Below are positions 1 to 64,000 of a DNA stretch of 64,000 bases, one piece after another. Under the pieces are notes generated by a model. That model saw only the letters and a list, made by a program, of their open reading frames with translations. It made no database searches and was not told where the DNA came from. The translations under genes were made by a program, and so were the position numbers. Source of the DNA: an uncultured Paracoccaceae bacterium (GTDB taxonomy: Bacteria; Pseudomonadota; Alphaproteobacteria; Rhodobacterales; Rhodobacteraceae); NCBI GenBank assembly GCA_947498645.1, contig CANMKS010000001.1:62001-126000 (forward strand), given 5' to 3'. The stretch's first letter is position 1. Each line of letters begins with the position of its first letter.

Positions 1-724
1 CGAGCACATCTGAATCCAGCCCGCAGGCCACAAAATCAAAACCATCATTGATCAGTTCGGCAGCAAATGCCGGGTTGGTCGACAACGTACCAACAGGGAT
101 GCCCGCCGCCTTCAGCTTTTTCGCTTGCGCGCGGATCATATCCCAGACCTGCGGTGACTGTGTCTGCCCCAGCAGCCCCATATCGGCCCCGATATCAGCA
201 GGGCCGAAGAAAACACCGTCAACACCTTCCACCGATCCCATGTCCACCGCCTGTTCAACGGCGGCCCGTGTTTCCGCCTGAATGATCACGCCAATATTGT
301 CATTGGCCTGTGCATGGTAATTTTCGATCCGTCCAAACTGGCTCGCCCGGATGGAGCCTGCCACGCCGCGGATGCCGTGTGGCGGGTATTTCGTGGCGGC
401 AACGGCGGCTTTGGCCTCTTCCACGGATTGCACCATCGGGAACAGGATATTGGGGGCACCGCTGTCCAGCAGCCGTTTGACCATCACCGCATCATTCCAC
501 GGTGCGCGTACCATCACGCCGGGGCCGTGCGGTGCGATGGCCTGCAACTGCCCGATCACCGTCGCCACATCACCGGGGGCGTGTTCCATGTCCACCAGCA
601 ACCAGTCAAAACCCGATGTAGCGACCACTTCGGCAGTCAGATTATTGGCAAGACTGACCCAAAAGCCGATTTGGGACGCGCCATTGCGCAACCCTTCAAG
701 AAAGAGGTTTTGGGGGTATTTCAT
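1..724 (-). CDS. HpcH/HpaI family aldolase (C-terminus cut by window edge)
   Basis: The minus-strand reading frame begins with ATG at 724 (MKYPQNLFLEGLRNG) and stays open to base 1, so the 3' end lies outside the window. Visible family motifs are VDMEHAP, the VMVRAPWND stretch, ILFPMVQS and GVDGVFFGPADIG, which match class II, metal-dependent 2-keto-3-deoxy-acid aldolases of the HpcH/HpaI (GarL/RhmA) type. Family members cleave or condense pyruvate-derived 2-keto acids in the cytoplasm. The start overlaps the stop of the upstream oxidase gene by ATGA, so the two are translationally coupled at the end of the hyuAB operon. The substrate cannot be told from sequence; a role in the last carbon-cleavage step of the same pathway is inference. 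Confidence 0.88.
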   Translation of the reverse strand, partial: MKYPQNLFLEGLRNGASQIGFWVSLANNLTAEVVATSGFDWLLVDMEHAPGDVATVIGQLQAIAPHGPGVMVRAPWNDAVMVKRLLDSGAPNILFPMVQSVEEAKAAVAATKYPPHGIRGVAGSIRASQFGRIENYHAQANDNIGVIIQAETRAAVEQAVDMGSVEGVDGVFFGPADIGADMGLLGQTQSPQVWDMIRAQAKKLKAAGIPVGTLSTNPAFAAELINDGFDFVACGLDSDVL

Positions 725-1926
725 ATGACAGCCTTTTCAACAAATCTCTCGCCCCGCTCAATCCGGTCATAACCGAAGGGCGACAGGTCAAGCGTGCGAT
801 ATTCGCCATGGGTGATCAGCTCTGCCGTACCGCGCCCCATGGCGGGTGATTGCTGAAACCCGTGACCTGAGAAGCCATTCACAAAAATAAAGTTCTCAAC
901 CTTGCTGTGCGGGCCCAAAATCGCGTTCTGGTCAAAGGTGTTATAGGCATAGTGCCCGGCCCATGAATTGCGCAGTTTGATCGCCTCGAACTGGGGAATG
1001 CGGGTGGCAATGGCAGGCCAGGCCTTGTTTTCCCAGATGCTGTGATCCTGCATAAAATCATCATAATCCACAGCCGGATCATCATCAGGCGGACACCCTG
1101 CCAGATAGTAGGTGCCATCCGTGCGCATGTGCACGCCCGACGGATCAATCGTGAGTGGCAGATCGCGGTCCAGCGGCTGTTCCGCTTCAAAAATGAACGT
1201 ATAGCGTTTGCGCGGTTCAACCGGAATTTCGATCCCCGCCATGCGCGAAGTAAGGACCGCGCGTGGACCGGAGGCATTCACCACAGTGCCGCAGCTGATC
1301 ACCTCACCCGATTTCAGCACGACGCTTTCAACGCGCGTGCCTGACGCGTTTGTGTTCATCGCGACCACTTCGTTGGTCAGATATTCCACCCCGCGTTCCC
1401 GCGCCGACCGCCGCCACCAGTCAAACAGTGTATTGCCGTCGAAATAGCCTTCATCCAGCAGATTGTGATTGGCCGCGACGATGTCATCAAGATTGTAGAA
1501 CGGGTAAGCGGCCGCAATTTCATCCGGCATCATGTGCTTGGTGCCAGCCCCACAGGCGGCCTGAAGTTCCTGGCCTTCCTTCAGGGTCGCCGCAAAGGCC
1601 GCGTTGTCGGCCAGATACATGTAGCCATAACTTTGCAACCGCAGATGCGGCACCCGGTCGTCGCCACCCATGTAAGCACGGAAGTTTTTGACAAAATCCG
1701 CGGCAAACTGGGACACCCGAATATTGATTTCGCGGCTGAATTGCTGCCGCATGCACGAATTGGTGTGCGCGGTCGAAGTGAATTCGTAGGTCGGGTCACG
1801 TTCCACAACAAGGATAGACCCGTCAAAATCAGGGTTGTCTGTCAGGAACCACGCGACCGATGATCCATACATCGCACCACCCACGATCACGACATCATAG
1901 CTGGCTTTGGCTGGTGTTTGCGTCAT
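721..1926 (-). CDS. FAD-dependent oxidoreductase, DAO family
   Basis: A 401-residue cytoplasmic flavoprotein. The N-terminus holds a Rossmann FAD-binding motif (VVIVGGAMYGSSVAWFL, residues about 12-28) followed by an acidic residue at the end of the second strand (VVERD). The C-terminal part has the FVNGFSGHGFQQSPAMGRG segment typical of sarcosine, glycine or D-amino-acid oxidase relatives. Such enzymes oxidise a C-N bond of an amine or N-methyl amino acid. It sits between hyuB and an aldolase with ATGA overlaps on both sides, so all are probably one transcript. A plausible job is oxidation of the amino or N-methyl acid released by the hydantoinase; this is inference. Confidence 0.88.
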   Translation of the reverse strand: MTQTPAKASYDVVIVGGAMYGSSVAWFLTDNPDFDGSILVVERDPTYEFTSTAHTNSCMRQQFSREINIRVSQFAADFVKNFRAYMGGDDRVPHLRLQSYGYMYLADNAAFAATLKEGQELQAACGAGTKHMMPDEIAAAYPFYNLDDIVAANHNLLDEGYFDGNTLFDWWRRSARERGVEYLTNEVVAMNTNASGTRVESVVLKSGEVISCGTVVNASGPRAVLTSRMAGIEIPVEPRKRYTFIFEAEQPLDRDLPLTIDPSGVHMRTDGTYYLAGCPPDDDPAVDYDDFMQDHSIWENKAWPAIATRIPQFEAIKLRNSWAGHYAYNTFDQNAILGPHSKVENFIFVNGFSGHGFQQSPAMGRGTAELITHGEYRTLDLSPFGYDRIERGERFVEKAVI

Positions 1927-3608
1927 GCGGTTGCCCCCTTTGCAACGGCTGCCAATACGGCATCGACATCCGCTTGGCTGAGCCCGTAATCGTTCCGCGC
2001 AGCTTTGGCGGAAATATACCCGCGCGCAAGATCGCGTTTGACCAGTTCAGGGTCTCTGTTCGACACATCGCCGTAGCCCGCACCCCCCGGAAAGGCCAGC
2101 AAGACGCGCCGTCCTTCGGGCACATGCTGTTTCCCCTTGCCCTGCATCATGCTGCCATCATCCTGCGCAATGGTTGTTGGCGCGCCATCCGCGCCACCTT
2201 GACGCCCGCGCGCGGGGTGATCAACGCGGTCGAACATGGCTGAGAAATCAAACTCGTTCCCTGCTGCCGCGCCCACTTCCATATATTGGCCCAACCCGCC
2301 GCGATGTTCGCCTGCGCCACCGCTGTCGGGCCGCAATTCCTTACGCCAGATGACTACGGGGCCGGTGTGTTCTGTCGCCTCGATCGGCATTGTCATGACG
2401 CCGGAGGGAAAGGCCGTCGCGTTCAACCCGTCAACCGTTGGCCGCGCACCTGCCCCGCCTGAATTGAAAGTCAACACTTCGGATCTGCGCCCCTTGTGGC
2501 CCGCTACGGGGCGCAAGGACACTTGGAAATTGCACAGGCACCCTGCCCCTTCGGCGGGCACGGTCGCCGGCAAAATCTTGTCCAGCGCGTCATAGACCGT
2601 ATCGGGGATCATATGCCCGATAACATGGCGCAGGGCGACCGGCGCGGGGTGGACCGCGTTGACAATACTGTCGATCGGGGCGGAGACCTCAAACGGTTCC
2701 AATGACGCGGCATTGTTGGGGATTTCAGGGGCCACGGCACATTTGAGCGCGTAGCACGCATAGGCCTTTGTATAGACCAAAGGCACGTTGATCCCTTTCT
2801 TGTCGAGCCCGGATGTGCCGGTGAAATCGCAATGGATGCGATCCTGTGAAATTGTCAGCTTCACCTTGAGGTCAATCGGCGTGGCAAAGCCATCAATCCG
2901 CATCGCCCCAGTTGCAGTTTCGCGTGGCAAGGCCGCAATCCGCTCCAATGTGGCGCGGCGCGAGTTTTCAAGGATGAAATCGCCGATCCCTTCCAGATCG
3001 GTCAGCGAAAATTCACCCATCATTTCAGTCAGGCGACGATCACCGATTTCGTTGCAGGTCGCCAAAGCGTAGATGTCGCCGATCAGCTGATCAGGCTCGC
3101 GTACATTGCCGCGCAATATCCGCACGAGCGTTTCGTCAACAACCCCGCGATTGGCGAACTTCATGATCGGGATGTAGATGCCTTCTTCATAAACGCTCGC
3201 CGCATCTGCCCCGAAGCCACGCCCACCGATATCGACAACGTGGGCCGTGCAGGCGAAGAAGCCGACATGCTGACCGTTGTGAAATGACGGGCTGACGACG
3301 GTGATATCGTGCAGGTGGCCCGTCCCCTCCCATGGATCATTGGTGATGTAGACGTCACCTTCGTTGATGTTCTCGCGTCCGATGCGGCGGATGAAATGGG
3401 CGACGGCATCGGCCATCGCATTGACATGGCCCGGCGTGCCGGTGACAGCCTGCGCCAGCATTAATCCTTCGGCGTTATAGACCCCGGCAGAAAGATCCCC
3501 TGCCTCGCGTACCGAGGTTGAAAACGCCGTCCGCACCAATGCCTGCGCCTGCTCTTCAACAACCGAGATCAGGCGGTTCCACATGACTTGATAGGCAATT
3601 TTGCTCAT
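1923..3608 (-). CDS. hyuB: Hydantoinase B / oxoprolinase family subunit
   Basis: A 561-residue protein matching the HyuB half of N-methylhydantoinase and 5-oxoprolinase (ATP-dependent cyclic imide/amide hydrolysis). Recognisable segments are VREAGDLSAGVYNAEG, GTPGHVNAM, GDVYITNDPWEGTGHLHD and the C-terminal glycine-rich part (FNSGGAGARP, LAFPGGAGYGD). HyuB works with HyuA, and the partner gene lies directly upstream with a 4-bp ATGA overlap. The downstream oxidase also overlaps by ATGA. HyuA/HyuB families have many substrates (hydantoins, N-methylhydantoin from creatinine, 5-oxoproline, and acetone in carboxylase relatives); the sequence does not decide between them. Confidence 0.92.
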   Translation of the reverse strand: MSKIAYQVMWNRLISVVEEQAQALVRTAFSTSVREAGDLSAGVYNAEGLMLAQAVTGTPGHVNAMADAVAHFIRRIGRENINEGDVYITNDPWEGTGHLHDITVVSPSFHNGQHVGFFACTAHVVDIGGRGFGADAASVYEEGIYIPIMKFANRGVVDETLVRILRGNVREPDQLIGDIYALATCNEIGDRRLTEMMGEFSLTDLEGIGDFILENSRRATLERIAALPRETATGAMRIDGFATPIDLKVKLTISQDRIHCDFTGTSGLDKKGINVPLVYTKAYACYALKCAVAPEIPNNAASLEPFEVSAPIDSIVNAVHPAPVALRHVIGHMIPDTVYDALDKILPATVPAEGAGCLCNFQVSLRPVAGHKGRRSEVLTFNSGGAGARPTVDGLNATAFPSGVMTMPIEATEHTGPVVIWRKELRPDSGGAGEHRGGLGQYMEVGAAAGNEFDFSAMFDRVDHPARGRQGGADGAPTTIAQDDGSMMQGKGKQHVPEGRRVLLAFPGGAGYGDVSNRDPELVKRDLARGYISAKAARNDYGLSQADVDAVLAAVAKGATA

Positions 3609-5689
3609 GTCCGTTTCTCCGTGATATCAATGGTGCCGTCCGGGCGCGCGATGGCAGTGCGACTGTTTGGGACAACGATGGTGGTTTCATCTTCGGTAAT
3701 CAGCGCGGGACCATTGACGGTATCGCCGGGGTTCAGCGTGTTGCGCAGGACGACCGCCGCTTCGCTGGCAGCACCAGCCACCGGATCGAAAAGAGCGCGT
3801 TTTGATGCGACAGCGCCGGATGCACCAGACGGCGTGTCGCCCAATGCGTCTGCGGCAACTGCCTGGGTCGTGGAATTCACCGCCCAAACCGTGATTTCAA
3901 TATCCATACCAGCCACGGTACGCCCAAAGAGCGTGGCATAATCCGCCTCGAACAGGGTCTGGAATGTCTTTACATCGGGGTTGGCTGCTTGCGCCGCAGT
4001 CAGTTGAATAGGAATTTCCCAGCCCTGCCCGGTGTAGCGCATGTAGACTTTGTATTCGGCATTGATCGGTGCATCGGCATCGCATGTGCGCACAAAACCC
4101 GTCGCCTCTGTTTCCAGCTCGCTCAGCAGGTTTTTCACAGTATCCGGCGCAAAGTCGGAAAGTTTCATATAGACGCTGCGGGTTGCTTCGAAACTGAATG
4201 GAGCGCGCAGGAAACCGATGGCAGAGCCAACCCCCGCCCCGGTTGGCACCAGCAAGCGATCGACGCCCAGTTTTTCACACAAGCGCCCGGCATGAAGCGG
4301 CGCCGCCCCGCCAAAGGCGATCATTGTGTAATCGGCAAGATCCTCGCCATTCTCGACCGCGTGGACGCGGGCCGCGTTGGCCATGTTTTCGTCAACGACT
4401 TCGGCCAATCCAAAGGCTGCCGTTTGCGCATCCATCTCCAGGGGTTCGCCCAAGGTCGAGAGTGCCATGGCAGAGGCATCACTGTGCAGCTTGATCGAGC
4501 CGCCTGCGAAGTTATCAGGATCAAGCTTGCCCAGCATCAGGTCCGCATCCGTCACCGCCGGACGCTCGCCACCGCGGCCATAACAAGCCGGTCCCGGCTC
4601 TGACCCGGCACTTTCCGGCCCGACCCTGATCTGTTGCATCGCATCCACATGGGCAAGGCTCCCGCCCCCTGCTCCGATCTCGACCATATCAATCACGGGG
4701 ATTGATATCGGCATGCCAGAGCCCTTTTTGAAACGGTAGGTCCGGGCCACCTCGAACACGCGGGCGGTCTTGGGTGTCTGATCCTTGATCAGACAGATTT
4801 TGGCCGTTGTGCCGCCCATGTCGAACGACAGCACTTTGTTCAGCCCGTATCGTGCCGCGATATTGGCGGCAAACACAGCGCCACCGGCGGGGCCGGATTC
4901 AACAAGGCGCACGGGGAATTCAGCGGCGCTTTCCAAGCTGATAATCCCACCACCAGAGTGCATCAGGAAGATAGGACAGTTCGCCCCTTCATCTGTCAAA
5001 CGCCCTTTCAGGCGTCCCAGATAGGATTTCATCAGCGGCTTGATATAGGCGTTGGCCACGGTGGTGTTGAAGCGCTCGTATTCACGCATCTGCGGCGAAA
5101 CCTCAGACGAGAGTGAAACCATCACACCGGGCAATTTCTCGGCCAGGACATCGCGGATCATCTGCTCATGGCTATCATTAAGGTACGCATGGATCAGGCC
5201 AATTGCGATGCTGTCAAAACCGTAGGGTTTGATCTCATCGGCGAGCGCCCAGACCTCGGTGCGATCCAATGCGATCAACACATTGCCTTGGGCGTCAACC
5301 CGCTCTTTCAGTGTAAACCGGTGCTGACGCGGCAGCAGTGGCTCGGGCAATTGCAGGTTCAGATCATACTGCTCGAACCGGCTTTCGGTGCGCATTTCGA
5401 TGACATCACGAAAGCCGTCGGTTGTGATCAGTGCGGTCTTTGCCCCGCGCCGTTCAATCAGGGCATTTGTCGCCAGCGTTGTGCCATGAATGATCTGGGC
5501 GATCTGGCCGGGCGCGATCCTTGCCTTTGCGCAAACCTGATGCATCCCGTCGATGATTGCATCCTCCGGGGCGGCATATGTTGTCAGCACCTTCGTTGAA
5601 AACTGATCCTGATCAACCTCTAGGACAACGTCGGTAAACGTGCCCCCGATATCGACGCCCATTCGAATGTCGTTTCTCATTCTTACCAC
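3605..5689 (-). CDS. hyuA: Hydantoinase A / oxoprolinase family subunit
   Basis: A 694-residue ATP-binding subunit with the N-terminal signature MGVDIGGTFTDVVLE, then HGTTLATNALIERRGAKTA, the GPAGGAVFAA segment and FDMGGTTAKICLI, all hallmarks of the acetate/sugar kinase-like fold of HyuA. It pairs with HyuB (4-bp overlap) for ATP-driven ring opening. The start could be at 5689 (MVRMRNDIRMG) or at an internal Met nine bases further in (MRNDIRMG). It is the first structural gene of the operon, 77 bp downstream of the co-directional LysR gene, so the promoter either lies in that AT-rich gap or the regulator is co-transcribed. Confidence 0.93.
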   Translation of the reverse strand: MVRMRNDIRMGVDIGGTFTDVVLEVDQDQFSTKVLTTYAAPEDAIIDGMHQVCAKARIAPGQIAQIIHGTTLATNALIERRGAKTALITTDGFRDVIEMRTESRFEQYDLNLQLPEPLLPRQHRFTLKERVDAQGNVLIALDRTEVWALADEIKPYGFDSIAIGLIHAYLNDSHEQMIRDVLAEKLPGVMVSLSSEVSPQMREYERFNTTVANAYIKPLMKSYLGRLKGRLTDEGANCPIFLMHSGGGIISLESAAEFPVRLVESGPAGGAVFAANIAARYGLNKVLSFDMGGTTAKICLIKDQTPKTARVFEVARTYRFKKGSGMPISIPVIDMVEIGAGGGSLAHVDAMQQIRVGPESAGSEPGPACYGRGGERPAVTDADLMLGKLDPDNFAGGSIKLHSDASAMALSTLGEPLEMDAQTAAFGLAEVVDENMANAARVHAVENGEDLADYTMIAFGGAAPLHAGRLCEKLGVDRLLVPTGAGVGSAIGFLRAPFSFEATRSVYMKLSDFAPDTVKNLLSELETEATGFVRTCDADAPINAEYKVYMRYTGQGWEIPIQLTAAQAANPDVKTFQTLFEADYATLFGRTVAGMDIEITVWAVNSTTQAVAADALGDTPSGASGAVASKRALFDPVAGAASEAAVVLRNTLNPGDTVNGPALITEDETTIVVPNSRTAIARPDGTIDITEKRT

Positions 5690-5766
5690 CTGTCTGCGCT
5701 TTGCGGGCAGCTTAGAGAAGGCGCTAAATCAATTCCAATTACTATATTCTATATATTCAATCGAAA

Positions 5767-6660
5767 TTATTGATTGAACGTCTTCGCCGTCGCTACAGCG
5801 ATTTCAGCGGCATCCGCAACAGTTTGCGGTGATCGTTCCGCGTCAAACCTTGCATGGAAATCCAGCGGCTCTGGCACCCAATCATAGGACAGTTGTATGA
5901 GCCGCCCTTCGCGCAAGTCCGCGGCCACCATCGCCGCAGGCAAAGCCGCGATGCCCATACCATCAAGCGCCATCATCTGACTGGCCGCCAAATTGCTGGA
6001 GGGCACCAGACGCGGGGCAAGATCGCGGCGGCTGCCAAAATGGGCGGCAATTTCTTCATAAAGCCGGGTGTCGCGGGCATGTGTCAGGATCGGTTGTGCC
6101 GCGAGGCTTTCAATGGTTTGTGCCCCCGACAAGCCAAGTGCCGGCGCCGCAACCCAGACAACCGGATAGGCCCCGATGCTGAGTTGCCCGGTCGCCAACC
6201 GGCTGAAGGGTTCGTTTTGAAGCGCGAGATCAAGTCCCCTCTCTGCCAATCCCTTTTCGAGATTGATCGAAAAATCGACCGTCAGTTCAACCAACAGACC
6301 GGGATAGGCACGTTTGAGGTTGCGCAGGTAGGTGTGCAGCCAAGTGTGCACAATCATCTCGGTCACACCAAGACGCAGTGTCCCTTCGATCAGGCTTTTC
6401 TGATCGGCAGCGGTCACCAGATCGTCCGTGGCCTGCAAGACGCGACGGGCATGTGCAAGCAGTTCTTGCCCTTTCCCCGTCAGCCTGACCGACCCTGCAT
6501 CGCGCGTCATCAAGGTGACGCCCAGCGCCTGCTCCAGCCCGGCGATCCGCGCGGAGATGTTGGGCTGTGTGGTGTTCAGCCGCTCCGCCGCGCGCCGGAA
6601 ACTTTGCAGATCGACAACCCAGACAAAGGCTTCGAGTTGTTTGAGATTCAGCCGCATCAT
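5767..6660 (-). CDS. LysR-family transcriptional regulator
   Basis: A 297-residue protein with the typical LysR N-terminal winged helix (LKQLEAFVWVVDLQSFRRAA, then LNTTQPNISARIAGLEQALG) and a ligand-sensing periplasmic-binding-protein-like C-terminal domain. A second Met follows the first, so the start may be 6660 or 6657. It lies directly upstream of hyuA in the same direction, which is less common than the divergent layout of most LysR genes. It probably controls the hyuAB-oxidase-aldolase operon; the effector is unknown. Confidence 0.9.
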   Translation of the reverse strand: MMRLNLKQLEAFVWVVDLQSFRRAAERLNTTQPNISARIAGLEQALGVTLMTRDAGSVRLTGKGQELLAHARRVLQATDDLVTAADQKSLIEGTLRLGVTEMIVHTWLHTYLRNLKRAYPGLLVELTVDFSINLEKGLAERGLDLALQNEPFSRLATGQLSIGAYPVVWVAAPALGLSGAQTIESLAAQPILTHARDTRLYEEIAAHFGSRRDLAPRLVPSSNLAASQMMALDGMGIAALPAAMVAADLREGRLIQLSYDWVPEPLDFHARFDAERSPQTVADAAEIAVATAKTFNQ

Positions 6661-6733
6661 GCCCTTTCGCCATTCGCCATGGCGTTATGAATGAGGGACG
6701 TGTGGGGGGCAGGTCAATGCACATATCGCAGCG

Positions 6734-6763
6734 CCATCCAAAGGGCGATGTCCCTTTAGATGG
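6734..6763 (-). terminator. Stem-loop at the 3' end of hemN
   Basis: CCATC-c-AAAGGG (6734-6745) pairs with CCCTTT-a-GATGG (6752-6763) around a 6-base loop with a single mismatch. The hemN stop codon lies inside the stem. There is no clear U-tract, so it may be a 3' stabilising hairpin rather than a classical intrinsic terminator. Confidence 0.45.
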
Positions 6764-8111
6764 CAGCTGCGTGTGCGACGTCTTCACTAGCGAAATGGTC
6801 AATGTATTTCGCGATGATGCGCGCCAGAGGTTCAAATCTGGGGAGGATTTCCAGCCCCTTGGCGCTCAACTTGAAGACATCGGTGTACTGCGACATCAGC
6901 CCCACGGCTGTTTGTCGGATCAGGTCTGCCTGCGCTGGAAAGCGGGCTTGCAGTTCGTTTGTCGGAAAGACAAAGCGACACATCAAGGCTTCGATCATCG
7001 CCGCGACCACTTGGTCACAGGCGGTCATGGCATAGCCTTTGTGCCCGGCAAAGCCTGTCTCGGCGATGCGTTCCTGATAGGCAGAGGTCGCCACGGCATT
7101 TTGCAGATAGCCATCGCGGAAATGCGAAATCGCCGAGGCGCCGAAGCCGATCAGCGTTTCACTTTGATCGTCGGTATAGCCTTGGAAATTCCGCCGCAGA
7201 TGGCCCTCTTTCGCGGCGCGGTAAAGGCTGTCGGTCTCTTTGGCGAAGTGGTCGATCCCGATGGCATGAAATCCTGACGCCGTCAGCACATCCTTGGCGA
7301 TTGTCGCCAATTGGAACCGGGCTTGGGTGTCCGGCAGGGTTTCGGCTTTGATCATCACCTGCCGTTTGGACATCCACGGCACATGCGCATAGCCATAGAT
7401 CGCCAAACGGTCCGGGTTCATTGCGATGACATGGGCCAGCGTTTCGCGAAAGCTCTCTTCGGTCTGGAAAGGAAGCCCATAGAGCAGATCAAGGTTGATG
7501 GCTTTCAACCCATGCGCCCGCAGGAACTGTACCACACGTGTCGTCTGCGCGAGCGTTTGCGGGCGGCCGATGGCGTCCTGCACATGTTTTGCAAAGTCCT
7601 GAACGCCGATACTGGCCCGGTTCATGCCAAAGTCCAGCAATGTCTCTAGCAGCGCATCTGAGGCCTCTGTTGGATCAATCTCGACCGAGAATTCAAAATC
7701 TGCGGTGGGCGAGAACGCCGCAAAAACAGTTTCCAGCAATGCTGTCATGGTTTGCGGCAACAGGATCGTGGGCGTACCGCCACCAAGATGAAGCCGCCCC
7801 ATCTTGATGCCCTCGGGCAGTGTCGCCCTGATTGCGGCAATCTCTTTTTGTAGCGTTGCAACATATGCGTCCACTGGTCGCATCGTGCTTGTCCCTTGCG
7901 TGCGGCAGGCACAGAACCAGCACAGCCGTTTACAAAAGGGAATGTGAATGTAGATCGATACCGCTTCACCTTGCTGCACATGCGACAGCCATTCTGCCTG
8001 AAACCTCATGCCAATATCACTTTGGAAGTGATTGGCGGGCGGATAGCTGGTGTACCGCGGCACTTTGGCATCAAACAGGCCGTGTCGCGAAAGTGTGTCG
8101 TAATCTTCCAT
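6756..8111 (-). CDS. hemN: Oxygen-independent coproporphyrinogen III oxidase
   Basis: A radical-SAM enzyme that converts coproporphyrinogen III to protoporphyrinogen IX without O2. The N-terminal part has YIHIPFC-KRL-C-WF-C, giving the 4Fe-4S triad C60, C64 and C67 (CX3CX2C), followed by the LHLGGGTPT SAM-binding segment and a GVQDF segment. I place the start at the ATG at 8111 (MEDYDTLSRHGLF, 451 residues). A longer frame to 8180 would run through the FNR box and has no family similarity. The gene is divergent from fnrL, with one FNR box between them, matching anaerobic induction of hemN known from Rhodobacter. The stop is inside a stem-loop. Confidence 0.95.
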   Translation of the reverse strand: MEDYDTLSRHGLFDAKVPRYTSYPPANHFQSDIGMRFQAEWLSHVQQGEAVSIYIHIPFCKRLCWFCACRTQGTSTMRPVDAYVATLQKEIAAIRATLPEGIKMGRLHLGGGTPTILLPQTMTALLETVFAAFSPTADFEFSVEIDPTEASDALLETLLDFGMNRASIGVQDFAKHVQDAIGRPQTLAQTTRVVQFLRAHGLKAINLDLLYGLPFQTEESFRETLAHVIAMNPDRLAIYGYAHVPWMSKRQVMIKAETLPDTQARFQLATIAKDVLTASGFHAIGIDHFAKETDSLYRAAKEGHLRRNFQGYTDDQSETLIGFGASAISHFRDGYLQNAVATSAYQERIAETGFAGHKGYAMTACDQVVAAMIEALMCRFVFPTNELQARFPAQADLIRQTAVGLMSQYTDVFKLSAKGLEILPRFEPLARIIAKYIDHFASEDVAHAAAI

Positions 8112-8145
8112 AGGACTGTTTAACCTGTCAGGAACGCCAGAAACT

Positions 8146-8159
8146 TTGACACAGATCAA
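8146..8159. promoter_or_regulatory. FNR/FnrL box between hemN and fnrL
   Basis: TTGAC-acag-ATCAA fits the FNR consensus TTGAT-N4-ATCAA with one change. The centre (8152/8153) is 41.5 bp upstream of the hemN ATG and directly abuts the fnrL ATG at 8161. That geometry allows class II activation of hemN from a leaderless or nearly leaderless start and autorepression of fnrL. The 14-mer is identical to the box upstream of ccoG. Confidence 0.88.
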
Positions 8160-8160
8160 C

Positions 8161-8892
8161 ATGCACAAAATTGACCTCACGCCCGTAAAATGCAGCGACT
8201 GCCCGATCCGCCACCGCGCGGTCTGTTCTCGGTGTGATGGCGATGAGCTTTTGCAACTTGAGGCAATGAAATCTTACCGCAGCTACAAGGCCGGGGATGT
8301 GATCCTGTGGCGTGGGGAGCCGCTTGAATTTGTGGCCTCTGTCGTGTCTGGGGTCGCGAACTTGTCAAAGACACTGGAGGACGGGCGCACACAGATGGTG
8401 GGGTTGCTGTTGCCCTCTGATTTCATCGGCCGACCGGGCCGCACACAGGTCGAATTTGATGTCACCGCCACAACCGATGTCACGCTATGCCGGTTTGCGC
8501 GCGTGCCGTTTGAAAGGCTGATCGAAGAGACGCCGCATGTGGCCCAGCGCCTGATGGAGCTGGCACTGGATGAGTTGGACGCGGCACGCGGATGGATGAT
8601 TCTGCTGGGTCGCAAGACCGCGCGCGAGAAGATCGCGACTTTCCTTGATCTGCTGGCAAGCCGTGCCGATTTTGACCGGACCAGCGGAAAGATCACGCTG
8701 GATATGCCGATGACCCGCGACCAGATCGCGAATTTCCTTGGTCTGACTTTGGAAACCGTCAGCCGCCAGCTGAATGCACTGAAGAAAGACGGCATCATTG
8801 CGTTTTCGGGCCGCCGCGAGCTGGATGTTATTGACATTGCCGCACTGCGTGAAGCGACAGGCGATGACGCTGACGGCGGCATGATCGTCTAG
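8161..8892 (+). CDS. fnrL: FnrL, CRP/FNR-family oxygen-sensing regulator
   Basis: A 243-residue global regulator of the aerobic/anaerobic switch. The N-terminus has four cysteines (C11, C14, C22, C25) in a CSDCPIRHRAVCSRC cluster and a further Cys in the cyclic-nucleotide-like domain (TLCRFARVPF), the set expected for an O2-labile 4Fe-4S cluster. The C-terminal helix-turn-helix has LETVSRQLNAL with the E..SR residues that read FNR half-sites. I chose the ATG at 8161; a TTG at 8146 in the same frame lies inside the FNR box. No strong Shine-Dalgarno sequence precedes 8161. Neighbouring hemN, ccoN and ccoG all carry matching boxes. Confidence 0.94.
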   Translation: MHKIDLTPVKCSDCPIRHRAVCSRCDGDELLQLEAMKSYRSYKAGDVILWRGEPLEFVASVVSGVANLSKTLEDGRTQMVGLLLPSDFIGRPGRTQVEFDVTATTDVTLCRFARVPFERLIEETPHVAQRLMELALDELDAARGWMILLGRKTAREKIATFLDLLASRADFDRTSGKITLDMPMTRDQIANFLGLTLETVSRQLNALKKDGIIAFSGRRELDVIDIAALREATGDDADGGMIV

Positions 8893-8923
8893 GCCCGCGC
8901 TCGACTTCGATTTCCTGCGCGCT

Positions 8924-8937
8924 TTGACTTGGATCAA
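8924..8937. promoter_or_regulatory. FNR/FnrL box upstream of ccoN
   Basis: TTGAC-ttgg-ATCAA, centred about 88 bp upstream of the ccoN ATG. This position leaves room for a class II promoter and a 40-50 nt leader. Regulation of ccoNOQP by FnrL is established in Rhodobacter; the site here is a sequence match. Confidence 0.88.
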
Positions 8938-9018
8938 AGCAGACCAATTAACGCTCTCATAGAACACCTGTGCGAACAGGGGCGTCTTTAATGGTGCTCG
9001 GGTAACTGTGAGGGCACT

Positions 9019-10620
9019 ATGGACTATATAAAACTCATTCTTTTGGGAATCGTGACACTTGTGGCAGCAATGGCCGCAAGCTGGGCACATGATTTGGCCT
9101 ACCAGGTACATGCAATGCTGATCATGGTGATCGCATTTGGCATGTTCATCTGGGTTTTGCGCCAAACCGACGAAATCAAACCCGAACCACAAGACGGGAT
9201 CTATTCCGACGGCGTGATCCGCGCAGGCGTGATCGCCACAGCGTTTTGGGGCATCGCGGGGTTTCTGGTCGGCACATTCATTGCCTTCCAACTGGCGTTT
9301 CCCGAACTCAACTTTGATTGGGGCCAGCCCTTTACCAACTTTGGGCGTCTTAGACCGCTGCACACAAGTGCGGTGATTTTCGCCTTTGGGGGCAACGCCC
9401 TGATCGCCACCTCCTTTTATGTAGTGCAACGCACCAGCGGCGTGAAGCTGTGGGGCGGGAACGCTGCCTGGTTTGTCTTCTGGGGGTATCAGCTTTTCAT
9501 CGTGCTTGCCGCGACTGGGTATCTTCTGGGTGCCACCCAGTCCAAAGAATACGCAGAGCCCGAGTGGTATGTGGATATCTGGCTGACGATCGTCTGGCTG
9601 GCCTATCTCGCTGTTTTCCTTGGCACGATCTACATGCGCCGTGAACGGCACATCTATGTCGCCAACTGGTTCTTTTTGAGCTTCATCATCACCGTTGCCA
9701 TGTTGCATGTGATCAACAACCTGTCGATCCCTGTCAGCTTTTGGGGTTCCAAGTCTGTGCAGGTCTTTTCGGGCGTGCAGGATGCGATGACGCAGTGGTG
9801 GTATGGACACAATGCGGTTGGGTTCTTCCTTACAGCCGGTTTTCTGGGGATGATGTACTATTTCGTGCCCAAGCAAGCCGGCCGTCCGGTTTATTCCTAC
9901 AAACTGTCCATCATCCACTTCTGGGCGCTGATCTTTCTGTATATCTGGGCGGGTCCGCACCACCTGCATTACACAGCATTGCCTGACTGGGCATCGACCC
10001 TTGGTATGGTCTTTTCGATCATTCTGTGGATGCCAAGCTGGGGTGGGATGATCAACGGCCTGATGACGCTGCAAGGTGCATGGGACAAGCTGCGCACAGA
10101 CCCGATCATGCGGATGTTTGTGCTGTCGCTGGGTTTCTACGGCATGTCCACATTTGAGGGGCCAATGATGTCGATCCGCGCGGTCAACAGCCTGTCACAC
10201 TACACAGACTGGACCATCGGGCACGTACACTCTGGCGCGCTTGGCTGGAACGGCATGATCACCTTCGCCTGCATCTACTTCCTGACGCCAAAGCTGTGGG
10301 GCCGTAAGCAGATGTATTCGATGTCGGCCATCAACTGGCACTTCTGGCTCGCCACACTGGGTATCGTCCTTTACGCGGCGTCCATGTGGGTCACGGGCAT
10401 CATGGAAGGCCTGATGTGGCGTGAAGTCGACGACCAGGGCTTCTTGGTGAACTCTTTCGCTGACACCGTCAGTGCCAAGTTCCCCATGTATGTGGTCCGC
10501 GGCCTTGGGGGCGTTCTGTTCCTCTCTGGTGCGCTGGTCATGGTCTGGAACATGTGGATGACCATTCGCGGGGCAAAACCCGCGACGGCCACTCTGCCTC
10601 ACGCAACACCTGCTGAATAA
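9019..10620 (+). CDS. ccoN: cbb3-type cytochrome c oxidase subunit I
   Basis: A 533-residue catalytic subunit of the high-affinity haem-copper oxidase (class C). It is a polytopic inner-membrane protein holding haem b and the haem b3-CuB centre. The low-spin haem ligand region ([12 protein letters not shown]), the CuB/haem b3 region [11 protein letters not shown] and the [13 protein letters not shown] segment are all visible, and length is normal for the family. The ATG at 9019 follows a GAGGG ribosome site. It is the first gene of ccoNOQP, with the FNR box about 88 bp upstream, and is followed 10 bp later by ccoO. Confidence 0.97.
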
Positions 10621-10630
10621 GGACCGGATC

Positions 10631-11356
10631 ATGGCATTTCTTGATAAACACGCGATCCTGGAAAAAAGCCCGACACTGCTTTTGACCGCCTCATTGCTGG
10701 TTGTGACTGTCGGCGGCATCGTCGAAATCGCACCACTGTTCTGGCTCGAAAACACCATCGAGGATGTAGAGGGCGTGCGCCCCTACTCTCCGCTGGAGCT
10801 GACGGGCCGCGACATCTATATTCGTGAAGGCTGCTATGTCTGTCACAGTCAGATGATACGCCCCATGCGCGACGAGGTTGAACGGTACGGCCACTACTCA
10901 CTTGCTGCCGAATCCCAGTACGATCACCCGCATCAATGGGGCTCAAAACGGACCGGGCCCGATGTGGCACGTGTCGGCGGGCGTTATTCGGACGCCTGGC
11001 ATGTGGATCACCTGATGGACCCTCAATCTGTGGTGCCCGAAAGCATCATGCCGAAATATGCCTTCCTTGCTGATGCAAAGATTGACGGGGAACATATTGA
11101 GGCGTTGCTTTCCACCCACCGTTTTGTCGGGGTGCCTTACACCGACGAACAGATCGCCCAGGCCCAGGCAGATTTCCGCGTTCAGGCCGATCCCGAAGGC
11201 GATTGGGACGGGCTGGTGGAACGCTATCCTGGTGCGGCTGTGTCCAACTTTGACGGCCAGCCGGAACTGACCGAGATGGATGCCCTGATTGCCTATTTGC
11301 AGGTCCTTGGCACCATGGTCGACTTTTCAACCTTCACGCCTGATGCAAGCCGATAG
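10631..11356 (+). CDS. ccoO: cbb3-type cytochrome c oxidase subunit II (monohaem cyt c)
   Basis: A 241-residue membrane-anchored cytochrome c. A single N-terminal transmembrane helix ([20 protein letters not shown]) is followed by the haem c motif CYVCH in [15 protein letters not shown], and a Met-rich segment expected to supply the axial ligand. It passes electrons from CcoP to CcoN. It follows ccoN by 10 bp with an AAGGA site and precedes ccoQ, which has a perfect AGGAGG site. Confidence 0.97.
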
Positions 11357-11367
11357 GAGGCACGAAC

Positions 11368-11568
11368 ATGGATACTTACTCACTCCTGAGGCAAATCGCG
11401 GATAGCTGGGTGCTCTTGGCGATGTTCACGTTCTTTTTGGGCGTTGGCGTCTGGGCCTTTCTGCCCAGTCAGAGTGCGGCGCGCAAAGACGCCAGCATGA
11501 TCCCATTCCGCAATCATGATGGCGCCGACACCCCGGCCGTTGATCAGAAAGGGCAGAACAATGGCTGA
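11368..11568 (+). CDS. ccoQ: cbb3 oxidase small subunit CcoQ
   Basis: A 66-residue membrane peptide with one transmembrane helix (ADSWVLLAMFTFFLGVGVWA) and a short charged cytoplasmic tail. CcoQ stabilises the oxidase, and in Rhodobacter it also relays redox signals. It lies between ccoO and ccoP, preceded by AGGAGG, and its 3' end overlaps the ccoP start by 8 bp. Confidence 0.92.
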   Translation: MDTYSLLRQIADSWVLLAMFTFFLGVGVWAFLPSQSAARKDASMIPFRNHDGADTPAVDQKGQNNG

Positions 11569-12424
11569 TCGTAAAGTTGACGAAGAAACCGGCGTTGATA
11601 CCACAGGCCATTCCTGGGACGGCATTCAAGAGCTGAACAACCCGTTGCCACGATGGTGGCTCTGGACCTTTTATCTGACGATCATCTGGGGCATCGGCTA
11701 TACCATCGCCTACCCTGCATGGCCTATGGTATCGGGTGCAACCGCAGGTGTTCTGGGCTGGTCCGCCCGTGGAACCGTCGCCAATGACATTGCCGAACAT
11801 GACGGGCAGAACGCCAATCTTGTGACCGCCCTGCTGCAAGCCGATATGACGACACTGCCGGAAAATGCGGATCTGAACCGCTATGCCGTCGCCCGTGGTG
11901 GCGCCGTCTTCCGCGCGCAATGTTCGCAGTGTCACGGCTCTGGTGCGGCGGGTGCCACTGGCTATCCCAACCTGTTGGATGACGATTGGCTTTGGGGCGG
12001 CGAGATGGAGCAGATCATCTATTCCGTCACCCACGGCATTCGCAATGAGGTCGATCCGGATGCGCATTGGTCGCAGATGCCGGCCTTCGGCGACATCTTC
12101 ACAAAGGAAGAAACCGCAGCGACCGTCGAATATCTGGTGTCGCTGTCATCGTCGGAATTTGACGCAACCCTCGCCGAGGAAGGTGCGACCCTCTTTCTTG
12201 ACAACTGTGCGGCCTGCCATGGCGACAACGCGATGGGCGACCGGGCGGTAGGTGCACCAAACCTCGCCGACGCCATCTGGCTTTATGGCGGTGATCGCGA
12301 AGCGCTGACCTATAGCGTTGAAAACGCCCGTTTCGGAGTGATGCCCGCATGGGGCCAACGCCTGAGCGAAGAGGATGTGCGCGCCGTGTCCGCCTATGTC
12401 CACGCTTTGGGTGGTGGTGAGTAA
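11561..12424 (+). CDS. ccoP: cbb3-type cytochrome c oxidase subunit III (dihaem cyt c)
   Basis: A 287-residue dihaem cytochrome c. The start is the ATG at 11561 (MADRKVDEETGVDTTGHSWDG), a conserved CcoP N-terminus; an in-frame upstream extension is read-through of ccoQ. One transmembrane helix (FYLTIIWGIGYTIAYPAW) is followed by two haem motifs, CSQCH and CAACH, about 100 residues apart. It accepts electrons from the cytochrome c pool. A strong stem-loop follows the stop, separating this operon from ccoGHIS. Confidence 0.97.
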   Translation: MADRKVDEETGVDTTGHSWDGIQELNNPLPRWWLWTFYLTIIWGIGYTIAYPAWPMVSGATAGVLGWSARGTVANDIAEHDGQNANLVTALLQADMTTLPENADLNRYAVARGGAVFRAQCSQCHGSGAAGATGYPNLLDDDWLWGGEMEQIIYSVTHGIRNEVDPDAHWSQMPAFGDIFTKEETAATVEYLVSLSSSEFDATLAEEGATLFLDNCAACHGDNAMGDRAVGAPNLADAIWLYGGDREALTYSVENARFGVMPAWGQRLSEEDVRAVSAYVHALGGGE

Positions 12425-12460
12425 GCGCATAGGTTGGCCGCTCCACGCTGGCTGACCTAG

Positions 12461-12504
12461 AGTCCCGGAACGACCCTGTTCGCAAAACGTGTCGTTTCGG
12501 GACT
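12461..12504 (+). terminator. Intrinsic terminator-like stem-loop after ccoP
   Basis: AGTCCCGGAACGAC (12461-12474) pairs with GTCGTTTCGGGACT (12491-12504) over 14 bp with one G-U pair and a 16-base loop. It is followed by a short T-containing stretch and, 3 bp later, the FNR box for ccoG. It probably ends ccoNOQP or reduces read-through into ccoGHIS. Confidence 0.65.
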
Positions 12505-12506
12505 TC

Positions 12507-12520
12507 TTGACACAGATCAA
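12507..12520. promoter_or_regulatory. FNR/FnrL box upstream of ccoG
   Basis: TTGAC-acag-ATCAA, the same 14-mer as the hemN/fnrL box, centred about 62 bp upstream of the ccoG ATG. It indicates that the assembly operon ccoGHIS has its own O2-controlled promoter in addition to any read-through from ccoP. Confidence 0.85.
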
Positions 12521-12575
12521 GGCAGGTGTGCGGCGGGCGCGATAGCGTGACGTTGCGAACAGGAAAACCTATACA

Positions 12576-13994
12576 ATGGCTCACGAACCAGCGCCTTCTC
12601 TTTATGCTGCACAAGAACCCGTCTTTCCCCGCAAGGTGAAAGGGTTCTACCGGACGTTCAAATGGTGGATCATGGCGGTCACGCTGGGCATCTACTATCT
12701 GACGCCCTGGATCCGCTGGGACCGCGGCCCGAACTTGCCGGATCAGGCTGTTCTGGTCGATATGGCCAACCGCCGGTTCTACTTCTTCTGGATCGAGATC
12801 TGGTCCCACGAATTCTACTTTGTGGCGGGTCTGCTGATTATGGCGGGGCTGGGGTTGTTCCTGTTCACCTCGGCCTTGGGCCGGGTCTGGTGCGGCTATA
12901 CCTGCCCGCAAACTGTCTGGACCGATCTGTTCATTCTGGTCGAACGCTGGATTGAAGGCGACAGAAACGCCCGAGTCCGCCTTTGGAAGGGCAAATGGAC
13001 GGCGCGCAAATGGCGTTTGCGGATCACCAAATGGACCATCTGGCTTGTCATTGCGATGGCCACAGGCGGTGCCTGGGTGTTTTACTTTGCCGACGCGCCG
13101 ACACTTCTGCGCGATCTGGTCACCCTGTCGGCACACCCTGCAGCAAATATCACAATTTTGATTCTGACGCTGACGACCTTTATCTTTGGCGGTTTCATGC
13201 GCGAGCAGGTCTGCATCTATATGTGCCCCTGGCCCCGGATCCAGGCGGCCATGATGGACCCCGACACGATCACCGTCGCCTACCGCGAATGGCGCGGAGA
13301 GCCGCGCGGCAAGAAACGCGATGGCACCGCCGGGGACTGCATTGATTGCATGGCCTGCGTGAATGTCTGCCCGGTGGGCATCGACATCCGTGATGGCCAG
13401 CAGATGGAATGCATCACATGCGCGCTTTGCATTGATGCCTGCGACGATGTGATGGCGCGCATCGGCAAGCCGCGCGGGTTGATTGATTATCTGGCACTCT
13501 CGGATGAGGAAGCCGAACGCGCCGGAGCCCAGCCAAGACCGTTGTGGCAACATGTGCTGCGCCTGCGCACGATCATCTACACGGCAATGTGGGCGGCGAT
13601 TGGGCTTGGTCTGGTCTATGCTCTGTTCATCCGCAGCGACATCGAGCTGACAGTCAGCCCGGTCCGCAACCCGACATTCGTGCTGCAATCGGATGGTTCC
13701 ATCCGCAATATCTATGATGTGCGCCTGCGCAACAAACTGGGCGATGACCGTCAATTCCACCTGAGCCTGATCAGCGATGATATCCTGCGCATTGAACTGG
13801 AAGGCTTGGGCCGCGAACTCGCAATTGACGTGCCCGCGAATGAGACCATCCTGCAACGGGTCTATGTCACGGCGCGCCCACAGGATCCGGCGGCATCACG
13901 TAACAGCACACCGCTGCGCCTGTGGGTCGAAGACCTGGGCAGTGGCGACAAGGCAAGTTGGGATACGATCTTTAACGGAAGGGAAAGCCAATGA
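12576..13994 (+). CDS. ccoG: cbb3 oxidase assembly iron-sulfur protein CcoG (RdxA/FixG)
   Basis: A 472-residue membrane protein with several transmembrane helices, a VWCGYTCPQTVW motif and two 4Fe-4S ferredoxin-type clusters: CIDCMACVNVCPVGID and CITCALCIDACD. It is the copper-reductase-like assembly factor for the CuB site of cbb3 oxidase. The C-terminal part is the periplasmic immunoglobulin-like FixG domain. The ATG at 12576 has AGGAAA upstream and an FNR box about 60 bp away. It overlaps ccoH by ATGA. Confidence 0.95.
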   Translation: MAHEPAPSLYAAQEPVFPRKVKGFYRTFKWWIMAVTLGIYYLTPWIRWDRGPNLPDQAVLVDMANRRFYFFWIEIWSHEFYFVAGLLIMAGLGLFLFTSALGRVWCGYTCPQTVWTDLFILVERWIEGDRNARVRLWKGKWTARKWRLRITKWTIWLVIAMATGGAWVFYFADAPTLLRDLVTLSAHPAANITILILTLTTFIFGGFMREQVCIYMCPWPRIQAAMMDPDTITVAYREWRGEPRGKKRDGTAGDCIDCMACVNVCPVGIDIRDGQQMECITCALCIDACDDVMARIGKPRGLIDYLALSDEEAERAGAQPRPLWQHVLRLRTIIYTAMWAAIGLGLVYALFIRSDIELTVSPVRNPTFVLQSDGSIRNIYDVRLRNKLGDDRQFHLSLISDDILRIELEGLGRELAIDVPANETILQRVYVTARPQDPAASRNSTPLRLWVEDLGSGDKASWDTIFNGRESQ

Positions 13995-14440
13995 CCGAAA
14001 TCAAAGGATGGCATGTCTTTGCAGGTTTCAGTGCCGCGTTTGGGGTCATCATCGCAGTGAACCTGACACTGGCTTTTCAGGCCGTTGCGACATTTCCGGG
14101 TCTGGCAGTCCGCAACTCCTATGTTGCCAGCCAGTCGTTTGATGCCGATCGCGAGGCGCAACTGGCGCTTGGCTGGGACGTGACGGCGGAGTTGAGCGAT
14201 CATGTGCTGACGTTGACAATTCTTGAAAACGGCAGACCGATCAATCCGGTTATCGAAAGTGCCACATTCGGGCGCGCAACCAATGTCGCCTTTGATGAAA
14301 CGCCAAATTTCGTCTTTGACGGCCAGGCCCTGCGTGCCCCGGTGACCGCAGGTGACGGCAATTGGAACCTGCGCCTGAAGGCCCGCGCCGCCGATGGCAC
14401 GCTGTTCCAGCAGCGCATCATCGTCCGAGGCACCCAATGA
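13991..14440 (+). CDS. ccoH: cbb3 oxidase assembly protein CcoH (FixH)
   Basis: A 149-residue protein of the FixH family: short N-terminal cytoplasmic segment (MTEIKGWHVFAGFSAAFG), one transmembrane helix (FGVIIAVNLTLAFQAVATF) and a periplasmic domain with the conserved NSYVASQSFD segment. CcoH associates with CcoN during assembly. It is coupled to ccoG and ccoI by ATGA overlaps. Confidence 0.9.
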   Translation: MTEIKGWHVFAGFSAAFGVIIAVNLTLAFQAVATFPGLAVRNSYVASQSFDADREAQLALGWDVTAELSDHVLTLTILENGRPINPVIESATFGRATNVAFDETPNFVFDGQALRAPVTAGDGNWNLRLKARAADGTLFQQRIIVRGTQ

Positions 14441-16554
14441 CAGCCGCCTGCCCTGCCTGTGTCGCTGTTCCCTCGGCGGACGAGCTTGATCTGGGTCCAG
14501 CCCTGCAATTCTCGCTTCCCGGCATCCATTGTGCCGCTTGTATCGGCAAGATCGAACGTGGGCTGGCAAAGGTGCAGGGCGTGCAGAATGCGCGGGTGAA
14601 CCTGTCGCTCAAACGGCTTTCGGTGACCGGGCCGGTCAATCCCGAGCACATTGCAGCGACGCTGAGTGATTTGGGCTATGAGGCCTATCCGCTTGATCTT
14701 GAAGCGCTCAACAATGCCCACGACGCCGTTGGGCGTGATTTGCTGATGCGCATGGCTGTGGCGGGCTTTGCGATGATGAATGTGATGCTGTTGTCGGTTG
14801 CGGTCTGGTCGGGTGCCACGGATGCCACTCGCGATCTGTTCCATCTGATATCAGCAGCCATTGCGCTGCCTGTTGTGGCCTATTCCGCCCAGCCCTTCTT
14901 TCGTCATGCCTGGACTGCGCTGCGCGCGAAGCGGCTTAACATGGATGTGCCGATTTCGCTGGCGATTATCCTTGCCGCGGGCATGTCATTGCTTGAGACA
15001 TTGAACAGCGGCGAGGACGCTTATTTTGATGCCGCGCTTTCGCTGACGTTCTTCCTGCTCATCGGGCGCTACATGGATCACCGCACCCGCAGTGCGGCGC
15101 GCTCTGCGGCGAAAGAGCTGACCGCGCTTGAGGTGCAGACCGCGCAGCGGGTGACACCTGACGGGACACAGAAAACGTCAGTTTCAGCGCTTGAAATCGG
15201 CGATCATATCCTTGTTCCCACCGGTGGGCGCGTACCTGTTGATGGTGTCCTGCTGTCGCAGACTGCACTGATGGATCGGTCGTTCCTGACGGGTGAATCC
15301 GCCGCCATTGAAGTGACTGCCGATGCCGTCTTGCAAGCGGGCGAAATCAACGTGGCCGCCCCGCTGACCTTGCGGGCCACGGCGGTGGGTGACGATACAA
15401 CATTGCGTCGCATGGCGCGCATGGTGGAAACCGCCGAAAACAGCCGCAACAGCTATACCGCGTTGGCCGACAAGGCGGCGGCAATCTATGCGCCTGCCGT
15501 GCATCTTCTGGCATTGATGGCCTTTGCAGGATGGGTCATCGCCAATGGTGATGTGCGGCACGCGCTGAACGTCGCCATTGCGGTCCTGATCATCACTTGC
15601 CCATGTGCGCTTGGGTTGGCTGTGCCTGCCGTTTCCACGGCAGCGATCAGCCGCCTTTTTGGCATAGGGTATCTTGTCAAACACGCCACTGCGCTTGAGC
15701 GTCTGTCAGAGGTCACGCGCGTTGTCTTTGACAAGACCGGCACGCTTAGCCAGCCATCGGTGGCGTTGTCTGCGTCTTTCACGGCGGCAGAGCAGTCTGT
15801 GGCCAAGTCATTGGCCCAGGCGTCGCACCATCCGCTGTCGCAAGCGCTGAGTGCGACGCTGGCCGATATCGCGCCTGCCAATGTCACCGATATCAAGGAA
15901 ATTGCGGGCCAGGGTGTGGTGGGTCAATGGCAAGGGCTGACCGTGCGTCTGGGGCGTGGTTGCTGGCTGGGTGCAGATTTTGACGCATTGGGTTTGCAGA
16001 TTGGTGATGCACCCGCAAAGGCAACGCAAGCCCAGGAAGTGCTGCGCGAAGGCGTTACAGACGCGCTGGACGGGCTGAAGATGCCTTGCGAAATTGTCAC
16101 CGGCGATGCGGCTACGCCTGCGCAGGCATTTGCGGCGCAACTTTCCATTCCTGTCACGGCAGATGTGAGGCCAGAGGCCAAACTGGATTATCTGGACAAA
16201 CTGACCGATCAGGGTGAGCGTGTCCTGATGGTTGGGGACGGGCTGAATGATGCAGCAGCTTTGGCGGCGGCACATGCCTCAATCGCGCCTGCATCAGCAC
16301 TGGAGGCATCCCGCAGCGCATCCGACATCGTCATCCTGCGCGACAGCTTTGCCGAATTGCCCCTGCTGCTGCGCATTGCAAGGCTCGCACGGAAGTTGTC
16401 AAAGCAGAACTTTGCCATTGCAGCAGTGTATAACAGCATCGCAATCCCGATTGCCCTGGCCGGATACGCAACCCCGCTGGCGGCTGCCTTGGCGATGTCG
16501 GCATCTTCGATTACAGTCCTGTTGAACGCCCAACGCATAAGGTTTGCAAAATGA
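14437..16554 (+). CDS. ccoI: Copper-translocating P1B-type ATPase CcoI (FixI)
   Basis: A 705-residue P-type ATPase that exports copper to the periplasm for cbb3 oxidase maturation. The start is taken at the ATG at 14437 (MTAACPACVAV), overlapping the ccoH stop. Motifs in order: an N-terminal heavy-metal domain with GIHCAACIG, the TGES phosphatase loop, the membrane copper site CPC (ITCPCALGLAVP), the phosphorylation site DKTGTL and the hinge GDGLNDAAAL. Its position between ccoH and ccoS distinguishes it from the detoxifying CopA pumps. Confidence 0.95.
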   Translation: MTAACPACVAVPSADELDLGPALQFSLPGIHCAACIGKIERGLAKVQGVQNARVNLSLKRLSVTGPVNPEHIAATLSDLGYEAYPLDLEALNNAHDAVGRDLLMRMAVAGFAMMNVMLLSVAVWSGATDATRDLFHLISAAIALPVVAYSAQPFFRHAWTALRAKRLNMDVPISLAIILAAGMSLLETLNSGEDAYFDAALSLTFFLLIGRYMDHRTRSAARSAAKELTALEVQTAQRVTPDGTQKTSVSALEIGDHILVPTGGRVPVDGVLLSQTALMDRSFLTGESAAIEVTADAVLQAGEINVAAPLTLRATAVGDDTTLRRMARMVETAENSRNSYTALADKAAAIYAPAVHLLALMAFAGWVIANGDVRHALNVAIAVLIITCPCALGLAVPAVSTAAISRLFGIGYLVKHATALERLSEVTRVVFDKTGTLSQPSVALSASFTAAEQSVAKSLAQASHHPLSQALSATLADIAPANVTDIKEIAGQGVVGQWQGLTVRLGRGCWLGADFDALGLQIGDAPAKATQAQEVLREGVTDALDGLKMPCEIVTGDAATPAQAFAAQLSIPVTADVRPEAKLDYLDKLTDQGERVLMVGDGLNDAAALAAAHASIAPASALEASRSASDIVILRDSFAELPLLLRIARLARKLSKQNFAIAAVYNSIAIPIALAGYATPLAAALAMSASSITVLLNAQRIRFAK

Positions 16555-16688
16555 ATGTTCTGGTGATTTTGATCCCTGTCTCGCTCATTCTGGGGGCGAT
16601 TGGTCTGGCGGCGTTTATCTGGACGGTGCGCAGCGACCAGTATGATGATGCCGAAGGCAACGCCGCCCGTATTCTGCTGGACGATTGA
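16551..16688 (+). CDS. ccoS: cbb3 oxidase maturation protein CcoS
   Basis: A 45-residue peptide that begins in the ATGA overlap with ccoI. It has one N-terminal transmembrane helix (VLVILIPVSLILGAIGLAAF), then TVRSDQYDDAEGNAARIL, the DQYDD-type tail conserved in CcoS/FixS. CcoS is needed for cofactor insertion into cbb3 oxidase. It ends 13 bp before the convergent dnaE2 stop, with no obvious terminator between them. Confidence 0.92.
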   Translation: MNVLVILIPVSLILGAIGLAAFIWTVRSDQYDDAEGNAARILLDD

Positions 16689-16701
16689 ACGCCCCATGGC
16701 G

Positions 16702-19700
16702 CTAGTGAAAATCCCGTGACTTCGGGATCACCCTGACGTCACGCGGATGCCGTCCGCGCGGATCATGTGGGATTGATTTCCTGACCTCATCAGCATGGGC
16801 CAAGGGCGGGTCCATCTGGTCATGGGACAACCGCTCAAGCGCATCACTGCGGTCTGTCAGGTGGTTGGCCACAACGTGAATGACATCTTCACTGCGCTGC
16901 ACGACCCCTTTTACATCAATCACGCGGGCACGCATGATGACCTTGCGAAATGCCTCCATCACCTTGGGCCAGACCACCAGATTGGCGACACCGGTTTCAT
17001 CCTCGACGGTGATAAAGCACACGCCCTTTGCGCTGCCGGGGCGTTGGCGAATGAGGACGATCCCCGCAAGTTTCACAGACTGCCCATTGCGCATCTGATC
17101 CAGCATCCGGGCCGGCGTATACCCTTGCTTGTCCATGCTGCGGCGAAGGAAGGACATCGGATGGGCCTTAAGGGACAGTCGCGTGGTCTGGTAATCGGCC
17201 ACCACATGTTCGCAAATCGGCATTTGGGGCAGATCGAAACGGATCTCTTCGCCCTCGTCCTTATGCTCGGCAAAAAGTGGCAAATCAGGCGCATCCCGCA
17301 GCGCCCGCGCATCCCACAACGCTTGTCTGCGATCTAATGTCATCGAGCGTACAGCATCCGCGGCGGCCAGTTTCCGCAATGTACCGGCATCCAGCCTGGC
17401 CCGGTCTTTGAGGTCGCCAAGATCGGCGAAAGGCCGCACTCTCGCGTCCATGATGCGCTGTGCCATCTCTTGGCGCATACCGTCCACCTGCCGCAGTCCC
17501 AAACGCACCGCGAACTGGCCGGGCGTGATGGGTTCAAGCGTGTTGTCCCAATCGCTGTAGTTGACATCAGGCCCGCGCACGACCTTGCCATGCTCGCGGG
17601 CATCGCGGACGATCTGCGCTGGCGCATAAAACCCCATTGGCTGTGAATTGAGCAAAGCCACACAGAACACATCCGGGTAGTGGCATTTGATCCAGCTGGA
17701 AACATAGACCAGATGCGCAAAACTGGCTGCGTGACTTTCGGGGAAGCCATAATCACCGAACCCTTTGATCTGGTTGAAACAGCGCGTTGCAAATTCCGGG
17801 GCATATCCGCGGCGGATCATGCGACCGACCATCTTTTCCTCAAGCTCTCCTATCGTGCCTTTGGACCGGAATGTGGCCATGGCCTTGCGTAGCTGGTTGG
17901 CCTCATCGGGGCTGAATTCTGCCGCGACCATAGCCAGCTTCATCGCCTGTTCCTGAAAGATCGGCACACCTTTGGTCCGGCTCAGCACTTTGCGTAACTC
18001 ACCCGGATCATGTGGCGGGGCGGGTGACGGGTAGTCCTCGGGTTCTTTCCCGGCGCGCCGGCGCAAATAGGGATGCACCATATCGCCCTGAATAGGGCCC
18101 GGTCGCACAATGGCGACCTGAATGACCAGATCGTAAAACTCGCGCGGTTTAAGTCGTGGCAACATGTTCATCTGCGCACGGCTTTCGACCTGAAAGACGC
18201 CAAGACTGTCACCTTTGCACAGCATGTCATAGGTCGCCGGGTCTTCCTGGGGAATGTCCGCCAAGGTAAAGCGTTTGCCATAATGCGCGTCGATCAGATC
18301 AAACGCCTTGCGGATACAGGTGAGCATCCCCAGTGCCAGCACATCGACCTTGAGGATGCGCAACTCATCAATGTCATCCTTATCCCATTCGATGAAACTC
18401 CGTTCCGGCATTGCGCCATTGCCGATGGGCACTGTCTGGGTCAGCGGTTTTTCCGTCAGAATAAACCCGCCCACATGCTGGCCCAAATGACGAGGCATAC
18501 CGATCATTTTATCGGCCAGTTTGATCGTGCGCGCCATGAGCGGATCACGCAGATCAATCCCCGCCTCTGCCGCTTCCCTGGCCCCAACTTCGCGGCCCCA
18601 TGAGCCCCAGATCGTTTTGGCCAGCGCCGTGGTGATATCCTCGGACAGCCCCATGACCTTGCCCACCTCACGCACCGCCATCCGGGGGCGGTAGTGGATG
18701 ACGGTCGCACAGAGTGCGGCCCGGTCGCGCCCGTATTTATCGTAGATATGCTGGATCACCTCCTCGCGTCGCTCATGCTCGAAATCAACGTCGATATCGG
18801 GAGGTTCCTTGCGTTCCTCGCTAATGAAACGCTCAAACAAGAGATCATTTTTGTCGGGGTCCACGGCGGTGACGCCAAGTACATAGCAGACGGCGGAGTT
18901 TGCCGCTGACCCCCTGCCCTGGCACAGGATCGGTGGATCACATTCGTAACGTGCGTAGTTCACGATCTGTTGGATCGTCAGGAAATACTGGGCAATCTCC
19001 AGCTTGGCGATCAGGGCCAACTCCTTGTGCAAGGTCGCCTTCAGCGTCTCAGGCACCCCGTCTGGATAGCGCCAACTGGCCCCTTTCCACGTCAGTTCTT
19101 CAAGGTATTCCTGCGGCGTGCGCCCTGCTGGCACGGTTTCCTGCGGGTATTCATAGGCCAGTTCCCGCAAGTCGAAATTGCAGGCATCCGCAACCGTGCG
19201 CGTCGCCCGGATCGCATGTGGCCACTCGGCAAAGAGCCGGACCATTTGCGCAGGCGATTTCAGGTGCCGTTCAGCGTTGGCATCCAACAGGAACCCTGCC
19301 TTGTGAATGGTGGTCTTGTGCAGGATGCAGGTCATCACATCCTGCAAAGGCCTTTGTTCAGGCGCATGATAATGCACGTCGTTGGTCGCCAGAATGCACA
19401 TGCCGTTGGCCTTGGCCAGCGCATCCAGCCGATTGATCCGCGCCCTGTCATCGCCGCGGTAAAGATAGCTGGCGGCAATATGTTGCAGCATCGGCAACGC
19501 ACGCCTGAGGCGGCTGAACCCGGCGCTGAAGTGATCCAGATCAGGACCGGGTAACGCAATCAGTTGCACCCCCGTGCCATGCTTTGCCAGATCATCCAGC
19601 GTGATGTCGCACTGGCCCTTGGCCTGCCATGCGCCATCAACATCTTGCATTTTTCCCTTTGAAAGCAATGTACAAAGCCGCCCGTAGGCGGCACGATCCT

Positions 19701-20007
19701 GAGGGTAAGCCAGAAACGCTTCGCCCGTGGTGAGTTGCAAGCGACACCCGATAACAGGCGTGATCTGCGCCTTCAACGCTTCGGCATGCAGGCGCACGAC
19801 CCCGGCCATCGTATTGAGGTCAGCACAGCCCAATCTGTCGTACCCCAGCGCATTGGCCGTTGTCGCAAGATCAACGGCATCAGACGCCCCATGCAGGAAG
19901 GAAAAGCAGGTCGTCACACCCAGCTCAACAAAATCCGCACGCGGATTGGGCCTAAAGCCTTCTTCCTCTATTGTGCGCCTTGGGCGCTGGTTATCCATCT
20001 CGGGCAT
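16702..20007 (-). CDS. dnaE2: Error-prone DNA polymerase III alpha subunit
   Basis: A 1101-residue C-family polymerase (ImuC). It has an N-terminal PHP domain (FVELGVTTCFSFLHGASDA), the polymerase active-site motif PPDIDVDFEHERREEV, and a C-terminal OB-fold segment. DnaE2 does SOS-induced translesion synthesis with ImuA and ImuB. The start is the ATG at 20007 (MPEMDNQRP), sharing one base with the imuB stop (TAATG); a longer frame to 20034 would lie inside imuB. The cassette is transcribed away from the LexA box at 22146. Confidence 0.95.
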   Translation of the reverse strand: MPEMDNQRPRRTIEEEGFRPNPRADFVELGVTTCFSFLHGASDAVDLATTANALGYDRLGCADLNTMAGVVRLHAEALKAQITPVIGCRLQLTTGEAFLAYPQDRAAYGRLCTLLSKGKMQDVDGAWQAKGQCDITLDDLAKHGTGVQLIALPGPDLDHFSAGFSRLRRALPMLQHIAASYLYRGDDRARINRLDALAKANGMCILATNDVHYHAPEQRPLQDVMTCILHKTTIHKAGFLLDANAERHLKSPAQMVRLFAEWPHAIRATRTVADACNFDLRELAYEYPQETVPAGRTPQEYLEELTWKGASWRYPDGVPETLKATLHKELALIAKLEIAQYFLTIQQIVNYARYECDPPILCQGRGSAANSAVCYVLGVTAVDPDKNDLLFERFISEERKEPPDIDVDFEHERREEVIQHIYDKYGRDRAALCATVIHYRPRMAVREVGKVMGLSEDITTALAKTIWGSWGREVGAREAAEAGIDLRDPLMARTIKLADKMIGMPRHLGQHVGGFILTEKPLTQTVPIGNGAMPERSFIEWDKDDIDELRILKVDVLALGMLTCIRKAFDLIDAHYGKRFTLADIPQEDPATYDMLCKGDSLGVFQVESRAQMNMLPRLKPREFYDLVIQVAIVRPGPIQGDMVHPYLRRRAGKEPEDYPSPAPPHDPGELRKVLSRTKGVPIFQEQAMKLAMVAAEFSPDEANQLRKAMATFRSKGTIGELEEKMVGRMIRRGYAPEFATRCFNQIKGFGDYGFPESHAASFAHLVYVSSWIKCHYPDVFCVALLNSQPMGFYAPAQIVRDAREHGKVVRGPDVNYSDWDNTLEPITPGQFAVRLGLRQVDGMRQEMAQRIMDARVRPFADLGDLKDRARLDAGTLRKLAAADAVRSMTLDRRQALWDARALRDAPDLPLFAEHKDEGEEIRFDLPQMPICEHVVADYQTTRLSLKAHPMSFLRRSMDKQGYTPARMLDQMRNGQSVKLAGIVLIRQRPGSAKGVCFITVEDETGVANLVVWPKVMEAFRKVIMRARVIDVKGVVQRSEDVIHVVANHLTDRSDALERLSHDQMDPPLAHADEVRKSIPHDPRGRHPRDVRVIPKSRDFH

Positions 20008-21539
20008 TACGCAAACATCCCATGCACGAACCACCGCGGATCACCGCCGCGGCCATCCTCATGCAACCCTTCGCGATAAAGCCAGAGCCGCCGCCCTGTC
20101 TGATCCTCAACCTTGAAGTAATCGCGCAACCGGGTGCCGGGGCGGTCTTTCCACCATTCAGGCGCGATCCGTTCCGGCCCGGTATACCGCGCCACCCGGT
20201 GGGTCTGCCTGCGCCAGACAAACCGTGCAGGCGGACCTTCGGGGACGGCATAAAGCACGCGCAGCTCTTCGGGGTGATCAAGCAGACGCAGTGGACGCTC
20301 TTTTGTCAGAACCACCACTTCATCAGGCCTGTTGGCCAGAGCGGCAATCTGCGCTTCGGCCCGTTCGGGCACATGACTTTGGCGCAACACAGGGCGGGTG
20401 ACGGCACGGGGGCCGAATTTGGCGCTTAGCCGGTCAATCAACCGGGTCAGGTGCAGGTCATCGTCCGACCCACCATCCAGACGGGTCTGCTTGTCCTGCA
20501 TCTCTTCGATGGCACCGGCCGCCAGCGTGATCAGATCAAAGCCGAAACCGGGGTTGATCCGCTCGACCTTGTCACGAAACAGGCTGTGCAAATGTGCTGG
20601 ATCACGATTTGGGGCAGAGGTTGCCACATCGACATAGCTGACATCCCCGTCCGTCTTGTAAACAGTCAGGTGCAAACGGCGGCAGCCCAGCCCTGCGTGC
20701 TTAAGCTGATCACAAAGATCCTCACAAAGGCCCGGCAAATGCGGGGTCGGGTCAAAGATCGGTTCGGCCAATCGCGCCTGCGCACGGATCACCGGCTTGG
20801 CGTCCATACTGGACACCGGTTCGGCCAGCTTGCCCAAGGCCTGATCCAGTCGCATCAGCGGGTTCGCCGCAAGCTCTGCTTTGACAAAACGGCGGGTGAG
20901 CGACAGGCGAGGCACATCCATCACCGCACCAATGGTTTTCAGCCCCAGCCTGCGCAGCACAAGCTGGGTCTTGGGGTCCAACCGCAACCCGCTGACTGGC
21001 AAGGGGCCCAGCTTGAAATGGGCTTCGCCCGGTCCGCAAATCGAACGCACAGACCCAAAGCGGGCCAAGGCCCAGGCAGCACCCCAGGTGGAGGCCACTG
21101 CCAGCCGCGCGGTCAGACCCAGTAGCGACAGCTGGGTTTCCATCTCAACCAACATCGCGGCCTCACCGCCCCACAGATGATCCGCCCCGGTGGTATCCAG
21201 GATCAACCCATCATCGCCGTCACGTGCCGTCCAGGGGCACCAGCGGCGCGCCCATAGGACCAGCCGATCAAGAGCCGCATGATCACCGGCCACATCGGCG
21301 TATTCGACCTGGAGTTCAGGGCAAATCGCACGCATATCCACAACCCGCGATCCGGGATGAATGCCGTCAATACGTGCGGCGCGGTTTGCGGCGTGAATAA
21401 CAGGCCCATGATGGCCTTCGCGCGCCAAAACCACAGGCACATCATCCGGCGGCGCGTTCCCGCAGCGCTCCATCACCCGGCTCCACCGCTCGATCGCGAG
21501 TTGGGGCAGCGAGATGGAGACGATCCGCCGCCCCGTCAT
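20007..21539 (-). CDS. imuB: ImuB, inactive Y-family polymerase-like mutasome hub
   Basis: A 510-residue DinB/UmuC-like protein. The start is the ATG at 21539 (MTGRRIVSISLPQLAIERW). The upstream frame extension is antisense-like and arginine-rich and is not used. ImuB proteins keep the Y-family fold but have lost catalytic carboxylates and link ImuA, DnaE2 and the beta clamp. Here LILDTTGADHLWGGE aligns with the degenerate catalytic region. The gene overlaps imuA by 98 bp and joins dnaE2 by TAATG. Confidence 0.93.
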   Translation of the reverse strand: MTGRRIVSISLPQLAIERWSRVMERCGNAPPDDVPVVLAREGHHGPVIHAANRAARIDGIHPGSRVVDMRAICPELQVEYADVAGDHAALDRLVLWARRWCPWTARDGDDGLILDTTGADHLWGGEAAMLVEMETQLSLLGLTARLAVASTWGAAWALARFGSVRSICGPGEAHFKLGPLPVSGLRLDPKTQLVLRRLGLKTIGAVMDVPRLSLTRRFVKAELAANPLMRLDQALGKLAEPVSSMDAKPVIRAQARLAEPIFDPTPHLPGLCEDLCDQLKHAGLGCRRLHLTVYKTDGDVSYVDVATSAPNRDPAHLHSLFRDKVERINPGFGFDLITLAAGAIEEMQDKQTRLDGGSDDDLHLTRLIDRLSAKFGPRAVTRPVLRQSHVPERAEAQIAALANRPDEVVVLTKERPLRLLDHPEELRVLYAVPEGPPARFVWRRQTHRVARYTGPERIAPEWWKDRPGTRLRDYFKVEDQTGRRLWLYREGLHEDGRGGDPRWFVHGMFA

Positions 21540-22128
21540 AGGTCGCCACCCATTTGCCGGGCTTGACCCGGCGCGAGCGGAACAGATCGAGCGACCAACG
21601 CGGCGCGCCCGGCGCCTGTGGGTCGTGCGGATGTGGCGCGGATGGCAGGCTGGCAATACGCCAGCGGTCGCGTGCAGCACTCAGATCGGGGCTGGCCGCA
21701 CGACGGATCAACCAGCACGATACATCCGCAGCCTCTGCCCGGATTGCCAACCGTTTGGTGGCAGTAAAGTCCAGCCCAGGCGGATCGCCCCAAATTTCGC
21801 CAATCACAGCGCCCAGCGCGCGGCAACGCAACCCATCCTCCATCGCCCAGAGCACATCCACTGCGCGTGACAGATCGACCATGATGATTGGGCGATCGCC
21901 GCTGATGCCTGCAAGGGCCGGACGTCCGGCCTCTTTGCGGGACAAACGATCCTGCACCCAAAGGACCGGCGCTTGCGTGCGAGGCAGACGCGACAGGGCA
22001 AAGCCCACAGCGCTGGCATCCGTGGGGCAGTTTGGAAAGGCCTCCGACAGGGTATGGGGCAGCGCGGCAAGACCCGCACCCTGCCCGGCCAACCTCTTGT
22101 GCATACGAAGCGAGCCCATACACGACAC
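21442..22128 (-). CDS. imuA: ImuA, RecA-like mutasome protein
   Basis: About 228 residues (starts at 22128 or 22119 are both possible: MSCMGSLRMHKRL). ImuA is a RecA-like, Walker-deficient protein recruited to the SOS mutasome. Recognisable segments are the PVLWVQDRLSRKEAGRPA stretch and the C-terminal RSRRVKPGKWVATYDG. The gene is first in the cassette, and its 3' end runs 98 bp into imuB. The LexA box lies 18 bp upstream of the first start. Confidence 0.9.
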   Translation of the reverse strand: MSCMGSLRMHKRLAGQGAGLAALPHTLSEAFPNCPTDASAVGFALSRLPRTQAPVLWVQDRLSRKEAGRPALAGISGDRPIIMVDLSRAVDVLWAMEDGLRCRALGAVIGEIWGDPPGLDFTATKRLAIRAEAADVSCWLIRRAASPDLSAARDRWRIASLPSAPHPHDPQAPGAPRWSLDLFRSRRVKPGKWVATYDGAADRLHLAAPTRDRAVEPGDGALRERAAG

Positions 22129-22145
22129 ACCGAATCCATTTTAAT

Positions 22146-22160
22146 GTTCACTATTTGTTC
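22146..22160. promoter_or_regulatory. LexA (SOS) box upstream of imuA
   Basis: GTTC-actattt-GTTC is an exact match to the alphaproteobacterial LexA motif GTTC-N7-GTTC. It lies 17 bp from the imuA start, so LexA would block the imuA-imuB-dnaE2 promoter. Confidence 0.92.
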
Positions 22161-22575
22161 TAATACATGCTTCCTGTTTTCGCAATCGCTCAAGACAGCC
22201 GCCAGTGACAAACTCAGTTGCCATGCATCCAAAAGCTTCTGGGTCTTCCCTCCACGCATGGGAGTTTAGGTGCTCAAAATTAACAAAAGGCAAATCCCGG
22301 CGGCAGACTTGGGGTACTGACTGAGGATCGAATGCAAACATTCGCAAAGCAAAGGGCAAGCACCGCAAAGGTGGCGGTGTGCAAGTGAAAGGTCATTTCA
22401 CCCATCGGGCCGCACTTGCGGCGCGCCTTAGTTTCAAGCACATCCATGGGATAACAGAAACGCTGACGCCTGAAATATGTTTTATTTCAGAGACTTGCCC
22501 AGGCAATCAATCGCCCCCACGAGAGTGGTATTTTCGTCTTGTGTTTCTCGACATACCGCAGCTATACCCATCGGC
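22161..22575. other. Intergenic region between imuA and tRNA-Ser
   Basis: No convincing gene on either strand. It must hold the outward promoter for tRNA-Ser near its right end; I see no repeat or strong hairpin. Confidence 0.6.
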
Positions 22576-22665
22576 GGAGACGTGGCCGAGTGGTCGAAGG
22601 CGCTCCCCTGCTAAGGGAGTAGGCGGGAAACCGTCTCGAGGGTTCGAATCCCTTCGTCTCCGCCA
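22576..22665 (+). tRNA. tRNA-Ser (anticodon GCT)
   Basis: A class II tRNA with a long variable arm. The acceptor stem GGAGACG (22576-22582) pairs with CGTCTCC (22655-22661), followed by a G discriminator and encoded CCA (22663-22665). The anticodon arm CTCCC-CTGCTAA-GGGAG gives anticodon GCT at 22610-22612. The T-arm is GGGTTCGAATCCC. An integrase gene begins about 140 bp downstream, so the 3' end is a likely integration site. I found no second copy of the 3' end in this window. Confidence 0.97.
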
Positions 22666-22807
22666 TTTTCCTCAGAATCGCTATCTCATAACCATCTGAT
22701 AGTAGGGTGGAATTGGGCGTTTTCGCGCTTATGGCGGTTCTTGGTCCGCTTGATTTGCTGCACATTTTGCTACACAATTTGCTGCACAAATGCGGAGATT
22801 TTCCGTC

Positions 22808-24066
22808 ATGAGCATCGCGAAAAGAGGCCGTCTTTATCATCTTCGCCGCCGCGTCCCGCGCCGGTATCGAAGGGTTGAGCCGCGCGAAACGGTCTGGATC
22901 AGCCTGCATACCGACTCTGAGACAGTGGCCACGAGCAAGGCGGACCGCGCGTGGAGCCAGATGATTGAGGCTTGGGAGGCCCGTCTGGCCGGGAACAGCG
23001 AGGATGCGGAGGCCCGTTACGAAGCCGCCCGCGACCTCGCCCGGGCGCGGGGCTTCCGGTATCTGGACGCGGGCAATGTGGCCAAACTGCCGGTCGAGGA
23101 CGTTGTAGAACGCGTCGAGGCCATTCCGGCCCCCGCGAACCAGCCCGACCCCGTCGAGGCCGCCGCCCTTCTCGGCACTGTTCCCAAACCGCGCATCACG
23201 GTCACCAAGGCGCTGGAACTGTATTGGGTCCTCGCGAAGGAGAAGACCCTCGGCAAGAGCGAGGATCAGCTGCGCCGCTGGGAAGCGCCGCGCAAGAAGG
23301 CGGTGAAGAACTTCGTCGCGGTCGTCGGCGACAAGGGAATCGCCAACATTACTCGCGACGACATGCTGGACTTCCGCCAGCACTGGCTTGACCGGATCGA
23401 GGCGGGAGAGGTGACGGCAAACTCCGCCAACAAGGATCTGATTCACCTCGGCGACGTGTTGAAGACCGTCAGCGGTTGGGGCTTTCGCTCCCTTTGGGCG
23501 AACTGTCCTTCAAGGAAGGCGAGAAGCTGACGCGTCCGCCGTTCAGTGAGGACTGGATCAGGAAGCAGATGCTTGCCCCCGGCGCGCTCGACGGCTTGAA
23601 TGGCCAAGCGCGCGCTTTGCTGCTGGGAATGATCAACACCGGCTACCGGCCCTCCGAAGGGGCAGCGCTCACGGCGGATACGATCAGACTCGATTGCGAC
23701 GTGCCACATATCTCCATCGAAGCGGAGGGGCGGCAGTTGAAGAGCCACTACGCCCGCCGCATGATCCCCTTGACCGGCGTCTCGCTTGAGGCCTTCAAGC
23801 AATACCCCGAGGGCTTCCCCCGCTACCGCAACCGCGCCACCCTGAGCGCAGTCGTGAACAAGTTCTTGAGGGCGAACAGCCTGCTCGAGACGCCGCGCCA
23901 CTCCTTCTACTCGTTGCGCCACTCCTTTGAGGACCGCATGCTCGCCGCCGGGATCGACGACCGCATCCGGCGTGACCTTTTCGGTCACCGATTGGACCGG
24001 GAACGATATGGCAAGGGCGCGTCTTTGGAACACGTCGCCGAGCTCGTCGCCCGGATCGCCTTCTGA
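22808..24066 (+). pseudogene. Tyrosine recombinase/integrase, frameshifted
   Basis: Two adjoining frames together make one integrase of normal length. The N-terminal part (MSIAKRGRLYHLRRRVPRRY) includes the SAM-like core-binding domain and reads to about 23475. The C-terminal part, in another frame from about 23476 (LGLSLPLGELSFKEGEK), holds the catalytic R (NTGYRPSEGAAL), the box-II arginine (YSLRHSFEDRM) and the final tyrosine (RERYGKG). The joint VLKTVSG / LGLSLPLGE fits a single-base deletion near 23475. The start at 22808 is preceded by GGAG; an upstream ATG at 22790 has no ribosome site. It lies just 3' of tRNA-Ser, its probable target. Confidence 0.85.
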
Positions 24067-24284
24067 GCCAAGAGCGCCCGCGCCCGGCGCTGCGCTTCTG
24101 ACATCCGGCTCTCCTCCTTCACGGCCGCGACCAACTCCGCTTCCAACCGCTCGAAGATCGGTGCGAAGTCCGGGTCCTCCGCGACCAGCACGGCGACCTT
24201 CAAGAGCGCTGCCTCGATGCGCGCGGAATCGACTGACTGGGTCGGACGGATCTTCTGCTGCGAAGGGCCGGGCAAAGGTGTCAT
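23985..24284 (-). CDS. Small hypothetical protein
   Basis: About 99 residues from the ATG at 24284 (MTPLPGPSQQKIRP). The middle is an acidic, alanine-rich helical stretch (ARIEAALLKVAVLVAEDP then FAPIFERLEAELVAA). From memory, similar short proteins occur beside integrase and relaxase genes of alphaproteobacterial mobile elements; I cannot name a family. The last ~27 codons overlap the integrase 3' end in antisense, and the polar tail there may be read-through after loss of the original stop. Confidence 0.5.
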   Translation of the reverse strand: MTPLPGPSQQKIRPTQSVDSARIEAALLKVAVLVAEDPDFAPIFERLEAELVAAVKEESRMSEAQRRARALLAQKAIRATSSATCSKDAPLPYRSRSNR

Positions 24285-24819
24285 GCGAAATAGCATGGGT
24301 CGGCGCGTTTGGATTGTGCAGAGCATCAGCCCGCTGCTCGCAAAACGGCTTGCCACAGCGTGCAGATCGGACAGTTGGATTGTCGGGGGCTTCGGCGTCT
24401 CGTGATGAATTCGACCGGCGACCGGCGCACCTCAGAGCGCTGCTGCTGTCTTTCGAATCAAGCCGGTTCGGTCGGCAGCATCGGCTCGCTGGGATCGTGC
24501 AAATGGTGCCTTGAAACGCCGCTTGGGAGAGCCGCTAGGGAGAACGGAAGGGGATGGCAAGATAAAGCGAGTTCCTCGCTGGCCGGGCCTATGGCCCTAA
24601 GCTGTTGTCTGCACATTGTTTTTTGGCGTGACGCATGATGGATCGCACTGTGTCTTGCGGCAAGGTTTCCCCGTTTTATGAATGATTTCAATGCCCTGAC
24701 GTGGCATGCCGCGCGGTGCCTTCACGCGAGAGCCCGCTACGTCTTCTCTTTGCACGCCATGCTTCTATGCTCCTCAAACACCGCTTGATTGACCCAGATC
24801 GGGCGTCGATTGTCGCTCC
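24285..24819. other. Intergenic or decayed region upstream of the relaxase fragment
   Basis: No reading frame with convincing protein character. Short frames on both strands are proline- or cysteine-rich shadows. The stretch presumably held genes of the former conjugative element and the promoter for the chimeric gene at 24820. Confidence 0.4.
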
Positions 24820-27282
24820 ATGACCCGCGACGAAAATGATCTCCGCATCCGCCCCGGCAAGGTCCGGGATCGATCTCAGAGGGTTCAAAGCGTGCGGCGC
24901 CAGGCGCGGGGATTTCTGGCCGATGTACATCGTGCAATACGCCGTGCGGGGGGCGATCCAAACCAGTTGGCCGGGAAGAGGAAGGCCAGCGGACGGTTCA
25001 ACGCCCGGGGTCGCGGTGCCAAGGTGGCGGTGGCGTTGAAGGGCCGGAATCCGTGGTCCCGCGGCCTGGACGGGACCCGAACGCGGGCCCGCCGGGTGAC
25101 CGTGAAAGCGCGGATCGTGAAGCTGAACCCGCAGCGTGGCGCGACGCGCGGCCGGTCCTTCGTGAGCGCCGAGGCGGTTGACGCCCATCTGCGGTATTTG
25201 GAGCGCGATGGCGTCACCTGCGACGGTGAGAAGGGACAGGTCTATTCCGCAGATGCGGACGATTTTCTGGCCGACATGGATGCTAAGGAGTATCAGATCG
25301 TAATCTCTGACGGCGGCCACGGCATGTCTCGTAGTGATGTAGTTGAGAGATGGCTCGTTCCGTCAACAAATGATAAATTGAAACGGAAAGTGAGTCCCAA
25401 GGGACGAGTTCTTCAGGGAAGGAAAGGAGTCGGAAGGTTTGCAGCGTCCATACTTGGAGACGACCTGCTCTTGGAGACAACCACGAACAGCGGTGAAACG
25501 ACCTCAGTATTCGTTGAGTGGGAGACATTTGAGGACGCGCACTATTTAGATGAAGTCGAGCTACTCATAGATACAAGAGAATCCGCTAGTGAACCGGGAA
25601 CTATCCTTACGATCAAGGGAAGTGCCGAAGGACTGGAAGAGTGGAACGACGCGCAGTTTCGGCGTTTGATGTATGAATTGCGGAAGTTGACGCCCCCTAC
25701 TGCGGCAGTTTCAGGGGTTGAACTGAAGCAGGAGAAGTTTGACATCAAGTTGAAGATATCTGGTTTCGAAGGAGTTCAGGACTCAGAAGAAACCATAGAG
25801 TCGTTTCCAATCTTGGAGTTTTACGACTACATGATTTCTGGCTACGTTGATGATTCAGGGGCCGGAATATTAAGATACTCGACGCAGAAGATTGAAAACG
25901 CGAGCGACGAGGAAATTTCTGTAGATTTTTCCGGCTTTTTTGAGAAGTCATGTGGTGCTCTTCATTTTGATATCAGAGTCTACGATAGAAACAAGGATGA
26001 CATCGATCAATTAATTCGAAGAGGCCTCAAAGATAAGGAAGGAAACTATCTTGGAAGCCTAGCAGCTCGACAACTCCTAAATTTCAATAACGGCGTCGGG
26101 GTTTATCGGAACGGATTTAGGATTCGCCCACTTGGAGATGCGCAATTCGACTGGCTCAAGCTGAACCAAAAGAGAATTCAAAACCCCTCCATGAAGATCG
26201 GTGGCAACCAAGTCATTGGGTTTGTGCATATCGAGCCCGAGGAGCGGTCAGGCCTGATCGAGAAAAGTGCCCGAGACGGCCTGAAGGAGAATGCGGCGTA
26301 TGAGAGACTAATTGATGTTACCACAAAGGTGATCGAAGAGCTTGAAACTCGCAGATTTGCGCTTCGTAGGTCACTAGACCTCGGCAAGCCAAAATCTCGA
26401 GTAGAAAAGCAGATTCGTCAGTTGTTTTCTGATGATCATATTAAAACAGACATAGTTCACAGGCTTGAACGAGCCGGGATAGGAGAAAAGGTCACAAAAG
26501 AGATCTCGGAAATTCTGTCTAAAGATATCGCAGCAAAGAATAAGGCGGCCGAAAGTATTCGTCAAACTGTCGCGGTTTATCAAGGACAAGCGACATTAGG
26601 AAAAATCGTGAATGTGGTTCTTCACGAAGGGCGACGTCCCTTGAATTTTTTCAGAAATCAAGTGCCCAACCTAGAGTATTGGGGCAAGGTTTTTGACGAG
26701 AACCCTATATCGGAGAACTTGGCAAAGATCATTCCAATCGCACAAGAGCTCGGTCATAATGCGGATGTGTTTGCGCAACTTTTCAGCAGACTGGACCCCT
26801 TGGCGGCGGGAAAACGAACAGATGCTCGCTCCTTCAAATTGTCTGAGGCGCTGAGCGGTTCACTTAAGGTCTTTGAGAACACTCTTTCAGACCTAGGTGT
26901 GGATACGCATCTTGAGGGTTCTAAGAACTTTGAATTTGTCGGTTGGAAGCAAGATTTCTACGCAATTTTTACCAACCTGATTGACAATAGCTTGTATTGG
27001 ATGAGTGAAAAGAAGACGGGCAGCCCATCGATTTTCATTCGCTTTGAAGTTGACGAAGGAAAGCTCGTTTTCATCGATTATCGGGATAACGGCCCAGGAA
27101 TCGACAAATCTCTGATCGAGTCAGAAATTATTTTTGACCCGGAATTCTCAACTAAGAGAGACGGTACGGGACTAGGACTTGCCATCGCTGGAGAGGCCGC
27201 CTCTCGAAACAACTTGGAATTGAATGTCCTAGAGTCTGATAAGGGTGCGTACTTCAGGCTTCAGCCAGTTAATGGAGATTGA
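24820..27282 (+). CDS. Chimera: relaxase N-terminus fused to GHKL ATPase / histidine kinase
   Basis: An 820-residue frame in three parts. Residues 1 to about 152 (MTRDENDLRIRPGKVRDRS ... VDAHLRYLERDGV) match the start of alphaproteobacterial conjugative relaxases with an RVTVKARIV segment. From about residue 154 the text becomes an MORC/Hsp90-like GHKL domain: G1 motif DGGHGM at 164-169 and GRKGVGRFA at about 201-210. The N-box helix that should precede it is missing. The C-terminal third is a histidine kinase: H-box LHEGRRPL with H602, N-box NLIDNS (about 718), DNGPGID (about 757) and GTGLGLA (about 785). Codon use shifts at the joint near 25275-25285. The next gene encodes a receiver protein and overlaps the stop. 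Whether the fusion is functional is unknown; an ATG at 25275 could give a protein without the relaxase part. Confidence 0.8.
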   Translation: MTRDENDLRIRPGKVRDRSQRVQSVRRQARGFLADVHRAIRRAGGDPNQLAGKRKASGRFNARGRGAKVAVALKGRNPWSRGLDGTRTRARRVTVKARIVKLNPQRGATRGRSFVSAEAVDAHLRYLERDGVTCDGEKGQVYSADADDFLADMDAKEYQIVISDGGHGMSRSDVVERWLVPSTNDKLKRKVSPKGRVLQGRKGVGRFAASILGDDLLLETTTNSGETTSVFVEWETFEDAHYLDEVELLIDTRESASEPGTILTIKGSAEGLEEWNDAQFRRLMYELRKLTPPTAAVSGVELKQEKFDIKLKISGFEGVQDSEETIESFPILEFYDYMISGYVDDSGAGILRYSTQKIENASDEEISVDFSGFFEKSCGALHFDIRVYDRNKDDIDQLIRRGLKDKEGNYLGSLAARQLLNFNNGVGVYRNGFRIRPLGDAQFDWLKLNQKRIQNPSMKIGGNQVIGFVHIEPEERSGLIEKSARDGLKENAAYERLIDVTTKVIEELETRRFALRRSLDLGKPKSRVEKQIRQLFSDDHIKTDIVHRLERAGIGEKVTKEISEILSKDIAAKNKAAESIRQTVAVYQGQATLGKIVNVVLHEGRRPLNFFRNQVPNLEYWGKVFDENPISENLAKIIPIAQELGHNADVFAQLFSRLDPLAAGKRTDARSFKLSEALSGSLKVFENTLSDLGVDTHLEGSKNFEFVGWKQDFYAIFTNLIDNSLYWMSEKKTGSPSIFIRFEVDEGKLVFIDYRDNGPGIDKSLIESEIIFDPEFSTKRDGTGLGLAIAGEAASRNNLELNVLESDKGAYFRLQPVNGD

Positions 27283-28310
27283 AATTGACCATTAAACTAT
27301 TGCTTGTCGAAGACGATGATGGCGACCGCCAAGGATTCGTTCAAAGTGTTGAACGTTACAACCATGAGAATGGTGCTAACTTCTCGGTGGTCGAGTGCGG
27401 CACCTTAGAGGAAGCATTGAATCGCCTTGACGAAGGTTTCGACGGAGCGGTTATCGACATGAAGCTCGGCGACGCTGGCGGCGAAGGCAATGCAATTTTG
27501 AAAGAAATGGACAATAAGAACATTCGAATGCCTATCGTGATCCTAACCGGAACCCCCGCTGAAGCCGATGATCACTACGTCCATATTGAAGTGCTTAAGA
27601 AGGGCGAGGCGAATAATCTTACGATCTTGGAAGACTTTAGACAAGTCCATGCGTCTGGTCTCACCAGAGTTATGGGAGGGCGGGGTTTGTTGGAAGAGCT
27701 GCTCAGCAAGGTCTATAAATCCAACATCCTCAGCCAGAAGGAAGTCTGGAAGAAGTACGGGCAGAAAGACGCTGAAAAGTCGGAAAAGGCGTTGATGCGC
27801 CATGTGATGAACCATCTTATCCAGATGGTTGATCTGGATGAAGAAAGTTGCGTGCCTGAGGAATTCTACATTTTTCCGCCTGTTGGTGAGGCGCTGCGTA
27901 CCGGCACTGTCGTCAAGTCAATGGCCAATGGTTCATATTATGCGGTAGTCAACCCGCTGTGCGACTTGACCGTCCGTCCCAACGGTGAATTCAAGGCTAG
28001 AAATGTTTTACTTTGTAAGATTGCGTCCTTGGCCGAATGCGCGAAGCATGAAGCCAAGAGCGAGGAAAATGTTCGAAAGGAATTGGAGAAGAACAAGAAG
28101 AACTGCTACCATGCTCTGCCAAGCACGGACTTTTTCGAGGGAGGTTTTCTAGACTTTGAATCTTTAACTTCGGTTGACAAGGGGCAACTTGCAGCTGAAT
28201 TTGAAAAGCCATTGCTTCAAATCTCCCCCGCTTTTGTCAAAGATATCGCTTCTCGACTTTCCTCGTTTTATGGCAGGCAAGGCCAGCCAGCACTTACCTT
28301 TGTCGAGTAG
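27279..28310 (+). CDS. Receiver-domain protein with uncharacterised C-terminal domain
   Basis: About 343 residues. The N-terminal receiver domain has the acidic pair (LLLVEDDDGDR), phosphoacceptor D60 (AVIDMKLGD), T90 (VILTGTP) and the conserved lysine (EVLKKGE, residues 107-108). No known DNA-binding domain follows. Residues from about 125 on form an unrecognised domain with YAVVNPLCDLTVRPNG and many charged residues, possibly an effector or adaptor. The TTG at 27279 overlaps the upstream stop; a TTG at 27285 has better spacing from GGAG (27274-27277). The partner kinase is the preceding gene. The stop lies just before the IS3 remnant. Confidence 0.8.
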   Translation: MKLTIKLLLVEDDDGDRQGFVQSVERYNHENGANFSVVECGTLEEALNRLDEGFDGAVIDMKLGDAGGEGNAILKEMDNKNIRMPIVILTGTPAEADDHYVHIEVLKKGEANNLTILEDFRQVHASGLTRVMGGRGLLEELLSKVYKSNILSQKEVWKKYGQKDAEKSEKALMRHVMNHLIQMVDLDEESCVPEEFYIFPPVGEALRTGTVVKSMANGSYYAVVNPLCDLTVRPNGEFKARNVLLCKIASLAECAKHEAKSEENVRKELEKNKKNCYHALPSTDFFEGGFLDFESLTSVDKGQLAAEFEKPLLQISPAFVKDIASRLSSFYGRQGQPALTFVE

Positions 28311-28328
28311 TGGAGAGTTGTATGGAGC

Positions 28329-28583
28329 ATGACCTACTTCTCGTTGATTGACCTGTGCCGCCGTGAAGGCATATCTCAGGGCATTTACTACAAATGGTCA
28401 AAGGACTTTATGGAAGCTGGTAAAAAGCGGCTTGCGGGTGACACGGCGCGTGCTGCGAACACTGATCAGGTCAAGGAACTGCGTCGCGAGGCAAAGGATC
28501 TCAAAGAGGTGGTTGCGGAGCAGACGCTCGAACTGCGCCTTCTCAAAAAAAGCATGTTCGACGGTGGGGGCGACCACGAATGA
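28329..28583 (+). pseudogene. IS3-family OrfA, 5'-truncated
   Basis: An 84-residue frame with the OrfA leucine-zipper half (LCRREGISQGIYYKWSKDF, GKKRLAGDTARAA, LELRLLKKSM). Family OrfA proteins are longer at the N-terminus, so the real start is lost. It overlaps orfB by ATGA, as is normal for IS3 elements that use ribosomal frameshifting. Confidence 0.8.
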
Positions 28584-29559
28584 GGTATCCCGCATCCGAG
28601 AAGTTAGAGATCATCCGGCTGGTCGAAGACAGCCATCTGTCGGCGCGCCTTACACTGGCCAAACTGGGTATCCCTAGGACCACATTCTATCGCTGGTACG
28701 ACCGGTATCTGCAGCGTGGCGAAGCTGGGCTGCAGGATCGATCTCCCAAGCCAAAACACGTCTGGAACCGCGTGCCCGATGAAGTGAAGCGCAAGGTCGT
28801 CGACTTCGCCTTGCAGGAGACAGAGTTGTCACCCCGCGAGTTGGCGGTGACGTTCACGGACCAAGAGAGGTATTTTGTCTCGGAATCCACGGTGTATCGC
28901 GTGCTGAAAGCCCATGATCTGATCACCAGCCCGGCATTTATCGTGCTTAAGGCGGCGAATGAGTTCAAAGACAAGACCACAGCCATTAACCAGCTCTGGC
29001 AGACCGACTTCACCTATATCAAGGTCCTTGGTTGGGGCTGGTTTTACCTCAGCACGGTTCTCGACGATTACAGCCGCTACATCGTCTCTTGGAAGCTTTG
29101 CACCAACATGAGAGCTGAAGATGTGACGGACACGCTGGACCTCGCATTGCAGGCATCAGGTTGCGACCAAGTTCATGTCGTCACAAGCCACGCCTGCTGA
29201 GTGATAACGGATCAAGCTACGTCTCTGGCGACTTAGCAGAATGGTTGAAAGACAAAGGCATGAAGCACTCTCGTGGTGCGCCTTATCACCCTCAAACGCA
29301 GGGCAAAATCGAGCGTTGGCATCAGACCCTAAAGAACCGCATCCTGCTGGAGAACTACTTCCTGCCGGGTGATCTTGAGGCCCAAATCGAAGCCTTCGTC
29401 GATCACTACAATCACCAGCGCTACCACGAGAGCATCAACAACGTTACACCTGCCGACGTCTACTTTGGCCGTGACAAAGCCATTCTAAAACAAAGGGAAA
29501 GGATCAAACGAAAGACACTCGAAGCGCGACGCTTGCATCACCGCCAGCACGCCGCATAA
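28580..29559 (+). pseudogene. IS3-family OrfB (DDE integrase-type transposase), frameshifted
   Basis: The first frame (MRYPASEKLEIIRLVEDS ... DQVHVVTSHAC) stops early at about 29200, and the rest continues in another frame (KPRLLSDNGSSYVSGDL ... RRLHHRQHAA). The DDE residues are split across the two: D in WQTDFTYIK, D in LLSDNGSSY and E in GKIERWHQT. The family text HVV-KPRLLSDNG is restored if one base is added near 29182, pointing to a one-base deletion. The element is therefore not expected to transpose on its own. Confidence 0.85.
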
Positions 29560-30691
29560 TCAAACCAACCAGATGAGCCAAACTCTCTCTTAGTTTACGC
29601 AGCCATTGGTCCCAAAAACCCTGACGACGGACAGTCGCATAGTAATGCCGCCAACTATAAAGCGTGCGCGCTTTGCCATCAGCGCCTACCCGCAAATCCA
29701 GCTCATTCAACAACGCTTTAAAATGCTCAGCTAAGTTATGTAGCGTCGCCACTTCGCCCAGCCGCGTCGTAAACACAAACTCGTCGCTACGTTGTGTCAG
29801 CAGCTCATCGAAGCTGTCAGCGCATATTGCCTTGTTCAGCTTGCGCTGCCTGTCCAAGTACTTGTCTACCCTGTCTCGCGCCACTGCCGTCCGCTTCCGC
29901 GTTTTGCCGTCAACGTTCACCACCAAGTAGCGCTCATCGTCCTTTTCGTGCCACTCAATATTGCGCCAACGCAAACCAAGCGCCTCCGTACCGTGCCGCA
30001 CACCAGTGTTTGCCAGAAAAAGTACGTAGTTATGCAGCACTTCACGCGTTGCAGCCGCCTTTTCATTCCGCGTTTTCTTGTGCCAACTGCGCAGAGCCGT
30101 GTAAATTTTGGTGTACTCAGCGTTTGTGAAGCTGCCCCTGCTTTCGCTTTTGGCGCCCTTGTTTAGCAAAGTTGGACGCAGAGATTTTACCAACCAGCCG
30201 TGCAGCTCTGCTTCATCCAAAACGCGGTTCAGTGCAGCATTGTGATTGTTAATGCCGCTCTGCGAAAACGGCTTTTTGTTTTGCTCTGTGCGCCACGCGT
30301 CAAACGCTGTCAGCGCAGCCAAATCTATCTTCGCTATGTCTGTATCGCCAAAATATGGAATCAGCCATCGACGCAGTGCTGACACGTAGTCTTTGTACGC
30401 TTGTTTACCAACACCGCCGACGAGTTCGTTTTGCATGCGTTTGATGGCATATTCAGCAACGTGCTTGAACTTACGCGTTTGCGCGGGCAGCTTGTTTTTG
30501 ATGCGTGCGCGCGTTTCAAACATCAACTCAAGCGCACGCTCTCGCGCTTCGTCCAAATCATCAGTCTTCGTGCTGCGCACAATGCGCTTGCCGTTGTCCA
30601 ACGTCAGCCGCGCGCACCAGTTTTCGCTGCCTTGCCGCTTATCCAGCTTCAGCTTCTTGTGCACATTTATTGTCTGTACGCCGTAGCTCAT
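29504..30691 (-). pseudogene. Tyrosine recombinase/integrase, 3' end replaced by IS sequence
   Basis: The N-terminal and central domains look sound (MSYGVQTINVHKKLKLDKR; catalytic R in ANTGVRHGTEALGLRW; box II YSWRHYYATVRRQG). After RRQG at about 29618 the frame enters the reverse strand of the IS3 remnant and runs 37 codons to a stop, so the last box with the nucleophilic tyrosine is missing. The protein should be inactive. The gene starts 166 bp from the left tRNA-Cys repeat, as expected for the integrase of an older element at the same target. Confidence 0.82.
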
Positions 30692-30856
30692 CGTCAGCCA
30701 TTTTCACTAAGTGCCTGTTGCTAAAGACTGTACGGCAAAAATGAGCAAAACGCAGCTGAAAACTGTACGCGGACTGTGTACAAGTTGTGCACGAAAAATT
30801 GAAAGCTATATCTTGTGAATTTTTTTGCGTTTTTGAGCTGAAGATATACAAGATAT
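30692..30856. other. AT-rich region with ACTGTACG repeats beside the left tRNA-Cys repeat
   Basis: ACTGTACG occurs at 30727-30734 and 30762-30769, with a related ACTGTGTAC at about 30773. These lie between the truncated integrase and the att repeat and could be integrase arm sites or operators of the old element. No gene is seen. Confidence 0.35.
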
Positions 30857-30903
30857 TGGAGGCGAGTACCGGAATCGAACCGGTCTACACGGATTTGCAA
30901 TCC
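30857..30903. repeat. Left attachment repeat (3' part of tRNA-Cys)
   Basis: A 47-bp sequence identical to 47015-47061, covering the tRNA-Cys 3' end from encoded CCA to the anticodon stem. The rest of the tRNA is absent here, so this is not a tRNA gene. Five bases later AATCCGCTG (30909-30917) recurs, a 9-mer also found at the edge of the full tRNA (47057-47065). Confidence 0.92.
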
Positions 30904-30932
30904 TAAGGAATCCGCTGAAAACATTGAACTTT

Positions 30933-30944
30933 ATTGTAAAATGA
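30933..30944. repeat. Candidate integrase arm site, left copy
   Basis: ATTGTAAAATGA, 29 bp inside the left attachment repeat. The same 12-mer lies at 46946-46957 near the right end. A direct repeat just inside both ends fits an arm-type integrase or excisionase site. Confidence 0.45.
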
Positions 30945-31078
30945 TCCGCACAGTGCCTGTGGAATATCAGTAGGTTGATTGCTGATAGTACAACGGTAGG
31001 ATAAATTCTAGTGCGTCCCCAGCATTGCAGCGTGACGTTCTGGACAACCTTGAAGTGCTGTGAAGATTTCCAATCTAT

Positions 31079-32464
31079 TCAACGATAACGTGGGTCTTTG
31101 CAGTTGCCGCTTAAGGAAAATTCGGTGGTCGTTCGTTCCTTGCCCCAAATTTTGTTCCCTGCCCTCTGGGGGTGCATCTGAAAGTATTCATTGCGCTCCA
31201 AAAAATAGCGGTCGATAGCAGCTTTGGCGTCATCTTTTGATGCGTAGTTGCTGTTATGAATGATGGCACGTGACATTCCACTGAAGATTGCTTCGATAAC
31301 ATTTAGGAACTGCGCGCCTGCGGGTAGTGGAGCCAGTTCAACTTCGGGGCCGCGCTTAGCTGATGGTTCAGAGTTTTCGCATTCAATTTTCTCTAAGAGT
31401 TTCTTTGAGACGTGCCAAGAAGCAGCATCCCAAGAAAGAAATATTCGATCAAGGTGAGCATATTGTGTTTTGAGTAAGTCTAGCAGCTTGATCATTTCTT
31501 CTGTGTTCTTTTTCTCTGAGTAGAAATGGGTGACTTGGTTGGTCGACAGCTCCAACGCAGCCGTCATGATCAGTGCTCCCTTGGACTTTTGAAATTGAGG
31601 CACTGTGAACGCTGTTCCCGGCGGGACCAGTTTCTTTCCCTGCCGCTGCTTGACTGCGAATGGGCCATACTCATCGATTGAAAAGAAGCCATCCTTGCGG
31701 CTTAACGAGCCCAATATTTCTTGAATGTTGGCAAGCTTTGTTCGGTACTCGGGATCATTGCTGGTTAGTACTTTTTTCGCCTTCAGCCAACGATAGCCCG
31801 CTTCTTTGACTATTTGTCGTATTGAATGCCTGCCGACCTTGAAGCCCGATTGAGCTATGGCATCCTGAAGATCAATCAACTTCCATGATGTACGATTGAA
31901 TCCAAAGTCGGATGGTGGCGCATGCATAACCTGAAAGACAGCCGCCTTAAGGTCTTCCCTTTGTGTAACTCTAAGGCGTTTGGGCCTTGCATTTGTTGTT
32001 TCGCAGCTTCCGTGTTTGGCTAGAACGTTGAGCCATCTGTAGTAGGTTGATCTCGGCACGCCTATACACTGTAGAGCGCATCTTTTTGATAGTTTCGAGT
32101 GCTCAACGAGGTCGATAACGTCTGCCTTTTCTGATGCGTTCATCCGAGTTGGAAAAGGAGATGTGGATTGACGGAGCGCAACAAATCGGCTCTTAAGCCT
32201 TGCGGTTTCTTCTCTTTGAGGCTCATTTTTAGTGGTCGGCTTCGATCTTTTAGGGCGAATGCTGCGGGCTTTCTCGAGGCCCAAAGTGCCTGAACGAATG
32301 AAGCGGCTACGCCAGCAATAATACAAGCTTTCGGAGATCTCATTTTTCTCGCAAAGCTCTGTAATTGTGCATGTTTTTTCGAGTCCAGCCAACACGATCT
32401 GGGCCTTGAACTGACTGGAATGAAGTCTTCTAGCTTTTACAGTATTCAGCATCTGTTGCTCCAA
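31079..32464 (-). CDS. IS630-like DDE transposase with IS3-type N-terminal HTH
   Basis: A 461-residue protein. The N-terminus resembles IS3 OrfA helix-turn-helix domains (LHSSQFKAQIVLAGLEKT, ISESLYYCWRSRF). A second HTH follows (CIGVPRSTYYRWLNVL), then an IS630-type catalytic core with D in FFSIDEYGPF, D in FLSWDAASWH and E in FLNVIEAIFSGMSRA. It appears full length and uninterrupted. I could not find terminal inverted repeats around it, so it may be an immobile or domesticated copy. It is the first gene inside the left end of the tRNA-Cys element. Confidence 0.75.
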   Translation of the reverse strand: MEQQMLNTVKARRLHSSQFKAQIVLAGLEKTCTITELCEKNEISESLYYCWRSRFIRSGTLGLEKARSIRPKRSKPTTKNEPQREETARLKSRFVALRQSTSPFPTRMNASEKADVIDLVEHSKLSKRCALQCIGVPRSTYYRWLNVLAKHGSCETTNARPKRLRVTQREDLKAAVFQVMHAPPSDFGFNRTSWKLIDLQDAIAQSGFKVGRHSIRQIVKEAGYRWLKAKKVLTSNDPEYRTKLANIQEILGSLSRKDGFFSIDEYGPFAVKQRQGKKLVPPGTAFTVPQFQKSKGALIMTAALELSTNQVTHFYSEKKNTEEMIKLLDLLKTQYAHLDRIFLSWDAASWHVSKKLLEKIECENSEPSAKRGPEVELAPLPAGAQFLNVIEAIFSGMSRAIIHNSNYASKDDAKAAIDRYFLERNEYFQMHPQRAGNKIWGKERTTTEFSLSGNCKDPRYR

Positions 32465-32587
32465 GTTCTTCTCAAAAACATGGAGAATAGCCTAGTTGGG
32501 CTGAACGAGTTGGCGGTTCATGAGTCTGGCAGGCCAGCTTTACCCGTACTGATGAAGCAGTTCTAGATCCGCTGTAGGTGACATGCG

Positions 32588-33235
32588 CTACATATCGTCC
32601 TTAAAGACTTTAACGTTGTGATAGTCGATGCTCACTGCAGATACGGAGTGGCCATGTGACGCCCTAAGTTGTTTTCTGTCTAGAGGTATGCACCCGAAAT
32701 CCAACATCGCGTGATGATTTGGGCATACTACCAAAATATTCTCGGGAAGATCCGGCCCACTGTGTGGGGCTCCTAGGGGAATAATATGATGGGCTTCAGC
32801 ATAGGATCGCCCATCTGGCAACTCGATGCTGAGCCCACAGATCTGGCACTTGTTGGAGTGAAGCGCCTTTATCTTTCTTGTCATCGCCGTGTCGCGGATG
32901 ATCCGGAGCACAGTTTGCTCTTCGGTAGGCGGGTCTTGGTTTCCATCGGTGTCTTCTAGGTCAATCGCAACTGGCGAAGCAACCAATTGGTCACGCAGCC
33001 CCCACACCCCGTTGCCGAGCCCGTGCACACTAAAGAAGATGTCCCGCGTGCCCCTCCAGTTGCTGGAGTCTGAGGAGTTGTATTCCAGTTCCTTGCGCAC
33101 CACCTCTTCTAACGAGATAGGTGTGGTATCACCGTTCTCCACTCTGACCTTGCGGACCTCCAGATAGATGTCTTTCAGGCTTGCGTTGCCGCCTAGATTG
33201 TCGAGTGCGAGTTCTACAGACTGCCACCAAAACAC
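32588..33235 (-). CDS. HNH endonuclease with N-terminal winged-helix-like domain
   Basis: A 215-residue protein starting with GTG at 33235 (MFWWQSVELALDNLGG). Residues 1-85 look like a small helical/winged-helix domain of the type found in restriction proteins. The C-terminal half is an HNH nuclease: C130-QI-C133, AEAHHIIPL with H149/H150, N166 (LPENILVV), C171-PNHH. The cysteine pairs suggest a zinc-stabilised beta-beta-alpha fold. It follows the GHKL ATPase gene by 37 bp on the same strand, which suggests a shared transcript and function. DNA cleavage as the effector step is inference. Confidence 0.82.
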   Translation of the reverse strand: MFWWQSVELALDNLGGNASLKDIYLEVRKVRVENGDTTPISLEEVVRKELEYNSSDSSNWRGTRDIFFSVHGLGNGVWGLRDQLVASPVAIDLEDTDGNQDPPTEEQTVLRIIRDTAMTRKIKALHSNKCQICGLSIELPDGRSYAEAHHIIPLGAPHSGPDLPENILVVCPNHHAMLDFGCIPLDRKQLRASHGHSVSAVSIDYHNVKVFKDDM

Positions 33236-33272
33236 TACCCTTAACTCCTCCTGATATCCACTTCCGTCTTCG

Positions 33273-35129
33273 TTATGAAGTCGCTTGAAGTTCGTCGTTT
33301 TCCAGCGCTTCGGCCTTTATTTCCGTGCGCACCCACTTCCGGGCAGCGTTGATACTCTGGCGATAGTCGTCGGCTGCCAAGGAAAGGGACTCTGGTGACG
33401 TGGCACGATCAAGGTCGTCTATCGACCAATCATCGGCAAGCCGTTTACTGATTGCAAAGCAAGTTGCTTTTCCCACTCTGAAAGCCGTGAAACGTTGTGC
33501 GGCCTTAAGTACCAAAGTTCGTAAGGTTTCCGGGTCAATCTGCCCAGCAAACGAAAGCTCTAACTCCGCCGCCATTCTATCCACCGCAGAGTACTTACCA
33601 TTCACGAACAGTGATTGGGCATCTTTGTAGTACTTGCCTGCTCGCCCTTTGATACCCTTCTCTTCGATATCTTCGAGCGCTGTAAGGATTTCGATTGTGG
33701 GCACACGCTCGAGAGCCTTTGATTCCTTAGACAGCTTTGCGCCTTCGGGCGCTTTCCGAACGTTCTTGTTCGAAGCGCGTTTTGTCTGATGCTTGATCTG
33801 GCGAAGAATACCTTCCTCGTCATCATCAAACCCTTCGGCATCCGCCTGTTCAGTTTCGTCTCGACCATCATCAACGTTCTCGACTCTATCGGGAAGAGCC
33901 TTGGAAGGAGCAAAGGCCACAGTCGGTACCTTGAATTCATCTAACAATTTTTGAAGGTCCTGCTGGAGGTCATCAAGATTGTCGTCTGAAGGCGGGTGCG
34001 CGTCTCGGATCACATCTTTCACCCAATCCGGCATCAAGTCTCGTACGATGGATGCAAAGTGTTCTGCGGTAAGAGACGAGCGGTCCTCGGGTGAGGTCAG
34101 CCCATCCCGGTATTGATTGGGCAAGGCCATGCTTGCCGGAAGGACGATTTCGACCGTCAGGACAGTGGACCCGAATGGAATTCCGAAGTTCGGCGCGGCT
34201 GCTGACCAGCGTTTTTTGGTTTTGATGTCATAACGCTCACCTTTGTGAACAAGGGCGCAAAATGTAGTCGATGGTGTCGCTGAGTTCAACACGGCACTCA
34301 TCGAGTGGCTGTAGCCTGACTTCTTCGGGTCATGGATAAAGTGAATTTCCACATTAGTTTCCGGACAACGCACCGTTTCTGAGTTGGGAAGCTTTGGGAT
34401 CGACGCCGAGAGCGTTTTCAACTGACGGAACCTCCCCGTTTCGCCTTTGCCACCACCTTGGGTCATCGAAACGTCGGCTTTGACCTCTACGCCCGGGCGA
34501 AAAGCTGCAAATCGACGAAAGACTTGCGAGCTCACATAGCTGCGCTCAACTTTCACCCCCCGACCAATGGGCTCTGAGACGGTGTCATGCTCGTCGTCCT
34601 CACCGAAAAGAACCACCTCGGTCCAGTCGAAATCAATCTCTTGACGCTCTGCCAGCACTGCCTCAGTGACATCGAAAACGGTGTCTTCGGTGCCGTCCTC
34701 GAATTCCACAGGATACCTCACATAGGTTTGCTCTTCGTCGTCGTAGCCGATGGTGACCTCGTGGACCGTACCCTCCTTACATGAGCGGTATCGAATACCA
34801 GCAGGGTTAACAGTCAATCCAGACACTTTGGCTCCAATCCCAAAGTTTCCATCAAGGGCCATTGGTTTGTTGATCGATGAAGACAAATTTGTCGCCATCC
34901 GCAATTCGGCATCGTTCATGCCCGGACCAGTATTCCAGAACGTTAGTTTCCGAACACCGTCAACAATCGTTGGATAAATTCGAACTTCCTTTGGCCCCTC
35001 TAATGCAAGAGTGGCATTTTCCTGCGCGTTCATGAAGAACTCGCGGATTAGTGTATGTGTGGGTGCCTGATCAATAAGGCGATTAATCAAAAAGCGATCG
35101 TCGTGGATCTGTAGTGGTTCAGCACTCAT
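33273..35129 (-). CDS. GHKL (Hsp90/MORC/RIIA-like) ATPase
   Basis: A 618-residue protein from the ATG at 35129 (MSAEPLQIHDDRF), which has AAGGA at good spacing; an upstream frame extension is unlikely. The N-terminal Bergerat ATP fold is complete: N-box REFFMNAQEN (E30, N34), G1 WNTGPGMND (66-71) and G2 GNFGIGAKVSG (94-101). A transducer-like middle follows, then an acidic linker (DDGRDETEQADAEGFDDDEE, about residues 455-475) and a C-terminal helical domain. The N-terminal order recalls phage RIIA-type GHKL proteins. It lies between a 76-residue protein and an HNH nuclease. Confidence 0.8.
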   Translation of the reverse strand: MSAEPLQIHDDRFLINRLIDQAPTHTLIREFFMNAQENATLALEGPKEVRIYPTIVDGVRKLTFWNTGPGMNDAELRMATNLSSSINKPMALDGNFGIGAKVSGLTVNPAGIRYRSCKEGTVHEVTIGYDDEEQTYVRYPVEFEDGTEDTVFDVTEAVLAERQEIDFDWTEVVLFGEDDEHDTVSEPIGRGVKVERSYVSSQVFRRFAAFRPGVEVKADVSMTQGGGKGETGRFRQLKTLSASIPKLPNSETVRCPETNVEIHFIHDPKKSGYSHSMSAVLNSATPSTTFCALVHKGERYDIKTKKRWSAAAPNFGIPFGSTVLTVEIVLPASMALPNQYRDGLTSPEDRSSLTAEHFASIVRDLMPDWVKDVIRDAHPPSDDNLDDLQQDLQKLLDEFKVPTVAFAPSKALPDRVENVDDGRDETEQADAEGFDDDEEGILRQIKHQTKRASNKNVRKAPEGAKLSKESKALERVPTIEILTALEDIEEKGIKGRAGKYYKDAQSLFVNGKYSAVDRMAAELELSFAGQIDPETLRTLVLKAAQRFTAFRVGKATCFAISKRLADDWSIDDLDRATSPESLSLAADDYRQSINAARKWVRTEIKAEALENDELQATS

Positions 35130-35139
35130 CTGTAATTCC

Positions 35140-35373
35140 TTAAAGCTTAAATGTTTCTGCGTCACCGGAGGTTGACGAACTAAACTTACGCTCAAGATCA
35201 TTTGTGGCTTCTTTCAAAGCCTTGATGATTTTTCGAACGTCTTGTTCGTCGTACTCGTACGCGCGCGTGTTGGATAGGTTGCCGATTTTTCGGATCGAAT
35301 CGAGTGCTGTTCGGGTCCGTCCCTCGGCAAGCTTCACGAATTTCTCACGTTTTTCGGATGTTAGGTCACTCAT
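35140..35373 (-). CDS. Small helical protein upstream of the GHKL ATPase
   Basis: A 76-residue protein from the ATG at 35373 (MSDLTSEKREKFVKLAEGR). It is charged and largely helical, with a RKIGNLSNTRAYEYDEQDV segment that I recall as recurrent in short proteins of mobile elements, but no named family. It ends 10 bp before the GHKL start, so it is the first gene of a three-gene unit. A small partner or regulatory subunit is a reasonable guess. Confidence 0.7.
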   Translation of the reverse strand: MSDLTSEKREKFVKLAEGRTRTALDSIRKIGNLSNTRAYEYDEQDVRKIIKALKEATNDLERKFSSSTSGDAETFKL

Positions 35374-35655
35374 GTCGGCCTCCTTCGTCACGTATTTGGG
35401 GTCTTTGATGCGAATTTCAATGCACAATTTCGCATATCTTGGCGAAATACGCAAAGATATTCACAAAGGTCACGTCGAGAAATCCGAGAGATCCGCTACA
35501 AAATCACTCAACCGGTTTGATTGACTTGGGTTGTTTCAACTGGTGTTGGCCTTAAAAGGCCTCGAAAATGAGCGTTTTCTTAACCAAGTTATTGCGAGAC
35601 AATGCTCCTCGTGATTGTTTCAAGATCGAATGCTGACAATGGTAACTTGGAAATA

Positions 35656-36270
35656 ATGGACATTCCTGAGAAGATCGCTGGTCGTGAGGCGCGAGAAATG
35701 CGCGAGCTCTTCAAGTCCTTTGCTGAACTGAAAAGCGAACTGCGTCGAAACGAGAGCGTGCTTTCACTTGCCGTCCGCCGCATGACGCCAGAGTATGTCG
35801 CTGAATTCTTGGATCTGCCAAATGCCGAGGCTAGCAGAATTCAATCGGAATTGATTGCTGAAGGCTGGATTCATGAAGAAAAACTGACTCCGACCCGTAA
35901 GGGAATGGGCTTGGCCCAACACATTGATAGGGAGAAGATATCGCGTGCAGAGGCTGAGGCGCTTGTCGAAAGAGTTATCTCATGGGCTGTAGCAACAAAT
36001 GCGAAGATCAGCGCAAGGGTGAAAATAAAAGAAATCCATCTGTACGGAAGCCTTCAGCGCGCCGCCGCATGGGTGGACGACGTCGACCTTTTTGTCGAGT
36101 TCACCACAATGGACCTAGGCATGGATTTACAACCCGAGGATATGGAGCTTGAGCACCGGCTATGCGAAGAGTTGTGTGCAATTTCTGACCGCCTGAGCCC
36201 ATCAACCGTCTTTGACCGAATGTCGATGCACGATGTTCCAACGCGAAAGGTATTCCCGTCAGCCAATTGA
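35656..36270 (+). CDS. Nucleotidyltransferase-like protein with N-terminal HTH
   Basis: About 204 residues from the ATG at 35656 (MDIPEKIAGREAREM); an in-frame ATG at 35602 would add 18 residues without a ribosome site. The N-terminal half looks like a winged helix (MTPEYVAEFLDLPNAEASRI). The C-terminal half has IHLYGSLQRAAAWVDDVDLF, a GS-x(10)-DxD arrangement typical of DNA-polymerase-beta-type minimal nucleotidyltransferases (MNT/AbiE class). No HEPN partner is adjacent. It is divergent from the GHKL/HNH unit, with a 282-bp gap. Antitoxin, regulator and tRNA- or protein-modifying roles are all possible. Confidence 0.62.
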   Translation: MDIPEKIAGREAREMRELFKSFAELKSELRRNESVLSLAVRRMTPEYVAEFLDLPNAEASRIQSELIAEGWIHEEKLTPTRKGMGLAQHIDREKISRAEAEALVERVISWAVATNAKISARVKIKEIHLYGSLQRAAAWVDDVDLFVEFTTMDLGMDLQPEDMELEHRLCEELCAISDRLSPSTVFDRMSMHDVPTRKVFPSAN

Positions 36271-36434
36271 AGGCCATTCGCGTTATAATGTAGAGTCGAT
36301 GGGGCGAGAGCGAGAACGAATGCTGATCACTGGGCATTTACGAAAGGAGATCGTTCCAAGTTCGATACACGTATCCCAAGAACGATCGTTTTTGAGTGGT
36401 GTTGCCTCGTTGGATACAAATTGAACAAGAGGAT

Positions 36435-37043
36435 CTAGTTGTTCATCGCAACCCATGTTCTGCTACCTTCGACGGTTTCGAGGATTTCTTGCTTCGTTAT
36501 GTTGACGGTGTTGGATTTTACGACCAGCTCCTTTTCTTCATCATCTGCTACCGCCATCAGGACGTCTGCGGGGCTAACCTCTCCTGTAAGGATCACCGGA
36601 GTGGAGCAACGATTTCCTGTCGCAAACGAAATGGCGGTGTCTCGGGACAGTGTCCAAGACATCGCACGATTGAAGGGGGTTTGGGGTTCAGCACAGGTGC
36701 CTCGGAAAACTGTAATGGGATGTTCTGTGTCTGGTAATCCTCCCAGAATCTCTTCGCATGCATATCTTTTGAAGAGAGAGACAACCGAGGCTTCTCCAAA
36801 GCGCTCGAAGAACAATTGTGGATTGTGGTTCCAAGCAGTAGCAAAAAGTGCCGCCTCGACTTCATCACTCTCATCGGTTGGTTCAAAACGTTCCGGGTCA
36901 ATCAGGCTTTGAACGATGGTCGTGTCATAACAACTGCAAGCCAACTCATAGAGCGACCAGCTCTTCTGGACCCCAAAGTAAGTTCCGGGCCTTTTCGCTT
37001 TCTTCATTCTATCAGCTTCGTCGATATCAAACTTGTGGGTCAT
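36435..37043 (-). CDS. Putative ADP-ribosyltransferase-fold protein
   Basis: A 202-residue protein. The start at 37043 (MTHKFDIDEADRMKK) is chosen for its AGGAAA site; 30 more in-frame codons upstream lack one. The second half follows the R-S-E order of ADP-ribosyltransferases: R114 in TVFRGT, SWTLS (129-133) followed by DTAISFA, and DDEEKELVV with E170/E172 in ExE arrangement before a beta strand. Such enzymes use NAD+ to modify proteins or nucleic acids and are common toxins. The first 105 residues are unrecognised. No obvious antitoxin gene is adjacent. Family assignment is by motif order only. Confidence 0.55.
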   Translation of the reverse strand: MTHKFDIDEADRMKKAKRPGTYFGVQKSWSLYELACSCYDTTIVQSLIDPERFEPTDESDEVEAALFATAWNHNPQLFFERFGEASVVSLFKRYACEEILGGLPDTEHPITVFRGTCAEPQTPFNRAMSWTLSRDTAISFATGNRCSTPVILTGEVSPADVLMAVADDEEKELVVKSNTVNITKQEILETVEGSRTWVAMNN

Positions 37044-37292
37044 CTGTAGGTTTCCTGTGTTTATTCCCGCCAACCTGTCCTCCAATTGAATTACATCAAA
37101 GCTATTAAGTTCGTGCCGAAGTGGCGTTCGCAACTGCCCGATCCGGGAGTCTCTTGCTTTGGTTCGTTTTTGAGGGGCGTTGCTTAGTCGGCGGGACTTT
37201 GAGGAAATGGCGTGCCCAGACTTCTCAGAACTGTCTCTTGTAATGTGCCCTCTTAATACCTAGATCATAGACGAGTATTGAGAGGAAGTTGG

Positions 37293-37856
37293 ATGTTAAT
37301 CGGATACGCGAGAGTATCGACACAGGATCAAGACCCAGAGATGCAGGTGGATGCGCTCCGGCATGCTGGTTGTGAAAAGATCTTTGTTGAGAGGGCAAGT
37401 GGAGCGAAGCGGGATCGACCCGAATTGAAGGCCGCAATAGATTATGCCCGAGAACAAGACACCATAGTGGTTTGGAAGCTCGACCGATTAGCGCGATCAC
37501 TGAAGCAGCTAATTGAGACTGTGGAGGGCCTCGAACAATCGGGAGTTGGCTTTAAATCGCTGACAGAAACTATTGATACTACAACACCAAGTGGTCGGCT
37601 TGTGTTCACAATCTTTGCTGGTCTCGCGGAGTTTGAACGATCAATCATTCGAGAACGAACTATTGCTGGTCTGGAATCGGCCCGCTCACGCGGGCGGGTA
37701 GGAGGTAGACCTAGATCGGTGTCTGATGAAGATATCGCTGCCGCAAAAGCACTTTTGAAAGACCCTGACATCACGGTGAAGAAAATCGCTGAGCGCATAG
37801 GTTGTTCGGAAGCTACGCTATACCGCTATTTGCCTGCTGCCAGAGCAAATACTTAA
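37293..37856 (+). CDS. Serine recombinase (resolvase/invertase family)
   Basis: A 187-residue small serine recombinase from the ATG at 37293 (MLIGYARVSTQDQDPEMQ), preceded by GAGAGGAAG. Nucleophile S9 is in YARVST; R residues are in VWKLDRLARSL; the GLAEFERSIIRERT helix and the C-terminal HTH (TVKKIAERIGCSEATLYRYL) are all present. It appears intact. There is no Tn3 transposase or paired res site visible, so it may be a stand-alone invertase or resolvase of the element. Confidence 0.92.
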   Translation: MLIGYARVSTQDQDPEMQVDALRHAGCEKIFVERASGAKRDRPELKAAIDYAREQDTIVVWKLDRLARSLKQLIETVEGLEQSGVGFKSLTETIDTTTPSGRLVFTIFAGLAEFERSIIRERTIAGLESARSRGRVGGRPRSVSDEDIAAAKALLKDPDITVKKIAERIGCSEATLYRYLPAARANT

Positions 37857-37858
37857 GT

Positions 37859-37874
37859 GCCCGCGTTAGCGGGC
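37859..37874 (+). terminator. GC-rich stem-loop after the resolvase gene
   Basis: GCCCGC-gtta-GCGGGC begins 3 bp after the stop codon. The 6-bp stem lacks a U-tract, so it is a weak terminator candidate between two convergent genes. Confidence 0.4.
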
Positions 37875-37924
37875 GATTCTGAAGCAATCGTATCGAGTCG
37901 TGAACGTTCCCAGTCCGGGCCGAG

Positions 37925-39340
37925 TTATAGCGCTGGCAAGTACTGAGACTGAGAACAGACGACTATTCGTTTCGCCCCTCGCGTAAGTGCCACATACAGA
38001 TTCTTTGCGTTCAGGCATTCTGCATCAACAATTACGACTTGATCAGCTTCTAATCCTTTGACAAGCAATGTGCTACCCACAGAAATTCTGCCAAGTGAGC
38101 GACTGTGAAAACGGCGATCTTCCCGGGCGCGCACAGCCATATCGTAAAACTCTTCAGGGTCTTGGGTGCTGTTGAGTGCCTTCAGCAGGTTTCTGAAAAC
38201 CTCTCTACGGAAAGGTGAAACCCCTGTTTGATTGCCTAGAGCTGAAAGCATGCGTGCCGCGTTGCTAGGCGAACGTTCTTGATCAAATTCTAAAACTGAT
38301 AGTTCAGCTTCAGTCGGCGGATTGCGGTTCGTTCCGGCTTTCAAAATTCGATAACGTTGCAAAAGATCGTTTGCTGATCCTAGGTTGCGAAGGAGCTTTG
38401 TCGCTTGTTCAAGAAGCGTCTCTGTCGCCACTTCAGATGCAAAATCGAATGACTTTGCAAAAGCGGTTAGGTCCGAAAGATCCGCATTTTCAACAGTGGA
38501 AGCACCTTTTGTCTTCCTTGCGATATCTTGCTGGCGGGCTTTTCCCTTGTAGCCTTTGCCATCACAGATGATGAGGCTGTTGCTGCAATGATCGGGCAAC
38601 TGATGTGTTGCTTTCAGTAACGCCTCAAAGTCGTTTGGACTTGAAATCCCAACCCACTCGAGTTCTGGCGGGGTTTGGTTTAGGTCGATTTCGCCACCGG
38701 CTTCAAGTATCGGCCTAATGGACAACAACCATTGGCCGAGGTTCCCACATCCTGCATTGTCCCAGCGCCATGGCTTTCCAAGTGTCGTTTGCAATGGGAA
38801 ATCGCGCAGCACTACCGTGTTCCAATCCACTGGGGTATCACCAAAGTCAAAGATCCCTTGCAGCACGTCGCCAAAAATGCACGTCGGTAAAACTCGTGAT
38901 AACTCGCAGACGAGTGCGTGCTGTTTTTGAAGACAGTCCTGATATTCATCGACCAAGAGCCGTGAGTAATTGGCTGCCAGAATGTTGTCGATATGTCGAC
39001 CGCTCAAAAGGGTTAAGACCGCGTCTTTGATTGCGGGATAGTCGGGCTTACCGAGTGCTTCTGGCGTAGCGCCGCTGCGCAGCGGAAACATACCAATGAT
39101 CCGCATCGCCCAGCCGTCTATAGTTGCCAATCGATAGTTTGCACGCGGGACGTTTTCGCGGTCTAGGTTTTTCCGAAGAGCGGCGACAGCGGCATTAGTG
39201 TGTGTGAGTACGAGTATCGGATTTGCAGTATTGTTTCGCCTCAAACTGTCAGCGATGAGATATGTCTTCCCGCATCCCGCAGGGGCTTGAATTGACCCTC
39301 TCCTTATTTGCAGCGGATCAGGCGAATTAACGTGCATCAC
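37925..39340 (-). CDS. gajB: Gabija protein GajB, UvrD-like helicase
   Basis: A 471-residue SF1 helicase-like protein. It has Walker A APAGCGKT (19-26), motif II LLVDEYQDC (about 126-134), FGDVLQGIFDF (motif III region) and the C-terminal VALTRGAKRIVV (motif VI). Length fits GajB of Gabija systems. Starts at 39340 (GTG) or 39337 (ATG, MHVNSPDP) are possible; the gene overlaps gajA by 14 bp. In Gabija, GajB binds the GajA tetramer and senses or processes DNA ends and nucleotides. Confidence 0.85.
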   Translation of the reverse strand: MMHVNSPDPLQIRRGSIQAPAGCGKTYLIADSLRRNNTANPILVLTHTNAAVAALRKNLDRENVPRANYRLATIDGWAMRIIGMFPLRSGATPEALGKPDYPAIKDAVLTLLSGRHIDNILAANYSRLLVDEYQDCLQKQHALVCELSRVLPTCIFGDVLQGIFDFGDTPVDWNTVVLRDFPLQTTLGKPWRWDNAGCGNLGQWLLSIRPILEAGGEIDLNQTPPELEWVGISSPNDFEALLKATHQLPDHCSNSLIICDGKGYKGKARQQDIARKTKGASTVENADLSDLTAFAKSFDFASEVATETLLEQATKLLRNLGSANDLLQRYRILKAGTNRNPPTEAELSVLEFDQERSPSNAARMLSALGNQTGVSPFRREVFRNLLKALNSTQDPEEFYDMAVRAREDRRFHSRSLGRISVGSTLLVKGLEADQVVIVDAECLNAKNLYVALTRGAKRIVVCSQSQYLPAL

Positions 39341-41036
39341 TTGCCCAGCTCTGCAATTCGTTAGCAGTTTTAGTTAAATTCGGATTTAGTGTAGCCCAGT
39401 TCGGCGAAAGGATGTTTCGAACCACATGTTCGTATGGGGCTATCTGCTTGAACCAACCTCCAGTCCGCGCTGCTGCACCCAGCAATGCAGCAGTTTCTGC
39501 ATTCATCTGACCAGTGAAGGCCAAACGGCGTGCATCATCGAAGCCAAGTCCGGCTACCGATTTAAGGTGATCATCGACCTTTGGCCCAATTTCAAGTGAT
39601 CTAGCATAGTCCAAAAGCGCAACGATCACGTTGAATGGAGAGCTTTGGAAAATTGCGTCTTCGAGCGCCCAGTTGCTTGGCCAACGAAATACGAACCCAC
39701 CATTGCTTGTGAACCGTTTTTCATCATCTGCTGAAAGAGGCTTGTCGCTATCCATGAATATGGCCACTGGATAGCCCAAGCGTAGAAGTTCCTCTGCGGG
39801 CCGCAAAACGTTTGACGCTCCACCCGCATTTGTAGCGACAGTTCCTAAGGCTTCATACGAAACAGCACCAGAATCGCACAAGAACTGGTCCCGCCCACGA
39901 ATGAAGCCTAGCTCCGACAAGCCTTCACAAACGACAATGCGATTGCCCAGAAACACTTCTGAATGGGCCCGTAAAACGCCTTGCGCAGCCTCACTGGGGG
40001 CAAGTGGAGTGTGCTTGCCTTCATTGTCTCGTCTCAAAATTGTCAACTGAGTGTGGGCGAGTTCTCTTAGGACCACAGGCGAATGCGTGGTTGCAAAAAC
40101 CTGCTGGCGATCGCCTGTAGATTTTGCGCCCAGCGCATTCAGAAGGCTTCTTATTCTGTGTGGCTCTAGGCCAGTCTCCAATTCGTCGACAAGTGAGATG
40201 CTGGCGGAATTTGTGACTTCCTTTGCTAAACCAGCCACAAGCAATCGCTTCGAACCGGTGCCTAACGAAGAAAGCGGTACGTTATCAGAACCATGAAGTG
40301 AAATGGCCCCAGAGCCGAATTTGACTGATCCTGCGTCTAGCAGTGCTTGAACCTTGTCGCCGGTGGGCACGCCAATATTTTCAGCAGAACGCTTCACAGT
40401 ATCAAGAGTTTCTTTCAGCTCTGCATTGGCCAATTGCCCAAAATCGGAACGCGCTTGACGAGCTGCGTCGGACAGTCCTTCGTTAAGGCCCAATTTTTCA
40501 TCGGTTAGGCGCTCGAACAATGCGCCTCTGCGCCAAGAGAGGTGCCAATCGGTATGCTCGCCCAATCGTACTGGCGAAATCGCTTGGCGGTCTTCCCAAC
40601 GCAAGTTGCGTTCAAGCCCCTTATCCTCAGCGCGCTTTGAACGCAGTCGCCATTGGGGTTCGAGATCTTTCTCGACTTTCATTTGGAGGACGAGAACCGC
40701 TTCTAAGCCGCTGCCCGGCTCTTGTTCAAACTTTTTGTTCTCTGGATCAAAACCGGCAAAATAGTCACCATAGCTGTCAACATTCAGCAAAGAGGTTTCC
40801 AAGGCTCCGATTGCGGTTGTTATCACGATGGGCTGAGTCGTATCTGCATTGCAAAAATCATTGTCCGAGAAAGCCATGTTGCGTCTCGCCCCCAGACAGA
40901 AATCTATCGCGTCTAGCACTGTCGTCTTGCCGCTATCACCAGCTCCGATCAGGCAGTTGATCCCTTGGGTTGGCCACCAAGTCAGGTTTTTTATAGTTCT
41001 GAAGTGCTTAATGTCCAAATAGACAATTCTGGGCAT
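39327..41036 (-). CDS. gajA: Gabija protein GajA, OLD-family ATPase/TOPRIM nuclease
   Basis: A 569-residue protein. Its N-terminal ABC-type ATPase has Walker A GAGDSGKTT (31-39), a signature-like LSSLGTGSKRLLVAGL and Walker B SISLVDELETGLEP with the following TTHSP switch histidine. The C-terminal TOPRIM domain has VVCEGLSELGF and AIFMDSDKPLSADD. Domain order and length match GajA, a nucleotide-sensing DNA nickase that blocks phage replication when NTP levels fall. It is followed by gajB with a 14-bp overlap. A generic OLD plus UvrD pair is the only alternative. Confidence 0.87.
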   Translation of the reverse strand: MPRIVYLDIKHFRTIKNLTWWPTQGINCLIGAGDSGKTTVLDAIDFCLGARRNMAFSDNDFCNADTTQPIVITTAIGALETSLLNVDSYGDYFAGFDPENKKFEQEPGSGLEAVLVLQMKVEKDLEPQWRLRSKRAEDKGLERNLRWEDRQAISPVRLGEHTDWHLSWRRGALFERLTDEKLGLNEGLSDAARQARSDFGQLANAELKETLDTVKRSAENIGVPTGDKVQALLDAGSVKFGSGAISLHGSDNVPLSSLGTGSKRLLVAGLAKEVTNSASISLVDELETGLEPHRIRSLLNALGAKSTGDRQQVFATTHSPVVLRELAHTQLTILRRDNEGKHTPLAPSEAAQGVLRAHSEVFLGNRIVVCEGLSELGFIRGRDQFLCDSGAVSYEALGTVATNAGGASNVLRPAEELLRLGYPVAIFMDSDKPLSADDEKRFTSNGGFVFRWPSNWALEDAIFQSSPFNVIVALLDYARSLEIGPKVDDHLKSVAGLGFDDARRLAFTGQMNAETAALLGAAARTGGWFKQIAPYEHVVRNILSPNWATLNPNLTKTANELQSWASDAR

Positions 41037-41543
41037 GATTTGCTCGCCAATTTATTTTTCAATTTTATCGTTCGCATCACTTCGCTAACTCAATCCCGAT
41101 AGTGCATGAGGCGAACACGGCGATGTTAACAAGGATGTGAAGTTCAAGCCAGCATCCCAGTTTGGGAAAACCGTTTGTTTTTAATGATCAGCGGTGATTT
41201 TCTTACTCTGATGTCAAGTTTTACGGACTTAACATTCTACCTCTCGACAGCCACTAATGGGGGCAAATAGCATACCCTACCTCCCCCCAAGGGTCCCCCG
41301 CCAAATTAAAGAAGGAGGCTTTCTGGAGGCGCAAGATTCTTCAGGTTCCGTTTGATCCACAAGATCCAAAGAAGAAATCTAACGGATCTTAAAAAGCCAC
41401 CCTACCTGTACATTCCCGTACCGGATTAGAAAAATGACTGTCGCAACTTGGTGGATACATTGGATTCGATGATTGTTAGAATGCCTTTGGGACAGGCTGT
41501 ATGCTGGCAGCCAAACGAAAATCAAAATCAATGAGATGAGAAA
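41037..41543. other. Long intergenic region between gajA and the replication genes
   Basis: 507 bp without a convincing gene, lying between divergent transcription units and so holding at least two promoters. ACCCTACCT occurs twice (41274-41282 and 41399-41407), near C-rich runs and a GTAC-attccc-GTAC palindrome. Position before the primase unit makes it a candidate for the element's origin or control region; this is speculative. Confidence 0.4.
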
Positions 41544-42374
41544 ATGTTATCGAGTAAACCGACCGACTACATCTCACTAGCTTACGCGATGCAGTGCATT
41601 CTGACAGCATTCGAGTTCGAAACGGATGCAGCAAAGCTGACCACACAGTTCCACTTCCCCGATCAAGAACAGGAGTTTGAAGAGTTGGTTCGGGCCTTGA
41701 TGGATGCTGAGATTTCGGCGATTGGCAACCTGAGTGTGGTGGATCTCGATCTCCCAGCGCTCGAGGGTCGCATCGTTTCTGATGATGTCCTAACGTCTTG
41801 CCGCAACTGGCGTCGGAAGGGTGAAATCATACTCGCCAGTGGAACTGAATCTGATCCTGCCAGAGTTCCGCCGGAGTCGTGGTGGAGCGATGGCGTGATT
41901 TGGGAACAATCTACGCTCTGGGTGAATAGCCCGGATCAGTTCGAAGATCGTGCCGATAAGCTCAAAATTGAACGCAACGTGCCATACCTGCCCGAACGTC
42001 CATATAGCTTTGAGCGCACGATTTGTTTTACCGATGTCAAGTTTGAGCTTGAGGAACTGTCGGCTTGGTCAAAATCACGATGCATCGGCAAAAAGCCAAA
42101 TAAGAAGGCAAATCCTAGAGGGGCAGGGATGAAGCCTACCGAAGACTACCACCCCATCGAATCCCGCCTTCGTGAACTGGTCGATCAGGACAAGGAGTGG
42201 CAAAACTGGCAACAGGTTTGGGGCGATGTGCGTCATCTTTTCAATGACCCCGATGGTATGGAAAAAAGCAATCCCGAACAGCCGTATAAGAAACTGACTG
42301 CTCATCTCAGTTCAAACAACCCTGTGCTGCTGGGCGCGTTACGCGCGCGCATCGTGTCGGTCAAGAGACGGTGA
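41544..42374 (+). CDS. Hypothetical protein of the satellite-like element
   Basis: A 276-residue soluble protein (MLSSKPTDYISLAYAMQ), rich in acidic and tryptophan residues, with no signal peptide or membrane segment. No motif is recognised. The C-terminal part (HPIESRLRELVDQDKEWQNW) is helical and charged. The start has GAGATGAGAAA upstream. It is 130 bp before the primase-helicase on the same strand, so a replication or regulatory role within the element is possible but unsupported. Confidence 0.65.
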   Translation: MLSSKPTDYISLAYAMQCILTAFEFETDAAKLTTQFHFPDQEQEFEELVRALMDAEISAIGNLSVVDLDLPALEGRIVSDDVLTSCRNWRRKGEIILASGTESDPARVPPESWWSDGVIWEQSTLWVNSPDQFEDRADKLKIERNVPYLPERPYSFERTICFTDVKFELEELSAWSKSRCIGKKPNKKANPRGAGMKPTEDYHPIESRLRELVDQDKEWQNWQQVWGDVRHLFNDPDGMEKSNPEQPYKKLTAHLSSNNPVLLGALRARIVSVKRR

Positions 42375-42504
42375 GACCACCAGCGCTTTCAATGCATTAA
42401 TCTTCGCTAGAAGAGATTAAACCGTTCTCTAGAAAAGATTTCGCCAGTGAGAAGCACTGTCTACTTGGTTGTCCATATTCAATCTTAAACAAGAGGTACT
42501 GAAA

Positions 42505-45500
42505 ATGGACAACTACTCTACAACCCCCAACTCTGGCTGGGAGCCAGAAATGAATCAGCAGTATGAGGTGATGAACTCTGCTGCCACGGCAGTTATGAAC
42601 GATGCGACTGTCTTCGGCGATCTTGAGTCGCCAGAAGCTCAGGCGGTTCTCAAGAACGAGCTTATAACAGGGTTTTCGCCGCGTGCGCCTAAAGTTGCAG
42701 GAGACAAATGGATTCAGCGCCGCTTCCCTTTCATCACCTATATGGAAGTGCTGACACAACATCCCGTGCAAAAGAATAAAGAAGGCTCGGCGTTCTTCTT
42801 TAACGAGACTGAGATCACCGGGCGCTCCGTCACTGAAAACGGTGACAAACTACTCTATACCTACCGTGCTAAGGCCAAAGCGCTGTCTGTAACGGCGTTC
42901 GTAGTCGACATCGATGGTACGGACTCCATCGATCGCGTGCGTGATCTATTGGTCGAGAAGGGGCTCTTCGCCGTGCTCTACACGACACACAGCCACGCTC
43001 GTAAAGCTTCGCCTGACGGCGACTACTTCCGTGTCATCATTCCGCTGGAACGTCCCTTTTCAGTGAGTGAATTTGGCGGATCTGTTCGCCAAGCATCGGA
43101 AGAATGGCTGGCCCGCTACGCGGGCTTTGCGAAGGCGCTGGGTATAGAAGATCTGGACCTCAGCGCCGCGAAATTCGTCCAGATGATGTATCTTCCCCGC
43201 CGCGCATCAAAGGATGCCGCGTTCACGCACTATGTAGTAGCTGGTCGAGCTCTTTCGATCGAAGAAATGCCCGTCGATCTGGAAGTGAAACTTACAGGCC
43301 GCGCTCCAAACGGTGCCGGAATTACCGATCGTGTTACTTCAGGTCCCTCCGAGCCTGCAGTGCTTTCGGATGGGTTCGATGTGCGTGAGTGGTTCTCTGA
43401 CTGCGGAGCAGCGTTCGATTTCGAACTGTTTCTGGAATGTATTGGATGGGACGTCCGCGACGCTGCCGCAGGCGATGGGATGACTATCATGTGCCCCAAC
43501 TATGTAGAGCACTCAGACCCAGATGACGGCTCTGACATGGGATGTTGGTGCTGTCCAACCGATGGAGAGAAGCCGTTCCTCATTTACTGTCACCACGATC
43601 ACTGTCGCGCCCTGAATACATGGGACTTCATCTGCAAGATCGGGGACCGCATCGACGATGGCAATGCGGCTCTACCTGATGAATATAACTCTATGTCGGA
43701 AATGCTCTGTGACGATCTCTTTTACCCAGAGATCGATGGACAAACTCTGTGCGTACACCCGACCGACTTTGGGGCTAAGCCGAACATCGATATCCCGTTT
43801 CTCGGGTCGCCGAAAAAGGTGGAAGACGCCTTCCAAGCGGTGAAGAACAATGATCATGCGGGAGACGCCAATTTCGCTGCGCTCTTCGCTGGAGTAGCCA
43901 AAGCGGGGAACAAGTCTGCGGCACTTACACGTCTGGAGAAGCTGTTCTCAGAAGATGGCCGTTTCAATAAGAACGAAGTCGCTCGCCTGAAGTCGCTAGC
44001 CAAAAAATTGGCGGCGTCAGCCGCTGAAGCGGCCACTACTAAGACAAAGTCTGAGCTGCGCGACGAAGCTCTCGCAGTCCTCGAAAGCGAAGTGGATGAT
44101 CTGGCGCATCCGTCGTGGGACATCGCAGCTCCTCTCGGCAACACAATGCCAGAAGCCATCGCAACTCTGAAGAAGCGTTGGCGCATCGTGAGCGTGGGAG
44201 GGAAGGTACGTTTCTTGCGCGTACCTGATCCGGCAAAGCTATCTACCTATTCGGCAACTCTGGAAACGATGTCGAAAGGCGAATTCGAGCTGTTTCATGC
44301 AGATCGCTGTGTTCAAGTGAAGAAAAAATCGGTCAACCCGGCCTCTGTATTCGTCGACCTCGCGCAGCGCTATTCCGCGATCGAGTTCTCGCCGCCGCCC
44401 AAGATGACGGCAGAGAACGGATACAATCTTTATCGTGGTCGCCAAATACCAGCGGTTCAAGGCAATGCCGAACCTCTCAAGGCATTCATTCGTGACGTGG
44501 TGTGCGGTGGTCGCAATGATCTGTTCGACTTCGTCTGGCTGTATATGGCTCACACAGTGCAACGCCCCGGCGAGAAGCCGCAAACAGCCATTGTGCTTCG
44601 TGGTGATGGCGGATGTGGAAAGAGCACCTTCGGTCTCATCTTCGAGCTTCTGGCTGCTCCATACTGCCTGACAATTTCAGAGGGCGAACACGTTACTGGA
44701 CGTTTCGCTGGTCAACATCTCAGCACAGCGATCGTAGCGGTATGTACGGAAGCACTCTTTGCCGGGGACCCGAAAGTGAATGGCAAGATCAAGAACCTCG
44801 TCACTGCGGAGAGCATTCTGGTCGAGCCCAAGGGGCTGCCACCGATCATCATGCCGTCGTACACACGTTTCATCTTCGACAGCAACTATGAGCGCGTAGT
44901 ACCGATAGATGGTAACGGGTCTGAGCGTCGCTATCTGGTGATGGAAATCAGCGACGCGCACAAAGACGATCACGAATACTTCGACAAGATCTACAAAGAG
45001 ATCGAAGGTGATGGGTTCGCCGCGCTCCTCTGGGAACTGGAGAACTACCGTCCGGAAGACCATGGACAGAAGTGGAGCGATCTGCGCACTGCGCCACACA
45101 CACCGGAACGTCGCAAAATGCACTGGCACACAACAAGCCGCGTCAAACGCGCTGTGGTCCGCATGATCGAGGACGGGGGCGTGACGATGAAGACCGAAAG
45201 CGGCCAAACGTTCCGCTATAACTTCGAGACGGGCGGCATGTTCCGACTCCCTCAAGCGGAACTTCGTCGCTTCCTTCGCAGCTCAATGAACGAGTATGAC
45301 GCAAAGGATGGGGATATTCTCGAACTGATGTCCGAACTCTTCGGAGAAACCGTTACTGATGACGACGGGCAGGTATATGCGACCTGCTCGACGCATCGCG
45401 GTGCTATCGAGTGCGAGGAATATTCGTCCGAGTTCGAAGGCGACGAATGGAAACCGATTAAACGCACAGGCGTGCGTTTCTTCGAGTTCCCGCCCGTCGA

Positions 45501-45558
45501 ACTTCTTGGTTCAGCGATCAAGAATCGCTTTGATCGTGGTGACGAAGATGATGCATGA
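42505..45558 (+). CDS. Primase-helicase replication protein (prim-pol-like plus SF3/DUF5906-like)
   Basis: A 1017-residue protein from the ATG at 42505 (MDNYSTTPNSGWEPEMN), preceded by AGAGGT. Residues about 85-245 look like an archaeo-eukaryotic primase domain: FVVDIDGTD (D135/D137), TTHSH and DYFRVIIPLERPF. A Cys/His-rich segment follows (DMGCWCCPTDGEKP ... YCHHDHCRALNTWDF), probably zinc-binding. The C-terminal part has Walker A RGDGGCGKSTFG (about 700-707) and the FIFDSNYERVVP and GSERRYLVMEI segments of phage/plasmid D5-like helicases. It resembles satellite replication proteins that initiate their own replication. Next are the xis-like and integrase genes. Confidence 0.85.
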   Translation: MDNYSTTPNSGWEPEMNQQYEVMNSAATAVMNDATVFGDLESPEAQAVLKNELITGFSPRAPKVAGDKWIQRRFPFITYMEVLTQHPVQKNKEGSAFFFNETEITGRSVTENGDKLLYTYRAKAKALSVTAFVVDIDGTDSIDRVRDLLVEKGLFAVLYTTHSHARKASPDGDYFRVIIPLERPFSVSEFGGSVRQASEEWLARYAGFAKALGIEDLDLSAAKFVQMMYLPRRASKDAAFTHYVVAGRALSIEEMPVDLEVKLTGRAPNGAGITDRVTSGPSEPAVLSDGFDVREWFSDCGAAFDFELFLECIGWDVRDAAAGDGMTIMCPNYVEHSDPDDGSDMGCWCCPTDGEKPFLIYCHHDHCRALNTWDFICKIGDRIDDGNAALPDEYNSMSEMLCDDLFYPEIDGQTLCVHPTDFGAKPNIDIPFLGSPKKVEDAFQAVKNNDHAGDANFAALFAGVAKAGNKSAALTRLEKLFSEDGRFNKNEVARLKSLAKKLAASAAEAATTKTKSELRDEALAVLESEVDDLAHPSWDIAAPLGNTMPEAIATLKKRWRIVSVGGKVRFLRVPDPAKLSTYSATLETMSKGEFELFHADRCVQVKKKSVNPASVFVDLAQRYSAIEFSPPPKMTAENGYNLYRGRQIPAVQGNAEPLKAFIRDVVCGGRNDLFDFVWLYMAHTVQRPGEKPQTAIVLRGDGGCGKSTFGLIFELLAAPYCLTISEGEHVTGRFAGQHLSTAIVAVCTEALFAGDPKVNGKIKNLVTAESILVEPKGLPPIIMPSYTRFIFDSNYERVVPIDGNGSERRYLVMEISDAHKDDHEYFDKIYKEIEGDGFAALLWELENYRPEDHGQKWSDLRTAPHTPERRKMHWHTTSRVKRAVVRMIEDGGVTMKTESGQTFRYNFETGGMFRLPQAELRRFLRSSMNEYDAKDGDILELMSELFGETVTDDDGQVYATCSTHRGAIECEEYSSEFEGDEWKPIKRTGVRFFEFPPVELLGSAIKNRFDRGDEDDA

Positions 45559-45865
45559 TTCAGCAACCTTGGAACCAATGCCAGTCGATCAAGGGTTGGC
45601 GCGCTCTGGCGCGTCCCCTTGGGCACACTCAATCCAACTGATCACTGCCGAAGAACTGGCGCGCGAGCTACGCTATGATGGTCCAACGTCTGCATTTCGC
45701 AAGTTCTGCAAGTCTGCTGGTATCGAGTCAGTACCCGGTAGACGAGACTGCTATGATCCAGTCGCAGTAAGACATAAGCTTAACGAAATTCAGGGCCTTG
45801 GGACATCAAGTGAATCAGGCCCACAAGGAGCGCTGACGCGCAGTTTGATGAGAAGAAATGGCTAG
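45548..45865 (+). CDS. Small excisionase/AlpA-like DNA-binding protein
   Basis: About 105 residues starting at 45548 or 45551 (MMHDSATLEPMPVDQ), overlapping the primase stop and running 8 bp into the integrase. The core LITAEELARELRYDG ... FRKFCKSAGIESVPGRRDCYDP resembles the MerR-like winged helix of excisionases and AlpA regulators. Its position directly upstream of int supports a recombination directionality or regulatory role. Assignment is by context and a short motif. Confidence 0.65.
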   Translation: MMHDSATLEPMPVDQGLARSGASPWAHSIQLITAEELARELRYDGPTSAFRKFCKSAGIESVPGRRDCYDPVAVRHKLNEIQGLGTSSESGPQGALTRSLMRRNG

Positions 45866-46928
45866 AGGTTCTAAATTGCCGGAGGGTGTGCACCGCACGC
45901 AAGCAAAGCTCGCTGATGGCACAAAAAAGTACTACTTCGCCTTGCGAGGCTACAAAGGTTCTGGATTCTGGTCAGGTCAGGAGCTTTTCCCAAGATCGGC
46001 AGAATTCATGGCAGCGTACGTACAGGCCGTTGAGAGCTGCAAGCCAAAGGTCGTACTTCAGTCCAATGCCGACATCGTCGCGGAATATCTGGCAAGCGCG
46101 AATTTTCGAAAAAAGAAACCACGTACACAAGCTGACTACCGTCGTTGGCTTACCCGTTTTTCGGATGAGTTTGGCCCCGACGACATCTCAATGTGGGAGA
46201 TGGCTACGTCTAAGCGTTGGTTCAATAAGTGGCGACAGAAGTGGATTCATAGCGCAAAGCAGTATGACTACTGCGGAACGGTAACCACCCTGTTTCTAAA
46301 CTGGGCAGAATCCGAAGGTTACATCGCGACAAACGCAATTCAGGGATTGGAAAAGCTCTACGAAGTAGACCGTTCAGAAATTGTGTGGTCGCCAAGCGAA
46401 ATAGCAATGGTCACCGCGATTTGCCCCGAATGGGTTCGTCGCATTCTGATTGCTTCAACGGAAACTGGCCTGCGCCCCGGTGATCTTATCCGCCTTAGCC
46501 GCAACCAAATCGAGCAAACACCGGCGGGGCGTCGCATTCGCATCCGCACAAATAAGCGCGGCGTACCTGCCTACATTCCAGTTACTCAAGCGATGGCAAA
46601 TATCATTGATGAGACGCCTGAAGATTGCCTTTTGATTTTGACAAACGCTTCAGGCGGCGCACTTACGGAGCACAGAGCCTCTGAAGGTCTCAGACAGTGG
46701 CGCGACAAGGCAGGTTTGTTGCCAGAAGTGATCGGGTACGACTTGCGTCTCAATGACGCGAGAGGGACCGCCGCGACGCGTCTCCTGCGCGCTGGGCTTT
46801 CATTGGCACAAATTGCCGCTTGTATGGGTTGGTCAATCCGCACTGCAGCGACTATGATTGAGCGTTATGCAAAGGTTTCAGCGGAAGAAACCGACGATGT
46901 TCTGGCCGCGTTAGCGGCGGCGAAGTGA
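45858..46928 (+). CDS. int: Tyrosine recombinase/integrase of the tRNA-Cys element
   Basis: A 356-residue, apparently intact integrase (MARGSKLPEGVHRTQ). Catalytic features: R in ETGLRPGDLIRLS, K in RTNKRGV, box II RLNDARGTAATRLL (arginine kept, the usual histidine replaced by N or shifted), W in CMGWSIRT and nucleophile Y in MIERYAK. The gene ends 87 bp from the tRNA-Cys 3' end, the expected place for the enzyme that recombines at this tRNA. It is coupled to the xis-like gene by an 8-bp overlap. Confidence 0.9.
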   Translation: MARGSKLPEGVHRTQAKLADGTKKYYFALRGYKGSGFWSGQELFPRSAEFMAAYVQAVESCKPKVVLQSNADIVAEYLASANFRKKKPRTQADYRRWLTRFSDEFGPDDISMWEMATSKRWFNKWRQKWIHSAKQYDYCGTVTTLFLNWAESEGYIATNAIQGLEKLYEVDRSEIVWSPSEIAMVTAICPEWVRRILIASTETGLRPGDLIRLSRNQIEQTPAGRRIRIRTNKRGVPAYIPVTQAMANIIDETPEDCLLILTNASGGALTEHRASEGLRQWRDKAGLLPEVIGYDLRLNDARGTAATRLLRAGLSLAQIAACMGWSIRTAATMIERYAKVSAEETDDVLAALAAAK

Positions 46929-46945
46929 ACGCAAAAAGAACATCA

Positions 46946-46957
46946 ATTGTAAAATGA
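46946..46957. repeat. Candidate integrase arm site, right copy
   Basis: ATTGTAAAATGA, matching 30933-30944; a further TGTAAAATG follows at 46960-46968. It lies between the integrase stop and the right attachment repeat. Confidence 0.45.
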
Positions 46958-47014
46958 CATGTAAAATGGGCCATGCGCGTAGCGGAGTCGCTTGCCTAAG
47001 TCATTGAAAGTAAA

Positions 47015-47061
47015 TGGAGGCGAGTACCGGAATCGAACCGGTCTACACGGATTTGCAATCC
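47015..47061. repeat. Right attachment repeat (within tRNA-Cys)
   Basis: This is the 47-bp partner of 30857-30903. It forms the 3' part of the intact tRNA-Cys gene, from encoded CCA to the anticodon stem, so integration leaves the tRNA functional. Confidence 0.93.
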
Positions 47062-47088
47062 GCTGCATAACCTACCTGCCCACTCGCC
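47015..47088 (-). tRNA. tRNA-Cys (anticodon GCA)
   Basis: On the minus strand the acceptor GGCGAGT (47088-47082) pairs with ACTCGCC, followed by T and encoded CCA (47018-47015). The anticodon arm GCGGA-TTGCAAA-TCCGT gives GCA (47056-47054). The T-arm contains GGTTCGATTCC. Length is 74 nt with CCA. The 3' two-thirds are duplicated at 30857, which marks it as the target of the element to its left. Confidence 0.97.
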
Positions 47089-47256
47089 TTGCTGCACAGT
47101 CACCTAAGGATGCTGCCTTGCAAGGTCAAGCCGTTATCGCAGCGTTTGCACTGCCATCATGTCCCAGAGCGCGATATCGTAGTTTCCTTTCGCCTGCTGG
47201 GTCGCTAATCTGTGCGGACCGCCGCGTCGCCGGTATCTTGTTGATTTGGAAGACCG

Positions 47257-48381
47257 ATGTCCCGTTCGATCCTTTTTGTCACCGGCACCCGTGCGGATTT
47301 CGGCAAGCTGGAGCCGCTTGCCACGGCCACCCGCGATGCGGGTTTTGCAGTCTCTTTCTTTGTCACCGGTATGCATATGCTGTCGCGCTATGGGCTGACC
47401 AAGGTCGAGGTCCACCGCACCCCCGGTGTCCAAGTGCATGAGTTCCTCAACCAGCGGCCCGGCGACCCGCAGGACATGGTGCTGGCCAAGACTGTCACCG
47501 GGTTCTCGGATTTCGTCAAAGAGGCGCGGCCTGACCTTGTGGTCATCCATGGTGACAGGGTTGAGGCGCTTGCATGTGCCCTCGTTTGCGCCACCAACTA
47601 TATTCGCTGTGCGCATATTGAAGGTGGCGAAGTCTCTGGCACCATTGATGAGATCTATCGCCATTGTAACTCCAAACTGGCAAGCGATCATTTTGTGTCA
47701 TCCGATGATGCGGCACGGCGTGTGATGGCGCTGGGGGAACCCAAGTCGCATATTCATGCCATTGGCTCGCCTGAGCTGGATTTTCACGCAGGCCCCTCTG
47801 GCGTTAGTCTGGCAGAGGTCAAATCCCGTTATGATCTGCCATTTGATGACTATGGTATTTGCGTCTTTCACCCTGTCACATCGGAGGCCGACAGCATGGG
47901 TGCGCAGGCTGCCTCGCTTTTTGGCGCATTGGCCGCGTCAGGCCGACCGTTTGTGGTGATTGCCCCGAATAACGACCCCGGCTCAGCCGCGATTTTTGAT
48001 GCTATTGGCAACGTCCCAAAAGATCAGTTTCGCGTCCTGCCATCCATGCGCTTTGCGCATTTCTCTGAACTGATGAAGAATGCCAGCGCCATGGTTGGAA
48101 ATTCTTCTGCCGGTGTACGCGAGGCGCCGTTCATCGGGGTTCCATCGCTGGATATCGGCACCCGCCAGACAAACCGCGCGAAATCACCTTCGGTGTTCTT
48201 TGCTGATGCCGCGGACACAGGTGCAATCGAACAATTCCTGCGCACCGAATGGGGCAAGTCCTATCCGCGCCATGATGCCTTTGGTGGCGGAAGTGCCGCG
48301 TCACGCTTTGCCGATATTCTCAAAGCCGCCCCTTTCTGGGAAACGTCACTGCAAAAAACCTTTCATGACACGGCCATCTGA
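47257..48381 (+). CDS. neuC: UDP-N-acetylglucosamine 2-epimerase (hydrolysing), NeuC-like
   Basis: A 374-residue cytoplasmic GT-B-fold enzyme that would convert UDP-GlcNAc to ManNAc plus UDP. Family marks are LFVTGTRADFGKLEPL at the N-terminus, VIHGDRVEALACAL, AHIEGGEVSGTIDEIYRH and MVGNSSAGVREAPFIGVPS. ManNAc feeds sialic-acid-type nonulosonates or other surface sugars. The 3' end overlaps the first Kdo-transferase-like gene by 17 bp, which places it in an envelope-sugar operon. No neuB or neuA is seen here, so the final product is unknown. Confidence 0.9.
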   Translation: MSRSILFVTGTRADFGKLEPLATATRDAGFAVSFFVTGMHMLSRYGLTKVEVHRTPGVQVHEFLNQRPGDPQDMVLAKTVTGFSDFVKEARPDLVVIHGDRVEALACALVCATNYIRCAHIEGGEVSGTIDEIYRHCNSKLASDHFVSSDDAARRVMALGEPKSHIHAIGSPELDFHAGPSGVSLAEVKSRYDLPFDDYGICVFHPVTSEADSMGAQAASLFGALAASGRPFVVIAPNNDPGSAAIFDAIGNVPKDQFRVLPSMRFAHFSELMKNASAMVGNSSAGVREAPFIGVPSLDIGTRQTNRAKSPSVFFADAADTGAIEQFLRTEWGKSYPRHDAFGGGSAASRFADILKAAPFWETSLQKTFHDTAI

Positions 48382-49612
48382 AGTGCGGCCGGGCTGGGGC
48401 CTGCGCAGTTATCTTGCCGCAAGCCACCTCATCCCTTTGGTGGTTGCCCCCCTGCTCCGCCGCCGTTTGAGACGCGGCAAAGAACACCCCACGCGCTGGC
48501 CCGAGAAACAAGGCATGGGTTTGGCACCGCGCCCTGAAGGGCCGTTGATTTGGCTGCATGCGGTGGGCCTGGGCGAAGTGCTGTCATTGCGTGGGGTGAT
48601 TGCGCGCATGGCGGCCGCGCGTCCCGATGTATCCTTTCTGGTCACATCCACAACAGCCGTATCCGCAGAGGTGTTTGAAAAGAACGCACCAGCTCGCACA
48701 ATGCATCAGTTTCTGCCGCTAGACGCCCCACGCTATCGCAAACGCTTTCTGGATCACTTTGCCCCTGATCTTTGTATATGGGCAGAGCAGGATCTGTGGC
48801 CGGGCTTTGTCAGTGCGATTGCGGCACGTGGCATTCCTCAGTGCATCATCGCGGCACGGATGAATGCGAAATCCTTCAAAGCCCATCAAAGGGCGCAAAG
48901 TCTTTTTTGCGATCTTTATCAGATGATGGCGCTGGTCACAGCACAGGATCAGGCAACCGCCACCCATTTGGAAAGCCTCGGCGCTACGGTACGTGTGACG
49001 GGATCGTTAAAGCCGGCAGCACCGGCGCTGACCTGCGACCCAACCGCGCTGGGTACATTGCGCGCCGCCATAGCAGACCGTTTCGTCTGGGCAGTAGCCC
49101 CGGCATACGCTGAGGATGCCAAACATGCGCGTGCGGCTCACGACACCCTTCGTCAGTCAGACCCCACCGCACTTTTGATCGTTGTTCCGCGACACCCTGC
49201 CGCTTTCGCTGACGATCCAGCGCCAAAACGATCCAACGGCCAATGGCCCGACCAAAACACACCTGTCTGGCATTGCGATACCTTCGGCGAATTGGGGATG
49301 ATCTACCGTGTCGCGCAAGCTGTGTTGATCGGTGGCACCTTCAGTGACATTGAAGGGCACAACCCTTGGGAAGCCGCGACACTTTCCACTGCCATTCTGT
49401 GCGGTCCCCGCAGGGCAAATTTTCAGACGGATTTTGACGCATTGATCAGTGCAGAGGCCGCCGTGCCGGTTGCCGATGCGGATGGGTTGGCCATCGCCCT
49501 GCAAAAGCAAGATCTGACCGCGCTTGGCGAGAGGGCCGCAAATCTGGTTACCAACGCGGCTGCGGCGACGGATCAGCTGGCGACGGATCTCTTGCAGATG
49601 GTAAAGGCCTGA
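48365..49612 (+). CDS. Kdo-transferase-like glycosyltransferase (WaaA paralogue 1)
   Basis: A 415-residue protein from the ATG at 48365 (MTRPSEVRPGWGLRSYL). An N-terminal membrane anchor (LAASHLIPLVVAPLL) is followed by WLHAVGLGEVLS, containing the G-E catalytic pattern of WaaA, then WAEQDLWPGF and the C-terminal GGTFSDIEGHNPWEAA donor-site motif. It belongs to the GT30 group that adds Kdo from CMP-Kdo to lipid A at the inner membrane. Only 1 bp separates it from the second paralogue, so the two probably act in series or on different acceptors. Confidence 0.85.
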   Translation: MTRPSEVRPGWGLRSYLAASHLIPLVVAPLLRRRLRRGKEHPTRWPEKQGMGLAPRPEGPLIWLHAVGLGEVLSLRGVIARMAAARPDVSFLVTSTTAVSAEVFEKNAPARTMHQFLPLDAPRYRKRFLDHFAPDLCIWAEQDLWPGFVSAIAARGIPQCIIAARMNAKSFKAHQRAQSLFCDLYQMMALVTAQDQATATHLESLGATVRVTGSLKPAAPALTCDPTALGTLRAAIADRFVWAVAPAYAEDAKHARAAHDTLRQSDPTALLIVVPRHPAAFADDPAPKRSNGQWPDQNTPVWHCDTFGELGMIYRVAQAVLIGGTFSDIEGHNPWEAATLSTAILCGPRRANFQTDFDALISAEAAVPVADADGLAIALQKQDLTALGERAANLVTNAAAATDQLATDLLQMVKA

Positions 49613-49613
49613 T

Positions 49614-50906
49614 ATGCCGACAAACTTCCCCAGCCCCAAACTCCGTCTGGCCCTGATCGGCTACAGTTTCCTGTGGTGGCTCTTGTTGCCTCTGGCAATG
49701 CTGTACCTGTGGCGGCGAGGGCGCAAGGATCCGCTGTATTTTCAGCATTTGGGTGAACGGTTTGGCCGCTATCCCACCACGCTGAAATCACCTGTCTGGG
49801 TCCATGCAGTCTCGCTTGGTGAAATGCGCTCGGCCACACCGTTGATCCGGGGTTTGCTCGCGCAGGGTGAACGCATCGTGACCACCCATTTCACCCCTGC
49901 CGGGCGGCGCGAAGCCCTGCGCGAATTCGCAACTGAAATTGCCGCGGGCACAGTGCAGGTGATCTGGGTGCCATTGGAGTATGGCTTTGCCTACCGGCGT
50001 TTCCTGTCGCAGTTCACGCCCAAATACGGTCTGGTCATGGAGATCGAGATTTGGCCGCGCATGATCATGGCCTGCCGTAAGCACGGCACACCACTGTTCA
50101 TGTGTAACGCCCAATACCCAAAGAAGAGTTTTGAGAAAGATCAGCAAGGTTTGGGGCTGCGCGCAGCACTTGTGGGTGGTTTTGCTGGCGCATTTGTCAA
50201 ATCCACAGCGCACCATGATCGCTGCGCCGCTCTTGGCATGAAGAATATCCACATCACGGGCGAATTGCGCTTTGACCAACCCATTCCGCAGTCACAACTG
50301 GATGCCGCGGCCACCTGCCGGGATGCGCTGACCAAGGGCCGCCAAAGTTTCACCCTGACCAGCGTGGTCGAGGGCGAAGATGCCATCTACATCGACATGA
50401 TCCGCCAGACCAAAGGACTTTTCTTCACCTATGTACCACGCGCACCTGAGCGGTTTGACGAAGTGGCAGAGATGCTGCGTGCCGCTGGGTTGCGATACGC
50501 GCGCAGGTCAGAGATTTTGGATGGTAACCTCGTGCTGACAACACTCACCCCAGACGTAGATGTCCTTCTAGGCGACAGCATGGGCGAGATGTATTTCTAT
50601 CTGGGGCTCTGCGATCAGGTCATCGTTGGGGGCGGTTTTGTTCCAAAAGGCGCACACAATGTCATTGAGCCACTGGCGCTCAAGAAACCCGTGATCGTCG
50701 GCCCCCATATCTGGACGATCGAATATCCCGCGAACGAGGCCATAGCAGCCGGGGTCTGCCACAATGTACATTCTGCGGATGAACTATTGGCGGCGGTACA
50801 AACACCTCAGAGCGTCACCGACACCCAGATCGACGCCTTTTATGCCGCCCATGCGGGTGGCGTGGCGCGGACATTGGCGGCCATCCCAAAGGCGTTGAAG
50901 GATTAG
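49614..50906 (+). CDS. waaA: 3-deoxy-D-manno-octulosonic acid transferase
   Basis: A 430-residue GT30 protein (MPTNFPSPKLRLALIGY). Membrane anchor LWWLLLPLAMLYLW, then WVHAVSLGEMRSA (catalytic Glu), MEIEIWPRMIMAC, CNAQYPKKSFEKDQ and GGGFVPKGAHNVIEPLALK. It fits the main WaaA that attaches Kdo to lipid IVA better than the preceding paralogue. Its 3' end overlaps the convergent modC by 4 bp. Confidence 0.9.
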   Translation: MPTNFPSPKLRLALIGYSFLWWLLLPLAMLYLWRRGRKDPLYFQHLGERFGRYPTTLKSPVWVHAVSLGEMRSATPLIRGLLAQGERIVTTHFTPAGRREALREFATEIAAGTVQVIWVPLEYGFAYRRFLSQFTPKYGLVMEIEIWPRMIMACRKHGTPLFMCNAQYPKKSFEKDQQGLGLRAALVGGFAGAFVKSTAHHDRCAALGMKNIHITGELRFDQPIPQSQLDAAATCRDALTKGRQSFTLTSVVEGEDAIYIDMIRQTKGLFFTYVPRAPERFDEVAEMLRAAGLRYARRSEILDGNLVLTTLTPDVDVLLGDSMGEMYFYLGLCDQVIVGGGFVPKGAHNVIEPLALKKPVIVGPHIWTIEYPANEAIAAGVCHNVHSADELLAAVQTPQSVTDTQIDAFYAAHAGGVARTLAAIPKALKD

Positions 50907-51964
50907 CGCCCGATATCCTCTGGCCCGACAGCGGTGGCCTTAATGATCGCGAATACTGCCTGGCCTTCTGAAAGCCCCATGCGTTGGGCGCTGCGCCGCG
51001 TCACGCGCGCCAGCAGATGATCATCGCCTGCTTGCAATCCGACGGCCACACCCGGCCCACGCCCTTGGGACACTTGGGTAATTGTGACCGGCAGCACGTT
51101 CAATGCACTCATCCCCTTGGGTTTCTCGGTCGCCAAAATGACGTCCTGCGCCGGGATGCGTACACGCACGGTTTGGCCCAACACACCCAATATCCCCGGC
51201 ATCATCAGCCGTCCGCCAGAAAACAACAGCTCGGTCAGCCCATCGTCCAGCAGGCGGCCAGCAACCTTTGTCTCGATTACAGCACCCGCCGCGCGGACAC
51301 CCAGCAAAGGCACGGCTTGAGGTTGCGACAGCACCTGCCCCATCGGGCCGTGGATCGCAACCTTGCCGGCATCCATCACAACCAGCGTCGTCGCAAGACG
51401 CGCCACCTCTGACATGTCGTGGCTAACATAGAGGATCGGGATTTTCACCTCATCCCTGAGCCGCTCGAAGTAAGGCAGAATTTCTGCCTTGCGGGCCGCA
51501 TCAAGTGCTGCCAGTGGCTCATCCATCAACAACAATTGCGGATCACACATCAGCGCACGGCCCAGAGCAACGCGCTGCTGTTCACCGCCGGACAAACTGG
51601 CGGGCATCCGGTCCAGCAGGTGCTCCAATCCCAGCACGTCAATCACCCGCGCCTCGTCATATGTACCGCCATAGCGCAGATTGCGTAGCACGGACATATG
51701 CGGGAACAAGCGCGCATTTTGGAAAACAAAACCGATACGCCGGTGTTGCGGCGCAAGGTCGATCCGCCGCTCATGATCAAAGAGTGTCACATCACCGACG
51801 CAAATGCGCCCGGTCGTTGGGGTCAGCAAACCGGCCACAGCGTTGACAACGGACGTCTTGCCAGAGCCTGACACCCCAAAAACCGCAGTCACCCCTGCGG
51901 GTGCCTCAAAGCTGGCATCAAGCGCAAACGCGCCGAGTTGTTTTTTGACTGCGACGCGGATCAT
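50903..51964 (-). CDS. modC: Molybdate ABC transporter ATP-binding protein
   Basis: A 353-residue ATPase from the ATG at 51964 (MIRVAVKKQLGAFAL), which overlaps the modB stop by ATGA. Walker A FGVSGSGKTSV, signature LSGGEQQRVALGRAL, Walker B LLLMDEPLAALD and a C-terminal molybdate-binding (TOBE) domain (SALNVLPVTITQV ...) are present. It powers ModB for molybdate or tungstate import. Confidence 0.95.
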   Translation of the reverse strand: MIRVAVKKQLGAFALDASFEAPAGVTAVFGVSGSGKTSVVNAVAGLLTPTTGRICVGDVTLFDHERRIDLAPQHRRIGFVFQNARLFPHMSVLRNLRYGGTYDEARVIDVLGLEHLLDRMPASLSGGEQQRVALGRALMCDPQLLLMDEPLAALDAARKAEILPYFERLRDEVKIPILYVSHDMSEVARLATTLVVMDAGKVAIHGPMGQVLSQPQAVPLLGVRAAGAVIETKVAGRLLDDGLTELLFSGGRLMMPGILGVLGQTVRVRIPAQDVILATEKPKGMSALNVLPVTITQVSQGRGPGVAVGLQAGDDHLLARVTRRSAQRMGLSEGQAVFAIIKATAVGPEDIGR

Positions 51965-52656
51965 GGCCGCCCGATCCGTTTGGCCATGCGCCGGGCCAGC
52001 CATTCCGACATCAACAGCGCGCCCATCGCCAGGATGATGGACACGACCACCAACCGCAGCACGGCAGGTTCACCACCGGGCACCTGAAGCAATCCGTAGA
52101 TCGCCGTCGGGATCGTCTGGGTCTGTCCGGGGATCGCGGCAACAAACGTGATAGTCGCGCCAAACTCGCCCAGTGCCTTGGCAAATCCAAGAATACCCCC
52201 CGCCAGAATACCTGGCAGAACCAAAGGCAAGGTCACCGTCCACAAGATGCGCCAGCGCGATGCACCCAAGGTCGCCGCGGCTTCTTCCAGGCCGGGGTCG
52301 ACGGCCTCAAACCCCAGCCGGATCGCGCGGACCATAAGTGGAAACGCCATGATGGCCGCAGCCAGTGCTGCGCCCGTCCAGCGAAACGCAAATGTAATCC
52401 CAAACTGCGCCAGAAATCCACCCAGCGGGCCTTGTTGGCCGAACACAACCAACAACAGATAGCCAGTGACCACCGGAGGCAGCACCAAAGGCAAATGCAC
52501 AAGCCCGTTCAGCAGCTGCCGTCCGACAAAGCGTTTGCGTGCCAGAATATAGGCAATCCAGATTGCCACCGGCAATGCCGCCAGTGTTGCAACCAGAGCG
52601 ACACGCAGCGACAACAGGATCGCAGTCCATTCCTCTGCACCCAACCCTAGGGTCAT
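51961..52656 (-). CDS. modB: Molybdate ABC transporter permease
   Basis: A 231-residue inner-membrane permease with five or so transmembrane helices and the EAA-type loop EEAAATLGASRWRILWTVTL that docks ModC. Segments VRAIRLGFEAVDPGLE and GGILGFAKALGEFGATI are typical of ModB. ATGA overlaps join it to modA and modC. Confidence 0.95.
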   Translation of the reverse strand: MTLGLGAEEWTAILLSLRVALVATLAALPVAIWIAYILARKRFVGRQLLNGLVHLPLVLPPVVTGYLLLVVFGQQGPLGGFLAQFGITFAFRWTGAALAAAIMAFPLMVRAIRLGFEAVDPGLEEAAATLGASRWRILWTVTLPLVLPGILAGGILGFAKALGEFGATITFVAAIPGQTQTIPTAIYGLLQVPGGEPAVLRLVVVSIILAMGALLMSEWLARRMAKRIGRP

Positions 52657-53399
52657 TCGCCCTGCTCCAGTGGTGCAAGAAACCCGGCTTCAGCTAAGGC
52701 AGCCTGACCTGCATCGCTAAGCAGATAGGCCAGAAACGCGGCAGCCGCAGGTTCTGTTGATTGTGTTGTGATCGCGCCAACATACCGTATGGGCGGATGT
52801 GCATCAGCCGGAACGACCGCAAGTTCCTTGACGTCCTGCGATACCTGCACATCTGACTGATAAACAATACCCAATGGTGCCTGCCCCCGCGCAACAAGAG
52901 CGAGTGCTGCACGCACATTATCAACCTCGGCCAGCCTGTCCGAAAGCGCGTCCCAAAGGCCCAGTGATTGCAATGCTGCCTTGGCGTAGATTCCCGCAGG
53001 CACGGCTTTGGTCAGGCCAACAGCGACGCGGCCGTTGCCCAATGCGCGCAATATGGATGCTTCGTCCAATGCAATCGCGGTCGCATCAGCATGACCCACC
53101 ACAACCAAACGGTTGCTTGCAAAGTCAATGATTGATGTCGCTTGCACATCACCCGCCTCGGATAGCACCGTCATCCAATCGGCATTGGCCAGCAAAACAA
53201 CATCTGCCGGAGCGCCCAGCCCAACCTGCCGCGCCAAGGTGCCACTGCCCCCATAGGACACGACAACGTCACCAAAGGCCGCCGCGACCCGGTCGAGTGG
53301 TTCTTTCAGGCTGGCCGCTGCAAAAACGACAACCTCCGCCCGCACAGCGTTCGCTGAGAGGCTCAGAAATATCGCAAGCATGAGGGTACGTCCTGACAT
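52653..53399 (-). CDS. modA: Molybdate-binding periplasmic protein
   Basis: About 248 residues from the ATG at 53399 (MSGRTLMLAIFLSLSANA); a 12-residue longer form from 53435 is possible. The N-terminus is a signal peptide ending ANAVRA. The mature part starts EVVVFAAASLKEPLDRV and includes VSYGGSGTLARQV and APADVVLLANADWM, the oxyanion-contact segments of ModA. It is first in modABC; I see no clear ModE site. Confidence 0.93.
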   Translation of the reverse strand: MSGRTLMLAIFLSLSANAVRAEVVVFAAASLKEPLDRVAAAFGDVVVSYGGSGTLARQVGLGAPADVVLLANADWMTVLSEAGDVQATSIIDFASNRLVVVGHADATAIALDEASILRALGNGRVAVGLTKAVPAGIYAKAALQSLGLWDALSDRLAEVDNVRAALALVARGQAPLGIVYQSDVQVSQDVKELAVVPADAHPPIRYVGAITTQSTEPAAAAFLAYLLSDAGQAALAEAGFLAPLEQGE

Positions 53400-53438
53400 G
53401 CGTCGGACTATCCGGCGGTTCGCTGGGCGTTGCAAGCG

Positions 53439-54596
53439 CTAGACCCAGACCGCGCGGCGGGCCGCCAGTTGGGCCGTGCGTCCGCGCAGGTCATCACTGA
53501 TTGCGCCATTGCGTGGCGCGTCCTGCAAGGTGCTGATCCAATGCGGTTCGGGATAGTGCTGTCGCATGGGGCCGCGCCATGTCAGCGCGCCCAGGATTGC
53601 CTGGGCATCGGGTGGCAAGATGTCGGGAATTGCACGACCATTCAGAATGCCCCAGACACCCGTCCACAAACGGCCAACCGACCATGGGTTATACCCGCCA
53701 CCACCCAGAACCAGATATCGGTGCGCCAGCGGCATCAGGGCCGCGACGATTGCCCAATGCGCGTTGTTGGACAGGGCAAGCCGCGATTGGCGGTCCTCGG
53801 TTACGGCATCTGCACCGCATTGCAGGACAATCGCATCGGGGCGGAACGCCGCGACCACGGGCAGGATCAGGGTGTCCCGGATCAGCGCCATTTCATCATC
53901 ATGCATGCCCGCAGGCACTGGCAGATTGAACACCTGTCCAATACCTGCATAGGTTAGCAGCCCCGTACGCGGCCAGCGGTTTTCCTCATGCACGGAAATC
54001 AACAGCGTATCGGGGTCATCAGCAAAGGCGTATTCGACTCCGTCTGGATGGTGAGCATCAATATCAACGTAAGCGATCCGCTGTGCCCCGTTACGTCTGA
54101 GCGATTGAATGGCAAGCACGGGATCGTTGAGGTAGCAGAAACCATTTGCCCGGTCCGGCATACCGTGATGGGTGCCGCCCGCGGGCGAATAGATCACGCC
54201 GCCGTTGGTCAGCAATTCTCCTGCCAGCAAGGACGCCCCGGCAGAGGTGGCGGGACGGCGGTACATCTCGGGGAAGATGGGGTTGGATGGGCTGCCAAGA
54301 CCGTGACGGAGACGTGTCTGATCGGTCACGGCTTGTGCGGCTTCGGCAGCTTGCAAAGCATTCAGGTACGCGACCGTATGAAACCCTGCCAAGGCCGCAG
54401 GTTTCGCGCGCGGGCTGACAATAAATTGCGCAGGCGTCAGCCACCCAAGGCTACGTGCCAAATCCATCACCGTCGAAACACGCGGCACCCGCAGCGGATG
54501 CCAATCACCATAACTTGAGTGCCGATAAATCTCGGAGCCGATAAATCGGGGCGCAGGGGTTGCCCCCGCAACCGTGCTCTGCGTAACGTCGGCCAT
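53439..54596 (-). CDS. Histone deacetylase-like / AcuC family amidohydrolase
   Basis: A 385-residue zinc-dependent deacetylase-fold protein from the ATG at 54596 (MADVTQSTVAGATPAPRF). Catalytic motifs: GGTHHGMPDRANGFCYLND (tandem His), YVDIDAHHPDGVEYAF (zinc ligands), SVHEENRWPRTG and the C-terminal LGGGGYNPWSVGR. Bacterial relatives include AcuC and acetylpolyamine amidohydrolases; the substrate is not decided by sequence. It is divergent from the Nudix gene and lies 40 bp upstream of the modA end of the mod operon. Confidence 0.88.
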   Translation of the reverse strand: MADVTQSTVAGATPAPRFIGSEIYRHSSYGDWHPLRVPRVSTVMDLARSLGWLTPAQFIVSPRAKPAALAGFHTVAYLNALQAAEAAQAVTDQTRLRHGLGSPSNPIFPEMYRRPATSAGASLLAGELLTNGGVIYSPAGGTHHGMPDRANGFCYLNDPVLAIQSLRRNGAQRIAYVDIDAHHPDGVEYAFADDPDTLLISVHEENRWPRTGLLTYAGIGQVFNLPVPAGMHDDEMALIRDTLILPVVAAFRPDAIVLQCGADAVTEDRQSRLALSNNAHWAIVAALMPLAHRYLVLGGGGYNPWSVGRLWTGVWGILNGRAIPDILPPDAQAILGALTWRGPMRQHYPEPHWISTLQDAPRNGAISDDLRGRTAQLAARRAVWV

Positions 54597-54629
54597 AGCC
54601 CCGATGTAATGCTTTTTGTGGTGGAGAAC

Positions 54630-55103
54630 ATGGCGAAACGCCTCGCAAAACAGCTGCCGCTTAAACTGCGCACAGGGGGCAAAACCGATGTTCGTGCGCA
54701 ATTTGCGGCACTGTGCTGGCGGATCAAGAACGATAAGGTGCAAATTTGTCTGGTCACCAGCCGCACACGGCAGCGCTGGATCATCCCAAAGGGCTGGCCG
54801 ATGCACAAACAAACCCCAGCCGATGCAGCCGCCACTGAAGCCTATGAAGAGGCGGGGTTGAGCGGTGAGGCGCTGGATATCTGTCTTGGCGTTTACACCC
54901 ACAACAGGCCCGCCAAGGTCGGAAATGCGCCGATCATCACGATGGTTTATCCGCTTCGCGTGACCCATGTGCATAGCAAATGGCCCGAAAAACACCAACG
55001 CCGCCGCAAGTGGATGAGTGCCACAAAGGCCGCCAAGAAACTGACAGAGCCAGAGTTGAAACACCTCGTCGCAACCTTCAAACCCCATAAGCTGGGGCGA
55101 TAG
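54630..55103 (+). CDS. Nudix hydrolase
   Basis: About 157 residues from the ATG at 54630 (MAKRLAKQLPLKLRTGG), preceded by GGTGGAG; a start at 54609 would add seven residues. The Nudix box reads GWPMHKQTPADAAATEAYEE followed by AGL. Compared with GX5EX7REUXEEXGU it has Q for the first Glu and T for the Arg, while the metal-binding EE is kept. The RWIIPKGWP lead-in matches diphosphoinositol-polyphosphate-type or Ap4A-type Nudix relatives in alphaproteobacteria. Confidence 0.88.
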   Translation: MAKRLAKQLPLKLRTGGKTDVRAQFAALCWRIKNDKVQICLVTSRTRQRWIIPKGWPMHKQTPADAAATEAYEEAGLSGEALDICLGVYTHNRPAKVGNAPIITMVYPLRVTHVHSKWPEKHQRRRKWMSATKAAKKLTEPELKHLVATFKPHKLGR

Positions 55104-55165
55104 AGCGTCTTGCAGGTGCCTCCAAAAGACCTATTTATGGGCCGAACAGAACAAGTCAGGCTGCA

Positions 55166-55567
55166 ATGATCCGCTTCCATCTCAAATGTGACCAAGACCA
55201 CCAATTTGAAAGTTGGTTTCAGTCAGGCGCGGCTTTTGACAAGTTGGTCAAGGCGGGCATGGTCAGTTGTACGACCTGCGGATCTACGGATGTCCACAAA
55301 TCAATGATGGCGCCCGCAGTCAGCAAGGCATCCCAGATCACCGCGCCAAAACCCAAAGACCCGATTGCCGACCTGCGTGAAAAGGTCGAGGCGAATGCTG
55401 ACTACGTTGGTGGCGCGTTCGCCAAGGAAGCGCGCGACATGCACGATGGATTGGTCCCTGATCGGCCGATCTACGGCGAGGCGAATTTGAATGACGCCAA
55501 AAAGCTGGTTGATGATGGCATTCCCGTCATGCCCTTGCCCTTTGTGCCGCGCAAGAAAACCAACTGA
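55166..55567 (+). CDS. DUF1178 family protein
   Basis: A 133-residue protein (MIRFHLKCDQDHQFESWFQ) with an N-terminal zinc-ribbon-like region (C8 and C-TT-C in VSCTTCGSTDVHKSMMAP) and a C-terminal segment ending MPLPFVPRKKTN. It matches the alphaproteobacterial DUF1178 family of unknown function. It is followed 15 bp later by the SDR gene, perhaps as one transcript. Confidence 0.85.
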   Translation: MIRFHLKCDQDHQFESWFQSGAAFDKLVKAGMVSCTTCGSTDVHKSMMAPAVSKASQITAPKPKDPIADLREKVEANADYVGGAFAKEARDMHDGLVPDRPIYGEANLNDAKKLVDDGIPVMPLPFVPRKKTN

Positions 55568-55582
55568 ACCAAGAGGCGCAAA

Positions 55583-56233
55583 ATGACGATACTTGTCACA
55601 GGTGCAAACCGCGGTATCGGCAAAGCGATGGTTGACAGCTATGCCGCACAAGGTGCGACGGTTTTCGGCACGCATCGTGCACCGGGCACAGGACGGATGC
55701 TGGCGCTTGATGTGACCGACCCTGCATCGCATCGCGCGCTGTCCGATAGGCTTGCTAGTGAAGCGATTGATTTGCTGGTCTGCAATGCTGGCGTCTATCT
55801 GGACAAATCCCAAGATCTGGCAGAAGGCTACCCGGCCGAGATGTGGGCACATTGTTTTGCGACCAATGTCACCGGTGTCTTTCTGACCGTTCAAAACCTG
55901 CTGCCGCAGTTGCTGCACGCGCAGAACGCCAAAATCGCCATTATTTCGTCGCAGATGGCATCCCACACGCGCGCGCCCGGTGGCAGCTATATCTATCGCG
56001 CCAGCAAGGCTGCGGTTTTGAACCTTGGGCGCAACCTGGCGTCTGATCTGAAACCGCAGGGCATTGCCGTGGGCATCTATCATCCCGGTTGGGTACGCAC
56101 CGATATGGGCACCAATAGCGCCGAGATCAGCGTAACTGAAAGCGCTGCCGGCCTGATGGATCGCTTTGCCGCCCTTGACCTTGACAGGACAGGTTGTTTT
56201 GAAACCTGGGACGGGCGCACGCACGCCTACTAA
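55583..56233 (+). CDS. Short-chain dehydrogenase/reductase
   Basis: A 216-residue SDR. The NAD(P)-binding motif TGANRGIG is at residues 6-13, NAG in LLVCNAGVYL, the catalytic Ser in IISSQMASHTR and YxxxK in YRASKAAV. Length is short but complete. Substrate unknown. Confidence 0.88.
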   Translation: MTILVTGANRGIGKAMVDSYAAQGATVFGTHRAPGTGRMLALDVTDPASHRALSDRLASEAIDLLVCNAGVYLDKSQDLAEGYPAEMWAHCFATNVTGVFLTVQNLLPQLLHAQNAKIAIISSQMASHTRAPGGSYIYRASKAAVLNLGRNLASDLKPQGIAVGIYHPGWVRTDMGTNSAEISVTESAAGLMDRFAALDLDRTGCFETWDGRTHAY

Positions 56234-56303
56234 CCGATTGCTCTTCCAGACAGGGGGCATTAAAGCGGACGCTGATTAAGTTTCCGTTTCCCTAGGACGA
56301 CCC

Positions 56304-57542
56304 ATGCCGACGCTCGTGATGAAATTTGGTGGCACTTCGGTGGCAAATCTTGACCGGATTGCACGCGCAGCCAAACGTGTCGCAGTTGAGGTCGCCAATG
56401 GGTACGATGTCATCGTGATCGTCTCGGCGATGTCCGGCAAAACCAACGAATTGGTTGGCTGGGTCGACGAAACTTCGCCGCTTTATGATGCGCGCGAGTA
56501 TGACGCAATCGTCTCATCCGGAGAGAATGTCACCGCAGGTCTGATGGCCTTGCGTTTGCAGGAGATGGATATCCCCGCGCGCAGCTGGCAAGGCTGGCAG
56601 GTGCCGGTACAAACCACATCCGCCCATTCCAGCGCACGGATCGAGGACATCCCCACCGACAATATCAACGCCAAATTTGCCGAAGGCATGAAGGTTGCAG
56701 TTGTGGCAGGCTTTCAGGGCGTCAGCCCCGAGGGCCGGATCACGACCCTTGGACGCGGCGGATCCGACACGACCGCTGTTGCCTTTGCCGCCTCTTTTGG
56801 AGCAGAGCGTTGTGACATCTACACCGATGTCGACGGCGTCTATACAACGGACCCGCGCATCACCAACAAGGCACGCAAGCTCGACAAAATCTCTTTCGAG
56901 GAAATGCTGGAACTGGCGTCGTTGGGCGCCAAAGTCTTGCAGACCCGCTCTGTCGAACTGGCTATGCGCTACAAGGTGCGCCTGCGGGTACTGTCATCAT
57001 TTGAAGAGCCGTCTGACAGCGCCGGAACGCTGGTCTGCGATGAGGAGGAAATCATGGAATCCAATGTTGTGGCCGGTGTGGCTTATTCCCGTGATGAGGC
57101 GAAAATGACCCTGATTTCGGTCGCTGACCGCCCCGGTATCGCAGCGGCGATCTTTGGCCCACTGTCGGATGCGGGCGTGAACGTCGATATGATCGTGCAG
57201 AACATCTCGGAAGAGGGGCGCACGGATATGACGTTTTCCTGCCCCACTGATCAGGTCAAGCGCGCCGAAAAAGCGATGCAGGACGCCAAGGACAGTGGCG
57301 AGATCAACTATCACGATCTGGTTGCTGACGAAGGTGTGGCCAAGGTCAGTGTTGTTGGTATCGGGATGCGTAGCCACACTGGTGTGGCCGCCAAAATGTT
57401 CCGCGTGCTATCCGCAGAAGGTGTGAACATCAAAGTCATCACAACCTCTGAGATCAAAATTTCCGTGTTGATCGATCGAAAATACATGGAACTTGCCGTG
57501 CAGGCCCTGCATGATGCCTTTGAGTTGGAAAAGGCTGGCTGA
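56304..57542 (+). CDS. lysC: Aspartate kinase
   Basis: A 412-residue enzyme that phosphorylates aspartate, the first step to lysine, threonine, methionine and diaminopimelate. N-terminal KFGGTSVANLDR, then SSGENVTAGLMA, TTLGRGGSDTTAVAFA and YTDVDGVYTTDPR. Two ACT domains in the C-terminal third give feedback control. It is 36 bp upstream of ptsP, a pairing I recall from other Rhodobacterales. Confidence 0.96.
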   Translation: MPTLVMKFGGTSVANLDRIARAAKRVAVEVANGYDVIVIVSAMSGKTNELVGWVDETSPLYDAREYDAIVSSGENVTAGLMALRLQEMDIPARSWQGWQVPVQTTSAHSSARIEDIPTDNINAKFAEGMKVAVVAGFQGVSPEGRITTLGRGGSDTTAVAFAASFGAERCDIYTDVDGVYTTDPRITNKARKLDKISFEEMLELASLGAKVLQTRSVELAMRYKVRLRVLSSFEEPSDSAGTLVCDEEEIMESNVVAGVAYSRDEAKMTLISVADRPGIAAAIFGPLSDAGVNVDMIVQNISEEGRTDMTFSCPTDQVKRAEKAMQDAKDSGEINYHDLVADEGVAKVSVVGIGMRSHTGVAAKMFRVLSAEGVNIKVITTSEIKISVLIDRKYMELAVQALHDAFELEKAG

Positions 57543-57578
57543 TCACTCCATGTGAGGGGCCGCTGCTATGGGGGCCAA

Positions 57579-59822
57579 ATGCCACATCGGTTCGAGTCTG
57601 AAAGCCGCAAACTGCTTGGCCGCCTGCGCGAAGCACTGGCCGCTGACAACGAGGGTCAGACGCGGCTGGATGAGGTTGTGCAACTGATCGCCTCATCCAT
57701 GGGCACTGAAGTCTGCTCAATCTACCTGTTCCGCGATACAGAAACCCTTGAGCTTTGCGCAACCAAAGGTCTTGCCGCAGAAGCCGTACACCAAACCCGA
57801 ATGCGGCTTGGCGAAGGTCTGGTGGGGCGCACTGCAAAGTCACGCACGGTGACAAACACCGCTGATGCCCCCGCTGCAAAGGGGTTCCGCTACATGCCGG
57901 AAACCGGAGAAGAGCGGTTTTCATCGTTCTGCGGTGTCCCGATCCAACGGCTGGGCGAGGTTTTGGGCGTGTTGGTTGTGCAATCAAAGGACGCCCGCAA
58001 GTATACGCCCGACGAAGTCTACGCCCTCGAAATTGTCGCCATGGTCATCGCCGAAATGACCGAACTGGGTGCCTTTGTCGGCGAAGGTGCGGCCTTGTCC
58101 GCCCGGCACCAGCAGCCCGTGATGCTGCGCGGCTCCAGCGCGCAAGAAGGGGCCAGCGAGGGGCAGGTTTTTCTGCATGAACCGCGTGTCGTCGTGACCA
58201 ACCCCATTTCCGACGATCCCGAGACAGAGCTGTCGCGCCTTTGCGAAGCCATCGACCAACTCCGCAAATCGGTTGACAATATGCTGGTCGGCGCGCGCAC
58301 CGTGGATGCCGATCAAGCCCAGGTGCTTGAGGCGTATCGCATGTTCGCCAATTCCTCCAGCTGGGTGAAACGGATGGAAGAGGACGTCAAAAACGGCCTT
58401 TCGGCCGAGGCAGCAGTCGAAAAGGAACAATCGCTGGCCCGTGCGCGCCTGTCGAAATCCGGCGACGCCTACCTGCGCGAGCGTCTGCATGATCTTGATG
58501 ATCTGTCCAACCGTCTGTTACGCACATTGACGGGTCAAGGTGCCGATGCGCAGGCCGATATGCCCGACAATCCCATTCTTGTGGCCCGCAATATCGGCCC
58601 TGGCGAATTGCTTGAATATGGCAAGAAGATTAAAGGAATCGTGCTGGAAGAAGGCTCTGTCGGCAGTCATGCCACTATCGTGGCCCGCGCTTGGGCGATC
58701 CCGCTTATTATCAATGCCAAAGGCGTGACACGCGAGGCGCTCAACGGCGATACGATCCTTGTGGATGGCGAACAGGGCATCGCCCACCTGCGCCCCGACG
58801 AAACAGTCCACAGCGCCTTTCGCGACAAGATTGCGATGCAAACGCGCGCGCAGGAACGCTATGCCTCGATCCGTGATCTGCCAGCGCAGACAAAATGCGG
58901 CAGTGTGATCAGCTTGCAGATGAACGCCGGCCTGATCGCAGACCTGCCATCGCTGGAGGGGTCCGGAGCCGAAGGCGTGGGCCTGTTCCGAACCGAGTTG
59001 CAGTTCCTAATCCGCAATCAGATGCCTCGTCGGGCCGAGTTATCCGCCTTGTATTCACGTGTCCTCGCGGCCGCGGGCGGCAAGCGGGTGGCATTCCGCA
59101 CGCTTGATATCGGGTCAGACAAAGTGCTGCCCTACATGAAACCCAATGATGAGCCGAACCCCGCGATGGGCTGGCGCGCGATCCGGGTTGGATTGGACAA
59201 ACCGGGCGTGTTGCGGATGCAATTGCAGGCATTGTTGCGGGCTGCCAATGGGCAACCACTGACAACAATGTTCCCCTTCATCACGCAAATCAGCGAGTTT
59301 CGTGACGCAAAGGCCGAGATGGACAAAGCCATCGCGCGCGAAACAAAACTGGGGCATCCGTTGCCATCAAAGCTCGAAGTGGGTGCAATGCTGGAAACGC
59401 CCTCGCTGGCCTATGCCCCTGATGCGTTCTTTGAAGAGGTGGATTTCATCTCAATCGGGGGCAATGATCTTAAACAGTTTTTCTTTGCCGCTGATCGTGA
59501 AAATGAACGGGTGCGCAAGAGGTATGACACGCTCGACATCAGCTTCCTGAGCTTCATTGAGCAAGTCATCAAACGCTGTGCCGCAACCAACACGCCCGTA
59601 TCGTTTTGCGGCGAGGATGCGGGTCGTCCGGTTGAGGCGCTTTGCCTGGCCGCACTTGGTTTGCGCACGCTATCAATGCGTCCTGCCTCGGTTGGGCCGG
59701 TCAAGCATCTGCTGCGCCGGATCGACCTGACTGAGGTCAAGGCGATTATGGACGAGGCCATCGCGCGTGGCGATCAATCGGTACGGCGCGCGGTGTCTGA
59801 TTGGCTGGTCTATCAGGTCTGA
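57579..59822 (+). CDS. ptsP: Phosphoenolpyruvate-protein phosphotransferase, nitrogen PTS enzyme I
   Basis: A 747-residue EI-Ntr from the ATG at 57579 (MPHRFESESRKLLG). The N-terminal GAF domain (to about residue 150) is the mark of PtsP as opposed to sugar EI. The phosphohistidine is in GSVGSHATIVARA, followed by the PEP-binding barrel (GLFRTELQFLIR, FRTLDIGSDKVLPY, SIGGNDLKQF, FCGED). It passes phosphate from PEP to NPr and EIIA-Ntr, signalling nitrogen and carbon status. Its 3' end overlaps the convergent EcsC gene by 10 bp. Confidence 0.94.
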   Translation: MPHRFESESRKLLGRLREALAADNEGQTRLDEVVQLIASSMGTEVCSIYLFRDTETLELCATKGLAAEAVHQTRMRLGEGLVGRTAKSRTVTNTADAPAAKGFRYMPETGEERFSSFCGVPIQRLGEVLGVLVVQSKDARKYTPDEVYALEIVAMVIAEMTELGAFVGEGAALSARHQQPVMLRGSSAQEGASEGQVFLHEPRVVVTNPISDDPETELSRLCEAIDQLRKSVDNMLVGARTVDADQAQVLEAYRMFANSSSWVKRMEEDVKNGLSAEAAVEKEQSLARARLSKSGDAYLRERLHDLDDLSNRLLRTLTGQGADAQADMPDNPILVARNIGPGELLEYGKKIKGIVLEEGSVGSHATIVARAWAIPLIINAKGVTREALNGDTILVDGEQGIAHLRPDETVHSAFRDKIAMQTRAQERYASIRDLPAQTKCGSVISLQMNAGLIADLPSLEGSGAEGVGLFRTELQFLIRNQMPRRAELSALYSRVLAAAGGKRVAFRTLDIGSDKVLPYMKPNDEPNPAMGWRAIRVGLDKPGVLRMQLQALLRAANGQPLTTMFPFITQISEFRDAKAEMDKAIARETKLGHPLPSKLEVGAMLETPSLAYAPDAFFEEVDFISIGGNDLKQFFFAADRENERVRKRYDTLDISFLSFIEQVIKRCAATNTPVSFCGEDAGRPVEALCLAALGLRTLSMRPASVGPVKHLLRRIDLTEVKAIMDEAIARGDQSVRRAVSDWLVYQV

Positions 59823-60616
59823 GGCCGCTTGCCTGCGGCCAATACCTTGTGGAAATGGTCCGTCACGGCCTTTTCCCCATGGACCCGTGCGAGTTTGCGC
59901 AGCCCAAAATGCACATGCGCCATTGAAACGTAGTAGTCCACGAATGCGTAATTGGTCCCTGCCCCTGCCGCTGCACCCAGAACAGGCACTGCCTGTGACG
60001 CCAGCTTTTGCGACAGTACCGCAGCAAAGCGGGGTGCGACCTTGCCGATCAGCCCGTTCACGGCGGCTCCAGAGATGCTCAACCGGGCACCGATAAAGGC
60101 GGTATCGACACCGTCATCGCCGCTGCCCGGCCCGCCAGCCCCAAAGACTGCCAGACATTCCATTTGGGTTTCCACCGCGTCCGGGTCTTCTCCATGTTCC
60201 ACCGCGACATGATGCACCGCCCGAAAGATCAGCGTCGTTGCAACCGGTAGTTCGGCTAATGCTGTAGGCAAACCACCCAAGCCGCCCAACGCGCCCGACA
60301 GTGTGCCCAGTATCTTGTGAACCCGGTCAGAACCGATGTTCTGCCCCAGGCCGCCGCGCGACTTGTGGGCCATGTCGAAACTCTGGCGAAGTGCCGCCCG
60401 TGCAAGATCGTCAATCTGGTCGCGTGTTCCAGCGGGCAACAACCTGAGCCCGTCTTCGACCTGCCCGCCCACGAAGTTGATCGCGCTCATCAGCACGCCG
60501 TTGGCCTTGCGTTGCCGTGCGGCAAGGGCCGCTATTTCCGCGCGGGCTGCATCTGTCAAAGGTGCAGGCGGGTTGGAAGGGTTGATCTCTTCCATGACGT
60601 TTTCTTGCTCATCCAT
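59813..60616 (-). CDS. EcsC family protein
   Basis: A 267-residue protein from the ATG at 60616 (MDEQENVMEEINPSNPP). EcsC-type features are a helical N-terminus, the glycine-rich ALGGLGGLPTALAELPVATTLIFRAV region and the C-terminal VPVLGAAAGAGTNYAFVDYY. EcsC was named beside an ABC transporter in Bacillus; its function in Proteobacteria is not established. It is convergent with ptsP. Confidence 0.85.
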   Translation of the reverse strand: MDEQENVMEEINPSNPPAPLTDAARAEIAALAARQRKANGVLMSAINFVGGQVEDGLRLLPAGTRDQIDDLARAALRQSFDMAHKSRGGLGQNIGSDRVHKILGTLSGALGGLGGLPTALAELPVATTLIFRAVHHVAVEHGEDPDAVETQMECLAVFGAGGPGSGDDGVDTAFIGARLSISGAAVNGLIGKVAPRFAAVLSQKLASQAVPVLGAAAGAGTNYAFVDYYVSMAHVHFGLRKLARVHGEKAVTDHFHKVLAAGKRPQT

Positions 60617-60647
60617 CTTTCTTAGATGGGGCGGTATAAGCGCAAAT

Positions 60648-61148
60648 TCAATCGCGCAAGGATGTGACTGGTCCTGCAACACCTTTCCAGGCGTTTGGTA
60701 CAAGCCCCACACCCAACACCCGTTCGGGGTTTGTCGGCGGTGGCATGGTGACGTATTCCAATCGCTGAAACCCAAACCGCGCGTAATAAGGTGCGTCGCC
60801 GACCAACAGGATCCGCTGATGCCCCTCTGTCACCGCCGTAGTCAGGCAGGCCTGCATCAGTAAGGCTCCGACACCTTCACCCTGCCGGGTCGGGTGAACG
60901 GCAATGGGACCCAAAAGCACCGCATCCAAACCGCCAATGCGCACAGGCCAATTGCGCACCGCACCACCCAGAATGCCATCAGCGTCCCGCGCAATCAGGC
61001 AGAGCGACGCAATCGGATCAACACCCTCGCGCAGCCGGTAAGATGACAGTGCAGATCGCCCCGGCGCAAAGCAAAGATCATAAAGCGCCTCGACCTCCCA
61101 CCAGTCATCGCTCGTTTCAGAGGCCAATGTCATTGCCGTTTGTTGCAT
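60648..61148 (-). CDS. GNAT-family N-acetyltransferase
   Basis: A 166-residue protein (MQQTAMTLASETSDDWW). The acetyl-CoA loop is HPTRQGEGVGALLMQA and the C-terminal part has LVGDAPYYARFGFQRL, typical of the YhbS-like GNAT group. Substrate unknown. It is divergent from the flavin reductase gene by 69 bp. Confidence 0.88.
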   Translation of the reverse strand: MQQTAMTLASETSDDWWEVEALYDLCFAPGRSALSSYRLREGVDPIASLCLIARDADGILGGAVRNWPVRIGGLDAVLLGPIAVHPTRQGEGVGALLMQACLTTAVTEGHQRILLVGDAPYYARFGFQRLEYVTMPPPTNPERVLGVGLVPNAWKGVAGPVTSLRD

Positions 61149-61217
61149 GTGTCTTTCATCTGGCCATTGGCGCTAGGCCACGCTACCCAATGGCAAATCG
61201 AAACGAAAGACACCGCG

Positions 61218-61823
61218 ATGTTCTACGAGCCCAAAAATGGTCATGGCCTGCCACATAACCCCTTCAATGCCGTCGTCTCGCCGCGCCCCATCGGCTGGAT
61301 CGCCACGCGGGGAGCAAATGGGAAGGACAATCTGGCCCCTTATTCTTTCTTTAACGCCGTGGCCTATGTGCCGCCGCAGGTTATGTTCGCCTCTACCAGC
61401 GCTAAACCGGATCGCGGCGATACAAAGGATTCCGTCAGCAACATTCGTGAAACAGGCGTCTTTGCCGTCAACATCGTCGAATACACCGCCCGCGACATCA
61501 TGAACCAGACCTCCGGGCCATGGGACAAGGACACGGATGAATTCGCACTGGCTGGTGTCGAGAAAGCGGAATGTACCACCATCAACTGCCCGCGCGTGGC
61601 AAGCACCCCCGCAACGCTTGAATGCAAGCTGACGCAGATCGTGCAATTGCCCGGAGACGCGAATTTTGCCGTCTTTGGTGAGGTCACAGGTGTACACCTG
61701 CGCGATGATTGCCTGCTGGATGGCAAGTTCGACGTCACCCAATTCAATCCACTCACACGGCTTGGGTATCGCGATTATTCGGTCATTCGCGAGGTTTTTA
61801 CCCTAGAGCGTCCTGACGACTAG
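61218..61823 (+). CDS. Flavin reductase-like domain protein
   Basis: A 201-residue protein from the ATG at 61218 (MFYEPKNGHGLPHNPFN). It has the FMN-binding split-barrel segments SPRPIGWIATRGANGKDNLAPYSFF (given in part), DSVSNIRETGVFAVNIV and GEVTGVHL. Family members bind FMN and reduce flavin or act as flavin-dependent oxidoreductases. Its stop is followed within 5 bp by two adjoining hairpins. Confidence 0.88.
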   Translation: MFYEPKNGHGLPHNPFNAVVSPRPIGWIATRGANGKDNLAPYSFFNAVAYVPPQVMFASTSAKPDRGDTKDSVSNIRETGVFAVNIVEYTARDIMNQTSGPWDKDTDEFALAGVEKAECTTINCPRVASTPATLECKLTQIVQLPGDANFAVFGEVTGVHLRDDCLLDGKFDVTQFNPLTRLGYRDYSVIREVFTLERPDD

Positions 61824-61827
61824 GCAC

Positions 61828-61850
61828 GCAGACTTTCCTAGAAAGTCTGC
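61828..61850. terminator. Perfect stem-loop after the flavin reductase gene
   Basis: GCAGACTTTC-cta-GAAAGTCTGC, a perfect 10-bp stem five bases after the stop. No U-tract follows, so termination may rely on the tandem hairpins or on Rho. Confidence 0.55.
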
Positions 61851-61875
61851 CCCAAATCCTCTTGGAGGATTTGGG
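61851..61875. terminator. Perfect stem-loop after the SulP gene
   Basis: CCCAAATCCTC-ttg-GAGGATTTGGG, a perfect 11-bp stem one base from the sulP stop on the minus strand and directly abutting the previous hairpin. Together they could form a bidirectional terminator for the convergent genes. Confidence 0.55.
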
Positions 61876-61876
61876 C

Positions 61877-63499
61877 TTAGTGCCCTCCGATGATTCCAGT
61901 CTTGACACTGTAATCGACGGCAAGTTCGTAATCAGGATCATCATCACTATCGACCATCAGGTGCCCTGCCTTTGACAATAGCTTGTGGCAATCACGGCTC
62001 AAATGGCGCAGCTGAATGACTTTGCCGGCATCGACATATTTCTGCGCCAGGGCTTCGATGGCCTGCAATGCAGACTGATCGGCAACACGGCTGGCCGCAA
62101 AATCGACGATAACGACGTCAGGGTCTGCGTCGATGTCAAATATCTCCATGAAGCCATCAGCCGAACCGAAAAACAGAGGGCCCTGAATTTCATAAACCTG
62201 GGCGCCCGCCTCGGTCCGGCTTTCGCGCTTGATGGCGTGGATGCGGGTCGCGTTGCTCCAGGCGTAAGCAAGGGCCGAGACGATCACACCAACAACCACG
62301 GCAGTGGCAAGATCGGTGGCCACAGTGACGATAGTGACAAGGATCGTTACAAAGGCATCCGTCTTGGGCACCTTGCGCAGGATACGCAGTGAGTTCCAGG
62401 CAAAGGTTCCGATCACGACCATGAACATCACACCGACCAAAGCGGCAAGCGGGATCTGTTCGATCAGGCCGCTCGCGAACAGAATGAAGGCAAGTAGGAA
62501 CAGAGACGCCGCAATACCCGCAACGCGGGTGCGCCCGCCGGATTTGACGTTGATCATCGACTGACCAATCATTGCGCAACCGCCCATGCCGCCAAAGAAA
62601 CCGGTCACGGTATTCGCCGCACCCTGGGCAAGACACTCCTGACTGGCCCCGCCACGTTTGCCGGTCATTTCGCCGACAAGGTTGAGCGTTAGCAGGCTTT
62701 CGATCAGGCCAATCGCCGCAAGGATCAACGCATAGGGTAAAATAATCTCGACTGTTTCCCAGTTCAGTGGGACCATCGGCACGTGAAATGGTGGCAACCC
62801 ACCTTCGATGCTGGCCAGATCACCGACCAGCGGCACGTCAAGGCCAAAGCCAATTACGATGGCCGCCACAATGCCAATACCGGCAAGCGGCGCAGGCAGG
62901 ATATTTGTCACCTTCGGCATCAGCCAGATGATGACCATTGTCAGTGCCACAAGCCCAAGCATGAGATAGAGCTGCGTCCCGTGTAGCCATTCACCATTGG
63001 CCATGCCGTGGCCTGCGCTCTCGGCTGATCCTGGCACCTGAAACTGACCCAGTTGCGCCAGAAAAATCACAATCGCCAAACCATTCACAAAGCCCAACAT
63101 GACCGGGTGCGGCACAAGGCGGATGAACTTTCCCCAGCGCATAATGCCTACGAATATCTGGATCAGGCCCATCAAAACGACGGTAGCAAAGAGGTATTCA
63201 ACCCCATGCTGCGCCACAAGGCTGACCATGACCACAGCCAGCGCCCCCGTCGCACCAGAGATCATCCCCGGACGACCGCCAAACAGTGCTGTGATCAGTC
63301 CCACGATAAACGCAGCATAAAGACCCACCAGCGGCTCAACCCCGGCGACAAAGGCAAAGGCCACCGCCTCGGGAACCAGCGCGAGCGCCACCGTCAAACC
63401 TGACAGGATCTCTATGCGCAGGGTGCTTGGGTTCAGCGGACCGTCAGGGTCGCGTAGAGAAAGATTGTCAGCGAAACTCGCCAAGAGTGCGCGGGCCAT
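61877..63499 (-). CDS. SulP family anion transporter with STAS domain
   Basis: A 540-residue inner-membrane transporter from the ATG at 63499 (MARALLASFADNLSL), which has AGGA at good spacing; a TTG at 63514 is less likely. The membrane part carries VALALVPEAVAFAFVAGVEP, GRPGMISGATGALAVV and GGMGGCAMIGQSMINVKSGG. The cytoplasmic STAS domain contains VVIVDFAASRVADQSALQA. SulP proteins move sulfate, bicarbonate or dicarboxylates; a bicarbonate or sulfate role cannot be separated here. Confidence 0.92.
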   Translation of the reverse strand: MARALLASFADNLSLRDPDGPLNPSTLRIEILSGLTVALALVPEAVAFAFVAGVEPLVGLYAAFIVGLITALFGGRPGMISGATGALAVVMVSLVAQHGVEYLFATVVLMGLIQIFVGIMRWGKFIRLVPHPVMLGFVNGLAIVIFLAQLGQFQVPGSAESAGHGMANGEWLHGTQLYLMLGLVALTMVIIWLMPKVTNILPAPLAGIGIVAAIVIGFGLDVPLVGDLASIEGGLPPFHVPMVPLNWETVEIILPYALILAAIGLIESLLTLNLVGEMTGKRGGASQECLAQGAANTVTGFFGGMGGCAMIGQSMINVKSGGRTRVAGIAASLFLLAFILFASGLIEQIPLAALVGVMFMVVIGTFAWNSLRILRKVPKTDAFVTILVTIVTVATDLATAVVVGVIVSALAYAWSNATRIHAIKRESRTEAGAQVYEIQGPLFFGSADGFMEIFDIDADPDVVIVDFAASRVADQSALQAIEALAQKYVDAGKVIQLRHLSRDCHKLLSKAGHLMVDSDDDPDYELAVDYSVKTGIIGGH

Positions 63500-63675
63500 A
63501 AGGAATCCTGTCAAAGGGGGTAAGTGTTGGGCTGCGGATACCCAAGCCTGTTGTGATTGTCACCCCACTTCGTAGGGGCAGTTCCCGCTGTTGCAGCATT
63601 GGCACTGCACAAAGGGTTCACATTTACGGTGATCCGTTTCAATGTCTGCCCTGAACCCGGATCTAGAGGCAGGTC

Positions 63676-64000
63676 ATGCAAACCAAAATCGGCATTATTG
63701 GCGGATCAGGCATCTACAACATGGATGGGTTGCAAGACCCGACGTGGGTGGGTGTCAACAGCCCATGGGGCGCCCCATCGGATGAGATCCTTACAGGTAG
63801 GTTGAACGGTGTCGAAATGGCATTTCTGCCCCGCCACGGGCGAAGGCATGTGCATTCTCCGACCACCGTGCCCTACCGGGCCAATATCGATGCGATGAAA
63901 CGCCTTGGCGTCACCGATGTCATCAGCGTCAGTGCCTGCGGATCATTCCGCGAAGAGATGGCACCGGGTGATTTTGTGGTTGTGGACCAGTTCATCGACC
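63676..64000 (+). CDS. mtnP: S-methyl-5'-thioadenosine phosphorylase (3' end beyond window)
   Basis: The frame starts at the ATG at 63676 (MQTKIGIIGGSGIYNMDGL) and is open to the edge, giving 108 codons. GGSGIY, FLPRHGRRHVHSPTTVPYRA (phosphate and ribose contacts) and SVSACGSFREEMAPGDFV match MTA/inosine phosphorylases. The enzyme recycles methylthioadenosine in methionine salvage. AGG precedes the start. Confidence 0.93.
   Translation, partial: MQTKIGIIGGSGIYNMDGLQDPTWVGVNSPWGAPSDEILTGRLNGVEMAFLPRHGRRHVHSPTTVPYRANIDAMKRLGVTDVISVSACGSFREEMAPGDFVVVDQFID

Follow-up and report, generated by a model that had tools for sequence, protein, structure and literature searches.

How does the start of a conjugative relaxase come to be read in one frame with most of a histidine kinase, and is the product a new kind of protein or a remnant? 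These questions are raised by an open reading frame (ORF) at 24820-27282 of the window, a stretch of 64,000 nucleotides from the genome of an uncultured Paracoccaceae bacterium. The ORF list gives it as uninterrupted, with an ATG start and a product of 820 amino acids. The product consists of residues 1-147 of an RlxS-type relaxase followed by native residues 49-721 of a GHKL-ATPase/histidine kinase (Table 1). Very probably, an in-frame deletion in a decaying mobilizable island produced this chimera and broke its first ATPase domain.

A preliminary description of the locus had proposed that the start of a relaxase is joined to a GHKL/histidine kinase. The ORF is present as described, and each half has intact relatives elsewhere. 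The change in base composition and codon use that was said to accompany the fusion is also found at the joint. The GC content is 0.68-0.70 at 24800-25249, drops to 0.50 at 25250-25549, and stays at 0.43-0.51 until the end of the ORF; GC3 is 0.762 upstream of the joint versus 0.487 downstream.

Table 1. Features around the chimeric ORF, in window coordinates
Feature	Position	Strand	Basis
tRNA-Ser (GCT), adjoined by the island	22576..22665	+	ARAGORN; same tRNA beside the integrase in G240 and G200
Tyrosine integrase, frameshifted near 23470	22790..24066	+	Overlapping ORFs 22790-23530 and 23476-24066; Phage_integrase match
Relaxase piece	24820..25260	+	First 147 codons; native start codon common to G240 and G200
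Joint between relaxase and kinase	25260..25261	.	Homology boundaries and one-sided matches of the joint-spanning query
GHKL-ATPase/histidine kinase without its first 48 residues (N-box among them)	25261..27282	+	Five intact relatives; HATPase_c_3 and HATPase_c matches
Receiver (response-regulator-like) gene	27279..28310	+	Uninterrupted; colinear homologues after the kinase in five of five relatives
Transposase ORFs, presumably IS3-like	28329..29559	+	ORF list; single copy in the genome

Relaxase half and its intact relatives

Residues 23-148 match the RlxS relaxase model NF041267 (E 3.2e-18 using the first 152 residues alone). Among the 55 other genomes of the genus, two (G240 and G200) have a relaxase to which residues 1-147 are 92% and 85% identical, respectively. 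These relaxases are intact ORFs of 694 amino acids in G240 and 680 in G200, and they exist at the same tRNA-Ser/integrase site. Against NF041267 the window piece scores 65.7 bits, below the cut-off of 850. Because even the intact G240 and G200 copies (604.5 and 585.3 bits) score under this cut-off, the label "RlxS-type" denotes likeness. From tRNA-Ser(GCT) through the integrase, the DNA of the window is collinear with both genomes at 84-86% identity up to 25260 (G240) or 25254 (G200), and all three also share the sequence flanking the tRNA on its other side. Past the joint, the window does not align anywhere with the 20 kb retrieved around the G240 locus, a piece that includes only about 4.8 kb beyond the relaxase, and 104 kb of the bacterium's own chromosome do not align there with 59 kb of G200.

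In the intact relaxases, the recognised part of the MobA/VirD2-like nuclease domain begins at residue 149 or 169, and that of DUF3363 at residue 296 or 310. Since both start after the retained residues, the window piece has neither: the nuclease domain (PF03432) is absent from the window protein at E <= 1, and the C-terminal DUF3363 gives no match. The likeness to the MobA/VirD2-like, DUF3363-containing relaxases therefore lies in residues 1-147 and in the integrase/tRNA-Ser context upstream, and the difference in these two missing domains. The preliminary description was right in calling this part a relaxase, though it counted 152 residues where the homology covers 147. Residues 1-147 include 36 Lys/Arg and 15 Asp/Glu. 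They would add positive charge to the kinase and no recognised domain, and DNA binding by them is putative. The suggestion of a new protein whose DNA-binding residues derive from a relaxase is thus unsupported, because the 147 residues precede the parts recognised as nuclease domain and DUF3363.

Kinase half and its operon

A scan of genome contigs found five loci whose kinases are 77-83% identical to the second half, in Actibacterium, Roseovarius, Shimia, Thalassospira, and Agrobacterium (L037-L041). These kinases are intact, with 721-725 residues, and each has its own N-terminus. Alignment with them shows the kinase part of the window protein complete from native residue 49 onward and without residues 1-48, among which is the N-box ELVKNAFDAD; the N-box is missing as had been proposed. 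Consistent with this loss, the HATPase_c_3 match (residues 155-239) starts only at profile position 28, while in L039, L041, and an Enterobacter mori plasmid (L057) the profile is matched from position 5. An N-box of the type ELxKNxxDA is kept in all 17 relatives for which the N-terminus was printed; 16 of these are distinct, as the L050 protein (721 residues) is identical to that of L040. N-box residues are required for ATP binding in GHKL proteins. By analogy, the first ATPase domain of the chimera should not bind ATP.

The window protein thus lacks the complete N-terminal GHKL domain of the L037-L041 type and shares with these kinases the C-terminal HATPase_c and the H-box. HATPase_c (PF02518) matches residues 713-815 with an E of 5.3e-13, and the motifs LHEGRRP, NLIDNS, DNGPGI, and GTGLGLA are all present, in agreement with the earlier reading that the kinase motifs are intact. 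In an alignment with a histidine kinase of solved structure, the L039 H-box falls on the LAHQVRTPL stretch.

At all five loci a cytosine methylase homologue is found directly upstream of the kinase and a receiver homologue directly downstream. A Vsr homologue follows the receiver at four of them and is absent at the Thalassospira locus (L040). Pfam confirmed the methylase of L039 and the Vsr of L037. In the window, residues 148-820 are likewise followed directly by a receiver gene. Receiver motifs are present in it, and its Response_reg match of 25.6 bits is under the curated cut-off of 30.2; beyond residue 98 no Pfam family matched. The window differs from the five operons in the loss of the first 48 kinase residues and of the methylase. 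No cytosine methylase exists within the window, and the one of the operon has no match in the bacterium's own genome, in a search that was positive in a control genome (G517). Vsr was not found either: the best E in the window is 0.38, and the own genome gave no match in a search run without a positive control. At the Roseovarius locus L038, a relaxase-like ORF (by eye, 222-1532) lies upstream of the intact operon, which would be another link between such operons and mobile DNA.

One genome of the genus set (G234) matches the ORF from exactly residue 148 onward, without the relaxase. A search of the class (385 genomes) with the kinase half gave three other matches at E <= 1e-60. Among plasmids, 237 records were matched, the best at 52%. 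On the Enterobacter mori plasmid (4827-8049), a kinase 52% identical to that of the window is accompanied by a receiver homologue (41%), and no methylase or Vsr is annotated near them. The kinase-receiver pair may therefore also exist alone, and because of this plasmid the loss of methylase and Vsr does not by itself prove that the pair in the window is dead.

The intact relatives look like two-component pairs in which the kinase carries an extra N-terminal MORC-like ATPase and is associated with a methylase and, in most cases, with Vsr. Similar arrangements have been reported. In the available part of PMC8011034, proteins combining HATPase_c_3 with a kinase-like region are described with response-regulator-like genes adjacent, cytosine methylases upstream, and Vsr downstream, and in that of PMC2292703 paraMORC ATPases are said to occur in restriction-modification operons. 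As far as these portions go, the intact relatives are alike in the order HATPase_c_3...HATPase_c, the receiver-like neighbour, the methylase upstream, and the Vsr downstream. They differ from the HEF_HK family (PF19191) treated in the same part of PMC8011034 in that its model matches neither the window protein nor L039, L041, and L057 at E <= 1. Because PF19191 is unmatched, the window protein and its relatives are set beside HEF_HK and outside it. A genome search with PF19191 was positive in none of 14 controls and is uninformative alone.

Joint between the two halves

The joint can be placed closely. Where the homology to G240 ends at 25260, DNA homology to the intact kinase gene of L039 begins at 25261; at the other four kinase loci it begins at 25288-25306. 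Protein alignments start at residue 148 for four of the five kinases and at residue 142 for L040. The preliminary description correctly tied the compositional switch to the fusion. Its location at 25275-25285 is, given these boundaries, about 15-25 bases too far downstream. Some uncertainty (about 10 bases) is left by the Asp-Phe-Leu stretch just after 25260, which is compatible with either parent. Little or no sequence is visibly common to the parents at the joint, as judged from present-day kinases and with a few codons compatible with both, and for this reason illegitimate recombination is the likely cause. That the joint is in frame is not improbable, because both halves keep their native frames and the chance of agreement would be about one in three.

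To which genomes the joint extends was seen with a query of 120 residues spanning it (joint at query 57/58), run against 390 genomes of the same order at E <= 1e-6. Eighteen genomes match, and only the own genome matches throughout. Of the others, 12 match just the relaxase side, with alignments that end at query 57-83, and five just the kinase side, with alignments that start at 50-70. A motif filter displayed the sequence at 11 of the 12 relaxase loci and at three of the kinase loci; the remaining three (L072, L076, and L077) were classed from match ranges. All 11 relaxases displayed continue past the joint with relaxase sequence of one kind, and the three kinases displayed have their own N-box. 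Internal stops occur in the query region of three of the 12 related relaxases (L070, L071, and L072), in L070 and L071 near the position corresponding to the window joint.

No match spans the joint in the 55 other genomes of the genus (E <= 1e-12), in the 389 other genomes of the order (E <= 1e-6), or among the matches listed for 197 other genomes of the family. Full-length homologues elsewhere, which would have spoken for an old fusion, thus did not appear in these sets, and the local recombination that had been proposed is supported. An established fusion family was considered and rejected, as the own genome alone gives a spanning match in the genus (56) and order (390) sets and among the matches listed for 198 genomes of the family.

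Other sources were covered as well. The relaxase half and the joint DNA have no match among plasmids. A scan of viral contigs with six exact peptide patterns from the chimera, an insensitive method, found nothing, and titles and abstract starts in the literature gave no relaxase/histidine-kinase fusion protein. A donor copy elsewhere in the own genome was rejected, since there is no second relaxase match. For the kinase half the own genome has, besides the chimera, just four weak matches to kinases, with E between 2.5e-7 and 1.3e-5.

Island at tRNA-Ser and proposed origin of the chimera

The chimera lies in mobile DNA. The G240 integrase is one ORF of 428 amino acids and matches both parts of the window integrase at 89-91%; a 10-base gap relative to G240 indicates that a small deletion caused the frameshift. 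Across the tRNA-Ser is a gene cluster (16702-22128) which we take to resemble imuA-imuB-dnaE2. It is syntenic in G240 and in the retrieved part of G200, and this synteny would mark a conserved island site. At L047 and L048, the DNA after the integrase-relaxase pair is seen to differ among G240, G200, and the window. Because of this difference, the tRNA-Ser site appears to be a hot spot at which cargo varies. An exact repeat (14-20 bases) of the tRNA-Ser 3' end is not found in 104 kb, and therefore the right end of the island is undefined.

Further rearrangement is seen downstream. The transposase ORFs, which we assign to the IS3-like family, start 18 bases past the receiver stop, and a minus-strand recombinase ORF (29504-30691) ends inside them, an overlap which suggests insertion with loss of adjacent sequence. 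Terminal repeats of the element were looked for and were not resolved in the sequence. Deeper in the same mobile cluster is a minus-strand transposase-like ORF (31079-32464), presumably of the IS630 type. The integrase frameshift, the lost methylase, the IS3-like ORF, and the stops in related relaxases make up a picture of decaying mobile DNA. Against decay, neither the chimeric ORF nor the receiver gene is broken by a stop or frameshift, and both keep their motifs.

From these observations the following course of events can be proposed. A mobilizable island beside tRNA-Ser would have consisted of the integrase, an RlxS-type relaxase, and then variable cargo. The island would have carried, or come to adjoin, an operon of cytosine methylase, GHKL kinase, and receiver (with or without Vsr) in the same orientation. 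A single illegitimate recombination, most simply a presumably recent deletion between these neighbours of about 3 kb or more, would then have removed the rest of the relaxase gene from codon 148, the whole methylase gene, and kinase codons 1-48. As the frames happened to agree, the present ORF would have resulted, and any expression of it would be from the start of the relaxase. The order relaxase-methylase-kinase was found undeleted in no genome, and for that reason the deletion itself is something we infer.

It is also possible, though unlikely, that the relaxase gene received the operon by insertion, or that two islands recombined, and that in either case the parts were lost separately. The different cargo after the relaxase in the window, G240, and G200 fits such a history, and so does the additional rearrangement that the IS3-like ORFs show downstream. 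More events are needed, however, whereas one deletion explains both the colinear orientation and the clean joint.

Expression and possible function

If the deletion took place as proposed, what is left of the kinase? Residual activity may persist, because neither kinase nor receiver has lost its motifs and there is no sign of accelerated evolution, and the kinase could in principle still phosphorylate the receiver. On the branches of the relaxase piece, the window has eight synonymous and seven nonsynonymous changes and G240 has eight and six, in counts that omit 14 codons missing in G200 and three ambiguous sites. Pairwise dN/dS is 0.173 between the window and G240 (147 codons) and 0.101 between G240 and G200 (153 codons). 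For the kinase, dN to L041 is 0.170 in the window, 0.167 in L037, and 0.176 in L040; synonymous changes are saturated between the window and all five relatives. Neither the relaxase nor the kinase counts show accelerated or relaxed evolution. Such a result would fit a recent joint and continued selection or function equally well, and counts of this kind cannot decide between them. AlphaFold models are uninformative, with a mean pLDDT of 42.0 for the chimera (six sequences aligned) and 46.0 for the intact L039 kinase (five).

The truncated kinase might be translated separately from an internal ATG at 25276 (residue 153), which would make the relaxase part irrelevant at the protein level. This ATG is in frame and 15 bases past the joint. 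By eye, however, no purine run like a Shine-Dalgarno sequence precedes it, while the native starts that were printed (L037, L038, L039, and L041) have GGAG or GGAGGA upstream, and separate translation is improbable. An internal start would alter expression only, since the N-box is missing either way.

A functional new chimera is very unlikely. In such a protein the basic relaxase N-terminus would replace the ATPase sensor, and the kinase would go on signalling to the receiver, its output being altered or constant. In its favour are the intact ORF and receiver gene, the motifs in both, the lack of acceleration, and the basic composition of the relaxase residues. Against it, the chimera is seen in a single genome, its first ATPase domain is truncated, the island around it is decaying, and the relaxase piece has no recognised domain. 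It is very doubtful indeed that a single deletion made a working hybrid in which this N-terminus gives a methylase-linked kinase a new input or a constant output. Extremely unlikely, finally, is an assembly error, as the joint is inside a 3.24-Mb contig of a four-contig, 99.99%-complete assembly and no second genomic copy of either half exists to cause misjoining.

The deletion reading implies that the native function is presumably lost. The chimera is seen in one genome and is most likely non-functional or only partly functional, and it looks like an ordinary deletion scar instead of a new kind of protein. Between a dead chimera and a new protein, the two readings offered by the preliminary description, the former, as a dead or dying chimera, fits better with a frameshifted integrase and a missing partner methylase. 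Some caution is needed for this reason, as automatic annotation might call the ORF a relaxase-kinase fusion protein. The locus is also an example of a methylase-linked GHKL-kinase/receiver pair that exists within mobile DNA and sheds parts there. If the chimera were functional, a signalling protein would have gained a new input end through one deletion in a mobile element. The receiver gene, in addition, gives a weak match (E 8.6e-5) to PDC-M60B, a PADLOC candidate model.
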